Below are positions 1 through 64,000 of a stretch of DNA of 64,000 nt, piece after piece. The notes beneath the pieces are model-generated. The model was not told where the DNA came from and made no database searches. It was given only the letters and a program-made list of their open reading frames with translations. The stretch is from positions 2,232,001 through 2,296,000 of the forward strand of contig NZ_CP007055.1 of NCBI RefSeq assembly GCF_000517625.1, in the 5' to 3' direction. A program made the translations under genes and the position numbers. Within the stretch, counting starts at the first letter, position 1, and each line of letters opens with the position of its first letter. The DNA comes from Halostagnicola larsenii XH-48 (GTDB lineage Archaea; Halobacteriota; Halobacteria; Halobacteriales; Natrialbaceae).

Positions 1-1029
1 GAGCCCGCTCGTCTCGGTCACGTCGCCGCCGTAGACCTCCTCGAGCAGCGCCACGAGATCGACCGGCTGTCGCCACGACGACCGCTCGTCGCTTCGGGAG
101 GCCGTCGCGAGCGGTTCGACCAGACTCGCGAGCGTCGTCGGGGCGTGCTCCCAGCCGACGTGCTCGAGCGTTTCGAAGGCCTTGTTCGCGAAATCGAGCA
201 CGTGCCCGGTCGAGAGATAGGGATGGTCCGTGGCGGCCGCGAAAACCAGTTCCGCGACCGCCGCCTCGTCGTACCCGGCGGCGACCGCCGTGCGCAGACA
301 CCGCTCCGCGCCGTCTGCGTCCCGCACTTCGATACACTCGCGGAACCAGGATTTCAGCCGCTCGAGGGAGACATCCGTCGTCGAGAACGCGGGCTGGGAA
401 ACGGTCGGCGGTTCGCCGTCGCAGTCGATCGCGACGTGGCGAACACCGGTATAGAGCGCCCGCTTTCGGTCTTCGGACGCTACGTCATCCATCACGTTCG
501 CCATGCAACCGAGGATGGTCAGGCCGGAACTCCAGCCAGCCTCGCGATACTGGGTTCCGAACTCGAGAGTTCGTTCGACCGGCGAGCGGTAGTCCACGCC
601 CGCGTCGAGCAGTCCGATCGTCGATTTGGCGAGGACGAGTCGCAGGTTCTCCGCGAGGCCCGCCTCGAGGCGGTCGGCCCAGTGTTCGTCGGGTGGCTTC
701 TCTCGCTCCGGCGTCGGATCGACGTAGACCGTGCCGTCTCGGACCTCGACGGGATACGTCTGTACGTCGTCGGCCCACGGATCGAACGTATCGCCACACG
801 AGAGTTCGAATCGCGCGTGGTGCCAGTGGCAGGTGAGGATGCCGTCGTCGACGGTGCCTTCGGCGAGCGGAAATCCCATGTGGGGACAGCGGTTGTCGAC
901 CGCGCGTATCTCCCCTTCGTGGGCGAAGACCGCGAGCGCTTTCCCGCCGCGGGAGATCAGGGTTCGGCCCTCCGCCTCGAGTTCCTCGAGCGACGCGACT
1001 TCGAACAGGTCGTCGGAGCTGGTAGCCAT
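1..1029 (-). CDS. Rieske [2Fe-2S] protein with helical C-terminal region (partial)
   Basis: Reads without a stop from an ATG at 1029 to the window edge (343 residues), so the C-terminus is missing. The N-terminal 100 residues are a Rieske domain: CPH at about 48-50 and CHWH at about 67-70 supply the two Cys and two His ligands of a [2Fe-2S] cluster. The rest is mostly helical, with a conserved-looking stretch DHPYLSTGHVLDFANKAFE near residue 270. It lacks the catalytic domain signature of classic ring-hydroxylating oxygenases that I could recognise. A ferredoxin-like or oxygenase role is inferred from the Rieske ligands only. It is divergent from the small gene at 1159. Confidence 0.8.
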   Translation of the reverse strand, partial: MATSSDDLFEVASLEELEAEGRTLISRGGKALAVFAHEGEIRAVDNRCPHMGFPLAEGTVDDGILTCHWHHARFELSCGDTFDPWADDVQTYPVEVRDGTVYVDPTPEREKPPDEHWADRLEAGLAENLRLVLAKSTIGLLDAGVDYRSPVERTLEFGTQYREAGWSSGLTILGCMANVMDDVASEDRKRALYTGVRHVAIDCDGEPPTVSQPAFSTTDVSLERLKSWFRECIEVRDADGAERCLRTAVAAGYDEAAVAELVFAAATDHPYLSTGHVLDFANKAFETLEHVGWEHAPTTLASLVEPLATASRSDERSSWRQPVDLVALLEEVYGGDVTETSGL

Positions 1030-1158
1030 GCAACGGTCTACCACGGCATCGGTGAAAACCGTTCCCTGCACCGCGTTCGTGGCTTCGAACCGCTCGAGAA
1101 CGAGCGACGTCCGAGACGCCGGTGCTTTTCACCCGCGGGGTCGAATCTCGACGCACCC

Positions 1159-1488
1159 ATGGACGGAGACGCCCTCGTGAGACGCTACTACGACGCGCTC
1201 GACGACCACGAGTACGAGACGCTCGAGGGGCTACTGGACCCCGGTTTCGTCCAGCAACGACCGGACCGAACCTTCGAGAGCCGCGAGGCGTTCGTCCAGT
1301 TCATGCGCGAGAAACGGCCGAACCCCGACACCAGCCATGACCTCGTGGAACTGGTCGTCGACGACGACCGCGGTCGAATCGCCGCTCGAGGGCGGGTGCT
1401 CGAGGGCGAACAGGAATTATTCGAGTTCGCGGATTTCTTTGAGTTAGTGGGCGACTCGATCGTTCGGTTGGAAACGTACAGCCGATAA
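1159..1488 (+). CDS. SnoaL/NTF2-like small protein
   Basis: A 109-residue protein starting at ATG 1159. The pattern (helix LVRRYYDALDDHEYETLEGLL, then an FESREAFVQFM segment, then beta strands ending RLETYSR) is that of the NTF2-like cone fold of SnoaL-type proteins. Members bind or isomerise small hydrophobic ligands, but many have no known activity, and no catalytic residue can be assigned here. The longer reading frame upstream of 1159 overlaps the divergent Rieske gene and is not coding in style. Confidence 0.65.
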   Translation: MDGDALVRRYYDALDDHEYETLEGLLDPGFVQQRPDRTFESREAFVQFMREKRPNPDTSHDLVELVVDDDRGRIAARGRVLEGEQELFEFADFFELVGDSIVRLETYSR

Positions 1489-1588
1489 ACGAAGAAAAGG
1501 ACAGTTTCCCGTCCACCTCCAGCAGGGCGATTAGGGAGGATATCTCGAGGGACATGTGTAGACGAGGACATGATGGTTTTTAGAATGG

Positions 1589-1594
1589 TTTAAG
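1589..1594 (+). promoter_or_regulatory. TATA-like box for the RDD gene
   Basis: TTTAAG is centred 27 bp before ATG 1619. This is the normal haloarchaeal spacing for a leaderless transcript, and it favours ATG 1619 over the upstream in-frame TTG at 1607. Confidence 0.5.
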
Positions 1595-1618
1595 ATCTAT
1601 TGATTCTTGATACATATC

Positions 1619-2044
1619 ATGACGGAACAATCGGCCGGCTATGTCGGGACGCAAGACGACGTAATTCTCGGTAGGGTCGGTGCGTTCGTACTTGATTATA
1701 TCCTCTCGCTCATTCTTGGAATGATTCTGGGATTTGGATTAGCGATCGCCCTCGATTCGGTCGCGGGTGTGTATCTCGGCATGCCTATCGGACTGCTCGG
1801 ATACTATATTCTTCTCGAAGGGGCGACCGGGCAGACGCTTGGAAAACGTCTCGCCGGTGTTATCGTCGTCAGTCGCGATGGAAGTTCGATTACCTTTCGC
1901 CAGGCGCTCGTTCGTAATCTCCTTCGAATCGTCGATGGGATTTTGAGCTACGCGGTTGGGCTCGTCGTCATGCTCGTTAGCGACGACCGACAACGCGTCG
2001 GGGACCACGCTGCTAATACTCTCGTCGTTCGTTCGAAGCGGTAA
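1619..2044 (+). CDS. RDD family membrane protein
   Basis: A 141-residue integral membrane protein of the RDD family. The paired Arg/Asp of the first helix are in LGRVGAFVLDYI. A GQTLGKRLAGVIVV motif precedes a cytoplasmic segment, and the last helix is followed by RQRVGDHAANTLVV, a family hallmark. Three hydrophobic segments lie at roughly 20-42, 48-68 and 100-122. RDD proteins are often of unknown function, with some evidence for ion exchange; nothing here narrows it. GC is a little lower than in neighbours. Confidence 0.85.
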   Translation: MTEQSAGYVGTQDDVILGRVGAFVLDYILSLILGMILGFGLAIALDSVAGVYLGMPIGLLGYYILLEGATGQTLGKRLAGVIVVSRDGSSITFRQALVRNLLRIVDGILSYAVGLVVMLVSDDRQRVGDHAANTLVVRSKR

Positions 2045-2140
2045 CGACTACCATTAGCGCATACCGCACGTGGTTTGAGAGGAAACTAGCAGGTTGGTAC
2101 GGAAACATCCGAACCGGCCCATCGAAGAATACCGATTCAC

Positions 2141-2860
2141 TCAGACACGTGTCAGGGCTGCTCGATAGTGGTATCCGTTATTGCTTCGTCTGATGTCGGA
2201 CAGTTCCCAGCCCGTGCCGATCGTTGCGTCTCGCAATCGGGCTGGGCTAAACAAACGGAACAAGAGCGTCTTACCGACGGCGCCTTCGTACTCGCAGTGG
2301 AAGAGACGGTAGGCAAGCCCTCGCGTGGGGTCGTCTCGATAGCCAAATAACTCACCAGCGTCCTCGTGCTCGGGGTCGTGGAAGTCGATAACTGCAGTAG
2401 CGTTTGGTTTCGTGATAACGGCGAGGTCGCCGAGAAAACGCCTGAGTCCTTGCATCGATCCGGCGAGTTCGACCTGCGTCCCTTTGGCGTGGACCGACGC
2501 GAACTGGTTTCGCTCGAAAGAATCCGGGAGGGAGAACATATCCGCTTGCACCGCGTTCTCGACACCCCGGTCTCGCATCGTTTTGACGAGGAGATTGCTG
2601 ATTTCGATCGCGACCGTCTCATACTGTTCTTGCCAGTAGAGCGCCTCAGATCCGACGCCTGCCCCCATATCGAGAAGTGGCCCGTCGAGCCAGGAATCGA
2701 CCCACTGTTGCTTGTCACTCTCGCCTGTCACGGCTCCAAAGTAGAATTCTTCGATAGGGTGAACACGAGTTGCGGAGCCATTTCTATCTACGAGCGGTTC
2801 ATTCCGTTCCCCCAGGTAGTGATCTCGGATCGCTCGTCCAAATAGGTCAGCAGTCACCAT
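2141..2860 (-). CDS. Class I SAM-dependent methyltransferase
   Basis: A 239-residue protein with the class I methyltransferase motif I LLDMGAGVGSEALYW and an acidic residue at the end of strand 2 (ETVAIEIS), followed by ENAVQADMFSLP (motif II-like). This indicates SAM binding, but the methyl acceptor is unknown. An in-frame ATG also occurs at 2872. A TATA-like run at 2881-2890 sits 26 bp before ATG 2860, which favours 2860 as a leaderless start. Codon use is less GC-biased than the core genes nearby. Confidence 0.8.
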   Translation of the reverse strand: MVTADLFGRAIRDHYLGERNEPLVDRNGSATRVHPIEEFYFGAVTGESDKQQWVDSWLDGPLLDMGAGVGSEALYWQEQYETVAIEISNLLVKTMRDRGVENAVQADMFSLPDSFERNQFASVHAKGTQVELAGSMQGLRRFLGDLAVITKPNATAVIDFHDPEHEDAGELFGYRDDPTRGLAYRLFHCEYEGAVGKTLLFRLFSPARLRDATIGTGWELSDIRRSNNGYHYRAALTRV

Positions 2861-2880
2861 ACGTGCTAACATACCTCAAT

Positions 2881-2890
2881 TATAATAAAC
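2881..2890 (-). promoter_or_regulatory. TATA-like box for the methyltransferase
   Basis: On the minus strand GTTTATTATA is centred about 26 bp before ATG 2860 and only 14 bp before ATG 2872. Confidence 0.5.
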
Positions 2891-2962
2891 TCATAATGAC
2901 AGCGAGTCACAGGCAACCGGCCTCTTTTCGAGCATCGAATAGGCAACGTATAGTAGCTGCTT

Positions 2963-4108
2963 TCAGGCCGAACAGTTGTTCGGCCCCAACTCGAGTTCGA
3001 GTCGATCCTCCGACTCGAGTTCCTCCGATATACCCCGATTGTGGCCGATGATCTCTTCGTAGTTCGAAGGCTTTTCGCCGGCGTCGGCCATCCGGTCGAC
3101 GAACGCGTCTTCCTCGAGGTCGAGGATGTCGATTCCGGTTCGGGCGTCTCCAATCGTCGTTTCGATCGGCTCGCCCGGCGAGCCGTGGTCGAACTCGCCG
3201 TCTGCGGTGACGGTGACGTGGCCCGGACAGACCACGATCGATTCGGGTTCGGCGAGCACGGTGCGGTGGAGGCTTTCGTAGAGCATTCGGGCTCCCGTCT
3301 CGCCCTCGTCCTCGTTGAACTCGAGTTCCGTCCGCCCCGTCGAGTCGACGTGGAGCGTATCCGCGGTCAACAGTGCCCGGTCGTCGATCAGTATCGAGAG
3401 CATCTCGCTCGTGTGGCCCGGCGTCTCGAGCGCCTTCAGGCCGAGCGTGCCGACCTCGAGGACTTCGTTTCGCTCGAGCGGCGTGTACTCGACTTCGACG
3501 CCGCGGTCGGCGACGCGCTCGCCGAGGTAGTACGGTACCTCGAGTCGATCCGCGAGTTCGGGTCCGCCGGAGACGTGATCGGCGTGGACGTGCGTATCGA
3601 TGACGCCGACGATCGAGAGCCCCGCTTCCTCGGCGGCGACCGCGAACTCGTCGGTGTCCGCGGTCGGATCGACGACGACGGCGTCTCCCGTTTCGGGACA
3701 GCCGACGAGATACGAGAGACACCCCTTGGCTCGTCGCTGCACCTGCACGAGTTCGACGGAGTCGCCGGCGGAAACCCGCGCCCGGTCGTAGACGCGACTC
3801 CAGCCTTTCATCCCGCCCTCGATGGCGGCGACCTCGTACTCGTCGGTAGCGGACTCGAGTTGGGTCGCGAGGTTGCCCGACGAGATTCCCTTCGCGCAGA
3901 CGGTGAGAACGCGTTCGGTCCCGTCGACGACGCCTTCGAGTTCCTCGAGACGGCCGTCGAGGTCCTCCTCCGGGCCGAACGGGAAGTTGATCGCGCCGGC
4001 GACGTGCCACGACTCGAAGCTCTCCTCGGGACGCGTATCCAGGAGTACGTACTCCTCGTCGCCGTCCTGTAGCTCCGCGAGTCGGTCGGCCGAGAGCGTA
4101 GTGACCAT
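2963..4108 (-). CDS. Rhodanese-metallo-beta-lactamase fusion (persulfide dioxygenase-like)
   Basis: 381 residues in two domains. Residues 1-110 are a rhodanese domain with the catalytic Cys71 in CAKGISS, which would carry a persulfide. From about 115 on is a metallo-beta-lactamase hydrolase fold with THVHADH (H173, H175, D177, H178) and later PGHTSEM and CPGHV metal-ligand motifs. By analogy with ETHE1/Blh-type enzymes it probably oxidises glutathione-like or other low-molecular-weight persulfides to sulfite. The rhodanese domain is N-terminal here. It lies 128 bp downstream of katG on the same strand. The C-terminus ends in Asn-Asn-Cys-Ser-Ala. Confidence 0.85.
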   Translation of the reverse strand: MVTTLSADRLAELQDGDEEYVLLDTRPEESFESWHVAGAINFPFGPEEDLDGRLEELEGVVDGTERVLTVCAKGISSGNLATQLESATDEYEVAAIEGGMKGWSRVYDRARVSAGDSVELVQVQRRAKGCLSYLVGCPETGDAVVVDPTADTDEFAVAAEEAGLSIVGVIDTHVHADHVSGGPELADRLEVPYYLGERVADRGVEVEYTPLERNEVLEVGTLGLKALETPGHTSEMLSILIDDRALLTADTLHVDSTGRTELEFNEDEGETGARMLYESLHRTVLAEPESIVVCPGHVTVTADGEFDHGSPGEPIETTIGDARTGIDILDLEEDAFVDRMADAGEKPSNYEEIIGHNRGISEELESEDRLELELGPNNCSA

Positions 4109-4236
4109 GTACCGTTCTAGGGGCTCACGGCCCTAAAGGCCGCCCGGCGAGTGCAGCCTCTCAGTGCGCACGAGAAAAGCAGCGTCCGGCCTCGAACGAG
4201 AAAAACGAAAGCGCGTGTGACCGTCGGAAGCCGCGA

Positions 4237-6414
<2,178 letters not shown>

Positions 6415-6420
6415 CTAATT

Positions 6421-6853
6421 CGGTAACGAACTCTTCTGTTCGACCCAATTGATCTTTTCGATTTGTGAAATCATGTCAGTATCAGGTTCATAGAAGAGAT
6501 CCTGTATAATCGCGAGAGCGATGGGATAGTGGGATCTGAGTGGACACTGACGCCTTCCTCAGCCGGAGTGGAGGCGAGACAATACTGGGCGCCTACTGCG
6601 GTCCGTACAGCGAATTCGGTTGACGAATCGATAGTTTTTGTTTTCGATCTCCCATACCGAATTCGGACACCGCTGCTCGAATCGGCTCAAGGAAGCAAAT
6701 TCCCACCTCAGTCGTGCGGAGAGCGACGGCGATTCGAAGCTGACGAGTACGGCGACCAAACGTCCGATAACCGCTTCGAACCGCATGGTTATTCGGGCCG
6801 GAACGGGTCCGAATACCGAACCAGTAAAGGCGAGCGCACTCGTCGTCGAGCAC
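6421..6853. other. Intergenic region between katG and the AstE-like gene
   Basis: About 430 bp without a convincing gene. Reading frames here lack the GC3 bias of real genes. Two near-identical copies of CGAATTCGG lie 46 bp apart (about 6611 and 6657), each in an AT-richer context; they could be regulator sites, but nothing else supports this. Confidence 0.4.
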
Positions 6854-7813
6854 ATGACGACGACGCTCGGAACGGCGAGCGCGGAGCCCGGCGAGATCGA
6901 CACGGGTCGTCTCGAGGTCGGCGAAACCCGAGACGGGAGCCCGTTCGGACTACCGGTCGCCGTGGTAAACGGCGCGGGAACCGGGAAAACGCTGTACATG
7001 CAGGCCGCAAGCGACGGCGACGAGTTGAACGGTGTCGGTGTCCTCACGCGGGTCGTTCCGCGGCTCGATCCCGCCGAAATTTCGGGAACGATCCTCATCG
7101 TCGGAATCGTCAACTACCACGCGTTTCAGGTCGCCGAACATCGAAACCCGATCGACGATACGAAGATGAACCGCGCCTATCCCGGCTCCGAGAACGGAAC
7201 CTCGAGCGAGCGGATCGCCCACGCGACGTTCGACGTGGCCAAGCGGGCGGACGTTATTCTGGACCTCCATCAGGGATCGACCAGTCGGATGATCGATGAG
7301 GTCCGAGTTCGCTGTGGCAAGCGCCACCGGATGCACGAGGAGTGTCTCGAGCTCGCGAAGGCCTTCGGCTGTGGCTACGTGCTCGACCAGAAAGGACCCG
7401 ACGGACAGCTCGCTCGAGCCGCCCCCGACGAGGGAATTCCGACCGTCGACCCGGAACTCGGAGGCTGTGTCGGCTGGGACGAAACCAGCGTCCAGAAGGG
7501 AACCGAGGGCGTCTTCAACGTCCTTCGGTACTACGACTTCCTCTCCGAAAGCCACGACCTGAACCGGCAGATTCGCGCGAGCAGCTTCGAACAGTACGGC
7601 TCGCCCGTCGGCGGAGTGGTCACGATCGAGAAGGAACTCGGCCAGCAGGTTCGGGCCGGCGAGACGCTGTTCGAAGTCACGACCGTCTTCGGCGAGACCA
7701 AAGCCGAGATCACCGCCGACAGCGACGGCGTGCTCTGGCGAGCGCGTCGGCTTCCGCAGGTCGCGACCGGGGAATACGTCTGCTCGGTCGGAACCGACGT
7801 CGACTCCTACTGA
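6854..7813 (+). CDS. Succinylglutamate desuccinylase/aspartoacylase (AstE) family protein
   Basis: 319 residues of the M14-like deacylase family. The N-terminal zinc-peptidase fold carries SDGDELNG, then DDTKMNRAYPG and LDLHQGS. The C-terminus (about 250-319) is a beta-barrel segment with GQQVRAGETLFEV. In the family the first zinc ligand is usually His in HGDE; here it is Asp (SDGDE). The DLH ligand is kept. The substrate is unknown. The stop at 7813 lies 2 nt before the threonine synthase-like gene, so the two are probably cotranscribed. ATG 6854 was chosen; an in-frame ATG at 6785 would add a poor extension. Confidence 0.8.
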   Translation: MTTTLGTASAEPGEIDTGRLEVGETRDGSPFGLPVAVVNGAGTGKTLYMQAASDGDELNGVGVLTRVVPRLDPAEISGTILIVGIVNYHAFQVAEHRNPIDDTKMNRAYPGSENGTSSERIAHATFDVAKRADVILDLHQGSTSRMIDEVRVRCGKRHRMHEECLELAKAFGCGYVLDQKGPDGQLARAAPDEGIPTVDPELGGCVGWDETSVQKGTEGVFNVLRYYDFLSESHDLNRQIRASSFEQYGSPVGGVVTIEKELGQQVRAGETLFEVTTVFGETKAEITADSDGVLWRARRLPQVATGEYVCSVGTDVDSY

Positions 7814-7815
7814 CC

Positions 7816-8952
7816 ATGACTGCCGATCTACTCTGTCCCGACTGCGAGACCGTTTACGAAGCGGGTCCAGACGAACCTTGGCGCTGTGACTGCGGGCACG
7901 CTCTCGAGATCCGCGAGGAACCCGCGCTGGCGGATGCGATCGATTCCCCGCCGACGGTAGACGCGAGTGCCGGACTCTGGAGCTTTGCTGACTTGCTACC
8001 GGTCGAAAAACGCGTGACCCTGCAGGAGGGATTGACGCCGCTGGTCGACGCCGATCGATGGAACGCCTCGTTCAAACTCGAGTACGTCTCTCCCACTGGA
8101 TCGTTCAAGGACCGCGGCGCAACGACAACGCTCTCGAGGGCCGTCGAACTCGGCGTCGAAACGGTGATCGAGGACTCCTCTGGAAACGCGGGTGCGGCGA
8201 TCGCCACCTACGCCGCTCGCGCCGGGCTCGAGGCGGAGATCTACGTTCCCGCGGACGTCAAACCCGCCAAACTGCGGGCCATCGAACGCGCCGGCGCTCG
8301 CGCCATCGAGGTAACGGGGAGCAGACAGGACGTGACGGAGGCGTGTCTCGAGGCCGTCGCGGTGGGGGACGGATGGTACGCGAGCCACTCGTGGAATCCG
8401 GCGTTTTACGCGGGAACGATGACGTTCGCGTTCGAGATCGCAGCACAGCGAGACTGGGAGGTGCCGGACGCAGTCGTGCTCCCGGTCGGACACGGAACAC
8501 TCTTTCTCGGCGCGTATCGAGGCTTTTCCCGGCTTGTGGACGCGGGGATCACCGACGAAATACCGCGCCTGCTCGGCGTGCAGGCCAGCGGCTGTGCACC
8601 CGTCGTTCAACGACTCGAGGGTGACACGAGCGGCGCCGAGACGGACGACGCTACGGAGAGCGGAGACGCCACCGAGACGGCCGCGACCCTCGCCGACGGC
8701 ATCCGGATCGCCGAACCCGCCCGCGAGGACGAACTCCTCGAGGCGATCGAAGCGAGTGACGGGGACGCGATCGCGGTCGGCGACGAGACGATCGAAACGA
8801 CGCTCGAGTCGCTTCAGGCCAGCGGCTTCAACGTGGAACCGACGAGCGCGGTCGCGCCCGCGGGGCTCTCCCGCTATCGCGAGCGGGGGATCGTCGAACC
8901 CGACGACGACGTGGTCGTCCCGCTGACCGGCAGCGGTCTGAAGTATTCGTAA
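7816..8952 (+). CDS. Threonine synthase or close PLP-dependent paralogue
   Basis: A 378-residue fold-type II PLP enzyme. An N-terminal zinc-ribbon-like segment has Cys7, Cys10, Cys24 and Cys26. PLP Lys98 is in SPTGSFKDRGA, and SSGNAGAAIATYAA binds the cofactor phosphate region. The C-terminus ends with PLTGSGLKYS. This arrangement is typical of archaeal threonine synthases, which convert O-phosphohomoserine to threonine. A short Asp/Glu/Thr-rich insert lies near residues 275-295. Haloarchaea carry several paralogues, so the exact substrate is not certain; thrB is at 19.1 kb. The true start is ATG 7816, not the long upstream frame that overlaps the AstE-like gene. Confidence 0.85.
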   Translation: MTADLLCPDCETVYEAGPDEPWRCDCGHALEIREEPALADAIDSPPTVDASAGLWSFADLLPVEKRVTLQEGLTPLVDADRWNASFKLEYVSPTGSFKDRGATTTLSRAVELGVETVIEDSSGNAGAAIATYAARAGLEAEIYVPADVKPAKLRAIERAGARAIEVTGSRQDVTEACLEAVAVGDGWYASHSWNPAFYAGTMTFAFEIAAQRDWEVPDAVVLPVGHGTLFLGAYRGFSRLVDAGITDEIPRLLGVQASGCAPVVQRLEGDTSGAETDDATESGDATETAATLADGIRIAEPAREDELLEAIEASDGDAIAVGDETIETTLESLQASGFNVEPTSAVAPAGLSRYRERGIVEPDDDVVVPLTGSGLKYS

Positions 8953-9071
8953 GTGAGACTACAGACGGCACGCGGCTGGAATCCGGCACGTTCGGGCCCG
9001 AACCTGTTAAACCGCAAACAATCACTCTCGAGTCCGATAAACTCATACAAACAGGACAGTAATACCGGGTT

Positions 9072-9830
9072 ATGAATCGTCGAAGTCTGCTCGCCGGAAC
9101 GGCCGCCCTCGGGGTAACGAGCGTCGCCGGCTGTCTGGGGACGTTCGGAATGGACGAACACGAAGCGTCGCCCGCGAGCGTCGACGAGAGCGCCCGCCAG
9201 GAAACCGACTACGAACAGACCGGTGTTACGGAAGACACTATCGAACAATCGGTCGGCCTCGCGATATTCTCGCAGGACGTCTCGGTGACGAACTACATCA
9301 CCGAACACGAAAAGCCAGTCACGGTCGGACCGCTCACGATGGACGGCGGCGGCGGGTTTCTCGTCGTGACGACGCCGCAGGCGAGCGTGCTCGGCCAGGA
9401 GCTCAATCCCGTCAGCGACATGTCGCCAAAGGAGCTTATCGAGCGCATCGAGGGCAACTACGCGGGGATGAAAAACGTCACCCATCAGGAAGACGAGAAT
9501 GTCACGATTCTCGAGCAGGAGACGACCCAGTCCCGGTTCACCGCCGAGTCGAGTTACAACGGTACGAGCGTCGAGGTATCGATACACATCAGCGAGGCCG
9601 TCGAAACCGACGAGGATCACCTCGTGACCGTCGGCATCTATCCGAACGAACGTCGCGACGAGGAAGAGCCAAATATCATCTCGCTCATGGAGTCGGTTTC
9701 CGAGGCGTCGCCGGAAGACGGCGAGAGTCAGAACGAATCGGAGGAAAACAGCGGTGACGACGAAAGCGACGGAAGCAGCGGAGACGGCGAGACCGACGGA
9801 AACAGTAGCGACGACGGCGGCATTCTGTGA
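9072..9830 (+). CDS. Tat-type lipoprotein of unknown function (DUF6517-like)
   Basis: A 252-residue exported protein. The signal peptide has the twin arginine NRRSLLAG and the lipobox SVAGC at about 17-21, so it is probably anchored on the outer face of the membrane through a lipid-modified Cys. The middle region is a mixed alpha/beta domain with no catalytic motif I recognise. The last 45 residues are a Ser/Asp/Glu/Gly low-complexity tail. It resembles a haloarchaeal lipoprotein family (DUF6517) from memory only. Confidence 0.75.
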   Translation: MNRRSLLAGTAALGVTSVAGCLGTFGMDEHEASPASVDESARQETDYEQTGVTEDTIEQSVGLAIFSQDVSVTNYITEHEKPVTVGPLTMDGGGGFLVVTTPQASVLGQELNPVSDMSPKELIERIEGNYAGMKNVTHQEDENVTILEQETTQSRFTAESSYNGTSVEVSIHISEAVETDEDHLVTVGIYPNERRDEEEPNIISLMESVSEASPEDGESQNESEENSGDDESDGSSGDGETDGNSSDDGGIL

Positions 9831-9880
9831 GTCGCGGCTGAGAACGGCGGAAACCGCGTTTCGGTCGAACCCGACACCCC

Positions 9881-9886
9881 TTTACT
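9881..9886 (+). promoter_or_regulatory. TATA-like box for argS
   Basis: TTTACT is centred 25-26 bp before ATG 9909, with no Shine-Dalgarno between, as expected for a leaderless transcript. Confidence 0.5.
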
Positions 9887-9908
9887 CGAGCCCTGAATAC
9901 GGATCGGT

Positions 9909-11693
9909 ATGTTCCTAGCCTTGCGCGAATCGGTCGAAGACGCCCTCGAGGGGGCGCTTTCGGCCCGCGGGTTCCCGACCGGGGATCTCGGCATCGAAGA
10001 GCCGCCCGAAGACGTCGACAGCGTGCTCGCCTCGAGCGTCGCCTTTCGACTGGCCGGCGAAGCGGGGGCACCGCCGCCGCAGGTCGCCCAGCAACTGGCA
10101 GAGGAGATCGACACCGACGAACTGCCCTACGTCGACCGCGTCGAAACGCAGGGACCGTATCTGAACTTCCTCCCGAACGAGGCCTACGTCGAGGCGACCG
10201 TTGAACGGGCGGCCGAACCGACCTACGGCCACCTCAAGGACCGCAAGGAATCCGTCGTCATCGAGCACACGAGCGCGAACCCGACGGGGCCGGTCCACGT
10301 CGGCCGCGCCCGAAACCCGATCATCGGCGACGCGGTCTCGAACCTCCTCGCGACGGCGGGCTACGACGTCGACCGCCACTACTACGTCAACGACGCGGGT
10401 CGACAGATGGCCGTCTTCACGTGGGCCTACGAAACCTTCGACGAGGACGACCTCGAGACCGAACCCGAACGCGACCGCATCGAGTACGATCTGGTGCGAT
10501 ACTACCGCAAGGGCAATGCCTACCTCGAGAGCGCGCCCGAAGCCGAGGTCGAAGCCGCCGAGGCCGAAATCGAGTCGATCATGCAGGGACTCGAAGCGGG
10601 CGATGAGGCGGCCTACGAGCGCGTCACCGAGGTCGTCGATCAGGTGCTCTCGGGGATGAAAGCGTGTCTCGCCCGACTGCCCGCCGAATTCGACGAGTTC
10701 GTCAAGGAGACGCGGTTCATGAAAGACGGCTCGACCGACGACGTCGTCGCCCGGCTCAAGGAACTCGACGGCGCGGTCTACGAGGAGGATGCCTGGCAAC
10801 TCGAGCTCGACGAGCAGGGCATCGACAAGAATCTCGTCTTCCTGCGCTCGGACGGAACCTCGCTGTACCCGACGCGGGATCTGGCCCACCACGAGTGGAA
10901 ACTCGAGAACTACGACCGGGCCGTGACCGTGCTGGGCGAGGACCACAAACTGCAGGCCAGCCAGATCCGGACGACCCTCGAGTTGCTCGGGACCGACACG
11001 GACGACCTTCGCCAGGTGCTTTACTCCTACGTCAACCTTCCCGAGGGGAAGATGTCAACCCGGCGCGGGACCGGCGTCGACCTCGACGATCTGCTCGACG
11101 AGGCCATCTCGCGCGCACGCGACGAAGTCGAGTCCCGTCTCGACGATCGCATCCGCGACGACGACTTAGACGACGACGACATCGAGCGCATCGCTCATCA
11201 GGTCGGTATCGGCGCGGTTCGCTACGATATCGTCTCGAAGCAGCCGACCAAGGCGATCACCTTCGAGTGGGAACAGGCCCTCGACTTCGAAGCCCAGTCG
11301 GCACCCTACGTCCAGTACGTCCACGCGCGCTGCTGTGGCATCCTGGCGGAAAGTACCGACGCGGACGACCTCGACGCCGTCGTCGAGACGCTGGCTACCG
11401 ATGTCGACGCCGCCGCGCTCGAGACCGACGCAGAACAGCACCTCGTCGAGACGATCGCCCGGTTCCCGGCGGTGATCGACGAAGCGGCCGATGACCTCCA
11501 GCCCCATCAGGTCGCGACCTACACCCGCGAGTTTGCCGACGCGTTCAACGCGTTCTATCGGGAGTGTCCGGTGCTGGCCGACGACGTCGATCCCGAGGTC
11601 CGAGAGGCACGACTCGCGCTCGTCGCGGCGTCGCGACATACCATCGCAAACGCGCTATCGGTGCTCGGCGTCGCCGCCCCGCGCTCGATGTGA
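9909..11693 (+). CDS. argS: Arginyl-tRNA synthetase
   Basis: A 594-residue class I aminoacyl-tRNA synthetase. The N-terminal Add-1 domain is followed by the catalytic domain with [15 protein letters not shown] (the HIGH motif is HVGR, 130-133). The KMSKS-like loop is GKMSTRRG near 380. The DALR anticodon-binding domain occupies the C-terminal 130 residues ([11 protein letters not shown] onward) and ends with the typical LGVAAPRSM. It charges tRNA-Arg and is an essential housekeeping gene. Length matches the family. Confidence 0.98.
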
Positions 11694-11779
11694 GCGCCGG
11701 TCGGACGCCGAACGCTCGAGGCGACAGTAGGTTCGATCCGGCGACTGTTACCGAACGTGACGCGTGCATTCGACGGGCG

Positions 11780-11793
11780 CTGTAGTGCTACAG
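11780..11793. repeat. Perfect short inverted repeat in a convergent intergenic gap
   Basis: CTGTAG-TG-CTACAG lies between the ends of the convergent argS and lipoprotein genes. It could help stop transcription, but there is no T-run, so the role is uncertain. Confidence 0.3.
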
Positions 11794-11897
11794 TGGACCG
11801 TCGACCGGATGTACGTCCGGGTGACCGGGAGCTCTCTCATCGCGGAGCCGATCAGCTCTCGGGGTACAAAAGCTGCCCGTAGAAGTGGCGACGGCGT

Positions 11898-12446
11898 CTA
11901 TGCCGTTGCCAAGGTCTTGTGGACGAACTCTTCGGAGGACATGTTGTTGCGGATGTACGCGACCGCCCACGCCACGTCGATGTAGAAGCTCAACACCGTA
12001 TCGCCGTCCTTGTTGAGCAACGTGAATTCGAGGGTTTCGATCGCCTCGAGGAACGCTTCGGGGTCTTCGATCGCCTCCGCGGCGACGATACCGAGTTCTT
12101 CGATGATCTTTTCGAGTTCGTTTTGCTTCGGCGTTTTCTTGAGGGTGGCTTCGATATCGACGTGGTAGCCATCACGTTTGACGTGCTCGACGGTAACGTC
12201 CGTGTGCTCGAGGTCGACCTTGTCTTTGTTGAAGCCGGGAACTTCGTCCGGTCCGTCGTCCTCATCCGAGTCGTCGCTCGAGTCGTCGTCGCTTTCGTTT
12301 CCATCGCTGTCGTTGAGGCCGTCGTCTCCGGACCCATCATCGTCGCTCGAGTTGTTGTCGTTCTCTTCACTGGCGTCGTCTGAGCAACCTGCGAGCACGG
12401 TTGCGAACACGGCACCACTGCCGAGGAGGATTTTTCTTCGCTCCAT
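11898..12446 (-). CDS. Tat-type lipoprotein with acidic low-complexity linker
   Basis: 182 residues. The signal peptide ERRKILLGSG ends in the lipobox VLAGC. Residues 22-70 are almost only Asp, Ser, Glu, Asn and Gly, a linker typical of haloarchaeal surface lipoproteins. The folded C-terminal half (about 75-182) is alpha/beta, with KDKVDLEHTDVTVEHV and DTVLSFYIDVAWAVAYI. Its function is unknown. A TATA-like GATTACTAATC lies about 29 bp upstream of the ATG. Confidence 0.8.
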   Translation of the reverse strand: MERRKILLGSGAVFATVLAGCSDDASEENDNNSSDDDGSGDDGLNDSDGNESDDDSSDDSDEDDGPDEVPGFNKDKVDLEHTDVTVEHVKRDGYHVDIEATLKKTPKQNELEKIIEELGIVAAEAIEDPEAFLEAIETLEFTLLNKDGDTVLSFYIDVAWAVAYIRNNMSSEEFVHKTLATA

Positions 12447-12821
12447 ATGCCTCCACTCCAGACCACCCCTGATTAGTAATCAGATCATTCTTTCTGGAAT
12501 GGATTGATATCCGAGATTCTCTCGCGTGATACCGCGTTAGCGAGGAGTTAGCCACCGATAACGGTCTGACTACGGCTATCCGCGCTCGCACAACCGTTTC
12601 AGGTACTGGTTACTGGCATCGTTCGGTAGCCGGTCGCGGATTCGCCTTTCACGCCCGTCCGGAAACCACACCCATCTCGTCGTCAACGGAGTGCTACCGC
12701 AGAATTCACCGTCGTTCGACAACACAGCACGCATCCAAGGCGGTATGCTGGTGGCTTGAAAGCCCGAAACGACATCCGAAAATCAGCTGCAAGCACACCG
12801 AGCCAGGTACGGAGTCGGCGA
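12447..12821. other. Intergenic region with no recognised gene
   Basis: 375 bp between a divergent-side lipoprotein start and the 3' end of the MinD-like gene. Apart from the lipoprotein promoter near 12471-12481 (a small palindrome, GATTA-G-TAATC), I see no coding bias, RNA gene or long repeat. Confidence 0.4.
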
Positions 12822-13670
12822 TCAGGAGTCGGTTTCGGTGTCGCTAACGCGCTCGGGGCCCCCCTCAGTGGAAGTCGACCGATCGGGATCGGGACCAGCA
12901 CCGGTAATTGCGGGTTCACTGCGCAGGTCAGCAGACCCATCCGCCGTTCCGATCTCCGAAACGATGTCCGAAAAATCGGCTGCGAGCTGTTTGTACGCGA
13001 CCGCAGCGGGCCGCTGGCTGTCGTAGACCACGAGCGGGGTTCCCGCATAGAGACTTTCACGAACCGCGGGATCGTCCGGGATCGATCCGACCAGCGGAAT
13101 CCCGAGGCGCGAGGCGATATCCTCGGGCGAAACGTTGCTTTCCGAGCGGGTCCGAGTGATGATCAATCCGCCGGCGTTCCCCCTGGCGTGGTCGGTCAAC
13201 TCGAGGGTCTTTTTCGTGTCGTGAACGGAGGCGGGTTCCGGCGTGGAGACGACCAGGACGGCATCGGCGAGTCCGAGCGGGAGAACGGTTTCGTGACTGA
13301 CGCCAGCACCGACGTCGAGAAAGACGTAGGAGAATTTCTCTCGCAGTTCGTCGACGACATCGCGAAGACCCTCGGGCGAGGTTTCGGCGTACTCCTCGAG
13401 TCCGGTTCCGCTGGGGACGGCCACGATATTATCCGTCAGCGGATACGTCGCGTCCGAAACCGAGGCGTTTCCCGACAGGACGTCGTGTAACGTGGTCGAC
13501 TCCGTGCTCAAACTCACGAACCCGGCGAGGTTCGCCATTCCGAGGTCGGTGTCGACGATCGCAACGCGTTCGCCCGTCTGTGCCAGTGCAGTTCCGAGGT
13601 TGACCGTCGTCGTCGTCTTCCCGACACCGCCCTTTCCGCTCCCGATGGCAAATACCGTCTTGTCGGACAT
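12822..13670 (-). CDS. MinD/ParA-like P-loop ATPase
   Basis: 282 residues. The deviant Walker A GSGKGGVGKTTT (10-21) is the signature of the MinD/ParA/Mrp group. It is followed by VDTDLGMANLAGF and a Walker B-like FLDVGAGVS. Such ATPases position proteins or machinery at the membrane or nucleoid. There is no MinC or ParB partner nearby. The last 45 residues are an acidic, probably disordered tail with no clear amphipathic membrane helix. ATG 13670 is the start because the P-loop is near the N-terminus only there; an upstream frame to 13883 is spurious. Confidence 0.9.
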   Translation of the reverse strand: MSDKTVFAIGSGKGGVGKTTTTVNLGTALAQTGERVAIVDTDLGMANLAGFVSLSTESTTLHDVLSGNASVSDATYPLTDNIVAVPSGTGLEEYAETSPEGLRDVVDELREKFSYVFLDVGAGVSHETVLPLGLADAVLVVSTPEPASVHDTKKTLELTDHARGNAGGLIITRTRSESNVSPEDIASRLGIPLVGSIPDDPAVRESLYAGTPLVVYDSQRPAAVAYKQLAADFSDIVSEIGTADGSADLRSEPAITGAGPDPDRSTSTEGGPERVSDTETDS

Positions 13671-13771
13671 ATTGATTATACCGCCACAGTGTAGCGGGAA
13701 CACCTTAAATCGTGACATAGATCCGCCGAAACCGGCGCGGAATATACCGAGCCGCGGCATCTGGGCGCAAC

Positions 13772-13993
13772 TCAGGAGCGGTCGATCCGATAGCAGGCGG
13801 TGAACACGATCACGTCGCCATCTTCGAGCCCGATCGGACCGGCTGTCGGCGTCGGACCGGCCTCGAGTGCCTCGAGGAACCACGTCAACGCCGACTCCCC
13901 GAGCTGGTCGACGTGCCGAACGGTCGCGTCCGCGGGAACTGACTCGACGCGACGAAGCGCCGGTGATCGGTCGACGGTTTCACTGGTTGCCAT
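13772..13993 (-). CDS. Small hypothetical protein upstream of the MinD-like gene
   Basis: 73 residues from ATG 13993 with good haloarchaeal codon bias. It has a helix around DQLGESALTWFLEALEAG and a C-terminal strand GDVIVFTACYRIDRS. I recognise no family. It lies 101 bp upstream of the MinD-like ATPase on the same strand and could be cotranscribed with it. A TATA-like GTTTATGG about 30 bp upstream supports the ATG. A TTG at 14008 would add five residues. Confidence 0.6.
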   Translation of the reverse strand: MATSETVDRSPALRRVESVPADATVRHVDQLGESALTWFLEALEAGPTPTAGPIGLEDGDVIVFTACYRIDRS

Positions 13994-14158
13994 GTGTGTT
14001 GGTACCAAATAACATGGTCGACCATAAACGTTTGCCTCAACGAGCGCCGGATCAGGTACCGATAGCAGAGTTCGTTGGCTCGAGGACTCTCGAGAAGGGC
14101 GATGTCGAGACAGGAAAAGGATCCACAGCGAACGGAATTCGGCCGGTTCGTACTCGCG

Positions 14159-15397
14159 TTACTGCTCTTGAGCCGGCGCGAGTTTATCGATATCGACGGA
14201 CTGTTCTAAGAGGATTTCGGCCTGATCTGCGACCTTGCGCTGTTCGCGCATGAGCTGTTTGAACGTACTCTGCGGGGAGAGATCGCCGATTAGGACGCCG
14301 CCAACGATCTTGCCGTCTTTGAACGCGACGCGGCGCCACTCGGTATCGCTGTAGCGCCGTTCTGCGTGCTCGTCGCCGAGGGTCGGATGACCAAAGGAGA
14401 GAAACGGGAAGTCAAAGTGCGTGATCGAGTACGACGAGACCCACTGGAACTCCTCTTCCTGTTCGTCTGCGGCCATATTGGTCGCGGCGACGCGGCCCTG
14501 TTCTTTCGCCGATCCCCAGGAGCCGTTCTGGGCCTGGTCGCCTAACAGCACGTCGTAAAATCGCGTGATGTCCCCCGCGGCGTAGACGTCCTCGAGGTTC
14601 GTCTCCATGTACTCGTCGACGACGATGCCGTTGTCCATCTCGAGGCCGGTCTCGTAGAGGAACTCGGTGTTGAACGTCAGGCCGATCGCAACGCCGGCGA
14701 AGTCACACTCGTAGCGCTCGCCGCTGGGATCGACAGCGGCGGTCACTTGCCCGTCGTCGTCCGTTTCGAAGTGGTCGACACCACTGTCGAACACCGGTTC
14801 GACGCCGACGTCGCGCATCCCGTTGTGCATGATCTCTGCACCGTCGGCAGAGAGCGCGTAGCGCCACCAGCGGTCGCCGCGCATCAGATACTTGCCGGAA
14901 ACACCCTGTGCGCCACAGACTGCCGCGAAGTCGATGCCGAGCAGTCCCGCGCCGACGACGACCGCATCGTCTGCGCTCTCTGCGCTCTCTTTGATCGCGC
15001 GTGCATCCTGAAACGTCCAGAAGTGGTGGACGCCCTCTGCGTCGCTGTTTTGAACCGGAAGCTGTGTCGGCGTCCCGCCTGTCGCGATCAGGAGTTTGTC
15101 GTAGGAGATGTTCTCGTCCTCGTGGATGTGGACGATCTTCTCGTCGGGATCGATAGTCGTGACGTGGGTGTTCAACGAGAGGTCGATGTCCCGTTCGTCG
15201 TACCAGTCCTCGTCGTGGATCGAGATGGGAGCCTCCGGCAGTTTGCCTTTCGCGTGTTCTTTGATCAAAATACGATTATACAACGGCTCTCCCTCATCGG
15301 TGATGACGGTAATGTCGGAGTCCGGGTCTTCCTCTCGGAGGGTCTCAGCGGCCGAACTGCCCGAGATTCCGTCACCGATGATCACGTACTCGGTCAT
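14159..15397 (-). CDS. NAD(P)/FAD-dependent oxidoreductase
   Basis: A 412-residue flavoprotein of the nitrite-reductase-large-subunit/rubredoxin-reductase type. The N-terminal FAD site is IIGDGISGSSAAETL (8-20). The central NAD(P)H site is VVVGAGLLGIDFAAV (about 147-161), and the second FAD motif is DVYAAGDITRFYD (about 270). There are no Fe-S cysteines of nirB type, so it acts alone or with a separate acceptor, which is unknown. Full family length. It is divergent from the gene at 15518. Confidence 0.9.
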   Translation of the reverse strand: MTEYVIIGDGISGSSAAETLREEDPDSDITVITDEGEPLYNRILIKEHAKGKLPEAPISIHDEDWYDERDIDLSLNTHVTTIDPDEKIVHIHEDENISYDKLLIATGGTPTQLPVQNSDAEGVHHFWTFQDARAIKESAESADDAVVVGAGLLGIDFAAVCGAQGVSGKYLMRGDRWWRYALSADGAEIMHNGMRDVGVEPVFDSGVDHFETDDDGQVTAAVDPSGERYECDFAGVAIGLTFNTEFLYETGLEMDNGIVVDEYMETNLEDVYAAGDITRFYDVLLGDQAQNGSWGSAKEQGRVAATNMAADEQEEEFQWVSSYSITHFDFPFLSFGHPTLGDEHAERRYSDTEWRRVAFKDGKIVGGVLIGDLSPQSTFKQLMREQRKVADQAEILLEQSVDIDKLAPAQEQ

Positions 15398-15490
15398 ATT
15401 CGGATCGTTCGTAACGAGGGTTAAAGTGGATTGCTATCTCGGCGATGTTTCCGTGTCCGATCATTCACTTTTTCGCGATCCAAACGCCTC

Positions 15491-15496
15491 TTTATC
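15491..15496 (+). promoter_or_regulatory. TATA-like box deciding the start at 15518
   Basis: TTTATC is centred 24 bp before ATG 15518 but only 18 bp before ATG 15512, so the second ATG is the better leaderless start. Confidence 0.4.
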
Positions 15497-15517
15497 CTCG
15501 GGTTCACAGGTATGAGT

Positions 15518-16165
15518 ATGAAGATCCGCCAGAACGCTCGTCACTTCGCCTCGAGAAAAGCCCTCGAGACGCCCGTGGTCCGATCGGTCGCCAAGTCGGG
15601 CCTCGTCCGGATGCATACGAAGATCTTCACCAAAAAAGCCGATCCCGCCCACGCCGAGGAGCGAAAGCCGCGACTGGACGCTTTCTTCGCCGCCACGATG
15701 GACACTTATCTGGCCGCTTTACAGAAGGGGTATTCGGAGGCCGAGGCGCGCGAAATCACCCATATCCAGTCGAACTTCGACTTCTACAACCACGGCTGGA
15801 CGGAGATGATGGAGTTTCCCGGCGACGAACTCGAAGAGCACTACGAGCGCTACGCGGACTTCTTCGAGACATGGGGGATCACCATCGACGATCCGCTCGG
15901 CGAGTTCGAACCGTCGGGCGGACTGCCGGACGCGCCCTCGACGCCGGAGCGCCTCGAGAACCCGGACCACCCCCACGCCGCGGGCGGATTCGCCGACGAC
16001 GTGTACGTCGAAACCGACGACGGCGAACTGATCGTCGGCGGGCAAGACGAACCGGCTAGCGACGAGGTCGACGTCAGCGGTGCGGTCGGCATCGACGACG
16101 ACGCGGTCGACACCGAGACTGACAACACGGACGGCGGTGCTGTCGGCGACGGGAACTCCAACTAG
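15518..16165 (+). CDS. Haloarchaeal conserved protein (DUF6149-like)
   Basis: 215 residues. The N-terminal two-thirds are a helical, Lys/Arg-bearing domain (MKIRQNARHFASRKALE to about residue 130) with many aromatic residues around NFDFYNHGWTEMMEF. The C-terminal 80 residues are acidic and probably disordered. It matches what I remember of a haloarchaea-specific family (DUF6149), function unknown. No signal peptide or membrane helix. It is divergent from the FAD oxidoreductase, with 120 bp between the two starts. Confidence 0.7.
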   Translation: MKIRQNARHFASRKALETPVVRSVAKSGLVRMHTKIFTKKADPAHAEERKPRLDAFFAATMDTYLAALQKGYSEAEAREITHIQSNFDFYNHGWTEMMEFPGDELEEHYERYADFFETWGITIDDPLGEFEPSGGLPDAPSTPERLENPDHPHAAGGFADDVYVETDDGELIVGGQDEPASDEVDVSGAVGIDDDAVDTETDNTDGGAVGDGNSN

Positions 16166-16361
16166 GTGCGACGAGCAACGAAACCACTGAACCGAAGCCG
16201 ACGTGGGCAACGAGTTCGTCGTCGACGCCCCGTGGCCGAGTACGCTGTTCACTTCACCCGTACCAGAAACCGCTCACGTCCCGCGGTTGGCATCGCTTAC
16301 TATCGAAGTTGGTGAGACTAACCCAGCCATAACAATGGCGAGTATTGATATTGTCGAGAAT

Positions 16362-17606
16362 ATGGATAGACGTGCGTATCTGGCGATGACAGCGTCCGCA
16401 ACGACAGCGCTCTGTCTCGCGGGCTGTGCAGGATCGGAACCGCTCGACTCGAGCGACACGGATTCCAAGGATGGAGGAACCGCGGACCCCGGAGACGTGA
16501 CTCCCGCGTCGGGAGTCGTCGAACCCGGCTCCGAGGACGACTTCGAAGACCTCTCTGCGTGGAGCGAAGACGCGGGATCGCTCTCGGCCGACAGCGACCG
16601 CTCGCTCATCGGGAGCCAGAGTGCGTACCTCGAGGTCGGCTCCTCGGCGACGATCGGCCGACTTTCCAAGACGTTCGACGAACCGATCGACGTGTCGAAC
16701 GTCGTGCCGGGCGTTGCGATCACCGCAGAGTCGGTGGTCTCGCCTTGGATCCGACTGGTCGATGAGAACGGTAACCGCATCGACTACCGACGGACGGTAA
16801 CCGGCGGTATCCCGTTCATGCGCTACAATTTCGGGATCAACGACCTCGACGACTCCTTCGACGAAACGGCAGTTACCGAAGTCCATCTTCAGCTCTGGAC
16901 GGCAGAAGGAACGAAGCGAGGAATCTGGTTCGACGACTTTCATTTCGTCCCGCGGCCGGAGACGGGCAAGGTGATGATCCAGTTCGACGACACGCACGTC
17001 ACGGATCACAGCGAGGCGATGCCGCTGCTCTCGGAGTACGGCTACGGGGCGGTGACCTTCGTCAACCCGAACTACGTCGGCAAGGAAGTCGACAGCTACG
17101 AGCGCTTGAGCGAGGGGCAACTCGCGGACCTCCACGACGCCGGCTGGTGTCTGAGCAATCACACGGAGACGCACGCGAACATGCCGACGCTCGACCGGGA
17201 CGAGCAAGAACGGGAGCTTCGCAACGGGAAGGTCTGGCTCGAGGAGCGCGGCTACGACGAGGGAGCGAGATACTTCGCGTACCCGTTCGGGAAATTCGAC
17301 GCGACCACGGTCGAACTCGTCGACGAGTACCACGAAATCGGCTTCGCCGGCGGCCACCCCGTGCAGGGATACACCTCGAACACCGCACTCGCCTCCCGCA
17401 TCAGCGAACCCGACAGGGAACAGGCGGAAATCGCGTTCGAGCGAACCGCACGCATGCCGGGAATCACGTGCGTGTTCTACCACGAACTCGAGGGCGAGTA
17501 CCGAACCGACTTCGAGGACATGCTCGAGGTACTCCACGAATACGAGTCCGCCGGCGAAATCGACGTAATTCTGCCTCCGGATCTCGAACGGGACCTGCTA
17601 TTCTAA
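16362..17606 (+). CDS. Polysaccharide deacetylase (NodB-like) lipoprotein
   Basis: 414 residues, exported. The signal is MDRRAYLAMTASA with the lipobox CLAGC. Residues about 55-195 form a beta-rich, carbohydrate-binding-like domain. The C-terminal NodB domain has the metal-binding Asp pair in MIQFDDTH and the HxxxH motif in SNHTETH, and later YFAYPFGKFD. It should remove N- or O-acyl groups from an extracellular polysaccharide; the substrate is not known. An in-frame ATG at 16335 would precede the signal peptide by nine residues. Confidence 0.85.
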   Translation: MDRRAYLAMTASATTALCLAGCAGSEPLDSSDTDSKDGGTADPGDVTPASGVVEPGSEDDFEDLSAWSEDAGSLSADSDRSLIGSQSAYLEVGSSATIGRLSKTFDEPIDVSNVVPGVAITAESVVSPWIRLVDENGNRIDYRRTVTGGIPFMRYNFGINDLDDSFDETAVTEVHLQLWTAEGTKRGIWFDDFHFVPRPETGKVMIQFDDTHVTDHSEAMPLLSEYGYGAVTFVNPNYVGKEVDSYERLSEGQLADLHDAGWCLSNHTETHANMPTLDRDEQERELRNGKVWLEERGYDEGARYFAYPFGKFDATTVELVDEYHEIGFAGGHPVQGYTSNTALASRISEPDREQAEIAFERTARMPGITCVFYHELEGEYRTDFEDMLEVLHEYESAGEIDVILPPDLERDLLF

Positions 17607-17717
17607 AGCGGGAAGCGGACGATTTAACATGAGCAGTGAACGAACCGAGCGATCGGTCGCGTTTCCAAGGGGCTAAGTGGTCCGGGCGACGCGGTTTTGG
17701 TACTCACTCCCACCGCT

Positions 17718-19004
17718 ATGGCTCTGAACGCGAACGACCGATCCATCGCAACCTTCACGATGGCCGCACACGCGCTAGTCCACTGGTTCGAAACGTCGAT
17801 CCCGATCTTTCTCGTGGTCTGGCTCGCCGAGTTCGACATCAGCGTCGCGCTGGTCGGCGTCGTGGTCGCGCTCGGTTACGCCCCGTTCGGTATCGGCGCG
17901 CTTCCGGGTGGGATTCTGGCGGACAAGTACGGCCCGCAGCGGTTGATCCTCTGTTGTCTCCTCGGAATGAGTCTCTCGTTCGTCGCGCTCGCGGGTGCGG
18001 CGGTCGTCGATTCGATCTACGCGGTCGCGGTCGGCCTCGTTCTGTGGGGTATCACCGCGAGCGTCTACCACCCCGCCGGACTGGCGCTCATCAGCACCGG
18101 CGTCGACGACCGCGGAACCGTCTTCGCCTGGCACGGTATCGCCGGCAACGTCGGTATCGCGCTCGGGCCGTTCGTCGCCGCCACGCTCTTGATCGTCCTC
18201 GACTGGCACGTCGTCGCCGCGATACTCGCCGTTCCCGGCTTCGTCGCCGCGCTGTACGGCCTGCAGGCGAACTTCGATCCCGTTGCCGCCGTCGAGGACG
18301 ACGTGGACGCCGGCCCCGACGAGGCCCTCTCGCTTCCGGAACTGATCTCGAGTACGCGCACGCTCTTTGCGAGCGCGTTCGCGATCATCTTCGTCATCGT
18401 CGCCTTCGAAGGGCTGTACTACCGAGGGATGCTCACCTACCTGCCCGAGATCCTCAACGGGTTGCCGGCGACTCAGGGCATCGAAATCGCGCCCACGCTC
18501 GAGCGCTACGACATCGATCCGGAGTTTTACATCTACGTCGGCCTGCTGGTGATCGGAATGGCCGGCCAGTACGTCGCGGGGAAGCTCATCGACCGTATCT
18601 CACCGGCGCGGGGACTGGCGGCCAGTTTCGCGATTCTGACCGCGCTCGCGCTCGCGTTCGTTCCGGTGACAGGGATGGGATTAGGGCCGCTCGTCGTCCT
18701 CTGTGGCGTGTTCGGGTTTTTCCTCTTTGCGATCCAGCCGTTCTACCAGAACGCGGTCGCCGTCTACACGGGTGCCGATAGCCGCGGGCTGTCCTACGGC
18801 TACACCTACCTCGGCGAGTTCGGCATCGGAGCGGCGAGTATCGCAGTCGGCGGCCTCGTCCTCGGCATCTCCGAGACCGGCTTCTTCCTGACGATCGCGA
18901 CGTTTTCGGTCGCCGGAGCGGTGCTCGCTACGGGACTCGTATTCGGACTCGATCGACTCTACACCGGCGATACGACGGGCTCCGGGCAGGCGACGGACGA
19001 CTGA
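17718..19004 (+). CDS. MFS transporter
   Basis: 428 residues with about 12 hydrophobic segments, typical of the major facilitator superfamily. After TM2 there is GGILADKYGPQRLIL, the loop 2-3 signature (G-x3-D-x2-G). The middle loop (about residues 190-215) is acidic and joins two six-helix halves. The topology resembles fosmidomycin-resistance-type carriers, but the substrate cannot be told from sequence. A TATA-like GGTTTTGG is about 23 bp upstream of ATG 17718. Confidence 0.88.
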   Translation: MALNANDRSIATFTMAAHALVHWFETSIPIFLVVWLAEFDISVALVGVVVALGYAPFGIGALPGGILADKYGPQRLILCCLLGMSLSFVALAGAAVVDSIYAVAVGLVLWGITASVYHPAGLALISTGVDDRGTVFAWHGIAGNVGIALGPFVAATLLIVLDWHVVAAILAVPGFVAALYGLQANFDPVAAVEDDVDAGPDEALSLPELISSTRTLFASAFAIIFVIVAFEGLYYRGMLTYLPEILNGLPATQGIEIAPTLERYDIDPEFYIYVGLLVIGMAGQYVAGKLIDRISPARGLAASFAILTALALAFVPVTGMGLGPLVVLCGVFGFFLFAIQPFYQNAVAVYTGADSRGLSYGYTYLGEFGIGAASIAVGGLVLGISETGFFLTIATFSVAGAVLATGLVFGLDRLYTGDTTGSGQATDD

Positions 19005-19111
19005 GATCGAACATGTGAGAGCCGACGGCATCCTCGGGTGCAGTCAACAGTCCGCAACCGTCGCCGTCTTCGTTCGCTACCTTTTTGCCTGCACTCTGGG
19101 AATGAATCGTC

Positions 19112-19993
19112 ATGCTCACCGTGCGGGCACCTGCGACGAGCGCGAATCTCGGGAGTGGCTTCGATGTCTTCGGCGTCGCTCTCGAGACGCCCGCCGACGT
19201 CGTCCGGGTCGAACGGGCGCGAGAAACCACCATTTCGGTGACGGGCGCTGGCAGCGAGTTCATCCCCGAGGATCCGGAGGGAAACACCGTCGGTGCGGTC
19301 GCCAAGGCCCTCGACGCACCGGCGCGCATCGAAATCGACAAAGGGGTTCGTCCGGCGTCGGGACTCGGCTCCTCGGCCTCGAGCGCCGCGGCGGCCGCCG
19401 TCGCGTTGAACGAACTCTACGACCGCGGTCACTCGCGCAAGGAACTCGTCCCAATCGCCGCCGAGGGTGAGGCGCTGGTTTCGGGCGAAGCCCACTCGGA
19501 CAACGTCGCCCCGTCACTCCTTGGCGGATTTACCATCGTGACCGACGACGGCGTCACGCAGGTCGACACCTCGGTCCCGCTGGTCGCCTGCCTCCCGGAA
19601 ACCGCCGTCTCGACGCGTGACGCACGCGGGGTCGTCCCCGACGAGGCCGCCCTCGATGACGTCGTCTCGACGGTCGGTAACGCGGCCACGCTCGCCGTCG
19701 GAATGACCCGCAACGATCCGGAACTCGTCGGTCGCGGGATGGACGACGACATCGTCACTCCCCAGCGCACCGCCCTCATCGACGGCTACGACGACGTTCG
19801 CGAGGCCGCCCTCGAGGCGGGCGCGACCGGCGTCACCGTAAGCGGTGCCGGCCCGGGCATCCTCGCCGTCTGCGATCGATCCAGTCGGCGCGCCGTCGCC
19901 GGGGCGATGATCGACGCGTTCGACGACAACGACATCGAAAGCCGAGCCTACCAGACCCAGGTCGGTTCGGGCGCGACGCTGTACCGCGATTGA
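19112..19993 (+). CDS. thrB: Homoserine kinase
   Basis: A 293-residue GHMP-family kinase. The N-terminus is VRAPATSANLGSGFDVFG; the phosphate-binding motif is RPASGLGSSASSAAAAA (about 75-90). The C-terminal GHMP motif is VTVSGAGPGILAV. It phosphorylates homoserine to O-phosphohomoserine, the substrate of threonine synthase (a candidate is at 7816). The stop overlaps the frame of the damaged membrane gene that follows, so the two were probably cotranscribed. A T-rich TATA-like element is about 27 bp upstream. Confidence 0.97.
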   Translation: MLTVRAPATSANLGSGFDVFGVALETPADVVRVERARETTISVTGAGSEFIPEDPEGNTVGAVAKALDAPARIEIDKGVRPASGLGSSASSAAAAAVALNELYDRGHSRKELVPIAAEGEALVSGEAHSDNVAPSLLGGFTIVTDDGVTQVDTSVPLVACLPETAVSTRDARGVVPDEAALDDVVSTVGNAATLAVGMTRNDPELVGRGMDDDIVTPQRTALIDGYDDVREAALEAGATGVTVSGAGPGILAVCDRSSRRAVAGAMIDAFDDNDIESRAYQTQVGSGATLYRD

Positions 19994-20045
19994 CTCGCTG
20001 GGAACGAGTTCGCTGGGACAGACGCGAATCGACGCCCTTCTCGCC

Positions 20046-20385
20046 GTGATTTCGCTCGCAGCCTTCGGACTCGCGTTCGTTTTCGTCGAGGCCTCGATTT
20101 CGACGCCGTTTTTTGCCCTCGGAAGCGCCGCCACGGTCGCGTTCGAACTGGCGGCGCGTCGAGACCCCGAGACGGTTCGAGACTACTGGGAACGACCGGG
20201 AGTTGCGAGGTCCTGCGGACCTCGAGGCGGAGCGGCGAAGCCGCGGAGTCCGTCCGGCATCGCTCGCCGCTGCGCTCGGGATCGCCGGAATTGGCGCAGT
20301 CCTCGCCCCCTCGAGCGTGCTCTCGGGCGGTATCGGGGCGCTGGTGGCATATCTGCTGGTTCTCCTACTTGTCAGTATCGAGTAG
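20046..20385 (+). pseudogene. Small membrane-protein gene broken by a palindromic insert
   Basis: Two hydrophobic halves of one apparent protein lie in different frames. The first half (from GTG 20046, or in frame since thrB) reads AAFGLAFVFVEASI to DYWERPGVA in frame 3. The second reads ASLAAALGIAGIGAVL to LLVLLLVSIE then TAG at 20383-20385, in frame 1. Between them, about 20208-20256, sits a double-hairpin sequence of 49 nt. Removing it joins the halves into a roughly 95-residue (or longer) protein with three to four membrane segments. It is called a pseudogene because 49 is not a multiple of 3; a sequencing error is the alternative. No family recognised. Confidence 0.55.
20206..20252. repeat. 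Double-hairpin palindromic element inside the gene
   Basis: Stem 1 is CGAGGTCC-TGC-GGACCTCG (20206-20224), perfect over 8 bp. Stem 2 is GCGGC-GAA-GCCGC (20232-20244), perfect over 5 bp. The run is GC-rich and non-coding in style, like short dispersed palindromic units seen in haloarchaeal genomes. I see no second full copy in this window; the hairpin at 23256 is similar in build, not in sequence. Confidence 0.6.
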
Positions 20386-20447
20386 AATACGGCCTGAAAA
20401 CGACCGGTTCGTCGCAGCAACTTCGATCGGCTCGAGCGATTCCCTCG

Positions 20448-21356
20448 TTAGACGCCCCGACCCTGCAACTGCTCCTCGTCGGGGAGGTCGACGTTCGCGT
20501 CGCCTTTCATGCTCTTGCCGAGGTTCTTCGAGATCTCGGCGAGCGTTTCGGGATCGTCCCAGTTGTTCGTCGCCTCGACGATCGCTTCGGCCATCTCCGG
20601 CGGGTTCTCCGCGCCGAAGATACCGCTGCCGACGAAGATGCCGTCGCACTCGTGGTGCATCATGAGCGCGGCGTCGGCGGGCGTCGCGATGCCGCCCGCA
20701 GCGAAGTTGACGACCGGAAGTCGACCCATCTCCGCGGTTTCGTGGACGAGTTCGGCCGGCGCTTCGATCTCTCGAGCGTAGGCCTCTCGCTCCTCGTGGG
20801 ACATTCCCTCGATCTTCCGGATCTCGCCTTTGATCGTTCGCTGGTGGTAGACCGCCTGGTTAACGTCGCCGGTGCCGGCTTCGCCCTTGGTCCGGATCAT
20901 CGCCGCGCCCTCGCCGATCCGGCGGAGGGCTTCGCCGAGGTTTCGCGCGCCGCAGACGAAGGGCGCGGTGAACTCGCGCTTGTCGATGTGGTAGTCGTTG
21001 TCCGCCGGGGTGAGCACCTCGCTCTCGTCGATCATGTCGACGCCGACGGTCTCTAAAATTTGGGCTTCCTTCGTGTGTCCGATCCGGGATTTCCCCATGA
21101 CGGGAATCGAGACTTCCTCGACGATTTCCTCGACGTCGGCGGGGTCCGCCATCCGGGCGACGCCCCCGCGTTTCCGGATGTCCGCGGGGACGGCCTCGAG
21201 CGACATCACGGCCACGGCACCGGCGTCTTCGGCGATCCGGGCCTGTTTGGGGTTGACGACGTCCATGATGACACCGCCTTTTTGCATCTGGGCGAACCCG
21301 CGCTTGACGAGGTCCGTCCCGCGTCGTAGCTCCTCGAGATCGGTCGTCTCGGTCAT
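20448..21356 (-). CDS. pdxS: Pyridoxal 5'-phosphate synthase, lyase subunit
   Basis: 302 residues of the (beta/alpha)8 barrel PdxS, one of the most conserved proteins known. The ribose-5-phosphate Schiff-base lysine is in [14 protein letters not shown]. The second catalytic lysine region is [12 protein letters not shown], followed by [14 protein letters not shown] and [12 protein letters not shown]. With the glutaminase PdxT it makes PLP from ribose 5-phosphate, glyceraldehyde 3-phosphate and glutamine. No pdxT is next to it. The start is ATG 21356 ([14 protein letters not shown]); the upstream frame is not family sequence. Confidence 0.98.
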
Positions 21357-21576
21357 GTCGAGGCGTTCGAACGCGCTGTACTTACGCGTGTCCTTTGGCC
21401 GTTCTGACTCGATCGGAGGTTCGTTACCTGCGTGCGGTACCAGTGGGTGGTGTGGCGACAACTCAGTGCGCGAATTGCTCACCGTAGATTCTACCAGTTG
21501 AGAGAGCTATTCCGAGACTCGTGCGAGATACAGGGCGCGTATCGCGCAGCGGGGAGAACTTATTCGTCCCCGAAGA

Positions 21577-21583
21577 ATTATAT
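21577..21583 (+). promoter_or_regulatory. TATA-like box for the gene at 21607
   Basis: ATTATAT is centred 27 bp before ATG 21607, in an AT-rich stretch. This supports a leaderless start. Confidence 0.5.
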
Positions 21584-21606
21584 CAATCAACCACAATTTT
21601 CGACCC

Positions 21607-22233
21607 ATGGGACGAGTTATCTCTTCATATATGAAATCACTCGAACGGTGGAGTCGGACGCTATTTCTCCTTGGTGGGGTAGTCCTAGTCGCTTACGCGG
21701 TGAGCCTGGCCGCCATCGGTCTCATGGATATGTCTTCCCCACGAACCATCTTCGGTGGTGCTGGATTCACTCTCGCTTTCCTGGGCCTCTTCGGGTTGTG
21801 CTCCGGGCTCACGGACCGAAGTCCCCAGTTGGCACACGCCGGTAGTATCTTTGCAGTCCTCGGCGCGCTAGGATTCACTCTGGCGTTCGTGTTAGGTATC
21901 GCTGAGTTCGTGGGGATAACGTCGCCAGCCTGGGTTAAAGTCGCCCTGCTACTGAATAACGTCTGGACTATCCTCGGATTTCTTCTCGTCGGTATCACAA
22001 GCCTGCGGACTGACGCATACCCACGGTCCCTCGGAGTTCTATTATTCGTGCCGGCAGTCCTCTTCGCTGCGAATACAACCCGTATAGCGTTCTTGGGTCT
22101 GTGGACTCCCTCGTGGGCACCATTCCTCCTCGGAAGTCTGCAGGCCATGACCATGCTAGCCATTGGCTACTCTCTCCATGATCAGTCCACTCCGACCGAG
22201 CCTGCGGAGCGACCGATCGATAGAACTGCGTGA
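21607..22233 (+). CDS. Multi-pass membrane protein of unknown function
   Basis: 208 residues with about six hydrophobic segments (roughly 18-40, 48-66, 76-98, 108-128, 140-160, 165-185) and short loops. There is no charged catalytic motif, and I recognise no family. Its codon use (many A/T third positions) and the AT-rich flanks differ from its neighbours, suggesting recent arrival or relaxed selection. The start is well supported by the promoter spacing. Confidence 0.75.
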   Translation: MGRVISSYMKSLERWSRTLFLLGGVVLVAYAVSLAAIGLMDMSSPRTIFGGAGFTLAFLGLFGLCSGLTDRSPQLAHAGSIFAVLGALGFTLAFVLGIAEFVGITSPAWVKVALLLNNVWTILGFLLVGITSLRTDAYPRSLGVLLFVPAVLFAANTTRIAFLGLWTPSWAPFLLGSLQAMTMLAIGYSLHDQSTPTEPAERPIDRTA

Positions 22234-22473
22234 AATTACATCGGGCTACCCCACTTTATTGGCTCTCTGCTGTATGCTGATCCAGTACTGAACTGCTGAA
22301 TTCACCCTCTGGATCTTGCGCGACCCTTGTGACAACTACTGTAGGAATTGGCAACCAGTCCGGTCACTCTGTTGTCTGTACTTACCGCGGCTTTCACCCA
22401 CAAACAGAGTGCTACATTCGGATCTTCTGAGACTGGCAACCGGCGTAACGCCTGCGGGTGCGGGCTCGAGCGC
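22234..22473. other. AT-richer non-coding stretch
   Basis: 240 bp of lower GC than the surroundings with no reading frame I can support. It may be remnant DNA linked to the membrane gene before it. Confidence 0.3.
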
Positions 22474-22812
22474 CTACTCGAGTAAATCCCCCTCAACGTG
22501 ACAGCCACAGGGGTAGGCGGTGTGATACGCCGGAACGAGTTGCACGACGGCAGCAACCGGCAGGCCACAGTTCGGGCACTCGGGCTGAGAGGACGGCGGT
22601 TCGTCGGTCACCCAGACGCCGTGGCTCGTCGCGACGAGCGAGATGCCCCGAACCTCGAGGCGGACTTCGACCGCGTCGCCGCCGGACTCGAGCAGCCGGG
22701 CGAGCGCTTCGGGGTCGAACTCCCGACCGAGTTGGTAGGCATCTGGAGGAACGCCCTCCTTCTCGAGGGTGCGAACGATGTCCACGACCAGATTGTCGGT
22801 CGATACGGTCAT
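22474..22812 (-). CDS. HalOD1-like output domain protein with Cys-rich tail
   Basis: 112 residues. Residues 5-70 (NLVVDIVRTLEKEGVPPDAY, then FDPEALARLLE, then a strand pair ending SHGVWVTDE) match the layout of the haloarchaeal HalOD1 domain, usually found as the output part of response regulators. The C-terminus adds CPNCGLP and CGC with a nearby His, enough for a zinc-binding or redox site. There is no receiver domain. A stand-alone signalling role is inference. Confidence 0.65.
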   Translation of the reverse strand: MTVSTDNLVVDIVRTLEKEGVPPDAYQLGREFDPEALARLLESGGDAVEVRLEVRGISLVATSHGVWVTDEPPSSQPECPNCGLPVAAVVQLVPAYHTAYPCGCHVEGDLLE

Positions 22813-22907
22813 CGCTCGCGCCTCCCCTCGAGTGGGTGTGCAGTGCTCGGCGGTGCGGTCGCCGTCGCTAGTGGTGGTCGACTTCGATTCGTCTGTCGGA
22901 CGGGATG

Positions 22908-22913
22908 TTTAAG
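22908..22913 (+). promoter_or_regulatory. TATA-like box before the short transcript candidate
   Basis: TTTAAG is centred 25-26 bp before the ATG at 22936. Confidence 0.4.
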
Positions 22914-22935
22914 CCCGCGGAGAAGATATCCAATC

Positions 22936-23061
22936 ATGGCAACCGATCCATTGAGCGGTCGGAAGCCACGTCTCGGGTGCTTGACCCACCCGGGGCATTT
23001 CAATACGAAACGTCCCCATGCTGCGGAGTGTGTGGCTTCCATTCGATGCAATGACCTGTAG
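22936..23061 (+). other. Short transcript candidate: 41-codon ORF and/or structured RNA
   Basis: A 41-codon ORF (ATG 22936, TAG 23059) starts exactly one leaderless spacing after a TATA-like box. It would hold three Cys and three His (CLTHPGH, then H28, C31, C37), enough for a small zinc protein, but GC3 is only about 57 percent. The same DNA forms a strong fold: GGAAGCCAC (22961-22969) pairs with GTGGCTTCC (23032-23040). Inside are the hairpin CGGGTG/CACCCG with a 7-nt loop and a GGGC.TTTC/GAAA..CCC arm. It could be either, both, or chance. Confidence 0.35.
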
Positions 23062-23255
23062 TGTCATATAACTACTGTTTCAGGCCGGGAATAATGTGTC
23101 TTTGAGAGATGTGTGGAGCCGTCCGACTTCGACAGTACGGGCTGCTCGAGTGCTCGAGAACACCGCTATCGCTGGCAACTAGGATTTACACGTCCTCCCC
23201 AACCGATTCGCTCGTTCGTACACTCACTCGCTCATCCCTCGCACGAGTGGCACTC

Positions 23256-23278
23256 GCGGGTCGCGAATAGCGACCCGC
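23256..23278. repeat. Perfect 9-bp hairpin
   Basis: GCGGGTCGC-GAATA-GCGACCCGC is a perfect 9-bp stem with a 5-nt loop. It lies in a low-complexity stretch of repeated CTCGC/ACTCG words, about 130 bp before the DUF1405 gene. It may be a dispersed palindromic unit. Confidence 0.6.
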
Positions 23279-23404
23279 TCTCGAGCGCGCGCCACTGTAC
23301 GTGGCTTTGTTGGTATCCGGTACTCCCTAAAATCGCACCAGGCGTGAAAGTGAAATGACCCTCGACCGCTATCGTTTTGGGGGTTCCGCTCATCGCGTCG
23401 GACA

Positions 23405-24109
23405 ATGTCCGCGACGAGTCGGTTGCCCGACCGAACGCCGCTGCCGAAGTATTTCGCGCCCGTTCCGAAGGTGATCGAGGATCTCGGACTGCGACTGGCG
23501 TGGGTCGTCGTCGCGGTCAACCTTCTGGGGACCGCGTTCGGCTTCTGGTACTACAGCGGGCAGTTCACCGAGACCGCGACGATCATGTGGCCGTGGGTCC
23601 CTGACAGCCCGCTGGCGACGCTGTTTATCGCGCTGGCGATCGCCTGCTGGAAGCTCGGTCGCGAACAGGCCTGGCTCACCGCGCTCGCGTTCGTCGGCAA
23701 CATCGTCCTCGGCCTGTGGACCCCGTTCACCCTGCTGGTCTTTGCCGACGCGTACGCGGGCCTGCACTGGGCGATGTACAACTTTTTGTTCTGGAGCCAC
23801 CTCGCGATGGTCGTCCAGGCGCTGGTGCTCTATCGCATCACCGACTTTCCGCTCTCCGCCGTCGCCGTCGCGGCCGTCTGGTACGGCAGTAACCTCATCG
23901 TCGATTACTTCGTCCCGATCGTCGGCAACCCCCATCATACATCGATCCCCGTCGCTCGAGACACCGAGCTATTCCTCGAGGCCGACGCGCTGGGTGTTAT
24001 CGCCGCCGGTGAAGTGACGTTCACGTTCGCCGCCGTCTTCCTGGCGCTGGCGATCCGGATCAAACTGTGTGAACTGGGCCGACTCGAGCGCGGGCGGACC
24101 GAGACCTGA
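23405..24109 (+). CDS. DUF1405 family membrane protein
   Basis: 234 residues with about six to seven membrane helices. Family-typical features are an aromatic first helix followed by NLLGTAFGFWYYSGQF, WPWVPDSPLATLF, and ADAYAGLHWAMYNFLFWSHL with conserved Asp, His and Trp. DUF1405 is found in archaea and Bacillus (YpjA-like) with unknown function. Its start is ATG 23405. Confidence 0.85.
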   Translation: MSATSRLPDRTPLPKYFAPVPKVIEDLGLRLAWVVVAVNLLGTAFGFWYYSGQFTETATIMWPWVPDSPLATLFIALAIACWKLGREQAWLTALAFVGNIVLGLWTPFTLLVFADAYAGLHWAMYNFLFWSHLAMVVQALVLYRITDFPLSAVAVAAVWYGSNLIVDYFVPIVGNPHHTSIPVARDTELFLEADALGVIAAGEVTFTFAAVFLALAIRIKLCELGRLERGRTET

Positions 24110-24127
24110 GCGCTCGAGAACGGCCGG

Positions 24128-24499
24128 TCACTCGCGGCAGGGGTGGACGAGGTCGTCGGTTTCGGCCAACTCGAGGTAGGGATCGAGTTGCTCGCAGCCG
24201 GGCAATCGTTCGACTCGTTCGGTGGTCGGATCGTAAGCAACGACCTCCGCCTCGACCAGTTTCGGTAAGTGGGTGTGGTGCAGTCCCGTACTGATTCGCT
24301 CGCGGTCGTCCGGACGCTGGGTGCCCTCGCGGTGGGCGATTCCGTCGGCGAGTTCCTCGATCGACACCGCTCCAACTCGTCGGGAGAGAAAGTACAGCGC
24401 GTGGCGTCTCCGGCGGTCGAGCAACAGGTCGAAGATTTTGTTCGGCGGGAGGGATACGTCGTCACTTCGGTGGTCGACGTCCGTGGTATCTGAGTTCAT
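24128..24499 (-). CDS. DUF7344-like winged-helix protein
   Basis: 123 residues. NKIFDLLLDRRRRHALYFLS begins a winged-helix fold, followed by SIEELADGIAHREG and, after a variable loop, LHHTHLPKLVEAEVVAYD, the recognition and wing region. It is the haloarchaeal DUF7344 type, presumed DNA-binding. It is convergent with the DUF1405 gene (18 bp between stops). The C-terminus ends in Cys-Arg-Glu. Its target is unknown. Confidence 0.8.
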   Translation of the reverse strand: MNSDTTDVDHRSDDVSLPPNKIFDLLLDRRRRHALYFLSRRVGAVSIEELADGIAHREGTQRPDDRERISTGLHHTHLPKLVEAEVVAYDPTTERVERLPGCEQLDPYLELAETDDLVHPCRE

Positions 24500-24685
24500 G
24501 GGTTCCTATACTCGGCCTACGCGGCGGCTGGCGAGCGATCGTCTCGAACCGACCTCAGCTGAGCACAGTACTCGATTGGCGGACGGTTTCATAACCTTTC
24601 CCCAACTACCATTATCCCCTGAAAGTAAGGCTCACCCATCCATTACGACGCGGTTCGATACCCCTCGAGCGCCGTCGGCGTACGC

Positions 24686-24961
24686 TCACTCGGGTTCGAG
24701 CCCTGTCGTCGCATCCGACGGCGTCCCCTCGCCGTCTTCCTCGCCACTCGCCGTCGGCCGGCGCTCGATTCGGACGGTCCAATCGGGGACGGAAGACGGT
24801 TCGGAGACGAACACCCACTGTCGCTCGATCGGAACGCCGCTCGCGAACGCCTCGAGAATAAGCGATTCGAGGTCGCGTTCGAATTCGGTGATCGCCTCCG
24901 CGGTGTCTTCGTCGTAGTAATTTGCTGCCATAGCGTCATCGGTGTACGGCAAGTCGTACAC
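24686..24961 (-). CDS. Small acidic hypothetical protein
   Basis: 91 residues from GTG 24961 or 81 from ATG 24931. One long acidic helix (ITEFERDLESLILEAFASG) is followed by strands IERQWVFVSE and DWTVRIERRP, then a disordered tail. No family recognised with confidence. A TATA-like TTTATATTC 27 bp before the GTG supports that leaderless start. Confidence 0.6.
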   Translation of the reverse strand: MYDLPYTDDAMAANYYDEDTAEAITEFERDLESLILEAFASGVPIERQWVFVSEPSSVPDWTVRIERRPTASGEEDGEGTPSDATTGLEPE

Positions 24962-24982
24962 TCCGCTATCCTAGCTAGCTCG

Positions 24983-24992
24983 AGAATATAAA
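24983..24992 (-). promoter_or_regulatory. TATA-like box supporting a GTG start at 24961
   Basis: TTTATATTC on the minus strand is centred about 27 bp before GTG 24961 and 57 bp before the in-frame ATG. Confidence 0.45.
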
Positions 24993-25098
24993 CTCGCCGT
25001 CAGGAACGACTGACAGACGGAACCGCTGACGGGTAGCCGATCCCGGCGGGTTTTCCCGCCGCGCGCACGCCAGAGCGGCCCACCGCCTGCGATCGGCA

Positions 25099-27813
25099 TT
25101 AGTCTTCGTTGTCGACGATGATGACCGCCGACTCGGTCTCGAGCATCTCACCGTCGCCAGAGTAGGTTCGCTCGAGCGAAACCTCGAACAACTCGTCCTC
25201 GAGTTCCTCGCCCGCAACGCGCAAGACGCCAGCATCGTCGTCGATCTCGTACTCGCCGCTCTCGATCCCCGCGTCGATGTCGCCGACCTTCGAGCCGTAC
25301 TTCGGCCCGAGCGTGGAGTAATCCAGATCGATCGAGGCGACCTCGGTCGAGATTTCGGGTTGGCTCTCGAGGACTTCGAGATCTGCGACGTGCATCACGT
25401 CCCGAACTGCGTTCTCGAAGCCGCCGATCGATCCGTAGACGGCGACGGCGTCGAGTTCCTCGTTGAGCGGTAGCTGGCGCTCGCTCTTGTAGCGTCTGAG
25501 CGCCGAGATGACCTCCGTGGCCGTTTCGCCGGCCTCGAGGTCGGCCTCGTACCCGCGCGGTTCGGGCCACTCTCGCCGGTGGATGCTCTCGAGGTCGTCG
25601 CCGTCTGCGGCGCTCGTTTCGCCCGCATAAACGGCTTGCCAGATCTCCTCGGTCACGTGAGGCAAGATCGGTGCCCACAGCTCGAGGAAGGTCCGGTGTG
25701 CCGTTCGCAAGGCGTACTGGGTCGATGGATTGTCTTCCCGGGTCTTTGCGATCTCGAGGTAGTCGTCACAGAAGGTGTTCCAGAAGAACGTTCGCAGGCG
25801 GTCGCGAGCCTTCGCAAACTCGTAAGCCTCGAGATATTCGGTGAGGTCGTCGATGGCGTCGTCTAACTCCGCGAGCAGCCAGCGGTCGATCGCCTCGAGT
25901 TCGGCCGGCTCGTCGGGGGCCCGCGGGGCGAGCGTGTCGACGAGTTTCGAGGCGTTCCAGAGCTTCCGGAGGAGCTTCTCGCCCGCCCGGAGGTCTTTCT
26001 CCTGGTACGGGAAGTCGTCGCCGACCGCGGCGTTTGCCGCCCAAAAGCGGATGGCGTCGACGGGGTACTCCGCGAGCACGTCGTCGGGATCGACGACGTT
26101 GCCGCGGGATTTGGACATCTTCTCGCGGTTTTCGTCCAACACGTGGCCGTTGATCAGCGTCGCGTCGAAGGGCACCTCGCCGGTGTGCTCGTAGCACTTG
26201 ACGATGGTGTGGAACAGCCAAAAGGAGATGATGTCGTGGCCCTGCGGGCGCAGATCGAACGGGTAGAGTTCGGGACTGTCCATCTCGAAGGACTCGCTCT
26301 CGGCGTCCCAGTCCCAGCCGGCGTTGATCAGGGGCGTGAGCGAGGAAGTCGCCCACGTGTCGAAGACGTCCTCTTCAGGTTCGAACGCGTCGTTGCCACA
26401 CTCCGGACAGCTGTCAACGGGCGGCTCATCCGAGAGCGGATCGACGGGAAGATCGGCCTTCTCGGCGATGACCGCGTGGTCACAATCCGTGCAGTACCAG
26501 ACCGGGAACGGGATCCCCGAGTCGCGCTGGCGGGAGATCAGCCAGTCCCACTCGAGGCCCTCGATCCAGTGGCGATAGCGGGTGAACATCTTCTCGGGGT
26601 ACCACTCCATCGCTTCGCCGGCCTCAAGGTACTCGTCGGTGTGATCCAGCACTTCGACGTACCACTGCTTGGAGACGCGGTACTCGACGGGCGTGTCACA
26701 GCGTTCGTGGACACCGACGTCGTGGACGATCTCGCGCCGGTCGCGGAGGTGGCCCGCCTCGTCGATGTCCTCAACGATCGCTTCTCGAGCCTCCTCGGTG
26801 GACAGTCCCTCGTAGTCGCCCGCCAGGTCGGTCATCGTCGCGGTCTCGTCGATCGCGACCCGCAGCGGCAGGTCGTGGGCCTGGTACCACTCGATGTCGT
26901 TCTGGTCGCCGAAGGTACAACACATCACGACGCCGCTGCCTTTCTCCATGTCGACGCGGTCGTCTTCGATGATCGGAACCTCGTGACCGAACAGCGGGAC
27001 TCGAGCCGTCTCGCCGACGAGATCGCGGTTGTCCTCGTCGTCGGGGTGGACGAAGACCGAGACACAGGCCGGGAGGAGTTCGGGCCGGGTGGTCGAGATG
27101 ACGAACTCCTCGCGCGGTGGGTTCTCCCCGGTAAGTCCGAACGCGATGTCGTTGAAGTGCGAGTGGCGCTCGTCGTCTTCGGTCTCGACCTGGGAAATCG
27201 CGGTCTCGCACTCGGGACACCAGATCGCCGGCGCTTTTTTGCGATACTCGCGGCCCTTCTCGTAGAGGTCGATAAAGGAAAGCTGGGAGATGCGCTGAAC
27301 GCGCGGTTCGATCGTCTTGTAGGTGTGATTCCAGTCGATCGAACAGCCGAGCGACTGCATCTGCTCGGTGAACTCCGCCTCGTACTTCTGGCAGACTTCC
27401 CGGCAGCGTTCCTGAAACTCCCGGCGCTCGAAGTCCTGGTGGCGAATGTCCAGGTCTGACTCGGTCAGACGCTCGCTCGCGATGCCGTTGTCGTCGTACC
27501 CGAACGGGAACAGCACCTCGCCGTCGTACATCCGTCGGAAGCGGGCGGCGAAGTCCTGCAGCGTCGAGCCGTAGAGGTGGCCCATGTGTAGGCTCCCCGA
27601 CACCGTCGGCGGCGGCGTGTCGATGGCGTAGACGGTGTTCGGATCGCGCTTCGGATCGCCGTCGTAGGCGTAGACGTCCTCGTCGACCCACTGGCGCTGC
27701 CAGCGCGACTCGACCGTCTCCGGCTCGTACCCGCCCTCGAGATCCGGATCGTCGAACGAACGTTCGGCTTCGGCGTCGCCGTCGGTCTCGGGGTTCGGGG
27801 TCTCCGTGCTCAT
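25099..27813 (-). CDS. valS: Valyl-tRNA synthetase
   Basis: A 904-residue class I synthetase. HIGH is HMGH (76-79) in PTVSGSLHMGHLYG. The CP1 editing domain includes FVISTTRPELLPACV. Zinc-binding CPEC and CTDC pairs are present, and KMSKS is exact in REKMSKSRGNVV. The anticodon-binding domain follows, then a short C-terminal region. It charges tRNA-Val. The start is ATG 27813, which gives an acidic N-terminal extension typical of haloarchaea; the in-frame continuation to 27933 begins with TTG and is not conserved in style. Confidence 0.98.
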   Translation of the reverse strand: MSTETPNPETDGDAEAERSFDDPDLEGGYEPETVESRWQRQWVDEDVYAYDGDPKRDPNTVYAIDTPPPTVSGSLHMGHLYGSTLQDFAARFRRMYDGEVLFPFGYDDNGIASERLTESDLDIRHQDFERREFQERCREVCQKYEAEFTEQMQSLGCSIDWNHTYKTIEPRVQRISQLSFIDLYEKGREYRKKAPAIWCPECETAISQVETEDDERHSHFNDIAFGLTGENPPREEFVISTTRPELLPACVSVFVHPDDEDNRDLVGETARVPLFGHEVPIIEDDRVDMEKGSGVVMCCTFGDQNDIEWYQAHDLPLRVAIDETATMTDLAGDYEGLSTEEAREAIVEDIDEAGHLRDRREIVHDVGVHERCDTPVEYRVSKQWYVEVLDHTDEYLEAGEAMEWYPEKMFTRYRHWIEGLEWDWLISRQRDSGIPFPVWYCTDCDHAVIAEKADLPVDPLSDEPPVDSCPECGNDAFEPEEDVFDTWATSSLTPLINAGWDWDAESESFEMDSPELYPFDLRPQGHDIISFWLFHTIVKCYEHTGEVPFDATLINGHVLDENREKMSKSRGNVVDPDDVLAEYPVDAIRFWAANAAVGDDFPYQEKDLRAGEKLLRKLWNASKLVDTLAPRAPDEPAELEAIDRWLLAELDDAIDDLTEYLEAYEFAKARDRLRTFFWNTFCDDYLEIAKTREDNPSTQYALRTAHRTFLELWAPILPHVTEEIWQAVYAGETSAADGDDLESIHRREWPEPRGYEADLEAGETATEVISALRRYKSERQLPLNEELDAVAVYGSIGGFENAVRDVMHVADLEVLESQPEISTEVASIDLDYSTLGPKYGSKVGDIDAGIESGEYEIDDDAGVLRVAGEELEDELFEVSLERTYSGDGEMLETESAVIIVDNED

Positions 27814-28163
27814 GCTCTCACCGCCCGCGGCGGGCGTCGTCGATGCTGTCGGTGGCGCTGTCGTCGAAATCGGAGTCGGTGTTCGAACATCGGTAATACC
27901 AGTCGTTACTCGCCTGAATCCAGTCGTGAACAATACATCCGTCGAAACGGGGTGGACAGGAGGGCCTAGGACGGCCCTACGAAAACGGCGGCCGGCGGAT
28001 CGGTCGCCCCTCGATACGTCCTGAACGCGAAATCGGCCATACGCAATAGTTCCTCGACCGACCGAGTTATGTGTTTCGCGTCCGGCGGCGCGAACCGAAT
28101 CGGGCCGCTCGGCTCAGCGATTAGGGGCAACTATTGTATAGGAGATAGCCATAAGTAATTCGT
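27814..28163. other. Divergent intergenic region, valS and DUF7344-like gene
   Basis: 350 bp holding the valS upstream region and the promoter at 28134. A small inverted repeat AGGGCC-TAGGAC-GGCCCT lies near 27962. I see no T-box-like or other leader structure and no RNA gene. Confidence 0.35.
28134..28141 (+). promoter_or_regulatory. TATA-like box for the gene at 28164
   Basis: TTGTATAG is centred 26 bp before ATG 28164. Confidence 0.5.
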
Positions 28164-28517
28164 ATGCCTTCCACCGACACCCAACCGATCAGTCGGGAAA
28201 CAGCCTACCGCCTTCTTTCGAAGTCCCGGCGTCGACACCTCCTCACCCTGCTGTTCGAACTCGAGGAAGAATCGCTCGAAACGCTCGGCCGGAAAATCGC
28301 CGCCAGAGAGACAGACGAGTCCCCAAGCGACGTCCCAGAGCGAACGTACACTCGGGTCGTAACGGCGTTGATCCACTGTCACATCCCTTATCTGGCTGAC
28401 TACGGACTCGTCGACTACGACCGTGAGACGCGGACGGTAACCCTCGAGACCGCCGCTCGAGAGCGGTTTCCGTTTCAAACGACAGAAGAGCAGTTTTTCA
28501 CCTCCCTGGCGGATTGA
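28164..28517 (+). CDS. DUF7344-like winged-helix protein
   Basis: 117 residues. ETAYRLLSKSRRRHLLTLLFELE begins the winged helix, then ETLGRKIAARE and ALIHCHIPYLADYGLVDYD, in the same order as the protein at 24128. A predicted DNA-binding regulator with no ligand domain. Start supported by the promoter. Only 36 bp separate its stop from that of the convergent CARF-like regulator. Confidence 0.8.
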   Translation: MPSTDTQPISRETAYRLLSKSRRRHLLTLLFELEEESLETLGRKIAARETDESPSDVPERTYTRVVTALIHCHIPYLADYGLVDYDRETRTVTLETAARERFPFQTTEEQFFTSLAD

Positions 28518-28553
28518 CGGGATACTGAACCGAAACCAGCCGCATCGGGCCGC

Positions 28554-29501
28554 TCACTCCGAGAGCACGTCGTCGGAGTGCGATCGAACCCACAGCTCGC
28601 CGATCCGCGAGAGTCGCGTTCGGTAGGACTTTCCGTGTTCTTCGCGCTCTATGTACCCTTTCCCGCCCGGACCGAGTCGATCAACGTTGTAGATGACTTT
28701 CGAACGAAAGCTATCGGTGTACTCCTCGTTGAGTTCTCGAGCTAACGCCTCGGCCAGTTCCGACACGGAGGCGAACTCGCCGTCCTCGCCGAGTTTGTAC
28801 AGGATGAACTCCTCGAAGGGTTTGACGTTCGAAAACGACGCCACCGGCAGTTCGACGATGTGCGAACCGTCTATCTCTTTCGCACCGATCGTCGTCCCCC
28901 GCTCGTCGAACTCCGAGAGCAGGTCTCGAGCGCTCTCGAGTCGATTCACGATTCGATCGCGGTCGACGCCGTCACCTGACTGATCCACTTCGGCGCGGTC
29001 AGCGCCGTTGATCGGTTCATCATCGAGAAGTTCCTCGAGCAGGGTCGACTGCCGGCGTAGCTCTTCGGCGAGTTCGGTCTCGAGGTACTTTTCCGGGGCG
29101 GTGTAGTAGGTGTGAATCTGTTCGCGTTCGTCCTGGCGCTCGACCATCAGCGAGTGGGCGGCGTTTGCGAACGCGAAGCTCACGGTTCGGGGCATGGCCG
29201 CGATGTTGACCCAGACTTCGTTCCCGTTATCCAGTTCGTTCGTTATCAGGTCGTAGGCCTGTTCGAACGCCGCGTCGTAGTCGTAGACGTTCTCGAGGAC
29301 GAACCGATCCGTGCTCGCGCCGAGTAAGTTCTCGAAATCCGCCTCGAGCTTGCCCGAGAGGTGTCTCGAGTACTCGACGTTGGCCTCGCTGCCGACGGCC
29401 CCCTCGAGGAGGATGACTCGATCGACGTCGATCTGATCGCGAACCAGCGGGGCGATCAGCCGATCGTAGTCGAATCCGACCGGAACGATGTGCGTTTGCA
29501 T
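28554..29501 (-). CDS. HFX_2341/DUF6293-type regulator with CARF-like N-terminus
   Basis: 315 residues. The N-terminal half has the Rossmann-like CARF layout: IVPVGFDYDRLIAPLV, DRVILLEGAVGS, and VWVNIAAMPRTVSFAFANAA, the last like the nucleotide-facing loop of Csa3-type proteins. A linker rich in Asp/Glu follows, then a winged-helix C-terminus with LYKLGEDGEFASVSELAEAL. The family is known in haloarchaea as DUF6293. CARF domains sense cyclic oligonucleotides in CRISPR systems, but no cas gene or array is in this window, so its ligand is open. Confidence 0.8.
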   Translation of the reverse strand: MQTHIVPVGFDYDRLIAPLVRDQIDVDRVILLEGAVGSEANVEYSRHLSGKLEADFENLLGASTDRFVLENVYDYDAAFEQAYDLITNELDNGNEVWVNIAAMPRTVSFAFANAAHSLMVERQDEREQIHTYYTAPEKYLETELAEELRRQSTLLEELLDDEPINGADRAEVDQSGDGVDRDRIVNRLESARDLLSEFDERGTTIGAKEIDGSHIVELPVASFSNVKPFEEFILYKLGEDGEFASVSELAEALARELNEEYTDSFRSKVIYNVDRLGPGGKGYIEREEHGKSYRTRLSRIGELWVRSHSDDVLSE

Positions 29502-29893
29502 AGGGTATACTTCGTCGGAGTCATTATGAATCCCGGGACGTTCGATCGCTCGACTGCAAGCGGAAAAAGCAGGTAGTGTCGCGTAAATCGATATCTCGGA
29601 TCGCCATCTCGAACGACGGAAGCGAGAACATCAGAGTCGGCGTACGATCTTGCTTCCAGATATCTTCATTGGGGACGAAACGATTCCGTCGATTTCCAGG
29701 CGACGGGAATCGGCTCGTGACTGATTCGAATAGCCGCCGAACTCCCACTGATGGCAGTACCACGCGTCCCGCCGGTTCGTCGCTTGAGGGGAGTGTCACC
29801 GACGTCGGATTCGGCCGTGCGTCGGTCCGCGTTCGGACCCGTGCTTGCTACCGGGTGGACTCTTGCCAACGATGTCGCTTCCGGGTGGTCGCG
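29502..29893. other. Intergenic region upstream of cydA
   Basis: 392 bp. An open frame runs through it into cydA but lacks family sequence and the hydrophobicity of CydA. I see no clear TATA box at the usual distance from ATG 29894, so cydA may have a longer leader. Confidence 0.35.
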
Positions 29894-31303
29894 ATGATCG
29901 ACCCCGTTCTCGCGAGTCGCCTCCAGTTCGCCATCGCGATCACGATCCACATCTTATTCGCCGCGTTGTCGATCGGTCTCGCGCCGTATCTGGTGTATTT
30001 TACCGTCCAGGAGGTCCGGACCGGCCAGGAGCGCTACCGGAAACTCCGGGAGTTCTGGACCAAAATCTTCGCCGTCGGCTTCGTGATGGGGACGGTGACT
30101 GGCATCCCGATGGGGTTCATGTTCGGCACCAACTTCTCTGCGTTCTCGACGGTCGCCGGCGAACTCATCGGCGGCCCGCTCTCGTTCGAAGCCAAGATGG
30201 CGTTTTTCCTCGAGGCGATCTTCCTCGGAATCCTGCTGTTCGGCCGTGATCGGGTCTCCGGCTGGATGTACGCGCTCTCGTCGTTTTTCGTGGCCCTCGG
30301 CGCGTGGCTCTCGGCCTTCTGGATCCTCGTCGTCAACTCGTGGATGCAGACGCCGCGGGGCTACGAAACGGCCACCAGCAACGGCACAGAAATCGTCCAG
30401 ATGACCGACCCGCTCGCCGCGTTTTTCAACCCGCGGTTCCCGTGGATGTTCGTCCACATGCAGAACGCGGCGATCATCTCGGTGACGCTGATAATCGCCG
30501 GGGTCGCCGCGTACTTCCTCTGGCACAATCGCGACTCGGAGGTCTGGCAGACGGCGCTTCGGGTCGCGGTCGTCGTCCTGATACTCACGTCGATATTCCA
30601 GGTCGTCCACGGCGACGCGTACGGCCAACACGTCGCGGAAACCCAGCCCCAGAAGTTCGCGGCGATGGAGGCCCACTACGAGACCGAACGCGGTGCCGAC
30701 CTACACATCATCGCGGTCCCGACGACGCTCGAGGGGTTCACCGATCCGCAGGCCGACAACCTCTACAAGATCAGCATCCCCCACCTCGCGTCGTTTCTCG
30801 CCAGCGGAGGTGATCCGGGGGCGGAAGTGACCGGGCTGAACGACATCGAGTACGAGTCGCCGCCGGTCGCGGTGGTCTTCTGGTCGTTCAGAATCATGGT
30901 CGGGTTGGGATTCTGGTTCGTCGGCCTCGGCGTCTGGGGGGCGTACAACCGACTTCGAGGCAAACTGAGCGAGAGCTCGCGATACCTCCTCGCGACGATG
31001 CTCTCGGCACCGCTCGGATTCGTCGCGCTCGTCACCGGCTGGTACGTCACCGAAATCGGTCGCCAGCCGTGGATCATCCAGGGAGTTCTCCGGACGAGCG
31101 ATGGCGTATCGCCCGCGCTAACCGGGGCCGAGGCGATTATCTCGCTCGTCGGCACCGCCGGCGGCTATCTGGTCTTGCTTGCTCTCTTCCTGTACATCGG
31201 CCGGCGGATCGTCGGGGAGGAACGAGCCGACTTGCTCGAGCGATCCGAACCAGCCGACGAGTCGGATCGCCCCGATCCGACGGAGGTGATCGCGGATGAC
31301 TGA
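29894..31303 (+). CDS. cydA: Cytochrome bd oxidase subunit I
   Basis: A 469-residue quinol oxidase subunit with about nine helices. Haem ligands by family alignment: His19 (ITIHILFA), His in PWMFVHMQNAAI, and Met in FWSFRIMVGLGFWF. The Q-loop is of the short type. It oxidises quinol and reduces oxygen at the membrane, giving high-affinity respiration at low oxygen. It overlaps cydB by 8 nt, so the two are one operon. Start ATG 29894; upstream in-frame sequence is not CydA-like. Confidence 0.95.
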   Translation: MIDPVLASRLQFAIAITIHILFAALSIGLAPYLVYFTVQEVRTGQERYRKLREFWTKIFAVGFVMGTVTGIPMGFMFGTNFSAFSTVAGELIGGPLSFEAKMAFFLEAIFLGILLFGRDRVSGWMYALSSFFVALGAWLSAFWILVVNSWMQTPRGYETATSNGTEIVQMTDPLAAFFNPRFPWMFVHMQNAAIISVTLIIAGVAAYFLWHNRDSEVWQTALRVAVVVLILTSIFQVVHGDAYGQHVAETQPQKFAAMEAHYETERGADLHIIAVPTTLEGFTDPQADNLYKISIPHLASFLASGGDPGAEVTGLNDIEYESPPVAVVFWSFRIMVGLGFWFVGLGVWGAYNRLRGKLSESSRYLLATMLSAPLGFVALVTGWYVTEIGRQPWIIQGVLRTSDGVSPALTGAEAIISLVGTAGGYLVLLALFLYIGRRIVGEERADLLERSEPADESDRPDPTEVIADD

Positions 31304-32270
31304 CCCGGTATCGAACCCCGTCTACGCCGTCGCGTGGCTCCCGGAGGTGTGGTTCTGGCTGCTGTTCGGCATCCTGACGATCTACGTGGTCCTCGACGGG
31401 TTCGACTTCGGCGTCGGGCTCATCTACGGGACTCGAGAGAGCGAACGCGAGCGCGAGACGCTCCACGCCGCCTTCGGGCCGATTTGGAAGGCGAACGAGG
31501 TCTGGTTCGTCCTCTTCGTGACAGTCCTCTTTGCGGCGTTCCCGAGCGTCTACGCGAACCTCCTCTCGCGTCACTACCTGCTGATATTCCTGTTGCTTCT
31601 GGGGTTGATCCTGCGCGGCGTCGGGGTCAAACTCCGGAAAGAGCGCGACGACCAGCGGTGGAAGCGCTACTGTGATCACGCGTTCGTGACCGGAAGCGTC
31701 CTATCACCGCTCGTCCTCGGCGCGTTCGTCGTCCAGTGGGTGTTCCCCGATGTTTCGTTCCCCGTTGCCCTCGTCGGCGGCGTCACCCTCCTCGGGCTCT
31801 GTCTCGTTCTCGGCGCGACGTTCCTCGCGATCAAGACCCGCGACTCGCTCCGGGCGGAGATGGTAACCTACACGACGAAGGCGACGCCGGCCTACGTCGT
31901 CTGCTTCGCCGGTACCGGCGGCGTCCTGTACGCCGTCGGAAGCGCCGCCCTCGAGGTCGTCGCCCTCGCCGCGGTCGCGACCGTCGTCTGTTCGCTCGGG
32001 GTCGTCGGCGGCGCGCGCCTCGAGAGCTACGCCCTCGCGTTCGGATCGGCGGCGGGCGTCGCGGTCAGCTTCGTCGGCTTGCTCGCCGTTCACCTGTTCC
32101 CGATGATCGATCCGGCGGCGGGGCTCGCGATCGGCGATGCGATCGTCGCCCCGGCGACGCTCCACGTCACGACGATCATGGCGGCGATCTTTCTCCCCAT
32201 AGTGGGGCTGGGATTCGTCATGCTGTACTCGATCTTCGAGGGCGTCGCCGATCCACAGGACGGCTACTGA
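31296..32270 (+). CDS. cydB: Cytochrome bd oxidase subunit II
   Basis: 324 residues with eight or so helices. The family-typical start is EVWFWLLFGILTIYVVLDGF, followed by DFGVGLIY and FGPIWKANEVWFVLF. It pairs with CydA to hold the oxidase fold. No cydX-like small subunit and no cydDC transporter genes are seen next to it. It is convergent with the symporter gene (40 bp between stops). Confidence 0.95.
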   Translation: MTDPVSNPVYAVAWLPEVWFWLLFGILTIYVVLDGFDFGVGLIYGTRESERERETLHAAFGPIWKANEVWFVLFVTVLFAAFPSVYANLLSRHYLLIFLLLLGLILRGVGVKLRKERDDQRWKRYCDHAFVTGSVLSPLVLGAFVVQWVFPDVSFPVALVGGVTLLGLCLVLGATFLAIKTRDSLRAEMVTYTTKATPAYVVCFAGTGGVLYAVGSAALEVVALAAVATVVCSLGVVGGARLESYALAFGSAAGVAVSFVGLLAVHLFPMIDPAAGLAIGDAIVAPATLHVTTIMAAIFLPIVGLGFVMLYSIFEGVADPQDGY

Positions 32271-32310
32271 GTGCCGTTTGATCGATCTGGCGCGAATATC
32301 GACTCGAGGA

Positions 32311-33786
32311 TCAGTCCCCCATCGAGCCGTCGAAGTACCGCGAGCGTCGGTCTTCGACGACCGAGGTGGTCGCCCACGAGACGACGACGGTGAGTACGAC
32401 CCCGAGGAGCATGCCGACGACGCCAGCCGTCCACCCCGCGTAGCTTCCGGGGAGCGGTGGGAAGAACAGACTCGAGAGGTAAAACGCCTGGCTCCCGACG
32501 ATACCGGCGATAAGGCCGGACCGCGTCGTCCCGCGCCAGTAGAGAGCCAGAACGATCGGCAGCGCCAACTGAGCGAAGCCGCTAAAGGCCGCGTCGCCGA
32601 GTTCGAACAGCGTCGCGGGGTTGTAGAGGCTCGCGAGAAAGGTCGCGACGGCGAAACAGACGACGCCCGCGCGGGCGAGCAGATCCTCGCGTCGATCCGG
32701 GAGGTCGGCCTCGACGAACGGCCGATAGAGGTCTCGAGTGAAGTACGACGATCCGGAGAGTAACATCGAGTCCGACGAGGACATCATCGCCGCCATCGCG
32801 CCGGCGATGACGATTGCGGCGAACCAGACCGGCGTATACTCGTTCAGGATGACGGGGAGGATGTTCCCGCTCTCGCCCATCTCGAGGCCCAGCCCTTGCG
32901 CCCAGACGCCGAGGAGGAACGACGGGACGAAAAGCAGGACACAGAGGATCGGCCAGAGCGCGAACGAGCGTTTGACGACCCGCTTCGAACTCGCGACGAA
33001 AAAGCGCTGGTTCACCTGCGGGAACATCGCGACGCCGAAGCCGATCGTGATCGCCGTCGAGAGCATCCACTGTGGCGTGTAGTTTGCGCTGCCGAGCGCG
33101 AGGAACTCCGTCGTCGCCGGCGAGTCGGTCAGGGACCCCGTCGCCGTCTCGAGGCCGCCGACGGCGACCAGCACCCACGCGAACGCGAGCCAGGTGGTCG
33201 CGAGCATGAACGCGCCCTGCAGCGTATCCGTCCAGGCGATGCCCCGAAAGCCCGCGACGACGACGTAGAGGATCATAAACAGCGTGATGAGGCCGGCCCC
33301 CATCGCGTAGGGGACAGCCCCGTCGGTCAACGCCTCGAGGGCCGTCCCGGCACCGACCTGTTGGAGCATGACGTACGGAAAGAGCCAGACGAGGCTCACC
33401 CCGGCGACGAGTCCGCGGAGGCCTCTCGAGGCGAACCGGTCCCCGAGCATTTCCCCGAGCGTGACGTAGTCGTAGCGCCGGCCGAGCAGCCACTGTTTGT
33501 AGCCGATGACGTACCAGAGGATGGCGAAGATGATCCCGTCCATCAACCCCATCACGAGGATCCACTCCGGGCCCCACTCGTAGGCCATGTTCGGGCCCGC
33601 GAAGAAGGTGAACGCAGACAGCAGCGTCGCGAAGGTCGTAAACAGGAGGACGACCGTCCCGACGGTCCGGCTCGCCAGGTAGAAATCCTCGGCGGTCCGT
33701 TCGGTCAATCGGTACGCGAGGAGGCCGACCGCCAGCGCCAGTAGCAGGTAACCGACGATGATCCCCAGCTGGATCGAGAGCGTCAC
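32311..33786 (-). CDS. Sodium:solute symporter
   Basis: A 491-residue, roughly 13-helix SSF family protein. The family signature lies around GFRGIAWTDTLQGAFMLA, and an AEDFYLASRTVG motif follows helix 1. It brings in a solute with sodium. The pairing with a DUF3311 gene is shared with many SSF carriers of the pantothenate/acetate/proline branch, but the substrate cannot be fixed. It overlaps the DUF3311 stop by 4 nt, indicating translational coupling. Confidence 0.92.
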   Translation of the reverse strand: MTLSIQLGIIVGYLLLALAVGLLAYRLTERTAEDFYLASRTVGTVVLLFTTFATLLSAFTFFAGPNMAYEWGPEWILVMGLMDGIIFAILWYVIGYKQWLLGRRYDYVTLGEMLGDRFASRGLRGLVAGVSLVWLFPYVMLQQVGAGTALEALTDGAVPYAMGAGLITLFMILYVVVAGFRGIAWTDTLQGAFMLATTWLAFAWVLVAVGGLETATGSLTDSPATTEFLALGSANYTPQWMLSTAITIGFGVAMFPQVNQRFFVASSKRVVKRSFALWPILCVLLFVPSFLLGVWAQGLGLEMGESGNILPVILNEYTPVWFAAIVIAGAMAAMMSSSDSMLLSGSSYFTRDLYRPFVEADLPDRREDLLARAGVVCFAVATFLASLYNPATLFELGDAAFSGFAQLALPIVLALYWRGTTRSGLIAGIVGSQAFYLSSLFFPPLPGSYAGWTAGVVGMLLGVVLTVVVSWATTSVVEDRRSRYFDGSMGD

Positions 33787-34076
33787 GTCGAATCACCCTC
33801 GTTGGCGGGTGCGGACTCAGGCCGTCCGCCTGCGGAGGGGTGCGACCGCGTTTCGTCCGGCGGGTCGCCCACGTCGGCGTCGATTCCGATCCCCCACGCG
33901 CGCTCCGTGAAAATCCAGAAGACGACCGCGGTGAGCACCATCCATCCCACGTGCCACCAGAGCCACACCGGCAGCCCGGCGACGACGGTCTCGTTCCCCC
34001 AGAGGAACCACGGTATCGAGAAGACGGCGAGTGCCAGCCCGAGGACCCCCCACCCGACGAGTTCGGCACGGCTCAT
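33783..34076 (-). CDS. DUF3311 small membrane partner of the symporter
   Basis: 97 residues with two helices (about 6-24 and 38-58; WLWWHVGWMVLTAVVFWIFT in the second) and an acidic cytoplasmic tail. DUF3311 proteins sit directly before sodium:solute symporters and are thought to be accessory subunits. The ATGA overlap with the symporter gene fits a fixed stoichiometry. Confidence 0.85.
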   Translation of the reverse strand: MSRAELVGWGVLGLALAVFSIPWFLWGNETVVAGLPVWLWWHVGWMVLTAVVFWIFTERAWGIGIDADVGDPPDETRSHPSAGGRPESAPANEGDST

Positions 34077-34254
34077 TTGTCCACCCTCGAGCGTCCGCGT
34101 TGGTAATAGTTTCTATTCGATACCGGCGGTCGAAGAGATATTTTCACACAATCTAACGGTACGGTCACGTCGTGCGATTTGGGAAGGTGAAATCGCCATT
34201 TCAGGTAGGAAAAGGAGTATAACTGTTGGCGAGAGAACCCTATCCGAGACCACT

Positions 34255-35190
34255 ATGGCCCGACTGTTCCCCCTGCGCTCCGACGCCCAATCCGCAGGGG
34301 ACGAACCGCGGGTCGTCGACCTCGAGGACGAGGACGCCGACGCGGTCTTCGGCGCGCTCTCGTCCTCGACCGCACGAGAGATTTACTCGACGCTGGCCGA
34401 GGAACCGGGAACCCCGAGCGACATCGCCGAGGCGGTCGATTCGTCGATCCAGAACGTCCGCTATCACTTAGAAAAGCTCGAGGACGCCGGCCTCGTCGAA
34501 GTCGTCGACACCTGGTACTCCTCGCGCGGGAACGAGATGAGCGTCTACGCGACCGCCGACGGGCCGCTGATCGTCACGAGCGACGAGTCGACCGCGGCGA
34601 AAGTTCGAACTGCCCTCTCGCGGTTTCTCGGCGGCGTGGGCGCGCTCGCGGCCGGAAGCCTGCTCGTCCAGTACGGCCTCCAGCGCTACGTTTCGTCTGA
34701 GATTGGAAACGACGCGGCACCCGCCTCGGGGGGCAGCGATGGCGATTCCGGCGGCGACGACGGCGCTGGCGGGGACGCCGAAACGATGGACGATCGGTCT
34801 GGCGGCGACAGTTCCTCGAGCGATGGCGGCTCGGCGGGCGACGACTCGACGGCCGACGGCGGAGACATCGGAACCGCACAACACGACGGGTCCAACGGAA
34901 CCGAAAGCGACGCCGCCGGTAGCGGCGGTGGCGATTCCCCGTCCGGTGAGCAGGGGGGAGACTCGAGTACAACTGACACCACAGGACAGGGCGACGGCGC
35001 CGGTAGCGGCGGACACGAGGTCGCTGACGACGGCGGCATCATCGGAGACGTATTCGGCGACAACGCCGCCGAAATGGTGGATACGGTGGCGACTTCACTC
35101 TCGAGCATGCCACCTGGGTTGCTCTTTTTCCTCGGCGGGCTATCGGTGTTGATCTGCGTAACGGTCTACTGGTACTGGCGTTCGTACTGA
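34255..35190 (+). CDS. Membrane-spanning ArsR-like HTH protein with low-complexity loop
   Basis: 311 residues. Residues about 25-100 are an ArsR-type winged helix (AVFGALSSSTAREIYSTLAE, then QNVRYHLEKLEDAGLVEVVD). A hydrophobic segment at about 125-142 (GALAAGSLLVQYGL) is followed by about 130 residues of Asp/Gly/Ser/Thr-rich sequence. A second helix lies near 285-308 (LLFFLGGLSVLICVTVYW). The DNA-binding domain would be tethered to the membrane with the loop outside, so an external cue could be sensed. It is divergent from the DUF3311/symporter pair. Confidence 0.85.
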   Translation: MARLFPLRSDAQSAGDEPRVVDLEDEDADAVFGALSSSTAREIYSTLAEEPGTPSDIAEAVDSSIQNVRYHLEKLEDAGLVEVVDTWYSSRGNEMSVYATADGPLIVTSDESTAAKVRTALSRFLGGVGALAAGSLLVQYGLQRYVSSEIGNDAAPASGGSDGDSGGDDGAGGDAETMDDRSGGDSSSSDGGSAGDDSTADGGDIGTAQHDGSNGTESDAAGSGGGDSPSGEQGGDSSTTDTTGQGDGAGSGGHEVADDGGIIGDVFGDNAAEMVDTVATSLSSMPPGLLFFLGGLSVLICVTVYWYWRSY

Positions 35191-35365
35191 TCGGGGCGAG
35201 TGACAGTAGTAATGACCAGAGTATTGACAGCGACGGAGAATCGGACGAACGGGCGACCGGACACCGGCGGGCCTCAAGGTCAACAGGTATTTGCCATCGT
35301 CGGACGTACTTTCAGGCAACGAGTCTCCGAGCCTCTGAACACGTCTCTCGCGGGGCGGATCTCCA

Positions 35366-36868
35366 ATGGAAGACACGTCCAAATATCTCATCCACGCCGA
35401 CGTCACGGCCGAAGGGGTCGTCGAGCGAAGCGACGTCGTCGGGGCCGTCTTCGGGCAGACCGAAGGGCTTCTCGGCGACGAACTCGACCTTCGTGACCTC
35501 AAACAATCCCAGAAGGTGGGTCGCATAGACGTCGAAATCGCCAGCACGAACGGCCAGTCACACGGAACGCTGACGATCGCGACCAGCCTCGATAAAGTAG
35601 AAACCGCGACGCTCGCGGCGTCGCTCGAGACGATCACCCGCATCGGTCCGTGTCGGGCCGCACTCGAGATCACCGGCATCGAAGACGTCCGGGCGGCAAA
35701 GCGCAAGGAGGTCGTCGACCGCGCGAAAGAACTCCTCAGGACGGGATTCGACGACTCCGTGATGACCTCCGAGGAAATTCTCACGGAGGTCCGCCAGCAC
35801 GTTCGCGTCGAAGACATTACCGAATACGAGGGGCTGCCCGCAGGCCCGAGAGTACAGGACAGTGACGCGATCATCGTCGTCGAAGGCCGCTCCGACGTGC
35901 TCACGCTGCTCAAATACGGCGTCAAGAACGCCATCGCCGTCGAAGGAACGAACGTTCCGGACGCAGTCGCGGAACTCACAACCCACCGAACCGTGACCGC
36001 CTTCCTCGACGGCGACCGCGGGGGCGACCTCATCCTCGAGGAGCTCGCGCAGGTCGGCGAGGTCGATTACGTCACGTTCGCGCCGGCGGACAAATCGGTC
36101 GAGGACTTAGACCACCACCAGCTGTTCGCCGCGTTGCGCAACAAGGTCCCCTACGAAACCATCTCCGAACTGAACGAGCCCCAGGAGGCCGTCGCGGCGA
36201 CCGACGGGAGCGCGAAACCCGCACCGCCGGTTCCGCCCCGAACCGAGACGGATTCGCTCGAGCGCGACGAACAGCGGACGACAGACGAGGAGGGGTCGGA
36301 AACCGCGGCCGACGCTGGCGGGTTCGTCCCGGACGATAGCGCAGGGGCGAGTGCCGCGGAAGGCGGCGTCGAATCGCCGACGACCAACGGGGAACAGACC
36401 GCAGTTACCGCCGAAACGAAGTCAGTCGACCCGGAACCGACCGGAGCAGCGCCCACGGAGTCGAGCGGTCCCGATGGGATCGCCGATACGGAGGCGGCCG
36501 ACACGATGGCTGCCGAGTCCACTGAAAGCGATGAGGTCAATGCTCGAGACGGCCCGAAAACCGTCTACGAACACGCGAACGAAGTCGTTCGCGGCGGGAC
36601 CGGTACCGTTCGGCTCCTCAACGCGGACGGGAACGCGCTCGAGAAAGCGCCCGCGAGTGACGCCTACGAAACCCTCGAGGCGAGCGCGGACGAACCGACG
36701 ACGATCGTTCTCGATTCGGTGCTCGAGCAGCGACTGCTGGATCTGGCGGCCGACCGCGGCGTCGGGCGGATCGTCGCTCGAGCGCTCGGCGAGTTTACGA
36801 AGCGACCGACCGCGGTTCGAATTCACGCCATCGACGAGGTGGCCGAGGAACCGCCGAACCGGGCGTAA
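35366..36868 (+). CDS. dnaG: Archaeal DnaG-type primase
   Basis: 500 residues. The N-terminal conserved domain MEDTSKYLIHADVTAEGVVE is followed by a Toprim domain with the Glu in IIVVEGRSDVL and the Asp pair in AFLDGDRGGDL. Next comes an acidic, probably disordered linker (about 275-390), then a conserved C-terminal domain ending with RAVRIHAIDEV-like sequence. Archaeal DnaG makes RNA primers in vitro and is a stable part of the RNA exosome, through which it helps bind A-rich RNA. It is transcribed alone here. Confidence 0.96.
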   Translation: MEDTSKYLIHADVTAEGVVERSDVVGAVFGQTEGLLGDELDLRDLKQSQKVGRIDVEIASTNGQSHGTLTIATSLDKVETATLAASLETITRIGPCRAALEITGIEDVRAAKRKEVVDRAKELLRTGFDDSVMTSEEILTEVRQHVRVEDITEYEGLPAGPRVQDSDAIIVVEGRSDVLTLLKYGVKNAIAVEGTNVPDAVAELTTHRTVTAFLDGDRGGDLILEELAQVGEVDYVTFAPADKSVEDLDHHQLFAALRNKVPYETISELNEPQEAVAATDGSAKPAPPVPPRTETDSLERDEQRTTDEEGSETAADAGGFVPDDSAGASAAEGGVESPTTNGEQTAVTAETKSVDPEPTGAAPTESSGPDGIADTEAADTMAAESTESDEVNARDGPKTVYEHANEVVRGGTGTVRLLNADGNALEKAPASDAYETLEASADEPTTIVLDSVLEQRLLDLAADRGVGRIVARALGEFTKRPTAVRIHAIDEVAEEPPNRA

Positions 36869-36896
36869 GCTACGGATGTGCCGCTCCTGAACGGGC

Positions 36897-37361
36897 TCAT
36901 TCGATCAGAATACCAGTCGATAGCGAAGAGACTGAGTGAACGTCGGCATCCTGTATTGGGACGATTTCGATTCGGCGTTCGCTTTCGGCCGGGGACGGAG
37001 ATGGACGAATAACTACCATGAAGCCATTTTGTGAATAATCCTCCTCACCCCGTGTTGGACACGTTTCAGCTAAACCACCGGAGGGAAGCCGGCCTCGAAG
37101 GCAGAACGATTCGACAGTAACTTCGCCGACTTTGACAATCTCGTTGGGAGCGATTGCGACCTCCCGTGTGAAAGCCGCTTCTTCCGTCGTTGAATGTACT
37201 TCGACCAGCGCGTCGTGTCGCTCAGCATCGCGATTCTCGAGGGATATCGGCACTGTCAGCGGATCGTCCTCGGTAGACAGTTCGGAACACCCTGCGAGGG
37301 TACCCGACAGTGCTACCCCACCTGTTTGGAGGACTGAACGCCGGGAAACGAAGGGGCTCAT
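36897..37361 (-). CDS. Tat-type lipoprotein of unknown function
   Basis: 154 residues. The twin arginine is in VSRRSVLQTGG and the lipobox is TLAGC. The mature part is an all-beta domain (ISLENRDAERHDALVEV, EIVKVGEVTVESFCLRG) resembling an Ig-like fold. Two further Cys (in SFCLRG and ETCPTRG) could form a disulfide outside the cell. No family recognised. It is convergent with dnaG, 28 bp apart. Confidence 0.75.
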   Translation of the reverse strand: MSPFVSRRSVLQTGGVALSGTLAGCSELSTEDDPLTVPISLENRDAERHDALVEVHSTTEEAAFTREVAIAPNEIVKVGEVTVESFCLRGRLPSGGLAETCPTRGEEDYSQNGFMVVIRPSPSPAESERRIEIVPIQDADVHSVSSLSTGILIE

Positions 37362-37501
37362 ACGCGTGAATAATCTGACAGCTGTGAAGTAGTTTCCGTT
37401 GTCAACTATCCAGTCGAAAGTATCGAGTCAATCGAGTCGTTCGATCGACCGGACAGCGACTGCTTCGGCCGACGGAGAACGACTGCTTTATCCAGTTGAG
37501 A

Positions 37502-38827
37502 TCAGGCGAGCGCTGCCATCGATAACACGACCAGCGCGCAGAAGATCGCCCCGCTGAGCGTCGCGAGGAAGTTCACGCCCTGGTTGCCGAGTGTCGTCCC
37601 CTCGAGGGTCGCCCCCAAAACGCTATCGACGAGCATTCCGACGAAGCCGGCGGTCGCGATGATCGCCGTACCGGCGGCGTCCACCTCGGCGAAAAAGCCA
37701 AAGGAGAGCACCGCGACGATCGCCGCACCGACGAAGCCGGCGACGGTCCCCTGCCAGGTCACGCCCCCGTCGGTGCCGGGGTCGACCGGCTCGAGCGTCG
37801 TGATCAACAGCGGTCTGTCGAAGACGCTCCCGACTTCGCTAGAGAGGGTGTCGCTCATCGCGGCGGCGACCGACCCCGCGAAGGCGAAGAGAAACAGCTC
37901 GGGTTCGGTGGGGATCATGTCGGCGGAGCTGGCAGCGTAGCCGAGCACCGCGGCCACCCCGACTGCGGAGTTACCCAACACGTTTCCGCTCCCGCGAGCG
38001 CCGTCGTTGTCCTCAGCGACGCCGCGAGTCTCTTTCTCGTCGTACCTGAACTTCGTCGAGAGTCCGCCGATGCCGAAAAAGGAGATGAGGACGACGAACC
38101 AACCGTACCCGCCGAGGACGATGGTCAGCAGGCCGAGTAAGATGCCGGTCAGCATCCCCGCGATCGAGGCCGTATCGAGCGCGTAGGAGACGTAGCCGAG
38201 CGCGATCGTCACGGCGAGCGCAGCGAGGATTTCGACCGGTCCGATCGCCGTCTCGAGTTCCGCGAGCAACCAGAGGAGCAGGCCGACCGACAGCATGATC
38301 ACCGGATCGTCGTACAGCAAGAGGACGTCCCGCAACAGCGCCGCGAGCAGGACACCGCTTGCGGCCAGGAAGAGGACAGCCGGGAGCGCGGACTCGAGGG
38401 AGTCACCGACGATCGAGAGCGTCGCGATCTGGCCGGCTACACCGGCGACGGCGCCGCCGACACAGAACGCGGTCACGGAGCGGACGCCGTGCTCTACGCG
38501 ACGGCGAGCGAGCCGTTCCGCGAGGTTGCCGTACCCGACGAGGACGACCGTTCCGACCAGCACGGACACGGGCATCGAGAACGCCGTCGTGAAAAAGCCG
38601 AGGATACCGGCACCGAAAACGAAGGCGATGACGCCGTAGAGGCGTCCGTCTTCGTAGTCGTCCGGATACGCGAGGAGATCGAAGAGCCGCCCGTCGGTAA
38701 CGATGAGCGCTCCCAGAATCACCACCGAAGCGAGAATAAGTGTAGGCTCGGGCCCGAAGAGCGGAAGGGCGAGCGACAGCGTCGAAAGCACTGCGAATGC
38801 GCCGGCTCGCCAGACGGGTGCTGTCAC
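37502..38827 (-). CDS. DUF92 family membrane protein with N-terminal extra half
   Basis: 441 residues, about 12 helices. The C-terminal half is DUF92: YALDTASIAGMLTGILLG, GIGGLSTKFRYDEKE, GSVAAAMSDTLSSEVG and a last GMLVDSVLGATLEG. In plants the DUF92 protein VTE6 phosphorylates phytyl phosphate. The N-terminal half (1-190) looks like a degenerate CTP-dependent polyprenol kinase layout; this is inference. The gene lies beside two cis-prenyltransferase-like genes, so a role in polyprenyl (di)phosphate metabolism is likely. GTG start with a TATA-like box about 30 bp upstream. Confidence 0.85.
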   Translation of the reverse strand: MTAPVWRAGAFAVLSTLSLALPLFGPEPTLILASVVILGALIVTDGRLFDLLAYPDDYEDGRLYGVIAFVFGAGILGFFTTAFSMPVSVLVGTVVLVGYGNLAERLARRRVEHGVRSVTAFCVGGAVAGVAGQIATLSIVGDSLESALPAVLFLAASGVLLAALLRDVLLLYDDPVIMLSVGLLLWLLAELETAIGPVEILAALAVTIALGYVSYALDTASIAGMLTGILLGLLTIVLGGYGWFVVLISFFGIGGLSTKFRYDEKETRGVAEDNDGARGSGNVLGNSAVGVAAVLGYAASSADMIPTEPELFLFAFAGSVAAAMSDTLSSEVGSVFDRPLLITTLEPVDPGTDGGVTWQGTVAGFVGAAIVAVLSFGFFAEVDAAGTAIIATAGFVGMLVDSVLGATLEGTTLGNQGVNFLATLSGAIFCALVVLSMAALA

Positions 38828-38854
38828 GATACCTGATCCTTTCTGTGGGGTTTA

Positions 38855-38860
38855 CTTTAA
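38855..38860 (-). promoter_or_regulatory. TATA-like box for the DUF92 gene
   Basis: Minus-strand TTAAAG is centred about 30 bp before GTG 38827, at the long end of normal spacing. Confidence 0.4.
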
Positions 38861-38994
38861 GGTTCCCGAACCGCCGCAGGCGCTGAAATTGCCTTATACA
38901 GCGTCTATTGGCGGTATTTCTGTGCGGGCGGTTTCGAGCGGATCCGGGGAATCACGAACGAGTCAGGTGCGCCGTCGACCGCCGCTCGAGCCGA

Positions 38995-39255
38995 TCATCG
39001 CGGAAAACTACTCGAGACGTACTGGCGAAGGGGTGCCGGAACCGCTCCCTCGGCCACGATATAGAGACCGAGACCGATCAGTGCCACCACGGCGAGCGAG
39101 CCGAACAGGACGAGAACGCCGGAAACGAACCCCTGCGTGAACGCAGAGACCGTTCCAACACCCAGGAACCACCCGATCGGAACGGCCAAAAGCAAGATTG
39201 CGACGGTGACACCCATCCGGACCACCGATTCGACGACGACAGCGGAGCGCGTCAT
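38995..39255 (-). CDS. Small two-helix membrane protein
   Basis: 86 residues. Helix 1 is about 12-34 (MGVTVAILLLAVPIGWFLG) and helix 2 is about 43-68 (GVLVLFGSLAVVALIGLGLY). It ends with a positively charged tail, RQYVSSSFPR. No family recognised. It lies between DUF92 and the UppS-like gene, which is divergent from it. Confidence 0.7.
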   Translation of the reverse strand: MTRSAVVVESVVRMGVTVAILLLAVPIGWFLGVGTVSAFTQGFVSGVLVLFGSLAVVALIGLGLYIVAEGAVPAPLRQYVSSSFPR

Positions 39256-39378
39256 ACCAGCACTCGAGTGTCATTCGAGATAACAATTACGGCTGGTTCG
39301 GGGCAACTGCAGTGTTCACGGTGAGTGCAACGCCATCGTCGGAGTGCGAATCGATTCGTGCGGAAACCCGAAACCGGT

Positions 39379-40011
39379 ATGCATCTCGCAACGAAACCAC
39401 CAGCCGTGGGACTGTACGAGCGATACCTCACCCATCGGATCGGTCGCTACGACGCCGACGGTCCCGACCACGTCGCGCTCGTCATCACGGAACGCGACCT
39501 CTTAGAGGAGGACGCTTACGAGACGCTCACCGACTTCTTCGAGTGGGCGTTCGAGTACGCGAGTCGCGTGACCGTCTACGTCAGCGTCCTCGACGCGGCG
39601 GCAGTGCCGACGCTTCGAAGCGACCTCGAGACGGTCGAGACGCCCCGCGAGAGCGCGGTCCGCGGACCGGACGACCGAACGCCGGCGGACGCGCCGATCC
39701 AAATCGGTATCGGTCTCGGCGGCAAACACGAGTTCACTAGCGCCGTCAGAACGCTCGCGGCCGGCGTCGACGAGGGTGACCTCGAGCCGGCGGACATCGA
39801 CGACGAATCCGTCGAGGAGCACCTGATCTTCCCGTCCGAACCCGATCTCGTCATCAAAACCGGCGCCGAGCGGCTCTCGGATTTCATGATCTGGCAGTCG
39901 GTTTACTCGGAACTGTACTTTACCGACGTCAACTGGCGCGATTTCCGACGACGAGACTTCCTCCGTGCGGTTCGCGAGTTCCGCAATCGTTCCCGTCGGT
40001 TCGGCGAGTAG
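39379..40011 (+). CDS. UppS-like protein lacking the catalytic Asp (NgBR-like cis-prenyltransferase subunit)
   Basis: 210 residues homologous along their length to cis-prenyltransferases. The catalytic IQDGNRR of the neighbour UppS is here VITERDL, so Asp is replaced by Thr37 and the phosphate-binding GNRR is lost. The C-terminal half is kept (DLVIKTGAERLSDFMIWQ, then YFTDVNWRDFRRRDF). The protein ends RRFGE, the RxG motif of active cis-prenyltransferases and of the accessory subunit NgBR/Nus1. It is probably inactive alone and a partner of the UppS at 40403. Confidence 0.85.
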   Translation: MHLATKPPAVGLYERYLTHRIGRYDADGPDHVALVITERDLLEEDAYETLTDFFEWAFEYASRVTVYVSVLDAAAVPTLRSDLETVETPRESAVRGPDDRTPADAPIQIGIGLGGKHEFTSAVRTLAAGVDEGDLEPADIDDESVEEHLIFPSEPDLVIKTGAERLSDFMIWQSVYSELYFTDVNWRDFRRRDFLRAVREFRNRSRRFGE

Positions 40012-40037
40012 ATTCGCCGGTGCTTCGAGCGGGTTCG

Positions 40038-40268
40038 TCAGTTCGACGACTGATCGCCGCTCTCGAGGTCGACGTACGAACGGAACGTCAGTACGACGCC
40101 GATGACTAGCGAGACGAAGGCACCGCCGATCAGGGCGAAATCGGTGGTTCGGTACTGGTCGGCGGCGTCACTCGGGTGCTGTAAGACGCCGGTGACGAGA
40201 AGATATCCCAGTCCGGCGACGCCGAGAAGCGTTGCCGCGAATCCGATCGCGAAGAGTCGGCGATCCAT
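40038..40268 (-). CDS. Small two-helix membrane protein
   Basis: 76 residues from ATG 40268. Helix 1 is about 5-25 (FAIGFAATLLGVAGLGYLLV) and helix 2 is about 45-64 (FALIGGAFVSLVIGVVLTF), with a short acidic tail. No family recognised. It lies 134 bp downstream of uppS on the same strand and could be cotranscribed. An in-frame start at 40352 adds an unlikely basic extension. Confidence 0.65.
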   Translation of the reverse strand: MDRRLFAIGFAATLLGVAGLGYLLVTGVLQHPSDAADQYRTTDFALIGGAFVSLVIGVVLTFRSYVDLESGDQSSN

Positions 40269-40402
40269 CCTGCCGGTCGTTTCGCGTGTTGGCGATTCAA
40301 CGTTTCGATTGGAAGCTAATCGCCTGGCTATCGTCGATTCGGAGATCATCAATTCGGATCGCCATCGTTCGATTCAATCCGCGGTCGACTTACCGTCCCG
40401 AC

Positions 40403-41341
40403 TCAGTCCGCCGCCTGTCCGCCGGCCTCGAGTCCATCGGTTTCCTCGTCTTCATCCGGTTGTTCGCCGGTCGGAAGCGAATCTCGAAAGCGATCGACGA
40501 CCGCTTTCGCCTCCGCGAGTTCGGGTTCGCTGACGGCACCCAGAAGCGCGAGCGCGCGGCGAGCGCGGGTGCGACGCCAGGAGGCTTCGCGGTGCTCGTA
40601 GGTACGAATCCCGCGGAGGAAGTCGGGCTTGGAAAACTCCGGCCAGTATGGCGTACAGAAAAAGACCGCGGCCTCGTTGCCGTTTGCGTGCCACGGCAGG
40701 AAGTTCGAGGTTCGCTCGTCGCCGCCGGTTCTGATGATCAGGTCGACGTCCCTGACCGTCCGATCGTAGAGGCGCGATTCGATCGTTTCGACGTCGATCT
40801 CTGCCGGCTCGAGGTCGTCCGATTCGACGTCTCGAGCGACGCTTCTGGCGGCACAGAGAAGCTCCGTGCGCCCGCCGTAGGCCAGCGCGATGTTGAGGAC
40901 GAACCGATCGTAGCCGCGGGTTTGTTCCTCGGCGTAGTCGACGGCGTCTTGAACGCGCTCGGGGAGTCGCCCGACATCGCCGAGCACGCGGATGCACACC
41001 TCGTTGTCGTGGACGCGGTCGGCGTCGGCGAACTCGTAGAGTTTCTCACAGAGGAGGTCGAACAGTTCCTCGTTTTCGTCGTCCGGGCGTTCGAAGTTCT
41101 CCGTCGAAAACGTATAGAGGGTCAGTTCCTCGACGCCGACGTCCTGACACCACTCGAGAACTCGTTCGGTCGTCTCCGCACCGGCTCGGTGCCCGTCGGG
41201 CGCGTCGCCGCCGCGCTGTCGCGCGTACCGTCGGTTTCCGTCCTGAATTACGGCGACGTGGGTCGGAGCACCGGATATTTCTCGGGAAAGGAGTTGCTCG
41301 TAGGCCCAGTCGACGCGTCGGCGAAGCCACCGCTTCATCAT
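40403..41341 (-). CDS. uppS: cis-prenyltransferase catalytic subunit (undecaprenyl/polyprenyl diphosphate synthase family)
   Basis: 312 residues. The catalytic Asp34 is in HVAVIQDGNRRYAR. LTLYTFSTENF, IALAYGGRTEL and IIRTGGDERTSNFLPW are the other family motifs. It condenses isopentenyl diphosphate with an allylic diphosphate in cis to make the polyprenyl carrier (dolichol precursor in archaea) for glycosylation. At the place where bacterial UppS has RRFG, this protein reads REASWRR, so RxG is missing; a 60-residue acidic tail follows. That pattern matches a catalytic subunit needing an RxG partner, found next door at 39379. Start ATG 41341 or 41338. Confidence 0.93.
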   Translation of the reverse strand: MMKRWLRRRVDWAYEQLLSREISGAPTHVAVIQDGNRRYARQRGGDAPDGHRAGAETTERVLEWCQDVGVEELTLYTFSTENFERPDDENEELFDLLCEKLYEFADADRVHDNEVCIRVLGDVGRLPERVQDAVDYAEEQTRGYDRFVLNIALAYGGRTELLCAARSVARDVESDDLEPAEIDVETIESRLYDRTVRDVDLIIRTGGDERTSNFLPWHANGNEAAVFFCTPYWPEFSKPDFLRGIRTYEHREASWRRTRARRALALLGAVSEPELAEAKAVVDRFRDSLPTGEQPDEDEETDGLEAGGQAAD

Positions 41342-41505
41342 CGTTTGTGAGGGGACCGGACACTATGTGTCTTGTGTGGCAGTCGGAACCAATGATATGT
41401 CCGGTAACTCTTTTATAGCAGAACGATCTGAAGCGGTTCAGCCCTCGAGTCGGTCCGATCCCCGAACCGTGACGGCTATGAGTCCGCGGGGGTTCGTCTC
41501 CCCCA

Positions 41506-41910
41506 ATGGCAGACGCGATCGACGACGACCTCTACCAGCGGACGAAGGCACTGCTCGAGCCCGGCGAGATCACACTTAACGCGACGATCGTCCACACTGA
41601 GTACGACGGCCAGGAAGACGTGAAGATGATGCAGGCGACGATCGACGTCGGCGACATCATCGCCGAGCACGCGGGTCACGATCCGACGGACTGTTTCGTC
41701 TACTCCGGAAACGACGACACCGACTTCTCGTCGAACCAGCACCAGGGACGGACCTTAGAGGACGAGGAGTTCGTCTGGGAGTGCCAGCAACTCCTCCGGA
41801 ACGGCAGCTTCGATATCGTCATCTACTACGAAGCGACCGCGGACCACGAGGCGATTCTCGAGGACGTTCGCGACCTCGGATTCGACGTGACCGGCGTCGA
41901 GGGCGAGTGA
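41506..41910 (+). CDS. Haloarchaeal conserved protein (DUF5778-like)
   Basis: 134 residues, acidic, soluble. Features are ADAIDDDLYQRTKALLEPGE, a strand ITLNATIVHTEYDG, and a C-terminal FDIVIYYEATADHEAILED with DLGFDVTGVEG. I recall this as DUF5778, restricted to haloarchaea, function unknown. It is divergent from uppS with 164 bp between the starts. Confidence 0.75.
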   Translation: MADAIDDDLYQRTKALLEPGEITLNATIVHTEYDGQEDVKMMQATIDVGDIIAEHAGHDPTDCFVYSGNDDTDFSSNQHQGRTLEDEEFVWECQQLLRNGSFDIVIYYEATADHEAILEDVRDLGFDVTGVEGE

Positions 41911-42020
41911 CTTCGGGTAGCAATTTGGGCGGTTCTATCGAACCCCTCAGTAGATGACAAGATTTGGCTGCTGAATACGGGGGTAGTCAGCAACTTGAAG
42001 ACGGCGCGCTGATTAGTGAG

Positions 42021-42176
42021 TTACCAATAGGACCAAAGCCACGCAATACCAATCAGAACGTAGCCGAGTCCAAAACCTGCAAAAAGTAACGTATCGCTCA
42101 AAGCGCCGAGCCCTACCTGAATAAGACCACATACAATCATCAACGGGAGCAGCTTCTGGGCGCGCTCTTGTTGCAC
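42021..42176 (-). CDS. 51-residue two-helix membrane protein
   Basis: A short gene from GTG 42176 to TAA 42021. The protein begins with a charged stretch (QQERAQKLLP) and then has two hydrophobic segments, LMIVCGLIQVGLGAL and TLLFAGFGLGYVLIGIAWLW. A stop codon (TAG) lies two codons upstream of the GTG, so the start cannot be further upstream. A TATA-like ATATAC is centred 23 bp before it. Codons are AT-richer than in the core genes. No family recognised. Confidence 0.6.
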   Translation of the reverse strand: MQQERAQKLLPLMIVCGLIQVGLGALSDTLLFAGFGLGYVLIGIAWLWSYW

Positions 42177-42196
42177 ATTCTATCATCAATGTATCG

Positions 42197-42202
42197 GTAT
42201 AT
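42197..42202 (-). promoter_or_regulatory. TATA-like box for the 51-residue gene
   Basis: ATATAC on the minus strand is centred 23-24 bp before GTG 42176. Confidence 0.4.
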
Positions 42203-42367
42203 GATTCATTTGATCTCTGTGTTTTCCACTCCGAGCTACCGCCAGATGGCGATTAACCAGTGACCGACTTGCGCCCGCTATTCAGCACAGCTGCTGAAAC
42301 CAATCACCAGCCGAGGGTTTCAACAGAGCCATTTGGGTGGCAATCATTCACGTACAGTGCCGATTGG

Positions 42368-42373
42368 CTTATG
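42368..42373 (+). promoter_or_regulatory. TATA-like box for the tetrapyrrole operon
   Basis: CTTATG is centred about 27 bp before ATG 42398. Confidence 0.4.
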
Positions 42374-42397
42374 TGACGCGACTCCTGACGAACCGAC

Positions 42398-43579
42398 ATG
42401 AACGCGGCTTCGAGCGTCGATCTGACGGAACACGAGCGGGCGGTCGTCAACGCCTTTCAGGGCGGGTTTCCGGTCACTGAGCGGCCGTTCGAACCCGCCG
42501 CAGCCGCGATGCGCGATCGCGGCGTCGATACTACCGGCGAGTCGGTGCTCGAGACGATTCGCGACCTCGACGAGCGCGGCGTCCTCTCGCGGTTCGGGCC
42601 GCTGGTCAACGCACAGGAGATCGGCGGGGCGGCGACGCTGGTCGCCATGCACGCCCCCGAAGAGCGGTTCGACGAGGTCGTCGAGGCAGTCAACGATCAC
42701 CGCGAGGTCGCGCACAACTACGAGCGCGAACATCCGCATCTAAACGTCTGGTTCGTCGTGAGCGTCGCAGAGCGCGAGGCGCGACGCGCCTCGGAACGGG
42801 CGAACGGCGAAGTCGTGAGCAGCCGCGTCGAGGAGGTGCTCGCGGAGATCGAAGCCGAAACCGGACAGGAGACCTATAACCTCCCGAAACAACGGGAGTT
42901 CCGCGTCGAGGCGAAGTTCTACGTCGACGGGCCGTTCGGGACGGGTGGCGGGGACGAGACCGACCGAACGGGTTCGGAGGCTGACGGAGAGAGCCGCGGT
43001 ATCGACTGTTCCGACCTCGGCCCCGACGTGTCCCCGACCGATCGGGACACGCTCACGCCGGCGGAACGGGATCTCGTGCTCGAGGTCCAGGGCGGTCTTC
43101 CGCTGACGGAAACGCCCTACGCCGATGTCGCCGAAACGATCGGTCGGGAGACCTCGTGGGTGCTCGAGACGATACAACGGTTCGTCCTCGAGGGGAAGAT
43201 TCGCCGGGTCGGCGTGGTCCCGAACCACTACGCGCTGGGCTATACGGAAAACGGGATGACCGTCTGGGACGTTCCCGACGATCTCGTCTCGACCGTCGGC
43301 CCCGAAGTGGCCGGCCTCCCGTTCGTCACCCACTGTTACGAACGGCCGCGCCACGAGGGCGTCTGGCCGTACAACTTCTTCGCGATGACACACGGACGAA
43401 GCGAAGCGGAGAGCGAGCGCCGAATCGAGCAGGTAAGAGAGACAATGGCCGAACACTGGGATGTCGAAGACGGCGACTGGGACTCGCTGTTCTCGACGGA
43501 GATCCTCAAGAAGACCGGCATTCGACTGGCCGAACGAGCCGATGCGAACACGACGCAGGACGAGTCCACTGATCGATGA
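42398..43579 (+). CDS. Fused siroheme decarboxylase (AhbA-AhbB), AsnC-like
   Basis: 393 residues made of two similar halves. Each starts with an AsnC/Lrp-type helix-turn-helix (TEHERAVVNAFQGGFPVTE and TPAERDLVLEVQGGLPLTE) followed by a ferredoxin-like domain (VLSRFGPLVNAQEIGGAATL and KIRRVGVVPNHYALGYTENG). This is the layout of AhbA and AhbB, which decarboxylate siroheme to didecarboxysiroheme on the archaeal route to haem. An acidic linker (about 185-220) joins them. It overlaps the next gene by 4 nt. It is often mislabelled a transcription factor. Confidence 0.85.
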   Translation: MNAASSVDLTEHERAVVNAFQGGFPVTERPFEPAAAAMRDRGVDTTGESVLETIRDLDERGVLSRFGPLVNAQEIGGAATLVAMHAPEERFDEVVEAVNDHREVAHNYEREHPHLNVWFVVSVAEREARRASERANGEVVSSRVEEVLAEIEAETGQETYNLPKQREFRVEAKFYVDGPFGTGGGDETDRTGSEADGESRGIDCSDLGPDVSPTDRDTLTPAERDLVLEVQGGLPLTETPYADVAETIGRETSWVLETIQRFVLEGKIRRVGVVPNHYALGYTENGMTVWDVPDDLVSTVGPEVAGLPFVTHCYERPRHEGVWPYNFFAMTHGRSEAESERRIEQVRETMAEHWDVEDGDWDSLFSTEILKKTGIRLAERADANTTQDESTDR

Positions 43580-44265
43580 TTCCACTGTTACACGACTTCA
43601 CGGACGTTCCCGTTCTCATCTTCGGCGGTGGCCTGGTGGGGGCACGGAAGTCCCGTCGATTCGCCAGGGAAGCCGACGTGACCGTCGTGAGCCCCGAGTT
43701 CGTCGACGAGCCGTTCGGTCCGCACGAACTCGACGATACCGAATCGACAGCCGGGAGCATCGAACTCGTCCGTGCCGGACCGGGGCCTGAAAACGTCGAG
43801 GAGTGGATCGCACGCCTCGAGCCGGCGCTGGTAATCGCGGCAACCGACGACGGGGCGGTCAACGAAGCGGTCGTCGAATCGGCCCGAGAGCGGGGAATCC
43901 TCGTCAACCGAGCGGATCGATCCGGCGACCGCGACCCCGGGAGCGTCGTCGTTCCCGCCACGGCTCGAGACGAACAGGTCGTCGTCTCGATCTCGACGGG
44001 CGGTACCGCACCCGTCCTGAGCAAGTACCTCCGTCAGGAACTCGAGGAGACGCTCGAGGGAGCAAGCGAGATGGCCACGGTTCTGGGAGACTTGCGAACG
44101 GAACTTAAGCGTCGGGACGTTCCGCCCGACAGACGTCGGGAAATCGTTACCGACGTCGTCAACTCTTCGGCAACTTGGACAGCTTTACGTAGTGGCGCTT
44201 CGAAGGCTAGTCAAGTGATCGAGGACGTGCTGGAGGAAGAACGTTCGAGAGGGGGGAATCCGTGA
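43576..44265 (+). CDS. Precorrin-2 dehydrogenase (Met8/CysG N-domain-like)
   Basis: 229 residues. The NAD-binding Rossmann start is PVLIFGGGLVGARKSRRF. The dimerisation domain includes NRADRSGDRDPGSVVVPA and ISTGGTAPVLSKYLRQ, as in Met8p and SirC. It oxidises precorrin-2 to sirohydrochlorin; whether it also inserts iron, as Met8p does, is not clear from sequence. It is coupled on both sides by short overlaps, with the AhbAB-like gene before and hemA after. Confidence 0.9.
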   Translation: MIPLLHDFTDVPVLIFGGGLVGARKSRRFAREADVTVVSPEFVDEPFGPHELDDTESTAGSIELVRAGPGPENVEEWIARLEPALVIAATDDGAVNEAVVESARERGILVNRADRSGDRDPGSVVVPATARDEQVVVSISTGGTAPVLSKYLRQELEETLEGASEMATVLGDLRTELKRRDVPPDRRREIVTDVVNSSATWTALRSGASKASQVIEDVLEEERSRGGNP

Positions 44266-45599
44266 TGATCCCGGCAGGTGTCGTCACCGGCGCGCGGATC
44301 ACCCACGAAAGCGGGACCGTCGACGATCTCGCGACCGCGAGCCCCGAGAGTCAGCGGGCCAGCGTCGCCGAGTTCCTCTCGGTCCCAGAGGTCGAAGAGG
44401 CGATCGTCCTTTCGACGTGCAACCGCGTCGAAGCCTACGTCGTCACGACCGACAGCGCGGTCGGGCGGGCGGCACTCGAGGAGTTCTTCAGCGAGACCGA
44501 CGACGACGCGCTCGTCCGATCGGACCACGACGAGAGTCTCAAACACCTGATCCGAGTCGCGTGTGGCCTCGAGTCGGTCGTCCTCGGCGAGGACCAGATC
44601 ATCGGACAGGTGCGAACGGCCTACGAGGACGCCCGAACCGCCGGCGGGATCGGGCCGCTACTCGAGATGGCCGTGACGAAGGCCATCCACGTCGGCGAAC
44701 GGGCGCGGACGGAGACGAAGATCAACGAAGGAGTCGTCTCGCTCGGATCTGCGGCGACCAGACTCGCGACCGACGAACGATCGCTCGAAGGGGAGACCGG
44801 CCTCGTCGTCGGCGCCGGCGAGATGGGACGACTCGCCGCCCGGAACCTCGCGGAGACCGGCATTTCGGAACTCGTAATCGCGAACAGAACCGTCTCCCGT
44901 GCGACGCACCTGATCGAGGAACTCGACGTGGACGGACGTGCCGTCTCGCTGCAGTCGCTCGAGACGGTCACCGAACGCGCGACCGTCATCGTGACGGCGA
45001 CCGGGAGCGACGAACCGCTGCTCGATCAGCGCCACCTCGGTGACCGAGAACAGATCGTCGTCGACCTCGGCCAGCCGCGCGACGTCGATCCGGCCGCCGC
45101 CACGCTCGAGCCGGTGACGGTCTTCGATCTGGACGACCTCGAGACGGTCACCGAGCGAACGCACGGCCAGCGCGCGGAGGCGGCTTCCGCGGTCGAGACG
45201 ATGATCGAACGGGAGTTCGACCACCTCCGGAGTCAGTACAAGCGAGCCCGAGCGGACGACGTGATCGGAACGATGTACGAGTCCGCAGAACGGATCAAAG
45301 CCAGAGAACTCGAGACCGCCATCTCCCGGCTCGAGGACGAAAACAGAGGCGAACTTACCGACGAACAGCGCGACATCGTCGAATCGATGGCCGATTCGCT
45401 CGTGAGCCAGCTGCTGGCTCCGCCGACAAAGAGCCTCCGAGAGGCCGCACAGGAAGACGACTGGCGGACGATCAACACAGCGCTCCAACTGTTCGATCCG
45501 GATTTCGGCTCCCGTGGCGATGGGGACGGGCGTGGAGAGGCCCCGCAGTCGCTGTTTGGGGCCGCATCGGATCCGATCGGTGCGACCGACGACGACTGA
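44265..45599 (+). CDS. hemA: Glutamyl-tRNA reductase
   Basis: 444 residues. The catalytic Cys52 is in VLSTCNRVEAYV. The NADPH domain has LVVGAGEMGRLAARNL, and a helical dimerisation domain ends the protein. It reduces glutamyl-tRNA(Glu) to glutamate-1-semialdehyde, the first committed step of tetrapyrrole synthesis. ATG 44265 overlaps the previous stop (TGATG), a typical coupled start; a GTG one codon earlier is possible. The last 30 residues are a variable acidic tail. Confidence 0.97.
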   Translation: MIPAGVVTGARITHESGTVDDLATASPESQRASVAEFLSVPEVEEAIVLSTCNRVEAYVVTTDSAVGRAALEEFFSETDDDALVRSDHDESLKHLIRVACGLESVVLGEDQIIGQVRTAYEDARTAGGIGPLLEMAVTKAIHVGERARTETKINEGVVSLGSAATRLATDERSLEGETGLVVGAGEMGRLAARNLAETGISELVIANRTVSRATHLIEELDVDGRAVSLQSLETVTERATVIVTATGSDEPLLDQRHLGDREQIVVDLGQPRDVDPAAATLEPVTVFDLDDLETVTERTHGQRAEAASAVETMIEREFDHLRSQYKRARADDVIGTMYESAERIKARELETAISRLEDENRGELTDEQRDIVESMADSLVSQLLAPPTKSLREAAQEDDWRTINTALQLFDPDFGSRGDGDGRGEAPQSLFGAASDPIGATDDD

Positions 45600-45631
45600 G
45601 ACATCCTCGCGGGTTCAGCGTGGCCCAATCG

Positions 45632-45639
45632 TTATTTTC
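45632..45639 (+). promoter_or_regulatory. TATA-like box for the pterin dehydratase gene
   Basis: TTATTTTC is centred 26 bp before ATG 45661. The T-rich run just after hemA may also help end that transcript. Confidence 0.45.
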
Positions 45640-45660
45640 CTGCGTATCGTTCGACCGACC

Positions 45661-45942
45661 ATGGCCGAGCTCTTATCCGACGACGAGATCAGCGAGCGGC
45701 TTCCCGAGGAGTGGGACCGCGACGGCGACGAGATCGTCCGCGTCTACGAATTCGACGACTACCTCGACGGCGTCAACGCCGCCCAGATGGTCGGCGAAAT
45801 CGCCGAATCGCAGTTTCACCACCCGGAGATCATCATCAGGTACAAAGAACTCGAGGTTCGGCTCACGAGCCACGAGGAGGGCGGGATTACGGATGCGGAC
45901 GTCGAGATGGCCGAACTGATCGAATCCGAACAGTCCGCGTGA
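45661..45942 (+). CDS. Pterin-4a-carbinolamine dehydratase
   Basis: 93 residues, standard for the PCD/DCoH family. The active-site motif is ESQFHHPEIIIRYKELEV followed by LTSHEEGGITDADVEMA, with the conserved His pair. It dehydrates 4a-hydroxytetrahydropterins, or may act as a pterin-related chaperone; archaeal members have also been linked to molybdopterin and folate metabolism. Leaderless start. It is probably transcribed with the gene at 45986, 43 bp downstream. Confidence 0.93.
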   Translation: MAELLSDDEISERLPEEWDRDGDEIVRVYEFDDYLDGVNAAQMVGEIAESQFHHPEIIIRYKELEVRLTSHEEGGITDADVEMAELIESEQSA

Positions 45943-45985
45943 GTCACGCGAAATACCGCGGCGAATCCAAACGAAGGCCTCACAG

Positions 45986-46360
45986 ATGAACGCTCGGTAC
46001 GTCTTCGGCGTTCGACTCCGCCTCGAGCCCGATCGATCCGACGTGTCCGTCGAGCCGGCGACAGTCGAGACGACGATATCGATCGAGGCACCGGAACCCG
46101 GGGCCGACGGCTGGCGTTTCTTTCGAAACACGCTCTGGCACGGCGAACTCTCGGACCACGAGTACGGATGCCGGCTCGCCGAAGACTGGCTCGAGCGCTC
46201 GGGTGAGATCGAGGCCGTGGATTTTCGGGAACTCAGGGCCGACGAGGCGTACGTCGAGGCGCTGAAAACAGAAATCGCGGCCGATCTCGAGGCGTTCAAC
46301 GCCGAAACCGTCACCGAAGCGCTTTCGAAGTATCTCGGCTCGAGTATCCGGGTCGAGTAG
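45986..46360 (+). CDS. LWR-salt protein-like haloarchaeal protein
   Basis: 124 residues, acidic. The central motif GWRFFRNTLWHGELSDHEYG contains the aromatic-rich core and the Leu-Trp pattern I associate with the haloarchaeal LWR-salt family, function unknown. The N-terminus reads ARYVFGVRLRLEPD, and the C-terminal half is helical. No membrane segment. The family call is from memory. Confidence 0.65.
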   Translation: MNARYVFGVRLRLEPDRSDVSVEPATVETTISIEAPEPGADGWRFFRNTLWHGELSDHEYGCRLAEDWLERSGEIEAVDFRELRADEAYVEALKTEIAADLEAFNAETVTEALSKYLGSSIRVE

Positions 46361-46458
46361 ACGACGCCGAAGCGGCGATCCGCGACACTGTCGACTCCTC
46401 GGACCAGTCCGTGCGGGCGACAAACACTTAGTGGAGAGTCTCGTAAAGCATCGTCCGT

Positions 46459-47088
46459 ATGGTCTCCGAGTACGATTTCTGGTTGCTCGACCTCGACGGC
46501 ACGCTGGTCGACGTCGAATGGTCGTACACCCGCGACGTGTTCGACCGGGTCGGCGAGCGCATCGGTCGCGAGTTCACGGATATGGAGGCGGATATCATCT
46601 GGAGCGGGCTGACCGGCTCTCGGGACCGCCAGCTACTCGAGTGGGGGATCGACCCGGTGGCGTTCTGGGAGGCGTTCCACGACGAGGAAGACCCGCTCGT
46701 CCGGGCCGAGCAGACCTACCTTCACGAGGACGCCGAATTCGTCGGCGAACTCGAGGAGCCGGTGGGACTCGTCACGCACTGTCAGGAGTTTCTGGCCGAA
46801 CCGGTGTTAGCGCACGTCGGCATCGAAGACTGGTTCGATACGATCCTCTGTTGTACAGAACAGACGGGGTGGAAACCCGACCCGACGCCCGTCGAACAGG
46901 TAATGGCGGATCTCGGGGTCGCGAAAAACGGGCACAAGGGCGTCCTCGCGGGCGACGGCGCGAACGACGTCGGTGCGGCCTGGAACGCCGGCCTCGACGC
47001 GATCCACGTCGAACGCGTCGGCCACGACCGGCGCGGACGGTGCGTGCTCGGCGATTACCGGGTCGAATCGTTCGACGAACTGTTTTGA
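46459..47088 (+). CDS. HAD superfamily hydrolase
   Basis: 209 residues. Motif I is WLLDLDGTLVD (nucleophile Asp and acid-base Asp), motif II is in GLVTHCQEF, motif III Lys is in TGWKPDPTP, and motif IV is AGDGANDVGAAWNAG. The cap inserted after motif I is helical (subclass I). It is a phosphatase of phosphoglycolate-phosphatase or nucleotidase type; the substrate cannot be assigned. Confidence 0.9.
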   Translation: MVSEYDFWLLDLDGTLVDVEWSYTRDVFDRVGERIGREFTDMEADIIWSGLTGSRDRQLLEWGIDPVAFWEAFHDEEDPLVRAEQTYLHEDAEFVGELEEPVGLVTHCQEFLAEPVLAHVGIEDWFDTILCCTEQTGWKPDPTPVEQVMADLGVAKNGHKGVLAGDGANDVGAAWNAGLDAIHVERVGHDRRGRCVLGDYRVESFDELF

Positions 47089-47138
47089 GCGCCACAACGG
47101 CAGATCCCCGCCGAACCCGGCACGCGGAACCCGATTGG

Positions 47139-47795
47139 TCACTGGTTCGAGGTCGGCGGTTCGCCCGCCGGCTGGAGTTCCTCGTTGACCAGCGTCTCGT
47201 AGGCCCGTCGCAAGCGCTCGGAAAGCGCCTGGTGTGAGATGCCAAGCGTCTCGGCGAGTTCTTCCATCGATATCTGGCGCGGAATCTCGAAGTAGCCCTC
47301 CTCGAGGGCCGCCTCGAGGGCTTCCTGCTGTTCCGGCGTGAGTCGGGTGTCTCGAGTGGTTTCGGACGTGACATCGGTCACTCGTCGCAAGTCGGCGCTG
47401 ACGTCCTCCTCCAGGAGGCGGTCTCTAATCGTCCAGAGATCGTCTCTGTCCCTGACGCGAACTCTGGCTTGCCACCAGCCGTCGACACCCCATACCGCAA
47501 GCAGCGAGCAACTCTCCTCGAGAAACTCGTCGGAAAACAGCGGAGTCACTCCCGCGAACCTGACGTCATAGAGGAGACGGTCACCCGCGGTAACGAGGCG
47601 GTCGTAGCCCTCGACCGCCGGGTCGGATTCGAAGGCTTCGCGAACGGTTCCGGGATCGGCTCCGATGACCCACAGACAGGGTTGGTTCTGCGAGACGGAC
47701 GACTCGAGCTCGAAGCGAATATCCGGCACCTGTTCGAACGTGGTTGCGAGCATCGTCTCCGTCGCGGGGAAACGGAACTCGGCAATCGTCGACAT
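47139..47795 (-). CDS. Bacterio-opsin activator-like HTH-10 regulator
   Basis: 218 residues. The C-terminus (about 155-212) is the HTH-10 domain: RLTPEQQEALEAALEEGYF, then QISMEELAETLGISHQALSE. The N-terminal 150 residues are the ligand-sensing BAT-type domain without PAS or GAF motifs I could see. This family controls bacteriorhodopsin and many other genes in haloarchaea. ATG 47795 with a TATA-like GTTTTACC about 30 bp upstream; the frame further upstream to 47990 is not family-like. Confidence 0.85.
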   Translation of the reverse strand: MSTIAEFRFPATETMLATTFEQVPDIRFELESSVSQNQPCLWVIGADPGTVREAFESDPAVEGYDRLVTAGDRLLYDVRFAGVTPLFSDEFLEESCSLLAVWGVDGWWQARVRVRDRDDLWTIRDRLLEEDVSADLRRVTDVTSETTRDTRLTPEQQEALEAALEEGYFEIPRQISMEELAETLGISHQALSERLRRAYETLVNEELQPAGEPPTSNQ

Positions 47796-47928
47796 CACTA
47801 TTGGTACAGCAGAGAGGGGTAAAACTCCTATTCCGTTCGAGCAGAATATCTCCCGGATTTGTTTGTGATTGCATCCGCACAGACTGTCTGCAGAGATTGT
47901 CAATTCGTACGAACACGTACGAGTCGGC

Positions 47929-49860
47929 TCAGTCCTCGAGGCGGTCGGCAAGTTCGCGAACGCCCCGCTTGTCGAGGCGGTCAAGAGCACCCAGTACGCG
48001 CACGGGCTGTCCGCCGAGTGAGACGAACTCGAGGCCGAGGTGATCGGCCGTCTCTCGAAGGCCGAGGGCGACGTCGGCCGATCCGGCGATGATCCGTCGG
48101 GCCGGGCTTTCGTGGGCCCGAAGCCCGAGGTCGAAGCCGTCGATCGCTTCGGTCAGCGTCGCCCGCGAGACGTCGCGCTCGTCGGCCAGCGCGTCGATCG
48201 CTCGCTCGAGGCTCGTTCGAAGCCCCGAATTGGTCGTTCGGTTGACGAAGCGGTGATCTCCCGCGACGAGATCCGCCAGTCCCTCGATCTCCCGCGGATT
48301 GCCCGACTCGACGATCAGCCCCCACTCGCGGGTCCACCGGCCGAGTTCGGACGCCTCGACGTCTCGCTCGAGCGGCCCGGCGACGACGGCGAAATCCGGC
48401 ACACCGTTTCGGAGCCGCCTGAGGCCCGGACGAGTGCCGACCGAGAGGTATCGTGGATTCTCGAGGTCGTCGAGCAGTCGATTGAGCGTCGGATCGTCCT
48501 CGCCGACGCCAAGCAGCGTCGGCGGCCGAACGTCCGGCGAAAAGAGCCGCACGTCGACCCGTTCGCCCGCCTCGAGGTAGTCCGTCTCGGCCGGAACCTC
48601 GACCACGCCGTCGGCCTCGGCGAGGCTCGTCGTCGCCCCGCTTCCCTTGTCGACCGGATAGACGAGCCGGTCGCCGTTCCCGTCGGTCGTGACGCCGACG
48701 GGCATGAGCCGAAGCCGCCCCTGGTCTGAGCGCTCTTCGGTCGCCATCGAGCCGGTGACGGTCGCACTCGCCGGCTCCGGAACGCCCGCGGCCTCGCGAA
48801 TCGCCGGCGCGACGAACGTCCGAAAGACCATCATCGCCGAGACGGGGTAACCGGGGAGGCCGACGTAGGCGGATTCGCCGGTAGATGGGATCGACCCGCC
48901 TGCGGCGTCGTCCGATCGGGGTCCGGAGTCCTCGAGTCGACCGATCAGCATCGGTTTTCCGGGCTTGACGCCGACACCGTGCAACAGGAGTTCGCCCTGT
49001 TCTTCGATGACGCGGTAGATGACATCGACGGCGCTCGCGCTCGTCGATCCGGAAGAGAGAACGAGATCGCACTCGGCGGCGGCCTCGCGAAGCACGCGTT
49101 CCATCTCTTCTGGGTCGTCGCCCGCGTGAGGGTAGAGGACGGGTTCGCCTCCCGCGTCTTCGACGCCCGCGGCAATAGTGTAGCTGTTGACGTCGTAAAT
49201 CTGGCCGCGAGCGCTCTCTATGGGCTCGCCGGGTCGAACGAGTTCGTCGCCGGTCGAGACGATGCCGACTCGAGGCTTCGCCCGGACCGGGACCTCCTCG
49301 CGACCGAGCGCGGAGAGGAGACCGATATCCCGCGGCGTCAGTCGCGTTCCGGGGCCGATAGCCCGTTCGCCCGCGGCGACGTCGGCACCCGCGAACATCA
49401 CGTTGTCGCCGGGAGCGACGCTCGTTCGAACGAGCACATCGACGGTACCGTCGTCACCGTCACTGTCGCCGCCGTCTCCCGCGTCTTCGTCCGTTCGTTC
49501 TACGGGCACCATCGCGTCGGCACCCTCGGGCATCACCGCGCCCGTCGAGATCTCGACGGCTTCGCCCTCGGCGACGGTCACGTCGGGTTCCTCGCCGGCG
49601 TGGACCGTGCCGACGAGCGAAAGCCGCGCGGGGTCGGCCTCGTCAGCGCCGAAGGTGTCCCGCGCTCGAAGCGCGTAGCCGTCCATGTTCGACCGATCGA
49701 ATCCCGGCACGTCGAGTTCGGCGTCGATCCGCGCGAGTAACACGCGGCCGCGCGCCTCGGCGAGTGAGACTCGGTCTACGCCGCCCTCGAGCGAGAGCGA
49801 GTCGATGGCCTCGCGGGCCTCGGCGGGCGAGGCGAGGTCGCGAAATTCCTTGCGGTCCAT
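47929..49860 (-). CDS. MoeA-PBP fusion, molybdopterin biosynthesis protein
   Basis: 643 residues. Residues 1-415 are MoeA: FDRSNMDGYALRARDTFGA, EISTGAVMPEGADAMVPVE, VGIVSTGDELV and SSGSTSASAVDVIYRV. Residues 430-640 are a periplasmic-binding-protein-like domain as in ModE/LysR-type molybdate sensors (ESGNPREIEGLADLVAGDHR, FVSLGGQPVRVLG). MoeA inserts molybdate or tungstate into molybdopterin; the PBP part may bind the metal oxyanion or a pterin. A second MoeA without this domain lies 4 kb away. Start ATG 49860. Confidence 0.92.
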   Translation of the reverse strand: MDRKEFRDLASPAEAREAIDSLSLEGGVDRVSLAEARGRVLLARIDAELDVPGFDRSNMDGYALRARDTFGADEADPARLSLVGTVHAGEEPDVTVAEGEAVEISTGAVMPEGADAMVPVERTDEDAGDGGDSDGDDGTVDVLVRTSVAPGDNVMFAGADVAAGERAIGPGTRLTPRDIGLLSALGREEVPVRAKPRVGIVSTGDELVRPGEPIESARGQIYDVNSYTIAAGVEDAGGEPVLYPHAGDDPEEMERVLREAAAECDLVLSSGSTSASAVDVIYRVIEEQGELLLHGVGVKPGKPMLIGRLEDSGPRSDDAAGGSIPSTGESAYVGLPGYPVSAMMVFRTFVAPAIREAAGVPEPASATVTGSMATEERSDQGRLRLMPVGVTTDGNGDRLVYPVDKGSGATTSLAEADGVVEVPAETDYLEAGERVDVRLFSPDVRPPTLLGVGEDDPTLNRLLDDLENPRYLSVGTRPGLRRLRNGVPDFAVVAGPLERDVEASELGRWTREWGLIVESGNPREIEGLADLVAGDHRFVNRTTNSGLRTSLERAIDALADERDVSRATLTEAIDGFDLGLRAHESPARRIIAGSADVALGLRETADHLGLEFVSLGGQPVRVLGALDRLDKRGVRELADRLED

Positions 49861-49949
49861 AGCGGGTGTTCGGCCGCGGGGGCTAAAAACGTCGGTCGAT
49901 CCCGGCTCGCAGGACGGGCCGTCGCCCATCCGGTAGTGGGTGGAATACG

Positions 49950-50834
49950 CTACTCGACGAGGTGCTCGAGCAACAGCGCCGTCACCGCCTCGGGCTCCTC
50001 GTGGGGAACCCAGTGGCCGGTTTCTGGAAACCGCTCGAGGCGGCCGTCCTCGCAGTAGGCCAGACTTTCGGGGGCCATCTCGGGCTCGAGCGCGAAGTCC
50101 TGCTCACCCCACACGACGAGCGTGGGGGCGGCGACGAGGTCTCGAGGCGGCGAGGCGGTGTGGCGGGCGGCGGCGCGATACCAGTTGATCGTCGCCGTCA
50201 GCGCGCCGGGTCGACGCCACGCCGCGCGATAGCGCGCTATGTCCTCGTCGGTGAACGTTCCAGATGACGCGTTCGCTCGCAGGGATCGTTCGAAGAACTC
50301 GAAGTTTCGGCGCTCGCAGGCCCACTCGGGGAGTCGCGGCAGTTGGAAGAAAAAGACGTACCAGCTGTTTGTGAGCTGTGCGGGATTGGTCAGGACGTGG
50401 TGGCGGAGGACTTTGGGATGGGGCACGTTGACGATGCCGAGGCGGTCGACGGTCGAGGGATATCGGAGCGCGAGTTCCCACGCGACCGCCGCACCCCAGT
50501 CGTGACCGATCACGTGGGCAGAATCGCGTCCCTCGCTGTGGACGAGTTCCACGATGTCGCGCGCGAGTTCGCTCTTCCTGTAGGCCCGAATGCCGTCGGG
50601 CTTCTCGCTCAGGTTGTAGCCGCGTTGATCCGGAACGACCACGCGGTAGCCGGCGTCGACGAGCGGTTCGATCTGCTCGCGCCAGCAGTAGAAAAAGTCG
50701 GGGAAGCCGTGTAGCAAGACGACCAGCGGATCGCCCTCGTCTCCCGCGGCGACGGCGTGGAGTCGAACCCCGTTTACGTCGTAATAGGTCGATTCAGCAC
50801 TCGAGTCGGTGAGCAGCGAGACATCCGTGTGCAT
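49950..50834 (-). CDS. Alpha/beta hydrolase, epoxide hydrolase-like
   Basis: 294 residues. The oxyanion motif is LLHGFPDFFYCW. The nucleophile Asp is in VIGHDWGAAVAWE (the Gly-His-Asp-Trp-Gly of epoxide hydrolases and haloalkane dehalogenases). The acid is in VVWGEQDFAL and the His in TGHWVPHE. A cap domain lies between. Hydrolysis of an epoxide or ester is likely; the natural substrate is unknown. It shares a 59-bp divergent promoter with the next gene. Confidence 0.9.
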   Translation of the reverse strand: MHTDVSLLTDSSAESTYYDVNGVRLHAVAAGDEGDPLVVLLHGFPDFFYCWREQIEPLVDAGYRVVVPDQRGYNLSEKPDGIRAYRKSELARDIVELVHSEGRDSAHVIGHDWGAAVAWELALRYPSTVDRLGIVNVPHPKVLRHHVLTNPAQLTNSWYVFFFQLPRLPEWACERRNFEFFERSLRANASSGTFTDEDIARYRAAWRRPGALTATINWYRAAARHTASPPRDLVAAPTLVVWGEQDFALEPEMAPESLAYCEDGRLERFPETGHWVPHEEPEAVTALLLEHLVE

Positions 50835-50839
50835 ACGTA

Positions 50840-50860
50840 CCTATCGATACATTGGATAGG
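50840..50860. promoter_or_regulatory. Inverted repeat in a divergent promoter (operator candidate)
   Basis: CCTATC-(9 nt)-GATAGG lies between the two divergent hydrolase starts, and contains the palindrome TATCGATA. It is placed where a regulator could control both genes. Confidence 0.35.
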
Positions 50861-50893
50861 AATAGTTATGAAATTGCCAGTTGAGTCGCCAGT

Positions 50894-52042
50894 ATGGCAC
50901 GAATCAGCGAGGGGGCCCGACAGCGGGTGAGCGGACTCTTCGACCGCCACCTCGAGGTCGGCCTCCACCACGGGGCCCAGTGTGCGGTCTACGTCGACGG
51001 GGAACTCGAACTCGATCTCGCCGGTGGGCAGGCGAGCCCGAACGGAGACGCGACGGGAGACGGCGAGCCGACGACGACGGAAACCCGCCACGTGCTGTTT
51101 TCGTGTACGAAACCCTACGCCGCCGCGGCGTTGCACGCCCTGGTCTGTGACGGAGCGCTCGCGTACGACGACCGCGTCGTCGACCACTGGCCCTCGTTCG
51201 CCGAAGCAGGGTCGACGAAAGCGGACACGACCGTCCGGCAGGTCCTCAATCACACGGCGGGGCTTCCGGCCAGCGACATCGATCGCCAGCCCGACCTGTG
51301 GGGCGACTGGAACGCCGTCATCGAACGGATCGAGGGGATGGACCCGGTCTCCACGCCGGGCGAACAGCCGGCGTATCACTCGCTGACCTTCGGCTGGCTC
51401 GTCGGCGAACTCGTCAGGCGAGTCTCGGGTCGCCCGATCGAGGAGGTTGCCACCGAGCGAGTCTTCGACCCGCTCGAGATGAACGACACGGGGATCGGTC
51501 TTCGGGAGACCGAAGACGGACCGGTCGCGACACTCACCGGGTACACCGCGTTCGACGGCTGTCGGGACCTCGAGGAAGGACTCGGTGGTCATACGACGAT
51601 CGCCGACTCGTTCAACAGCGAGTCGGTCCACCGATCCGTGATCCCCGCCGCCAACGGGATCGGCACGGCTCGAGACATGGCTCGGTTCTACGCCTGTCTC
51701 GCGAACGGCGGCGAACTCGACGGAACCCGGATCCTCGAGTCCGAGGTCGTCGAGACGATGACGACCCTCTGGGCCGCCACGGACGAGGACGGAACGCTTC
51801 GAAAGCCGTCACGATATGGCCTCGGCGTCTGGAAGGGCGGAACCAGCACGGACCCGTTCGGCTCGCTCACGCCCTCGCGAGTGTTCGGCCACTCGGGACT
51901 CGGGAGTAGCGTCGGCTGGGCCGATCCGGCGCGGAACATCAGCTTTTCGTACGTGACGAACGGCGTGCGAGAGGAAACCTACGAACACGTCACACGGATG
52001 AGTACGCTCTCGGATGCGGTTCGGCTGGCCGTAGATGGGTGA
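50894..52042 (+). CDS. Serine hydrolase, class C beta-lactamase family
   Basis: 382 residues. The SxxK motif is SCTK in VLFSCTKPYAAAA, the second motif is PAYHSLTFGW (Tyr), and the third is GHSGLGSSVGW in place of KTG. These are the three catalytic boxes of the serine beta-lactamase/DD-peptidase fold, here probably an esterase, since archaea lack peptidoglycan. No signal peptide, so cytoplasmic. A TATA-like AGTTATGAAA lies about 28 bp upstream. Confidence 0.92.
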   Translation: MARISEGARQRVSGLFDRHLEVGLHHGAQCAVYVDGELELDLAGGQASPNGDATGDGEPTTTETRHVLFSCTKPYAAAALHALVCDGALAYDDRVVDHWPSFAEAGSTKADTTVRQVLNHTAGLPASDIDRQPDLWGDWNAVIERIEGMDPVSTPGEQPAYHSLTFGWLVGELVRRVSGRPIEEVATERVFDPLEMNDTGIGLRETEDGPVATLTGYTAFDGCRDLEEGLGGHTTIADSFNSESVHRSVIPAANGIGTARDMARFYACLANGGELDGTRILESEVVETMTTLWAATDEDGTLRKPSRYGLGVWKGGTSTDPFGSLTPSRVFGHSGLGSSVGWADPARNISFSYVTNGVREETYEHVTRMSTLSDAVRLAVDG

Positions 52043-52092
52043 GGTTACGCCCAGGAGAGATCATGTCTCGAGCCGACGGCTACTCGACTCGA

Positions 52093-53661
52093 CTAGCACG
52101 TCTGCTCGATGACGGTGAACCGACCCGTCTCCTCGTACTCGCCGTCGACCGGACTCGGCTGGTAGAACCGATGGACCGTTATCGACTCGACCGAATCGCC
52201 GTGGGTTTCGGTGGCCCGTTCGCAGGCCCACTCGGCGTAGTCGACGGCGATGACCCCGTTCGTATCGCCGTTGCCGGAGGCCCAGACGGTCTCCATGAAC
52301 TTGCGGTCGCGGAACGTGTCGTACTCCTTCGACGCATCCGGTGGACGATCAGCGGTTACGTTTCCATCGCCGAACGCGTCGATCTCGTCCCCGGACTCGA
52401 GTTGCGCTTCGACGGCGTACCAGCTGTAGCCCTCCGTGGGGTTCGGCGCGTACAGGCCCCAGCTTTGCTGGTCGACCGGGGTCTCGAGTTCGTCGGGCAG
52501 GTCGTAGTCGGTGACGTATGCCGTGCCGTACACGAGGATCGAAAGCAACGCGAGCACGCTGATGACGGTCAGCAGTGAGCTACAGTACGCGCGGACGAAC
52601 GACGTCTTGGACTCGTAGCCGCGTCGCTCGAGCGCGTCGAACACTCGTCGTTCGACCGGCTGTCCGATGAACGACCGGAGTCTCGACGCACTCGGCAATC
52701 GGTCGGTCAGGCTCGTCGGAACGAGACGACGGAGCGCGCTCCAGAACGGCGGGGTGAGAAACGGAAGCAGTGCCGTCGTGAGGACGAACGGGAACAGCCC
52801 GACCGACATCGTAAGGAACATTCCCGCGAACGCGCCCATATAGACGAGCGCGAACGCCGCGCGCAACCGTCCGTCAGTCACCAGGAGGAAGAGAACGGAT
52901 CCGGCGAGCAGACCGACCCAGGCCCAGTTGAGTACCTCGAGCAGCGCCGGATACGAGGCCAGATGGTTGCCCAGAAAGATCGTCATCACGTCGTTCGACA
53001 GCGCGATCTGGAGCGCTTCGCCCTCGTACCAGGTATCGCCCTGATGTTTGAGAACCGCGTTCTGGGAGAACACCATCAACGGCTGGATCAACAGGGCGGC
53101 GGTGGCGAAACTAACCACGCTCTCTCTCGCCCGCGCGGATCCGCGACGAAGGGCGTCGATCGACCACCGCTCTCCCAGCGGCGTCAACAGCGCCAGGAAC
53201 AACAGCACGCGAAGGAGCTTATCCCCGCCGTTGAGAAGCGCAGGATTGCGCGCCTGAAGCGACAACAACAGCGCCAGCGAGACGAATCCGACCAGTCTCG
53301 TCCGGTAACCGAGTGCGAACGCCATCGCGAACAGCCCCGCGATCACGAACAGGAGTTGCTGGAACCACAGCTCCCCCGAAAGCGCATGGATTGAGAGGCC
53401 GGTGAACTGGCTGTAGGTGGCTTCGTACGCCTCGATCGGGTACGCGCCGTCGTTAGTATAAAACCGCTCGATGTTCCCCCAGCGGATGAACAGATCCACC
53501 AGCAGAATCAGCCCGAACGAGATACGAACCGCAGCGAGCGCACGGGTATCGACCTCGAACCGGGAGCGAACCCACCGATAAACCGGCTCGAGACGGTGGC
53601 GCAGTTGCCGATACGTCTCAGCGTCCGGACCGACCCGCTCGAGTTTCGAGGCGACGCCCAT
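52093..53661 (-). CDS. HTTM domain membrane protein (vitamin K gamma-carboxylase-like)
   Basis: 522 residues with about eight helices in the first 380 residues. The HTTM start is ALAAVRISFGLILLVDLF with IRWGNIERFYTNDGAYP, followed by LLFVIAGLFAMAFALGYRTR and NGGDKLLRVLLFLALLTPLG. The C-terminal third is a beta-rich soluble region with QSWGLYAPNPTEGYSWYAVE. HTTM proteins are related to vitamin K-dependent gamma-carboxylase, but most prokaryotic members have no shown activity. Confidence 0.88.
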   Translation of the reverse strand: MGVASKLERVGPDAETYRQLRHRLEPVYRWVRSRFEVDTRALAAVRISFGLILLVDLFIRWGNIERFYTNDGAYPIEAYEATYSQFTGLSIHALSGELWFQQLLFVIAGLFAMAFALGYRTRLVGFVSLALLLSLQARNPALLNGGDKLLRVLLFLALLTPLGERWSIDALRRGSARARESVVSFATAALLIQPLMVFSQNAVLKHQGDTWYEGEALQIALSNDVMTIFLGNHLASYPALLEVLNWAWVGLLAGSVLFLLVTDGRLRAAFALVYMGAFAGMFLTMSVGLFPFVLTTALLPFLTPPFWSALRRLVPTSLTDRLPSASRLRSFIGQPVERRVFDALERRGYESKTSFVRAYCSSLLTVISVLALLSILVYGTAYVTDYDLPDELETPVDQQSWGLYAPNPTEGYSWYAVEAQLESGDEIDAFGDGNVTADRPPDASKEYDTFRDRKFMETVWASGNGDTNGVIAVDYAEWACERATETHGDSVESITVHRFYQPSPVDGEYEETGRFTVIEQTC

Positions 53662-53937
53662 GTCAGGGACACCCGGCAGCGTCGGCCGAACGGCGGTCTA
53701 TCGACGGGCCTGCGATCGACGGGAAGGGGAGGGTACTCGGGGACGCGATCATTGTTTCGATTAGTGAGATGTTGCGTTCTGTGTATGTCTCTGAAATAAG
53801 TTTTGTGGACCGGTGGCCGGTGACCGCGAACGAGACTCGAACCGGCCGTGCAAAGCGTTATCGCCGGTTACGAGTCAGTATGCGACCGAGTCCGTTCGAG
53901 GGAGGATCGACCAGAAACAGAGCGCCCGTCCGCGCGA

Positions 53938-55245
53938 TTACTCCCAGTGTTGCACCGCGACGGTCTCGCCCGCCGGAATCCCCTCGCGGTCGTCGTCGAC
54001 GACGACCCAGCCGTCGGCGAGCGACACGCTCGAGAGCACCCCGGAGCCGCTGGCTCTCGTCGGAACGGCATCGAAGACCGGGCCGTCGGCCGACCGGCCG
54101 GTTTCTGCTTCGTCATCCGTGGCCCGATCAGCAGCCCCTGAACCGTCCGCTTCGCGAGGCTCGAGCGTGACTCGGGCGAACGTCCGCGTGGCCGGTTCGC
54201 TCGGGATTTTTCGAGCGAGGCGAGCCGTCGTCGTCGGATGCGGATCGGGTTCGGTGCCCTCGAGCCACCGGAGGACCGGGCGCAGGAACTGGACGGCGTT
54301 GACGATGCAGGCGACCGGATAGCCCGGCAGGGCGAGGACCGGCGTTTCCTCGACGATGCCGAGACAGACGGGGTGGCCGGGTTTGAGACCAACGCCGTGG
54401 ACGAGCACCTCGCCGATGTCGTCGATGACCTCCGGGAGCAGGTCGCGCTCGCCGACCGACGATCCGCCGGTGGTGACGACCACGTCCTTGGTGAGGTCGC
54501 GTTCGATGGCGACCCGCAGCGCGTCGTGATCGTCGGTAACGATGTTTCGGTAGGTCGCCCGGCCGTTCCAGTTGTCGACCAGTCTCGAGATCGTGAGCCC
54601 GTTCGTCTCGATGACTTCGCCGGGGCCGGGATCGTGCTGGACGAGTTCCTCGCCGGTCGGGATGACGCCGACTCGCGGTTCCGTCGCGACGTGAACCCGC
54701 GAGATCCCGACGGACTTGAGCAGACCCAGATCCGACGGCCTGAGCCGGTGGCCCGGTTCGTAAAGCGTCTGTCCCGATTCGACGTCTTCGCCCACCGGGG
54801 CGACGTTTTCCCCTTCCGCGACCGCGTCGGCGATCTCGAGTTCGTCCGTCGCCTCGAACTCCTCGACGTGTTCGATCATGACGACGGCGTCGCTGCCCTC
54901 GGGGAGCGCGCTTCCCGTGTGGACCCGAACCGCGGTTCCGGACGTGACGGCGTCCTCGCCATCCGCGACGTGAACTACGGCGGGCGACCTGTCGCTTGCT
55001 CCGAACGTATCCGCAGCCTGAACCGCGTAGCCGTCCATCGCCGCCCGCCGGTAGTGGGGAACGTCCCGCGAGGCCGTCACCGTCTGGGCGAGCACGCGGC
55101 CGGTAGCCTGCTCGATCGGGAGCCGTTCGGTGGTCGGCTCGCGCTCGTCGACCTCGAGTGCGTCTCGGAGGACGGCGCGCGCCTCGTCGACGGGCGTGCG
55201 TACCTTAAAGCCCGCCTCGGTTCGCTCGTGGTCGGCACCTTTCAT
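53938..55245 (-). CDS. moeA: Molybdopterin molybdenumtransferase MoeA
   Basis: 435 residues of typical MoeA length. HYRRAAMDGYAVQAADTFG, VHTGSALPEGSDAVVMIE, VGVIPTGEELVQ and TTGGSSVGERDLLPEV are the family motifs; domain IV (about 345-435) includes a variable acidic insert. It transfers molybdate or tungstate to adenylated molybdopterin. It is a paralogue of the MoeA-PBP fusion at 47929; the pair may serve different metals or steps. ATG 55245. Confidence 0.95.
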   Translation of the reverse strand: MKGADHERTEAGFKVRTPVDEARAVLRDALEVDEREPTTERLPIEQATGRVLAQTVTASRDVPHYRRAAMDGYAVQAADTFGASDRSPAVVHVADGEDAVTSGTAVRVHTGSALPEGSDAVVMIEHVEEFEATDELEIADAVAEGENVAPVGEDVESGQTLYEPGHRLRPSDLGLLKSVGISRVHVATEPRVGVIPTGEELVQHDPGPGEVIETNGLTISRLVDNWNGRATYRNIVTDDHDALRVAIERDLTKDVVVTTGGSSVGERDLLPEVIDDIGEVLVHGVGLKPGHPVCLGIVEETPVLALPGYPVACIVNAVQFLRPVLRWLEGTEPDPHPTTTARLARKIPSEPATRTFARVTLEPREADGSGAADRATDDEAETGRSADGPVFDAVPTRASGSGVLSSVSLADGWVVVDDDREGIPAGETVAVQHWE

Positions 55246-55353
55246 ACTCGGACACGCGCGGCGGGAGGGCAAAAACGTGCGGGACCGTCCGCCGAAATTC
55301 GGTCAACCGTGTCGAACGGCACTAACTTTGGAGCAGTTCGCCGTCGAACGGCG

Positions 55354-56157
55354 TTAACTCCGGAGCAGTCCGCCGTCGATCGGAATCTCGACACCGTTAA
55401 TGAAACTCGCGTGCGGACTCGAGAGGTACGCGACGGTCTCGCCCAGTTCCTCGGGCTGGCCGATCCGGTCCATCGGGATTTCGGCCGCCAGGTCGGCCAG
55501 TCCCGACTCGTAGTCCTCGTAGGTGCCCCGCTCGACGCCGGCCTCGATCAGTTCCTCGATGCGGGGCGTCTCGATAGGGCCCGGGAGCACGGCGTTGGCC
55601 CTGATCTCGGGAGCGAACTCGCGTGAAACCGTTTTGATGAGCCCGATCACGCCGCGGCGAACCGAATTCGAGAGGAGGAGGCCGTCCGACACCTCCCGGA
55701 CGGTTCTCGAGGTGATCGAGGTGATCGTCCCGTACTCCGACTCGAGGAGGTAGGGATGGGCCTCCTCGATCGTCCAGACGACGCTCATCACGAGCAGGTC
55801 GTAGGCCTGATACCAGTCTTTCTGCTCGGTATCGAGGAAGGTCGTACTCGGCGGACCGCCGGAGGAGGTGACCAGGTGATCGAGCCCGCCGAAGGCATCG
55901 ACGGTCTCCTCGACCAAATTTCCGATCTCCTCGGGTGCGGTGAGGTCGGTCTGTACCGCGAGGACGTCACCAGTCGGTCCGTCCGCCGACTCGCAGGCGT
56001 CTTCGATCGATTCTTTCGCCGCCTCGAGTTGTTCGCTACCGCGACCGCAGATGGCGACGTTCGCGCCCTCGAGCGCGAGCGCCTTTGCACTCGCGAGTCC
56101 GAGGCCGCTCGAGGATGCCGTTACCAGTGCTGCGTTGCCGTCGACGTGCAGATCCAT
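55354..56157 (-). CDS. SDR family oxidoreductase with atypical active site
   Basis: 267 residues. The NAD(P) site is ALVTASSSGLGLASAKALA (T-G-x3-G-x-G replaced by T-A-S-S-S-G-L-G), then VTSSGGPPS in place of NNAG. The usual Tyr-x3-Lys catalytic pair is replaced: the aligned positions read Ser-Asn-Ser-Val-Arg in LLLSNSVRRGVIG. It ends with the family sequence INGVEIPIDGGLLRS. It belongs to an SDR branch with SN-x-x-R active sites; the reaction is unknown. Confidence 0.9.
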   Translation of the reverse strand: MDLHVDGNAALVTASSSGLGLASAKALALEGANVAICGRGSEQLEAAKESIEDACESADGPTGDVLAVQTDLTAPEEIGNLVEETVDAFGGLDHLVTSSGGPPSTTFLDTEQKDWYQAYDLLVMSVVWTIEEAHPYLLESEYGTITSITSRTVREVSDGLLLSNSVRRGVIGLIKTVSREFAPEIRANAVLPGPIETPRIEELIEAGVERGTYEDYESGLADLAAEIPMDRIGQPEELGETVAYLSSPHASFINGVEIPIDGGLLRS

Positions 56158-56258
56158 GCGGGGGAAAACGGAGCGGGTCACCAAAGGTTTCGGGGAGAGC
56201 GGAGCGCAATCGAGGAAAGTAGAGACGACCGCCGACGATGGCTTCCGCCGCCGACCGA

Positions 56259-56717
56259 TCACTCCCGGTGACGCACGCGAACGAGTCCGCTCGAGGTCAC
56301 GCCGACGATGAGCGGCGTGGAAATCTTCCGCCCTTTGACCGCGGGTCCGGCGGCGTCGCTGACGACCTTCATCAGATCGGGGGCGGTGTGATCGACTTTG
56401 ACCCCGTTTTCGTCGCACGCGTCGTAGACCAGTTCGGGCACGTCGTAGAGGTCCGTTCCGGCCGGAACCCGAACCCGAACCGGTGCGCGGAGCGCCTCCG
56501 CGAAGGCGACCGTCTCGCGGGCCTTGGACAGGTTCTCTCGAGCGCTGGATTCGACCGACGAGACGTTCGCCCGCGAGGTGCCGAGCGCGTCGGCGATATC
56601 GGCCTGGGAAACGTCACGCTCTCGCAACGCGAGGACCTGTGCCTGTCTGTGAGTCAGGACGCTCGTCTCGGCTTCGAACCCGATATCCTCGAGCAACGCT
56701 TCGACGTCGTCGATCAC
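56259..56717 (-). CDS. Tfx family DNA-binding protein
   Basis: 152 residues from GTG 56717. The N-terminal HTH is LTHRQAQVLALRERDVSQ followed by ADIADALGTSRANVSSVE, with the RENLSKARETVAFAEAL extension. The C-terminal half (PVRVRVPAGTDLYDVPE to VGVTSSGLVRVRHRE) is the Tfx-specific domain. Tfx in methanogens binds the molybdenum formylmethanofuran dehydrogenase promoter; here two moeA genes lie within 9 kb, so a molybdenum link is possible. A 13-codon frame overlaps its start. Confidence 0.85.
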   Translation of the reverse strand: MIDDVEALLEDIGFEAETSVLTHRQAQVLALRERDVSQADIADALGTSRANVSSVESSARENLSKARETVAFAEALRAPVRVRVPAGTDLYDVPELVYDACDENGVKVDHTAPDLMKVVSDAAGPAVKGRKISTPLIVGVTSSGLVRVRHRE

Positions 56718-56755
56718 GACGGGTGCCCTCCGAGCAGGTTCGTGAGCGCGTTCAT
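56717..56755 (-). promoter_or_regulatory. Possible 13-codon leader ORF overlapping the Tfx-like start
   Basis: ATG 56755 opens a short frame (Met-Asn-Ala-Leu-Thr and so on to His-Pro-Ser) whose TGA overlaps the GTG start of the Tfx-like gene as GTGA. This layout suits translational coupling. Its existence as a translated leader is inference. Confidence 0.3.
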
Positions 56756-56913
56756 GAGGGTATCTCAGGTCGGCAGGATCAAAGCGTCTACGATCGAACC
56801 GACGGCGCGCTCGAGCAGGTTCGAAATACAACCGATCGAACGCGAGACCGATCGAAGAAAAACGCGAGAGGGTGGACTGTCCACGGACCGCGGCTGTCGC
56901 CAGCGCGGGTCAG

Positions 56914-57375
56914 TTACGATCCCCAGAAGTTGTCGCGACTGCCGAGTCGCTCTCGTTTCTGGGTCCCGTCGCTGTCGTCGTCTGTGCTATCACTGACCTC
57001 GTCGCCGTCTGCGTCCGACTCGTCGTCGTCCTCGTCGGTGTCCATCGGCAGGCGCTCGAGTTCTTTGGCTCGAGCGTGGCTGCTATGGACGCGTTCGATT
57101 TCGACGCGAGATCGGGCCTTCGGGAGTACGCCGTCGACCATCACGATGAACCCGTCCTCGGTTCGCCCGACGCCGGCGCCGCTTTCGTGCATGTCGACGA
57201 TGTCGACGACGACTTCCTCGCCGCGCTTGATCGGCTGGCTCTTCAGGTCGTCGATGGGCTGGTTGTAGTGTTGGCACCACTCTTTGCCACCACGATCACC
57301 GTAGTGTTGACACCCCATACCCGAAATCCGCTCGGAAAAGCTCGGACAGTCGTCGGCAAGTGGACAGTCTGCCAT
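56914..57375 (-). CDS. TRAM domain protein with N-terminal Cys/His cluster
   Basis: 153 residues. The N-terminus has Cys4, Cys10, Cys22, His24, Cys34 and His36 (MADCPLADDC, GMGCQHYG, EWCQHY). The TRAM domain follows at about 45-102 (KRGEEVVVDIVDMHESGAG, DGFIVMVDGVLPKARSRVE). The last 50 residues are an acidic tail. TRAM domains bind RNA; archaeal single-TRAM proteins act as cold-shock-like RNA chaperones. The extra Cys/His set suggests a metal site. Leaderless start with a TATA-like box 26 bp upstream. Confidence 0.88.
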   Translation of the reverse strand: MADCPLADDCPSFSERISGMGCQHYGDRGGKEWCQHYNQPIDDLKSQPIKRGEEVVVDIVDMHESGAGVGRTEDGFIVMVDGVLPKARSRVEIERVHSSHARAKELERLPMDTDEDDDESDADGDEVSDSTDDDSDGTQKRERLGSRDNFWGS

Positions 57376-57397
57376 ACGATTCTCTATCAGCGGCGGC

Positions 57398-57404
57398 GTT
57401 AAAC
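57398..57404 (-). promoter_or_regulatory. TATA-like box for the TRAM gene
   Basis: GTTTAAC on the minus strand is centred 26 bp before ATG 57375. Confidence 0.5.
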
Positions 57405-57537
57405 CGCTTGCGTCTTGGAAACGACGTTTGCCCTCGAACGGGCCACCACCGGTATCGCTTGCAAAACACGAGGTGTCAGAACCGACTGCAGAACGGACAG
57501 ACCGAGTACGGGATCCGAACCGAAACACGATCACACC

Positions 57538-57553
57538 GCTCGAGAACTCGAGC
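57538..57553. repeat. 16-bp palindrome upstream of etfB
   Basis: GCTCGAG-AA-CTCGAGC lies about 105 bp before etfB in a divergent intergenic region. CTCGAG is very common in this genome, so an operator role is only a possibility. Confidence 0.3.
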
Positions 57554-57630
57554 ACGGTCGCCGCCGAACTCCCGGTCGCGCCTAAAGTATCGAGACAACT
57601 GCTTGTGTATGAAACGGGGTTTCGAAAACG

Positions 57631-57636
57631 TTTACG
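57631..57636 (+). promoter_or_regulatory. TATA-like box for etfBA
   Basis: TTTACG is centred 27-28 bp before ATG 57661 and 24-25 bp before ATG 57658. The in-frame ATG at 57640 is too close to the box for a leaderless start. Confidence 0.45.
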
Positions 57637-57660
57637 GGGATGGCAACGCACAAAACAATG

Positions 57661-58452
57661 ATGAAGATACTCGTTACGGTCAAAGAAGTCGCGACCGTCG
57701 AAGACGAGTTCGAAATCGAGGAAACTGAAATCGCCGACCAGTACCTCGGTGCCGATCTCAACGAATGGGACGACTACGCCGTCGAGGAGGCCGTCCAACT
57801 GCAGGAAACCGGTATCGCCGACGAGGTCGTCACCGTGACGATCGGCTCGGAAGACTGCGAACAGACCATCCGACAGGCGCTCGCGAAGGGTGCCGACCGC
57901 GCCATCCGCGTCTGGGACGACACCCTCGAGGGCGTCGATCTGCTCGACGTCGGTGCGAAGACGGAAATCCTGCAGGCCGTCGTCGAAGCCGAGGATCCGG
58001 ACCTCGTCCTCTCGGGAGTCCAGTCCGGCGACGACAGCTTCGGTGCCACCGGCGTCTCGCTCGCCAGCGACATCGGCTTCCAGTGGGGAGCTGTCGTCAA
58101 CGGCCTCGAGCACGACTTCGAGGACGGCACCGCATCCGTGCGACGCGAACTCGAGGGCGGCGTCGAGGAGCTGACCGACGTCGAACTCCCGGCGGTCCTG
58201 ACGATCCAGACCGGGATCAACGAACCCCGCTACGCAAGTCTTCGGGGGATTCGACAGGCCCAGCGCAAGGACCTGGACGTCCAGACGCTCGGCGACCTTG
58301 GCGTCGACGAGAGCGCCGTCGAAGGCGACCTGACACTCACCGATATGTACGAACCCGAAACCGAGACCGATGTCACTGTCTTCGAGGGCGGTGCCGACGA
58401 CACGGCCGGGCAACTCGCTGAATTGCTCCGCGAGAAGGGGGTGGCACCATGA
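57661..58452 (+). CDS. etfB: Electron transfer flavoprotein beta subunit
   Basis: 263 residues, FixA/EtfB family. MKILVTVKEVATVEDEFEIE opens the Rossmann-like domain, with NEWDDYAVEEAVQLQE, and the nucleotide site includes SGVQSGDDSFGATGV. With EtfA it passes electrons from acyl-CoA dehydrogenases or similar flavoenzymes to the respiratory chain. It overlaps etfA by 4 nt (ATGA). ATG 57658, or 57640 with a 7-residue extension, are alternatives. Confidence 0.95.
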   Translation: MKILVTVKEVATVEDEFEIEETEIADQYLGADLNEWDDYAVEEAVQLQETGIADEVVTVTIGSEDCEQTIRQALAKGADRAIRVWDDTLEGVDLLDVGAKTEILQAVVEAEDPDLVLSGVQSGDDSFGATGVSLASDIGFQWGAVVNGLEHDFEDGTASVRRELEGGVEELTDVELPAVLTIQTGINEPRYASLRGIRQAQRKDLDVQTLGDLGVDESAVEGDLTLTDMYEPETETDVTVFEGGADDTAGQLAELLREKGVAP

Positions 58453-59405
58453 CGGATATTCTCGCCGTCGCCGACCACCGCCGCGGCGAACTTCGGGACG
58501 TCAGCTACGAGATCATCACCGCCGGGCGCGAACTCGCGGACGAAACCGGCGGGGAACTCCACCTCGCGATCATCAGCGGCACCGTCGACGACTTCGCCGA
58601 AAAGGCAAACCGCGAGGGCGTCGACGTCATCCACACCGTTTCCTACGGCGAGGAGTTCAACCACGACGTCTACACGCAAGCGATCACGCAGCTCTACGAC
58701 GAGGTCGGCCCGCAGTACGTACTCGCACCCAACAGTGTCAACGGCCTCGACTACGCCCCCGCCGTCGCGGACGAACTCGAGCTACCCATCGTCACGGATA
58801 CGGTCGGCCTCGAGACCGACGGCGAGACCCTGATCGCCAACCGCGAGATGTACGGCGGCAAAGTCGAGACTACCGTCGAAATCGATTCGAACTCGGCGGT
58901 CGTCACCATCCGCAGCGCCGAGTGGCCCGTCGCGGAGGGCACCGGCGACGCCGCGGTAGAGGTCTTCGACGCCGACATCGACGAGGACGCCATCGGCTCG
59001 AGCGTCAACGGCTTCGAGGAGGTCGCCGGCGGCGATGTCGACATCAGCGAGGCGGATGTGCTGGTCTCGGTCGGGCGCGGGATCGAAGAGGAGGAGAATC
59101 TGGAGATCGTCCGCGAGCTGGCCGACGCGCTCGACGCGACGCTGTCGTCGTCGCGCCCGATCGTCGACAACGGCTGGCTCCCGAAGAATCGTCAGGTCGG
59201 CCAGTCCGGCAAGGTCGTCACGCCCGACGTCTACATCGCGATTGGCATCTCCGGTGCGGTCCAACACGTCGCCGGAATGAAAGGCTCCGATACCATCGTC
59301 GCGATCAACACCGACGAGAACGCCCCGATCATGGATATCGCGGACTACGCGATCTACGACGACCTCTTCGACGTCGTGCCGGCGCTGACTGAACAGTTCC
59401 GGTAG
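58449..59405 (+). CDS. etfA: Electron transfer flavoprotein alpha subunit
   Basis: 318 residues, FixB/EtfA family. The C-terminal FAD domain carries [38 protein letters not shown], and [14 protein letters not shown] with [16 protein letters not shown], the full FAD-binding set. It forms the heterodimer with EtfB. No EtfAB:QO or FixCX genes follow here. Confidence 0.96.
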
Positions 59406-59497
59406 AGAGAACGGTATATTTGGCCCCGCCCCACTGGTTGGATGTCCGCTCGAAACCGTCTCGAGGAACCGAACGGCTTCGGCCGTAACCGTCACGT

Positions 59498-59505
59498 ACT
59501 TTTTT
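59498..59505 (+). promoter_or_regulatory. T-rich TATA-like box for the polyprenyl synthase gene
   Basis: ACTTTTTT is centred 25 bp before ATG 59527; the T-run may also stop etfBA transcripts. Confidence 0.4.
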
Positions 59506-59526
59506 CCCCCGTTCGAAGCGCTGGCA

Positions 59527-60369
59527 ATGGAACTTCTCGAGCGCCGCCGGGCGCTGGTCGAGGAGCGTCTCGTCGAGGTCGTCGACGGTCTCGATCCGGA
59601 GACGCTCAGTTCGGAAGTTCGCCACGTGACGCTCTCAGGGGGAAAACGAGTGCGGCCGATGGTGACGATACTGGCATGTGAAACCGTTGGGGGGGAGGCG
59701 ACGGACGCCGTCGACTTCGGCGTCGGGATCGAACTCGTCCACAGCGCGTCGCTCGTCGTCGACGACATCATCGACCGCTCGGAGCTCCGACGGGGGACGA
59801 CGAGCGCCTGGGCGGAGTTCGGCCACGGGCCGGCGATCATCACCAGTGATGGGCTGCTCGGCGAGGCGTTCGCGCTCTTTTCGGCGGATCCGAAGGCGAC
59901 CCAGGTCGTCGCCGAATCGCTGGTCGAACTCGGCGTCGGCGAAGCGACCGAACTCTCCTCGAAACCGTCGAACGAAGCCGAATACATGACGCTCGCACGC
60001 CGGAAAACCGGAGCGCTGTTTCGCGCCGCGGCGGAACTCGGCGCGATCGCGGCCGACTCCGATCCGTTCACCGTCGAGGCGCTCGGCGAGTACGCCGAAC
60101 GCGTCGGGGTCGCCTTCCAGATCAGAGACGACGTGCTCGACGCGACGGCCGACGCCGCCGATCTCGGCAAACCGACGGGCCACGACGCGACCCTCGAGCG
60201 TCCCTCCGTCGTGCAGGTGACCGATCTGACGCCCGCGGAGGCGAACGACCGGGCGCGTGCGCAGGCGGATCGAGCGATCGACGCGCTCGGAACCGTCGAC
60301 GCAGTCGACACGGAGGCTCGAGACTACTTACTCGAGTTGGCGGAGTTCGTCGTCGAGCGCGAGCGCTAA
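59527..60369 (+). CDS. Polyprenyl diphosphate synthase (trans, IspA/GGPPS family)
   Basis: 280 residues, slightly shorter than classic GGPP synthases (about 340). The first Asp-rich motif is DDIID (79-83) and the second is DDVLD (201-205) in FQIRDDVLDATAD. GGKRVRPMV binds diphosphate. The residue five before the first motif is Ala, which leaves room for products of C20 or longer. It may make GGPP for archaeal lipids or a longer prenyl chain for quinone or carotenoid. It could feed the cis-prenyltransferase pair at 39-41 kb. Confidence 0.9.
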   Translation: MELLERRRALVEERLVEVVDGLDPETLSSEVRHVTLSGGKRVRPMVTILACETVGGEATDAVDFGVGIELVHSASLVVDDIIDRSELRRGTTSAWAEFGHGPAIITSDGLLGEAFALFSADPKATQVVAESLVELGVGEATELSSKPSNEAEYMTLARRKTGALFRAAAELGAIAADSDPFTVEALGEYAERVGVAFQIRDDVLDATADAADLGKPTGHDATLERPSVVQVTDLTPAEANDRARAQADRAIDALGTVDAVDTEARDYLLELAEFVVERER

Positions 60370-60405
60370 TCGATCGCCGTCTGCGGACGACGGTGTGAAA
60401 CCGCG

Positions 60406-60885
60406 CTATTCGCCATCCCAGTAGTCGACATCCCCCTCGATCGGATAATAGCCAGAGAGAGATCGCTCCGTACGTCCACCCGGCGGCGCGCCGACGTAGA
60501 CGCCGAACTTCTCCGAGTCCGGGTACACCGTCACGTCCGGCTCGTTCATCGTCGAGACCACGAGGTAGCGAAGCGGCTCCTCGGAATCGTTGATCACCTT
60601 GTGACCGCCGCGCTCGTCGGCCGGAAGGGAGACGTAGTCGCCGTCCTCGAGGTCGTACGTCTCACCCGCGAGTCGAAGCGTTCCGGTTCCGGCCAGCACG
60701 TACAACGCCTCTTCGTTCGCGGCGTGGTAGTGGTACGGCCACGATTCGTTTCCGGCTGGGATTTCGTAGAGGCTACAGCCGAGTTTCTCGCCGGCCGCCG
60801 CCTCGCCCAGTTGTTTTCGTCGGGCGGTCATCGTCCCCTGGTCCAGTTCCGTCCACTCGAGGTCGCCGGCGTTTACGGGAGCCAT
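60406..60885 (-). CDS. Cupin domain protein
   Basis: 159 residues. A single cupin barrel with motif 1 PYHYHAANEEALYVLAGTG (His, His, Glu) and motif 2 around DERGGHKVINDSEEPLRY (His). This suggests a metal site of sugar-isomerase or dioxygenase type. The substrate is unknown. It is convergent with the prenyl synthase (36 bp between stops). Confidence 0.88.
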   Translation of the reverse strand: MAPVNAGDLEWTELDQGTMTARRKQLGEAAAGEKLGCSLYEIPAGNESWPYHYHAANEEALYVLAGTGTLRLAGETYDLEDGDYVSLPADERGGHKVINDSEEPLRYLVVSTMNEPDVTVYPDSEKFGVYVGAPPGGRTERSLSGYYPIEGDVDYWDGE

Positions 60886-61020
60886 ACTGACGCCGTTCGA
60901 CCGGGAGGAAATAGGGTTTTGCGGCTTCAGAACGTTCGGACGCTTTCGATCGCTTTCGTCCGATCCTGACGGCTTGGATTCTTCGGGTGACGGCGGATTT
61001 TCGAGACACCAGCGGGCTTT

Positions 61021-62121
61021 CTAGGCACTATCCGCTCGATGTGACCCCTCCGAGAACCGCGATTCCGCGACCGCAAACGCGAGGGTACTCACGATGCCCA
61101 ACAACGTACCTCCCGTGAGCGCAGTCGCGAGCATCGCAACGCCGAACTCGTCGAGGAAGAACCCGCTGACCGCATAGAGGACGACGGAGATCGCGATCAC
61201 GTAAAACGGCGCGTTCAGGTATCGCCACTCGAGGCGGCCGGCGATGTACTCGTCGGTGATCTGACCGAGGCTCGTCGTGATGCCTGCGGCTGCTATCCAC
61301 TGGATCGACCCGTAGACTAACGCGGCGAGCATCATGGGTATCCCGAGATCGATCGGTGTGGACGCTCGAGTCTCCTCGAGCGTATCGACGCCGCTGACGC
61401 CGCCGAGTGCGAGCAACGCGGTCGCGACGACGTACGCGAGCAGGGTCGTTCGGCCGGCGTACAACGACCTGCGGCCGTACTCGACGGTCGCGTCGAGGTA
61501 CTCACCCAGACCGAGTCCGCGCGAGATGAGGTAGAGTCCGAGCAGCGTCGAGGTGACGCCGAGAACGAGCCCCGGAAGGTCGAGCAATGCGCCGATCAAC
61601 GCCAGCGGATAGATCAGCAGGAGGATGCCTATCGGAATCAGGACAGTGCCACGCGTTTCGGGATCGTCGAGCACCTGCTTGATCGTGTAGTACATCGACT
61701 CCAAGTTCTGTGCCTGCCGGACGACGACCCGCCGAACGCCGTCGATCGGGACCCGCGATCTGATGATCGGGATGACCGATTCGTCCTGTGCGCCGTCGGT
61801 GATGACCAGCGTCGTGACGGTCTCTGCGGTCGAGAGGCTCGCGAGGACGGTGTCGACCTCGTCGCCGACCTCCCGGTTGGCCTCGAGATCGCTGCCGTCG
61901 TTTCCCGTCACTACGGCGACTTCGACGCTTTCGTCGCGTTCGGCGAGGTCGTCGTAGACGTGAATTCCCTGAAAGATCACGTTGACGTCCGAATCCTCTG
62001 GATCCTCGGTCGCCAGCGCGACGGCGGCCTCTTCGACCGGCTCGCGGCCGATCACTGGCGTCGAAAAGCCGGTCTTGCGGCCGAGATCGTCGTCGAGATC
62101 GACACACAGGACCAACAGCAT
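61021..62121 (-). CDS. DUF373 family membrane protein
   Basis: 366 residues. The N-terminal 150 residues are a soluble Rossmann-like domain (MLLVLCVDLDDDLGRKTG, VEVAVVTGNDGSDLEANRE, TTLVITDGAQDESVIPII). Six or more helices follow, from about 160 to 350. DUF373 is archaea-specific with unknown function. ATG 62121 begins at the conserved strand; an in-frame start at 62250 adds 43 atypical residues. Confidence 0.88.
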   Translation of the reverse strand: MLLVLCVDLDDDLGRKTGFSTPVIGREPVEEAAVALATEDPEDSDVNVIFQGIHVYDDLAERDESVEVAVVTGNDGSDLEANREVGDEVDTVLASLSTAETVTTLVITDGAQDESVIPIIRSRVPIDGVRRVVVRQAQNLESMYYTIKQVLDDPETRGTVLIPIGILLLIYPLALIGALLDLPGLVLGVTSTLLGLYLISRGLGLGEYLDATVEYGRRSLYAGRTTLLAYVVATALLALGGVSGVDTLEETRASTPIDLGIPMMLAALVYGSIQWIAAAGITTSLGQITDEYIAGRLEWRYLNAPFYVIAISVVLYAVSGFFLDEFGVAMLATALTGGTLLGIVSTLAFAVAESRFSEGSHRADSA

Positions 62122-62274
62122 CGCCTCGAGGTACGGGTGCGTGGTACTTCCATCTTCTGGGGTCGAACCGAACGCTAGATCGCTGTCGAACGAGCGGCGG
62201 CCGAACGTCGACAGAGTGTCAACCGACCGAACGCCGGTCGAAGCGTTCAACTCGACGCTCCGAGAACGGTGCGT

Positions 62275-62835
62275 ATGGCACCGTTCGCGAGCGACGATCC
62301 GGTCGCGCTCCTCCTCATCGACGTCCAGCGCGGGTTCGACGATCCGGTCTACGGCGAGCGAAACAATCCGGAAGCGGAGACGCGGATCGGCGAGTTACTC
62401 TCGCGGTGGCGCGAGACCGAACGGCCGATCGTTCACGTCAAACACTGCTCGAGCGAACCCGATTCACCGCTTCGGCCGGACAAACCCGGGAACGCGTTCA
62501 AATCCGTCGGCGAGCCACGCGAGGGGGAGCAGGTCGTCGAAAAACGGGTCAACGGCGCGTTCGTCGGGACGAATCTCGAGTCGTGGTTACGGGAGCGATC
62601 GATCGAGACGATCGTGTGCTGTGGATTCACGACCGATCATTGCGTGTCGACGACGACCCGAATGGCCGAGAACCGCGGCTTCGATCCGTTCGTCGTCGCC
62701 GACGCCACGGCGACGTTCGAACGCGAGGGGTACGACGGCCGGGCCTTCGACGCGGAGGCGACCCACCAGCACGCGCTGGCGCACCTTCGAGAGGAGTTCG
62801 CGACGATCCTCGAGACCGATGCGCTCCTCGACTGA
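62275..62835 (+). CDS. Isochorismatase-type cysteine hydrolase
   Basis: 186 residues. The catalytic triad is Asp in ALLLIDVQRGF, Lys in VVEKRVNGAFVG, and Cys in CGFTTDHCVSTTTR. It hydrolyses an amide or vinyl ether; nicotinamidase, isochorismatase and related activities are possible. An upstream in-frame GTG at 62269 adds two residues. Confidence 0.92.
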   Translation: MAPFASDDPVALLLIDVQRGFDDPVYGERNNPEAETRIGELLSRWRETERPIVHVKHCSSEPDSPLRPDKPGNAFKSVGEPREGEQVVEKRVNGAFVGTNLESWLRERSIETIVCCGFTTDHCVSTTTRMAENRGFDPFVVADATATFEREGYDGRAFDAEATHQHALAHLREEFATILETDALLD

Positions 62836-62958
62836 CGCGGCTCCGAGGGCCAAACGAGAGTGCGAGTCAGCTATATCTCCCGATCTTCGTGGGTGTGACA
62901 CACAATCCACCGATGATTCCGCACGGCTTTTGCCCCTCGAGACGGTATGCAGAGTCGA

Positions 62959-63954
62959 ATGATTTCGAAGGGCTGTGAGCAGTGTGCGAAAGGCGGCAAG
63001 ATGGTGCTGTTCGTCTACGGTTACTGCGACCAGCGCGACTGCTTTTACTGCCCGCTCGGCGAGTCTCGCAAGAACGTCACGGACGTCTACGCGAACGAAC
63101 GACTCGTCGAGGACGACGAGGACGTCCTCACGGAAGCCCATCGGATGGACGCGCTCGGAACGTCGATCACGGGCGGAGAACCCCAGGAGGCCCTCGAACG
63201 AACCTGTCACTACCTCGAACTACTCAAAGACGAGTTCGGCGAGGACCACCACACCCACCTCTATACCGGCATCACGGGTGGACGGGAGAACATGCGTCGG
63301 CTCTCAGAGGCCGGCCTCGACGAAATTCGGTTCCACCCGCCGCTCGAGCAGTGGGGCGACCTCCACGGAACCGAGTGGGAGGAGATTCTCTATATCGCAC
63401 GCGAAGAAGGACTGACGCCCGCCTTCGAAATTCCCGGCATCCGCCCCGAACCGGAGTTCCTCGAATTCCTCGACGAAGGGGCGGCGGAGTTCTGTAACAT
63501 AAACGAGTTCGAGATGAGCCACGGAAACTTTCGTCGAATGCAAGCGGAAGGCTACGAACTCAAAGAAGACCACATGAGCGCCGTCGACAACGACCGCGAG
63601 ACGATCCTCGAGGTGATGGGCGACCACGAGCGGACCTATTTCTGTACCTCCGTATTCAAAGACGCCGCACAACACCGGCGGCGACTCAAACGAGCCGCAC
63701 GGAACGTCCGCAGAGAGTTCGACGACATCACCGACGACGGAACGCTGGTCTACGGCAAGACCAAGACCGATCCGTCTCGGTTCGTCGACCTCGGCGTTCC
63801 CGAGGAGTTCTACACCGTCAAGACGAACCACGTCGAAGTCGCCTGGTGGCTACTCGAGGAGATGATCGACGAAGGGGATCTCGAGGACGGCGAAATCGTC
63901 GAACAGTATCCGACCTACGACGGGCAGGTCGTCGAGCGGACGCCGCTCGCGTAG
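62959..63954 (+). CDS. Radical SAM protein, COG2108-like
   Basis: 331 residues (335 from ATG 62947). Cys6 and Cys9 (GCEQCAKGGK) are followed by the radical SAM cluster motif in GYCDQRDCFYCPLGE: Cys23-x4-Cys28-x2-Cys31, one residue longer than the usual Cx3Cx2C. SITGGEPQE is the SAM-binding GGE motif. It resembles the archaeal family annotated as pyruvate formate-lyase activase-like (COG2108), real substrate unknown. A TATA-like CTTTTGCC 28 bp before ATG 62959 favours that start. Confidence 0.9.
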   Translation: MISKGCEQCAKGGKMVLFVYGYCDQRDCFYCPLGESRKNVTDVYANERLVEDDEDVLTEAHRMDALGTSITGGEPQEALERTCHYLELLKDEFGEDHHTHLYTGITGGRENMRRLSEAGLDEIRFHPPLEQWGDLHGTEWEEILYIAREEGLTPAFEIPGIRPEPEFLEFLDEGAAEFCNINEFEMSHGNFRRMQAEGYELKEDHMSAVDNDRETILEVMGDHERTYFCTSVFKDAAQHRRRLKRAARNVRREFDDITDDGTLVYGKTKTDPSRFVDLGVPEEFYTVKTNHVEVAWWLLEEMIDEGDLEDGEIVEQYPTYDGQVVERTPLA

Positions 63955-64000
63955 GCGCGTTGAAATAGACGACAGTTCAGTCGATTTCTGTCGGGTCGAC

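Follow-up and report, generated by a model that had tools for sequence, protein, structure and literature searches.

In the window, that is, the whole stretch of 64,000 nucleotides of Halostagnicola larsenii XH-48 DNA that was analysed, two neighbouring genes very probably encode an obligate heteromeric cis-prenyltransferase. The C-terminal tail of an accessory subunit would complete the active site of its catalytic partner, and the product would go on to dolichyl phosphate. By its sequence, the pair is a heteromeric cis-prenyltransferase as the class is defined at that level. Genes, motifs, conservation, co-occurrence, orthology and predicted folds make up the support, and from these we infer the dimer, the tail insertion, the activity and the product of the window pair. 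A split archaeal enzyme was already known from Methanosarcina mazei, and this precedent limits the novelty; what the present analysis adds is the phylum-wide ancestry, the conserved tail-to-tail order of the two genes and a deep-rooted association of the accessory gene with a DUF92 (VTE6-type) gene.

Complementary motifs and predicted folds

The accessory-type gene (NgBR/Nus1-like and non-catalytic; 39379..40011, + strand, 210 aa) and the catalytic-type gene (DHDDS/UppS-like; 40403..41341, − strand, 312 aa) are both genuine reading frames; they are convergent and separated by 391 bp. The catalytic product matched the whole PF01255 profile (E 3.4e-68), the accessory product only its C-terminal half (profile positions 115-219, E 4.5e-26), and a whole-genome search returned no PF01255 gene besides these two. 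A reading as an operon was rejected, as 72 of 73 linked haloarchaeal pairs are convergent. A small ORF between the genes (40038-40352) was likewise discarded as a third component, being present in 3/74 loci.

The catalytic protein carries the P-loop D34-G-N-R-R38 (41228..41242, − strand) within VAVIQDGNRR and retains H51, E81/N82/R85, R204, R210-x-S212 and E223. A C-terminal RxG is missing: where homodimeric UppS has RRFG, and where the alignment with E. coli UppS ends, it reads REASWRR (40571..40591, − strand). In the accessory protein, ITERDLL (residues 36-42; 39484..39504, + strand), read there as VITERDLL, stands in for the P-loop DGNRR, and the chain closes with R207-F208-G209, E210 and the stop codon (39997..40011, + strand), that is, with RRFGE. 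The preliminary description had listed these features, namely the catalytic Asp in IQDGNRR with REASWRR in place of RxG on one gene and VITERDL with a terminal RRFGE on the other, and each of them was found as described. Its placing of an acidic tail after REASWRR was correct as to the acidic end itself, which is preceded by a predicted helix-turn-helix. In the AlphaFold2 model the last helix is extended and leads into the helix-turn-helix (residues 238-288, helices H238-269 and H272-288; 40478..40630, − strand), and the acidic tail follows.

The two defects had also been called complementary, and this holds well beyond the window. Motifs were counted in 145 catalytic homologues (94 haloarchaeal and 51 from other Halobacteriota) and in 130 accessories, with a few genes entered twice where fetched loci overlap. 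DGNRR was present in 145/145 catalytic homologues, N82, R85, R204, R210 and S212 were conserved in 100% of them, and R37 was invariant too. RxG within about five residues of the C-terminus was absent from 141 of the 145, the other four having an RxG-like tripeptide. All 130 accessories end in R[RK]xG followed by a single residue (strict RxG in 128/130), and in 127 of them exactly 24 residues lie between the last Trp and the C-terminus. Neither DGN nor GNRR was found in any haloarchaeal accessory. This split loss of motifs is far beyond chance. The C-terminal extension of the catalytic subunit is longer in most haloarchaea, while in many catalytic subunits of methanogens and Archaeoglobus-like archaea the tail is short, has no helix-turn-helix and still lacks RxG, so that the common feature is the missing RxG and not the extension. 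One methanogen catalytic subunit (L225:2321-3139, − strand) ends in RLYDQRIRAGE; this resembles an RxG tail, falls short of the accessory pattern by one residue and is possibly a partial regain.

The single-chain AlphaFold2 model of the accessory protein had a cis-prenyltransferase fold (pLDDT 87.7, pTM 0.84), and the C-terminal RRFG of bacterial UppS aligned with its tail. Searched against PDB chains, the catalytic profile found human DHDDS first (E 1e-73), ahead of all UppS, and Foldseek with the catalytic model likewise returned DHDDS (6z1n_A) at the top with 300 columns, compared with approximately 229 for UppS. The accessory profile was nearer to UppS (E 1e-35) than to NUS1 (E 1e-10, reached end to end).

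A mechanism can be proposed along these lines. The 40403 product would take an allylic primer (GGPP or FPP), Mg2+ and IPP, bound via D34-GNRR, N82, R85 and R204/R210-x-S, but its last helix continues into the helix-turn-helix and no RxG tail follows, so that alone it would leave its second (IPP) site incomplete. As a dead paralogue, the 39379 product would retain the fold and the C-terminal half. The two would dimerise as the subunits of homodimeric UppS do, and the accessory tail would, by homology, insert at the partner's active site. The product is probably a C50-60 polyprenyl diphosphate, which would be turned into dolichyl phosphate and used in AglB N-glycosylation. Homodimeric UppS of E. 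coli and B. subtilis shares the fold, the active site and the C-terminal RRFG tail, but has the P-loop Asp and RxG on one chain, whereas in the window they are split over two.

The human enzyme offers the closest mechanistic parallel in its crossing tail. There, the NgBR tail passes the interface, the backbone nitrogens of L291 and G292 hold the S2 phosphate, the G292 carbonyl contacts N82 and R85, and the C-terminal carboxylate of K293 contacts R37 and R85 (PMC7573591). R37, N82 and R85 of the window catalytic subunit are the aligned equivalents of these DHDDS contacts, and all three are invariant in the family. In a homodimer, the helix-turn-helix of DHDDS is incompatible with that tail network (PMC7573591). 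Human DHDDS/NgBR (6z1n, 6w2l) further resembles the window pair in a dead paralogue that ends in RxG plus one residue and in the C-terminal helix-turn-helix of the catalytic chain, which in the window is a feature of the predicted model. However, NgBR has an N-terminal membrane anchor and the window accessory has none (maximum 19-residue hydropathy 1.15; values above 1.6 in 1/130 accessories), and the product expected here is shorter. The preliminary description had spoken of exactly the DHDDS/NgBR division; the mechanism does match the human structure, but with no anchor and an accessory nearer UppS than NgBR, the pair does not count as a strict DHDDS/NgBR enzyme. Yeast Rer2/Nus1 shows the same division into a catalytic and a pseudo-subunit. 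Yeast Nus1 is without the canonical RxG, with Asn replacing Arg (PMC7573591, PMC7839719), whereas the archaeal accessory keeps it.

Distribution and age of the pair

At least two family members, in nearly all cases exactly two, were found in 293 of 294 haloarchaeal genomes from 78 genera. The sole exception is a draft assembly in 120 contigs, in which the accessory gene is present and the catalytic gene went undetected; the reverse, a catalytic form without an accessory, occurred in 0/294. Outside the haloarchaea, sampling was within the phylum Halobacteriota and comprised 68 genomes spread over its remaining families, and both types were found in 68/68, judged by a full-length catalytic match together with a C-terminal accessory match. 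The check that had been suggested at the outset, a search for genomes holding one form only, thus came out in favour of the pairing.

In the tree, the accessories (support 100/99) and the catalytic subunits (98/89) form two separate clades, and the Methanosarcina orthologues of the M. mazei pair sit inside them, one in each. The split accordingly predates the divergence of the Archaeoglobaceae-like, methanogen, ANME-like and haloarchaeal lineages, with the family names assigned from genome size and paralogue content. M. mazei is reported to have three paralogues, MM_0014, MM_0618 and MM_1083, and the heteromer of MM_0618 and MM_1083 forms C45-50 products (Emi et al. 2019, as cited in PMC8131916). 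A heteromer from a methanogenic archaeon had been mentioned in the preliminary description; it is real, going by the account of it in PMC8131916, and the window genes belong to the same two clades. One Methanosarcina genome (G426) contains an MM_0014 orthologue together with a single catalytic and a single accessory gene, which by elimination leaves MM_0618/MM_1083 as the orthologues of the window pair; identities to the Methanosarcina proteins of G426 were 49% over 259 aa for the catalytic and 35% over 214 aa for the accessory protein (E 5e-46). MM_0014-type proteins are also archaeal PF01255 members, but form a clade of their own, retain DGN, consist of one short chain with TLGG at its end and are limited to some methanogens. 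The M. mazei enzyme and the window pair thus have in common two paralogous archaeal subunits, the two clades and a glycosyl carrier lipid as product, proposed in the case of the window. They differ in the longer catalytic C-terminal extension of most haloarchaea, in the MM_0014-type paralogue, which is absent here, and in gene order, as the haloarchaeal genes are convergent neighbours and the Methanosarcina-type genes lie far apart.

The two genes are far apart in some haloarchaeal genera as well. The convergent order is also seen in several families of methanogens, where overlaps of the 3' ends reach 54 bp, and the convergent catalytic/accessory gene pair is unusually old. Examples of convergent, overlapping methanogen pairs in the same order as in haloarchaea are loci L218, L220, L221, L223, L224, L228 and L230. 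One genome (G195; L164, L165) has two complete accessory/catalytic pairs, one of them with both genes on the same strand, and another (G227; L166-L168) has three catalytic copies and one accessory. Beside the pair in the window, synteny is conserved over 41506-45942, where the genes, named from their sequence only, encode a DUF5778 protein, a two-domain AhbA/AhbB-like regulator and SirC-like and HemA-like proteins of haem/sirohaem synthesis. The evolutionary rates of the two subunits covary with a partial r of 0.37, the second highest of 21 pairs, which is only suggestive; as support for the pairing this was set aside, because it is not clearly above unrelated neighbours.

The alternative that fares best, although improbable, is that the 40403 product is a homodimeric UppS that needs no partner and that the 39379 product acts outside its active site, as a regulator or a differently specialised protein. 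All catalytic residues are indeed kept in the 40403 product and the genes do not form an operon. In addition, human DHDDS alone forms weakly active homodimers with a kcat approximately 400-fold lower (PMC7573591), for which reason the archaeal catalytic subunit may, by analogy, have some activity alone. Against full self-sufficiency stand the 141 of 145 catalytic subunits without a C-terminal RxG, which the partner alone provides at a fixed distance from its end, the heteromeric nature of the M. mazei orthologues, and the complete lack, among the 294 haloarchaeal genomes, of any with the catalytic form but no accessory. With the heteromer as the preferred reading, the split enzyme is the rule across the entire phylum and not a Methanosarcina oddity, so it is probably a mistake to annotate the haloarchaeal genes as two separate undecaprenyl diphosphate synthases.

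N-glycosylation and the DUF92 neighbour

The genome encodes one AglB oligosaccharyltransferase, the proposed consumer of the carrier. No PF01255 gene was found in the five genomes (G300, G309, G318, G327, G334) of one Halobacteriota family, f18, and STT3/AglB was missing from four of them, the fifth being an assembly of 75% completeness with 5% contamination. The f18 assemblies are incomplete, and the absence carries weight only through the agreement of all five. Here, the loss of the carrier enzyme goes with the loss of its consumer, which supports the role in N-glycosylation and indicates an apparent loss of the dolichol N-glycosylation pathway in this family.

Next to the accessory gene lies a gene for a membrane protein of the DUF92/TIGR00297 family (COG1836, VTE6 phytyl-phosphate-kinase family; 37502..38827, − strand; PF01940, E 1e-59). 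In most haloarchaeal loci, and in nine or more further families, this gene and the accessory gene are arranged head to head, and the link holds even when the catalytic gene lies at another locus (L123, L124, L132, L139, L144, L156). Further head-to-head loci are L217-L219, L235, L236, L240, L253, L255, L257, L259-L269 and L283-L287. Plant VTE6 is a phytyl-phosphate kinase and has been described as similar to COG1836 (PMC9782597). The arrangement suggests that the DUF92 protein is a candidate for an isoprenyl-phosphate step or kinase tied to carrier synthesis, outside the enzyme itself. Family f18 retains DUF92 despite the absent cis-prenyltransferase, so the two are not strictly dependent on each other, and the idea of a dolichol-specific DUF92 enzyme is weakened. 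A VTE5-like kinase fusion in the N-terminal half of DUF92 was also considered and dropped, with no Pfam support. Archaeal dolichyl phosphate synthesis is poorly charted past the prenyltransferase and geranylgeranyl reductase (PMC5088576), and for a connected isoprenoid-phosphate step DUF92 is a concrete candidate.

This neighbour could also point to isoprenoid salvage, and with it to a heteromer whose main product is another polyprenol or a membrane-regulating lipid and not the N-glycosylation carrier. We consider this quite unlikely, as the genome has no further PF01255 gene that could make the carrier while it does encode AglB, and as the family without cis-prenyltransferase is mostly without AglB too.

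The accessory subunit and the eukaryotic heteromer

In haloarchaeal accessories the replaced P-loop is itself well conserved (T95 E99 R96 D100 L100 L100 %), and Glu178, Trp172 and Tyr176 vary little or not at all. With TERDLL near-invariant, the inactive site has apparently gained a conserved function in its own right, in the interface or the fold. The replacement is looser in the accessories of other Halobacteriota, where only the acidic residue is conserved (D40 83%). In the most degenerate accessories, from basal haloarchaea (G219, G287), RLSDF, TERDLL and nearly all other motifs are gone while the tail persists as RRYGR or RRFGR, and selection therefore acts on the tail itself. That the 39379 product is a separate active prenyltransferase for another substrate, with TERDLL replacing DGNRR, could draw on the loop conservation beyond plain decay and on these three residues, but is very improbable, because other classes conserve only the acidic residue of the loop, the diphosphate-binding Asp, Asn and Arg are missing, and some accessories keep little besides the tail.

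For the preferred heteromer, the relation to the eukaryotic enzyme was addressed in a tree without NUS1, in which DHDDS grouped with the archaeal catalytic clade (95/84), although a grouping with bacterial UppS was not rejected (AU p = 0.20). We tentatively suggest, as a possibility that is rather less than even, that the heteromer is the ancestral obligate cis-prenyltransferase of the phylum Halobacteriota and that DHDDS/NgBR descends from such an archaeal heteromer and did not arise by a separate split. The phylum-wide occurrence of the split enzyme turns the origin of the eukaryotic heteromer into a testable question, and the haloarchaeal pair provides models of the human disease enzyme that lack the anchor and are amenable to genetics. 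A search of the open literature, with subscription journals outside its range, found no account of the haloarchaeal pair and, apart from the JBC 2021 paper, no archaeal work in which the M. mazei heteromer is cited. An actin query for Asgard genomes turned up only eukaryote-like actins in bacterial assemblies. These genes (L297-L319) lie on contigs of bacterial MAGs and in some named cyanobacterial assemblies, and in many cases the contigs are probably contamination.
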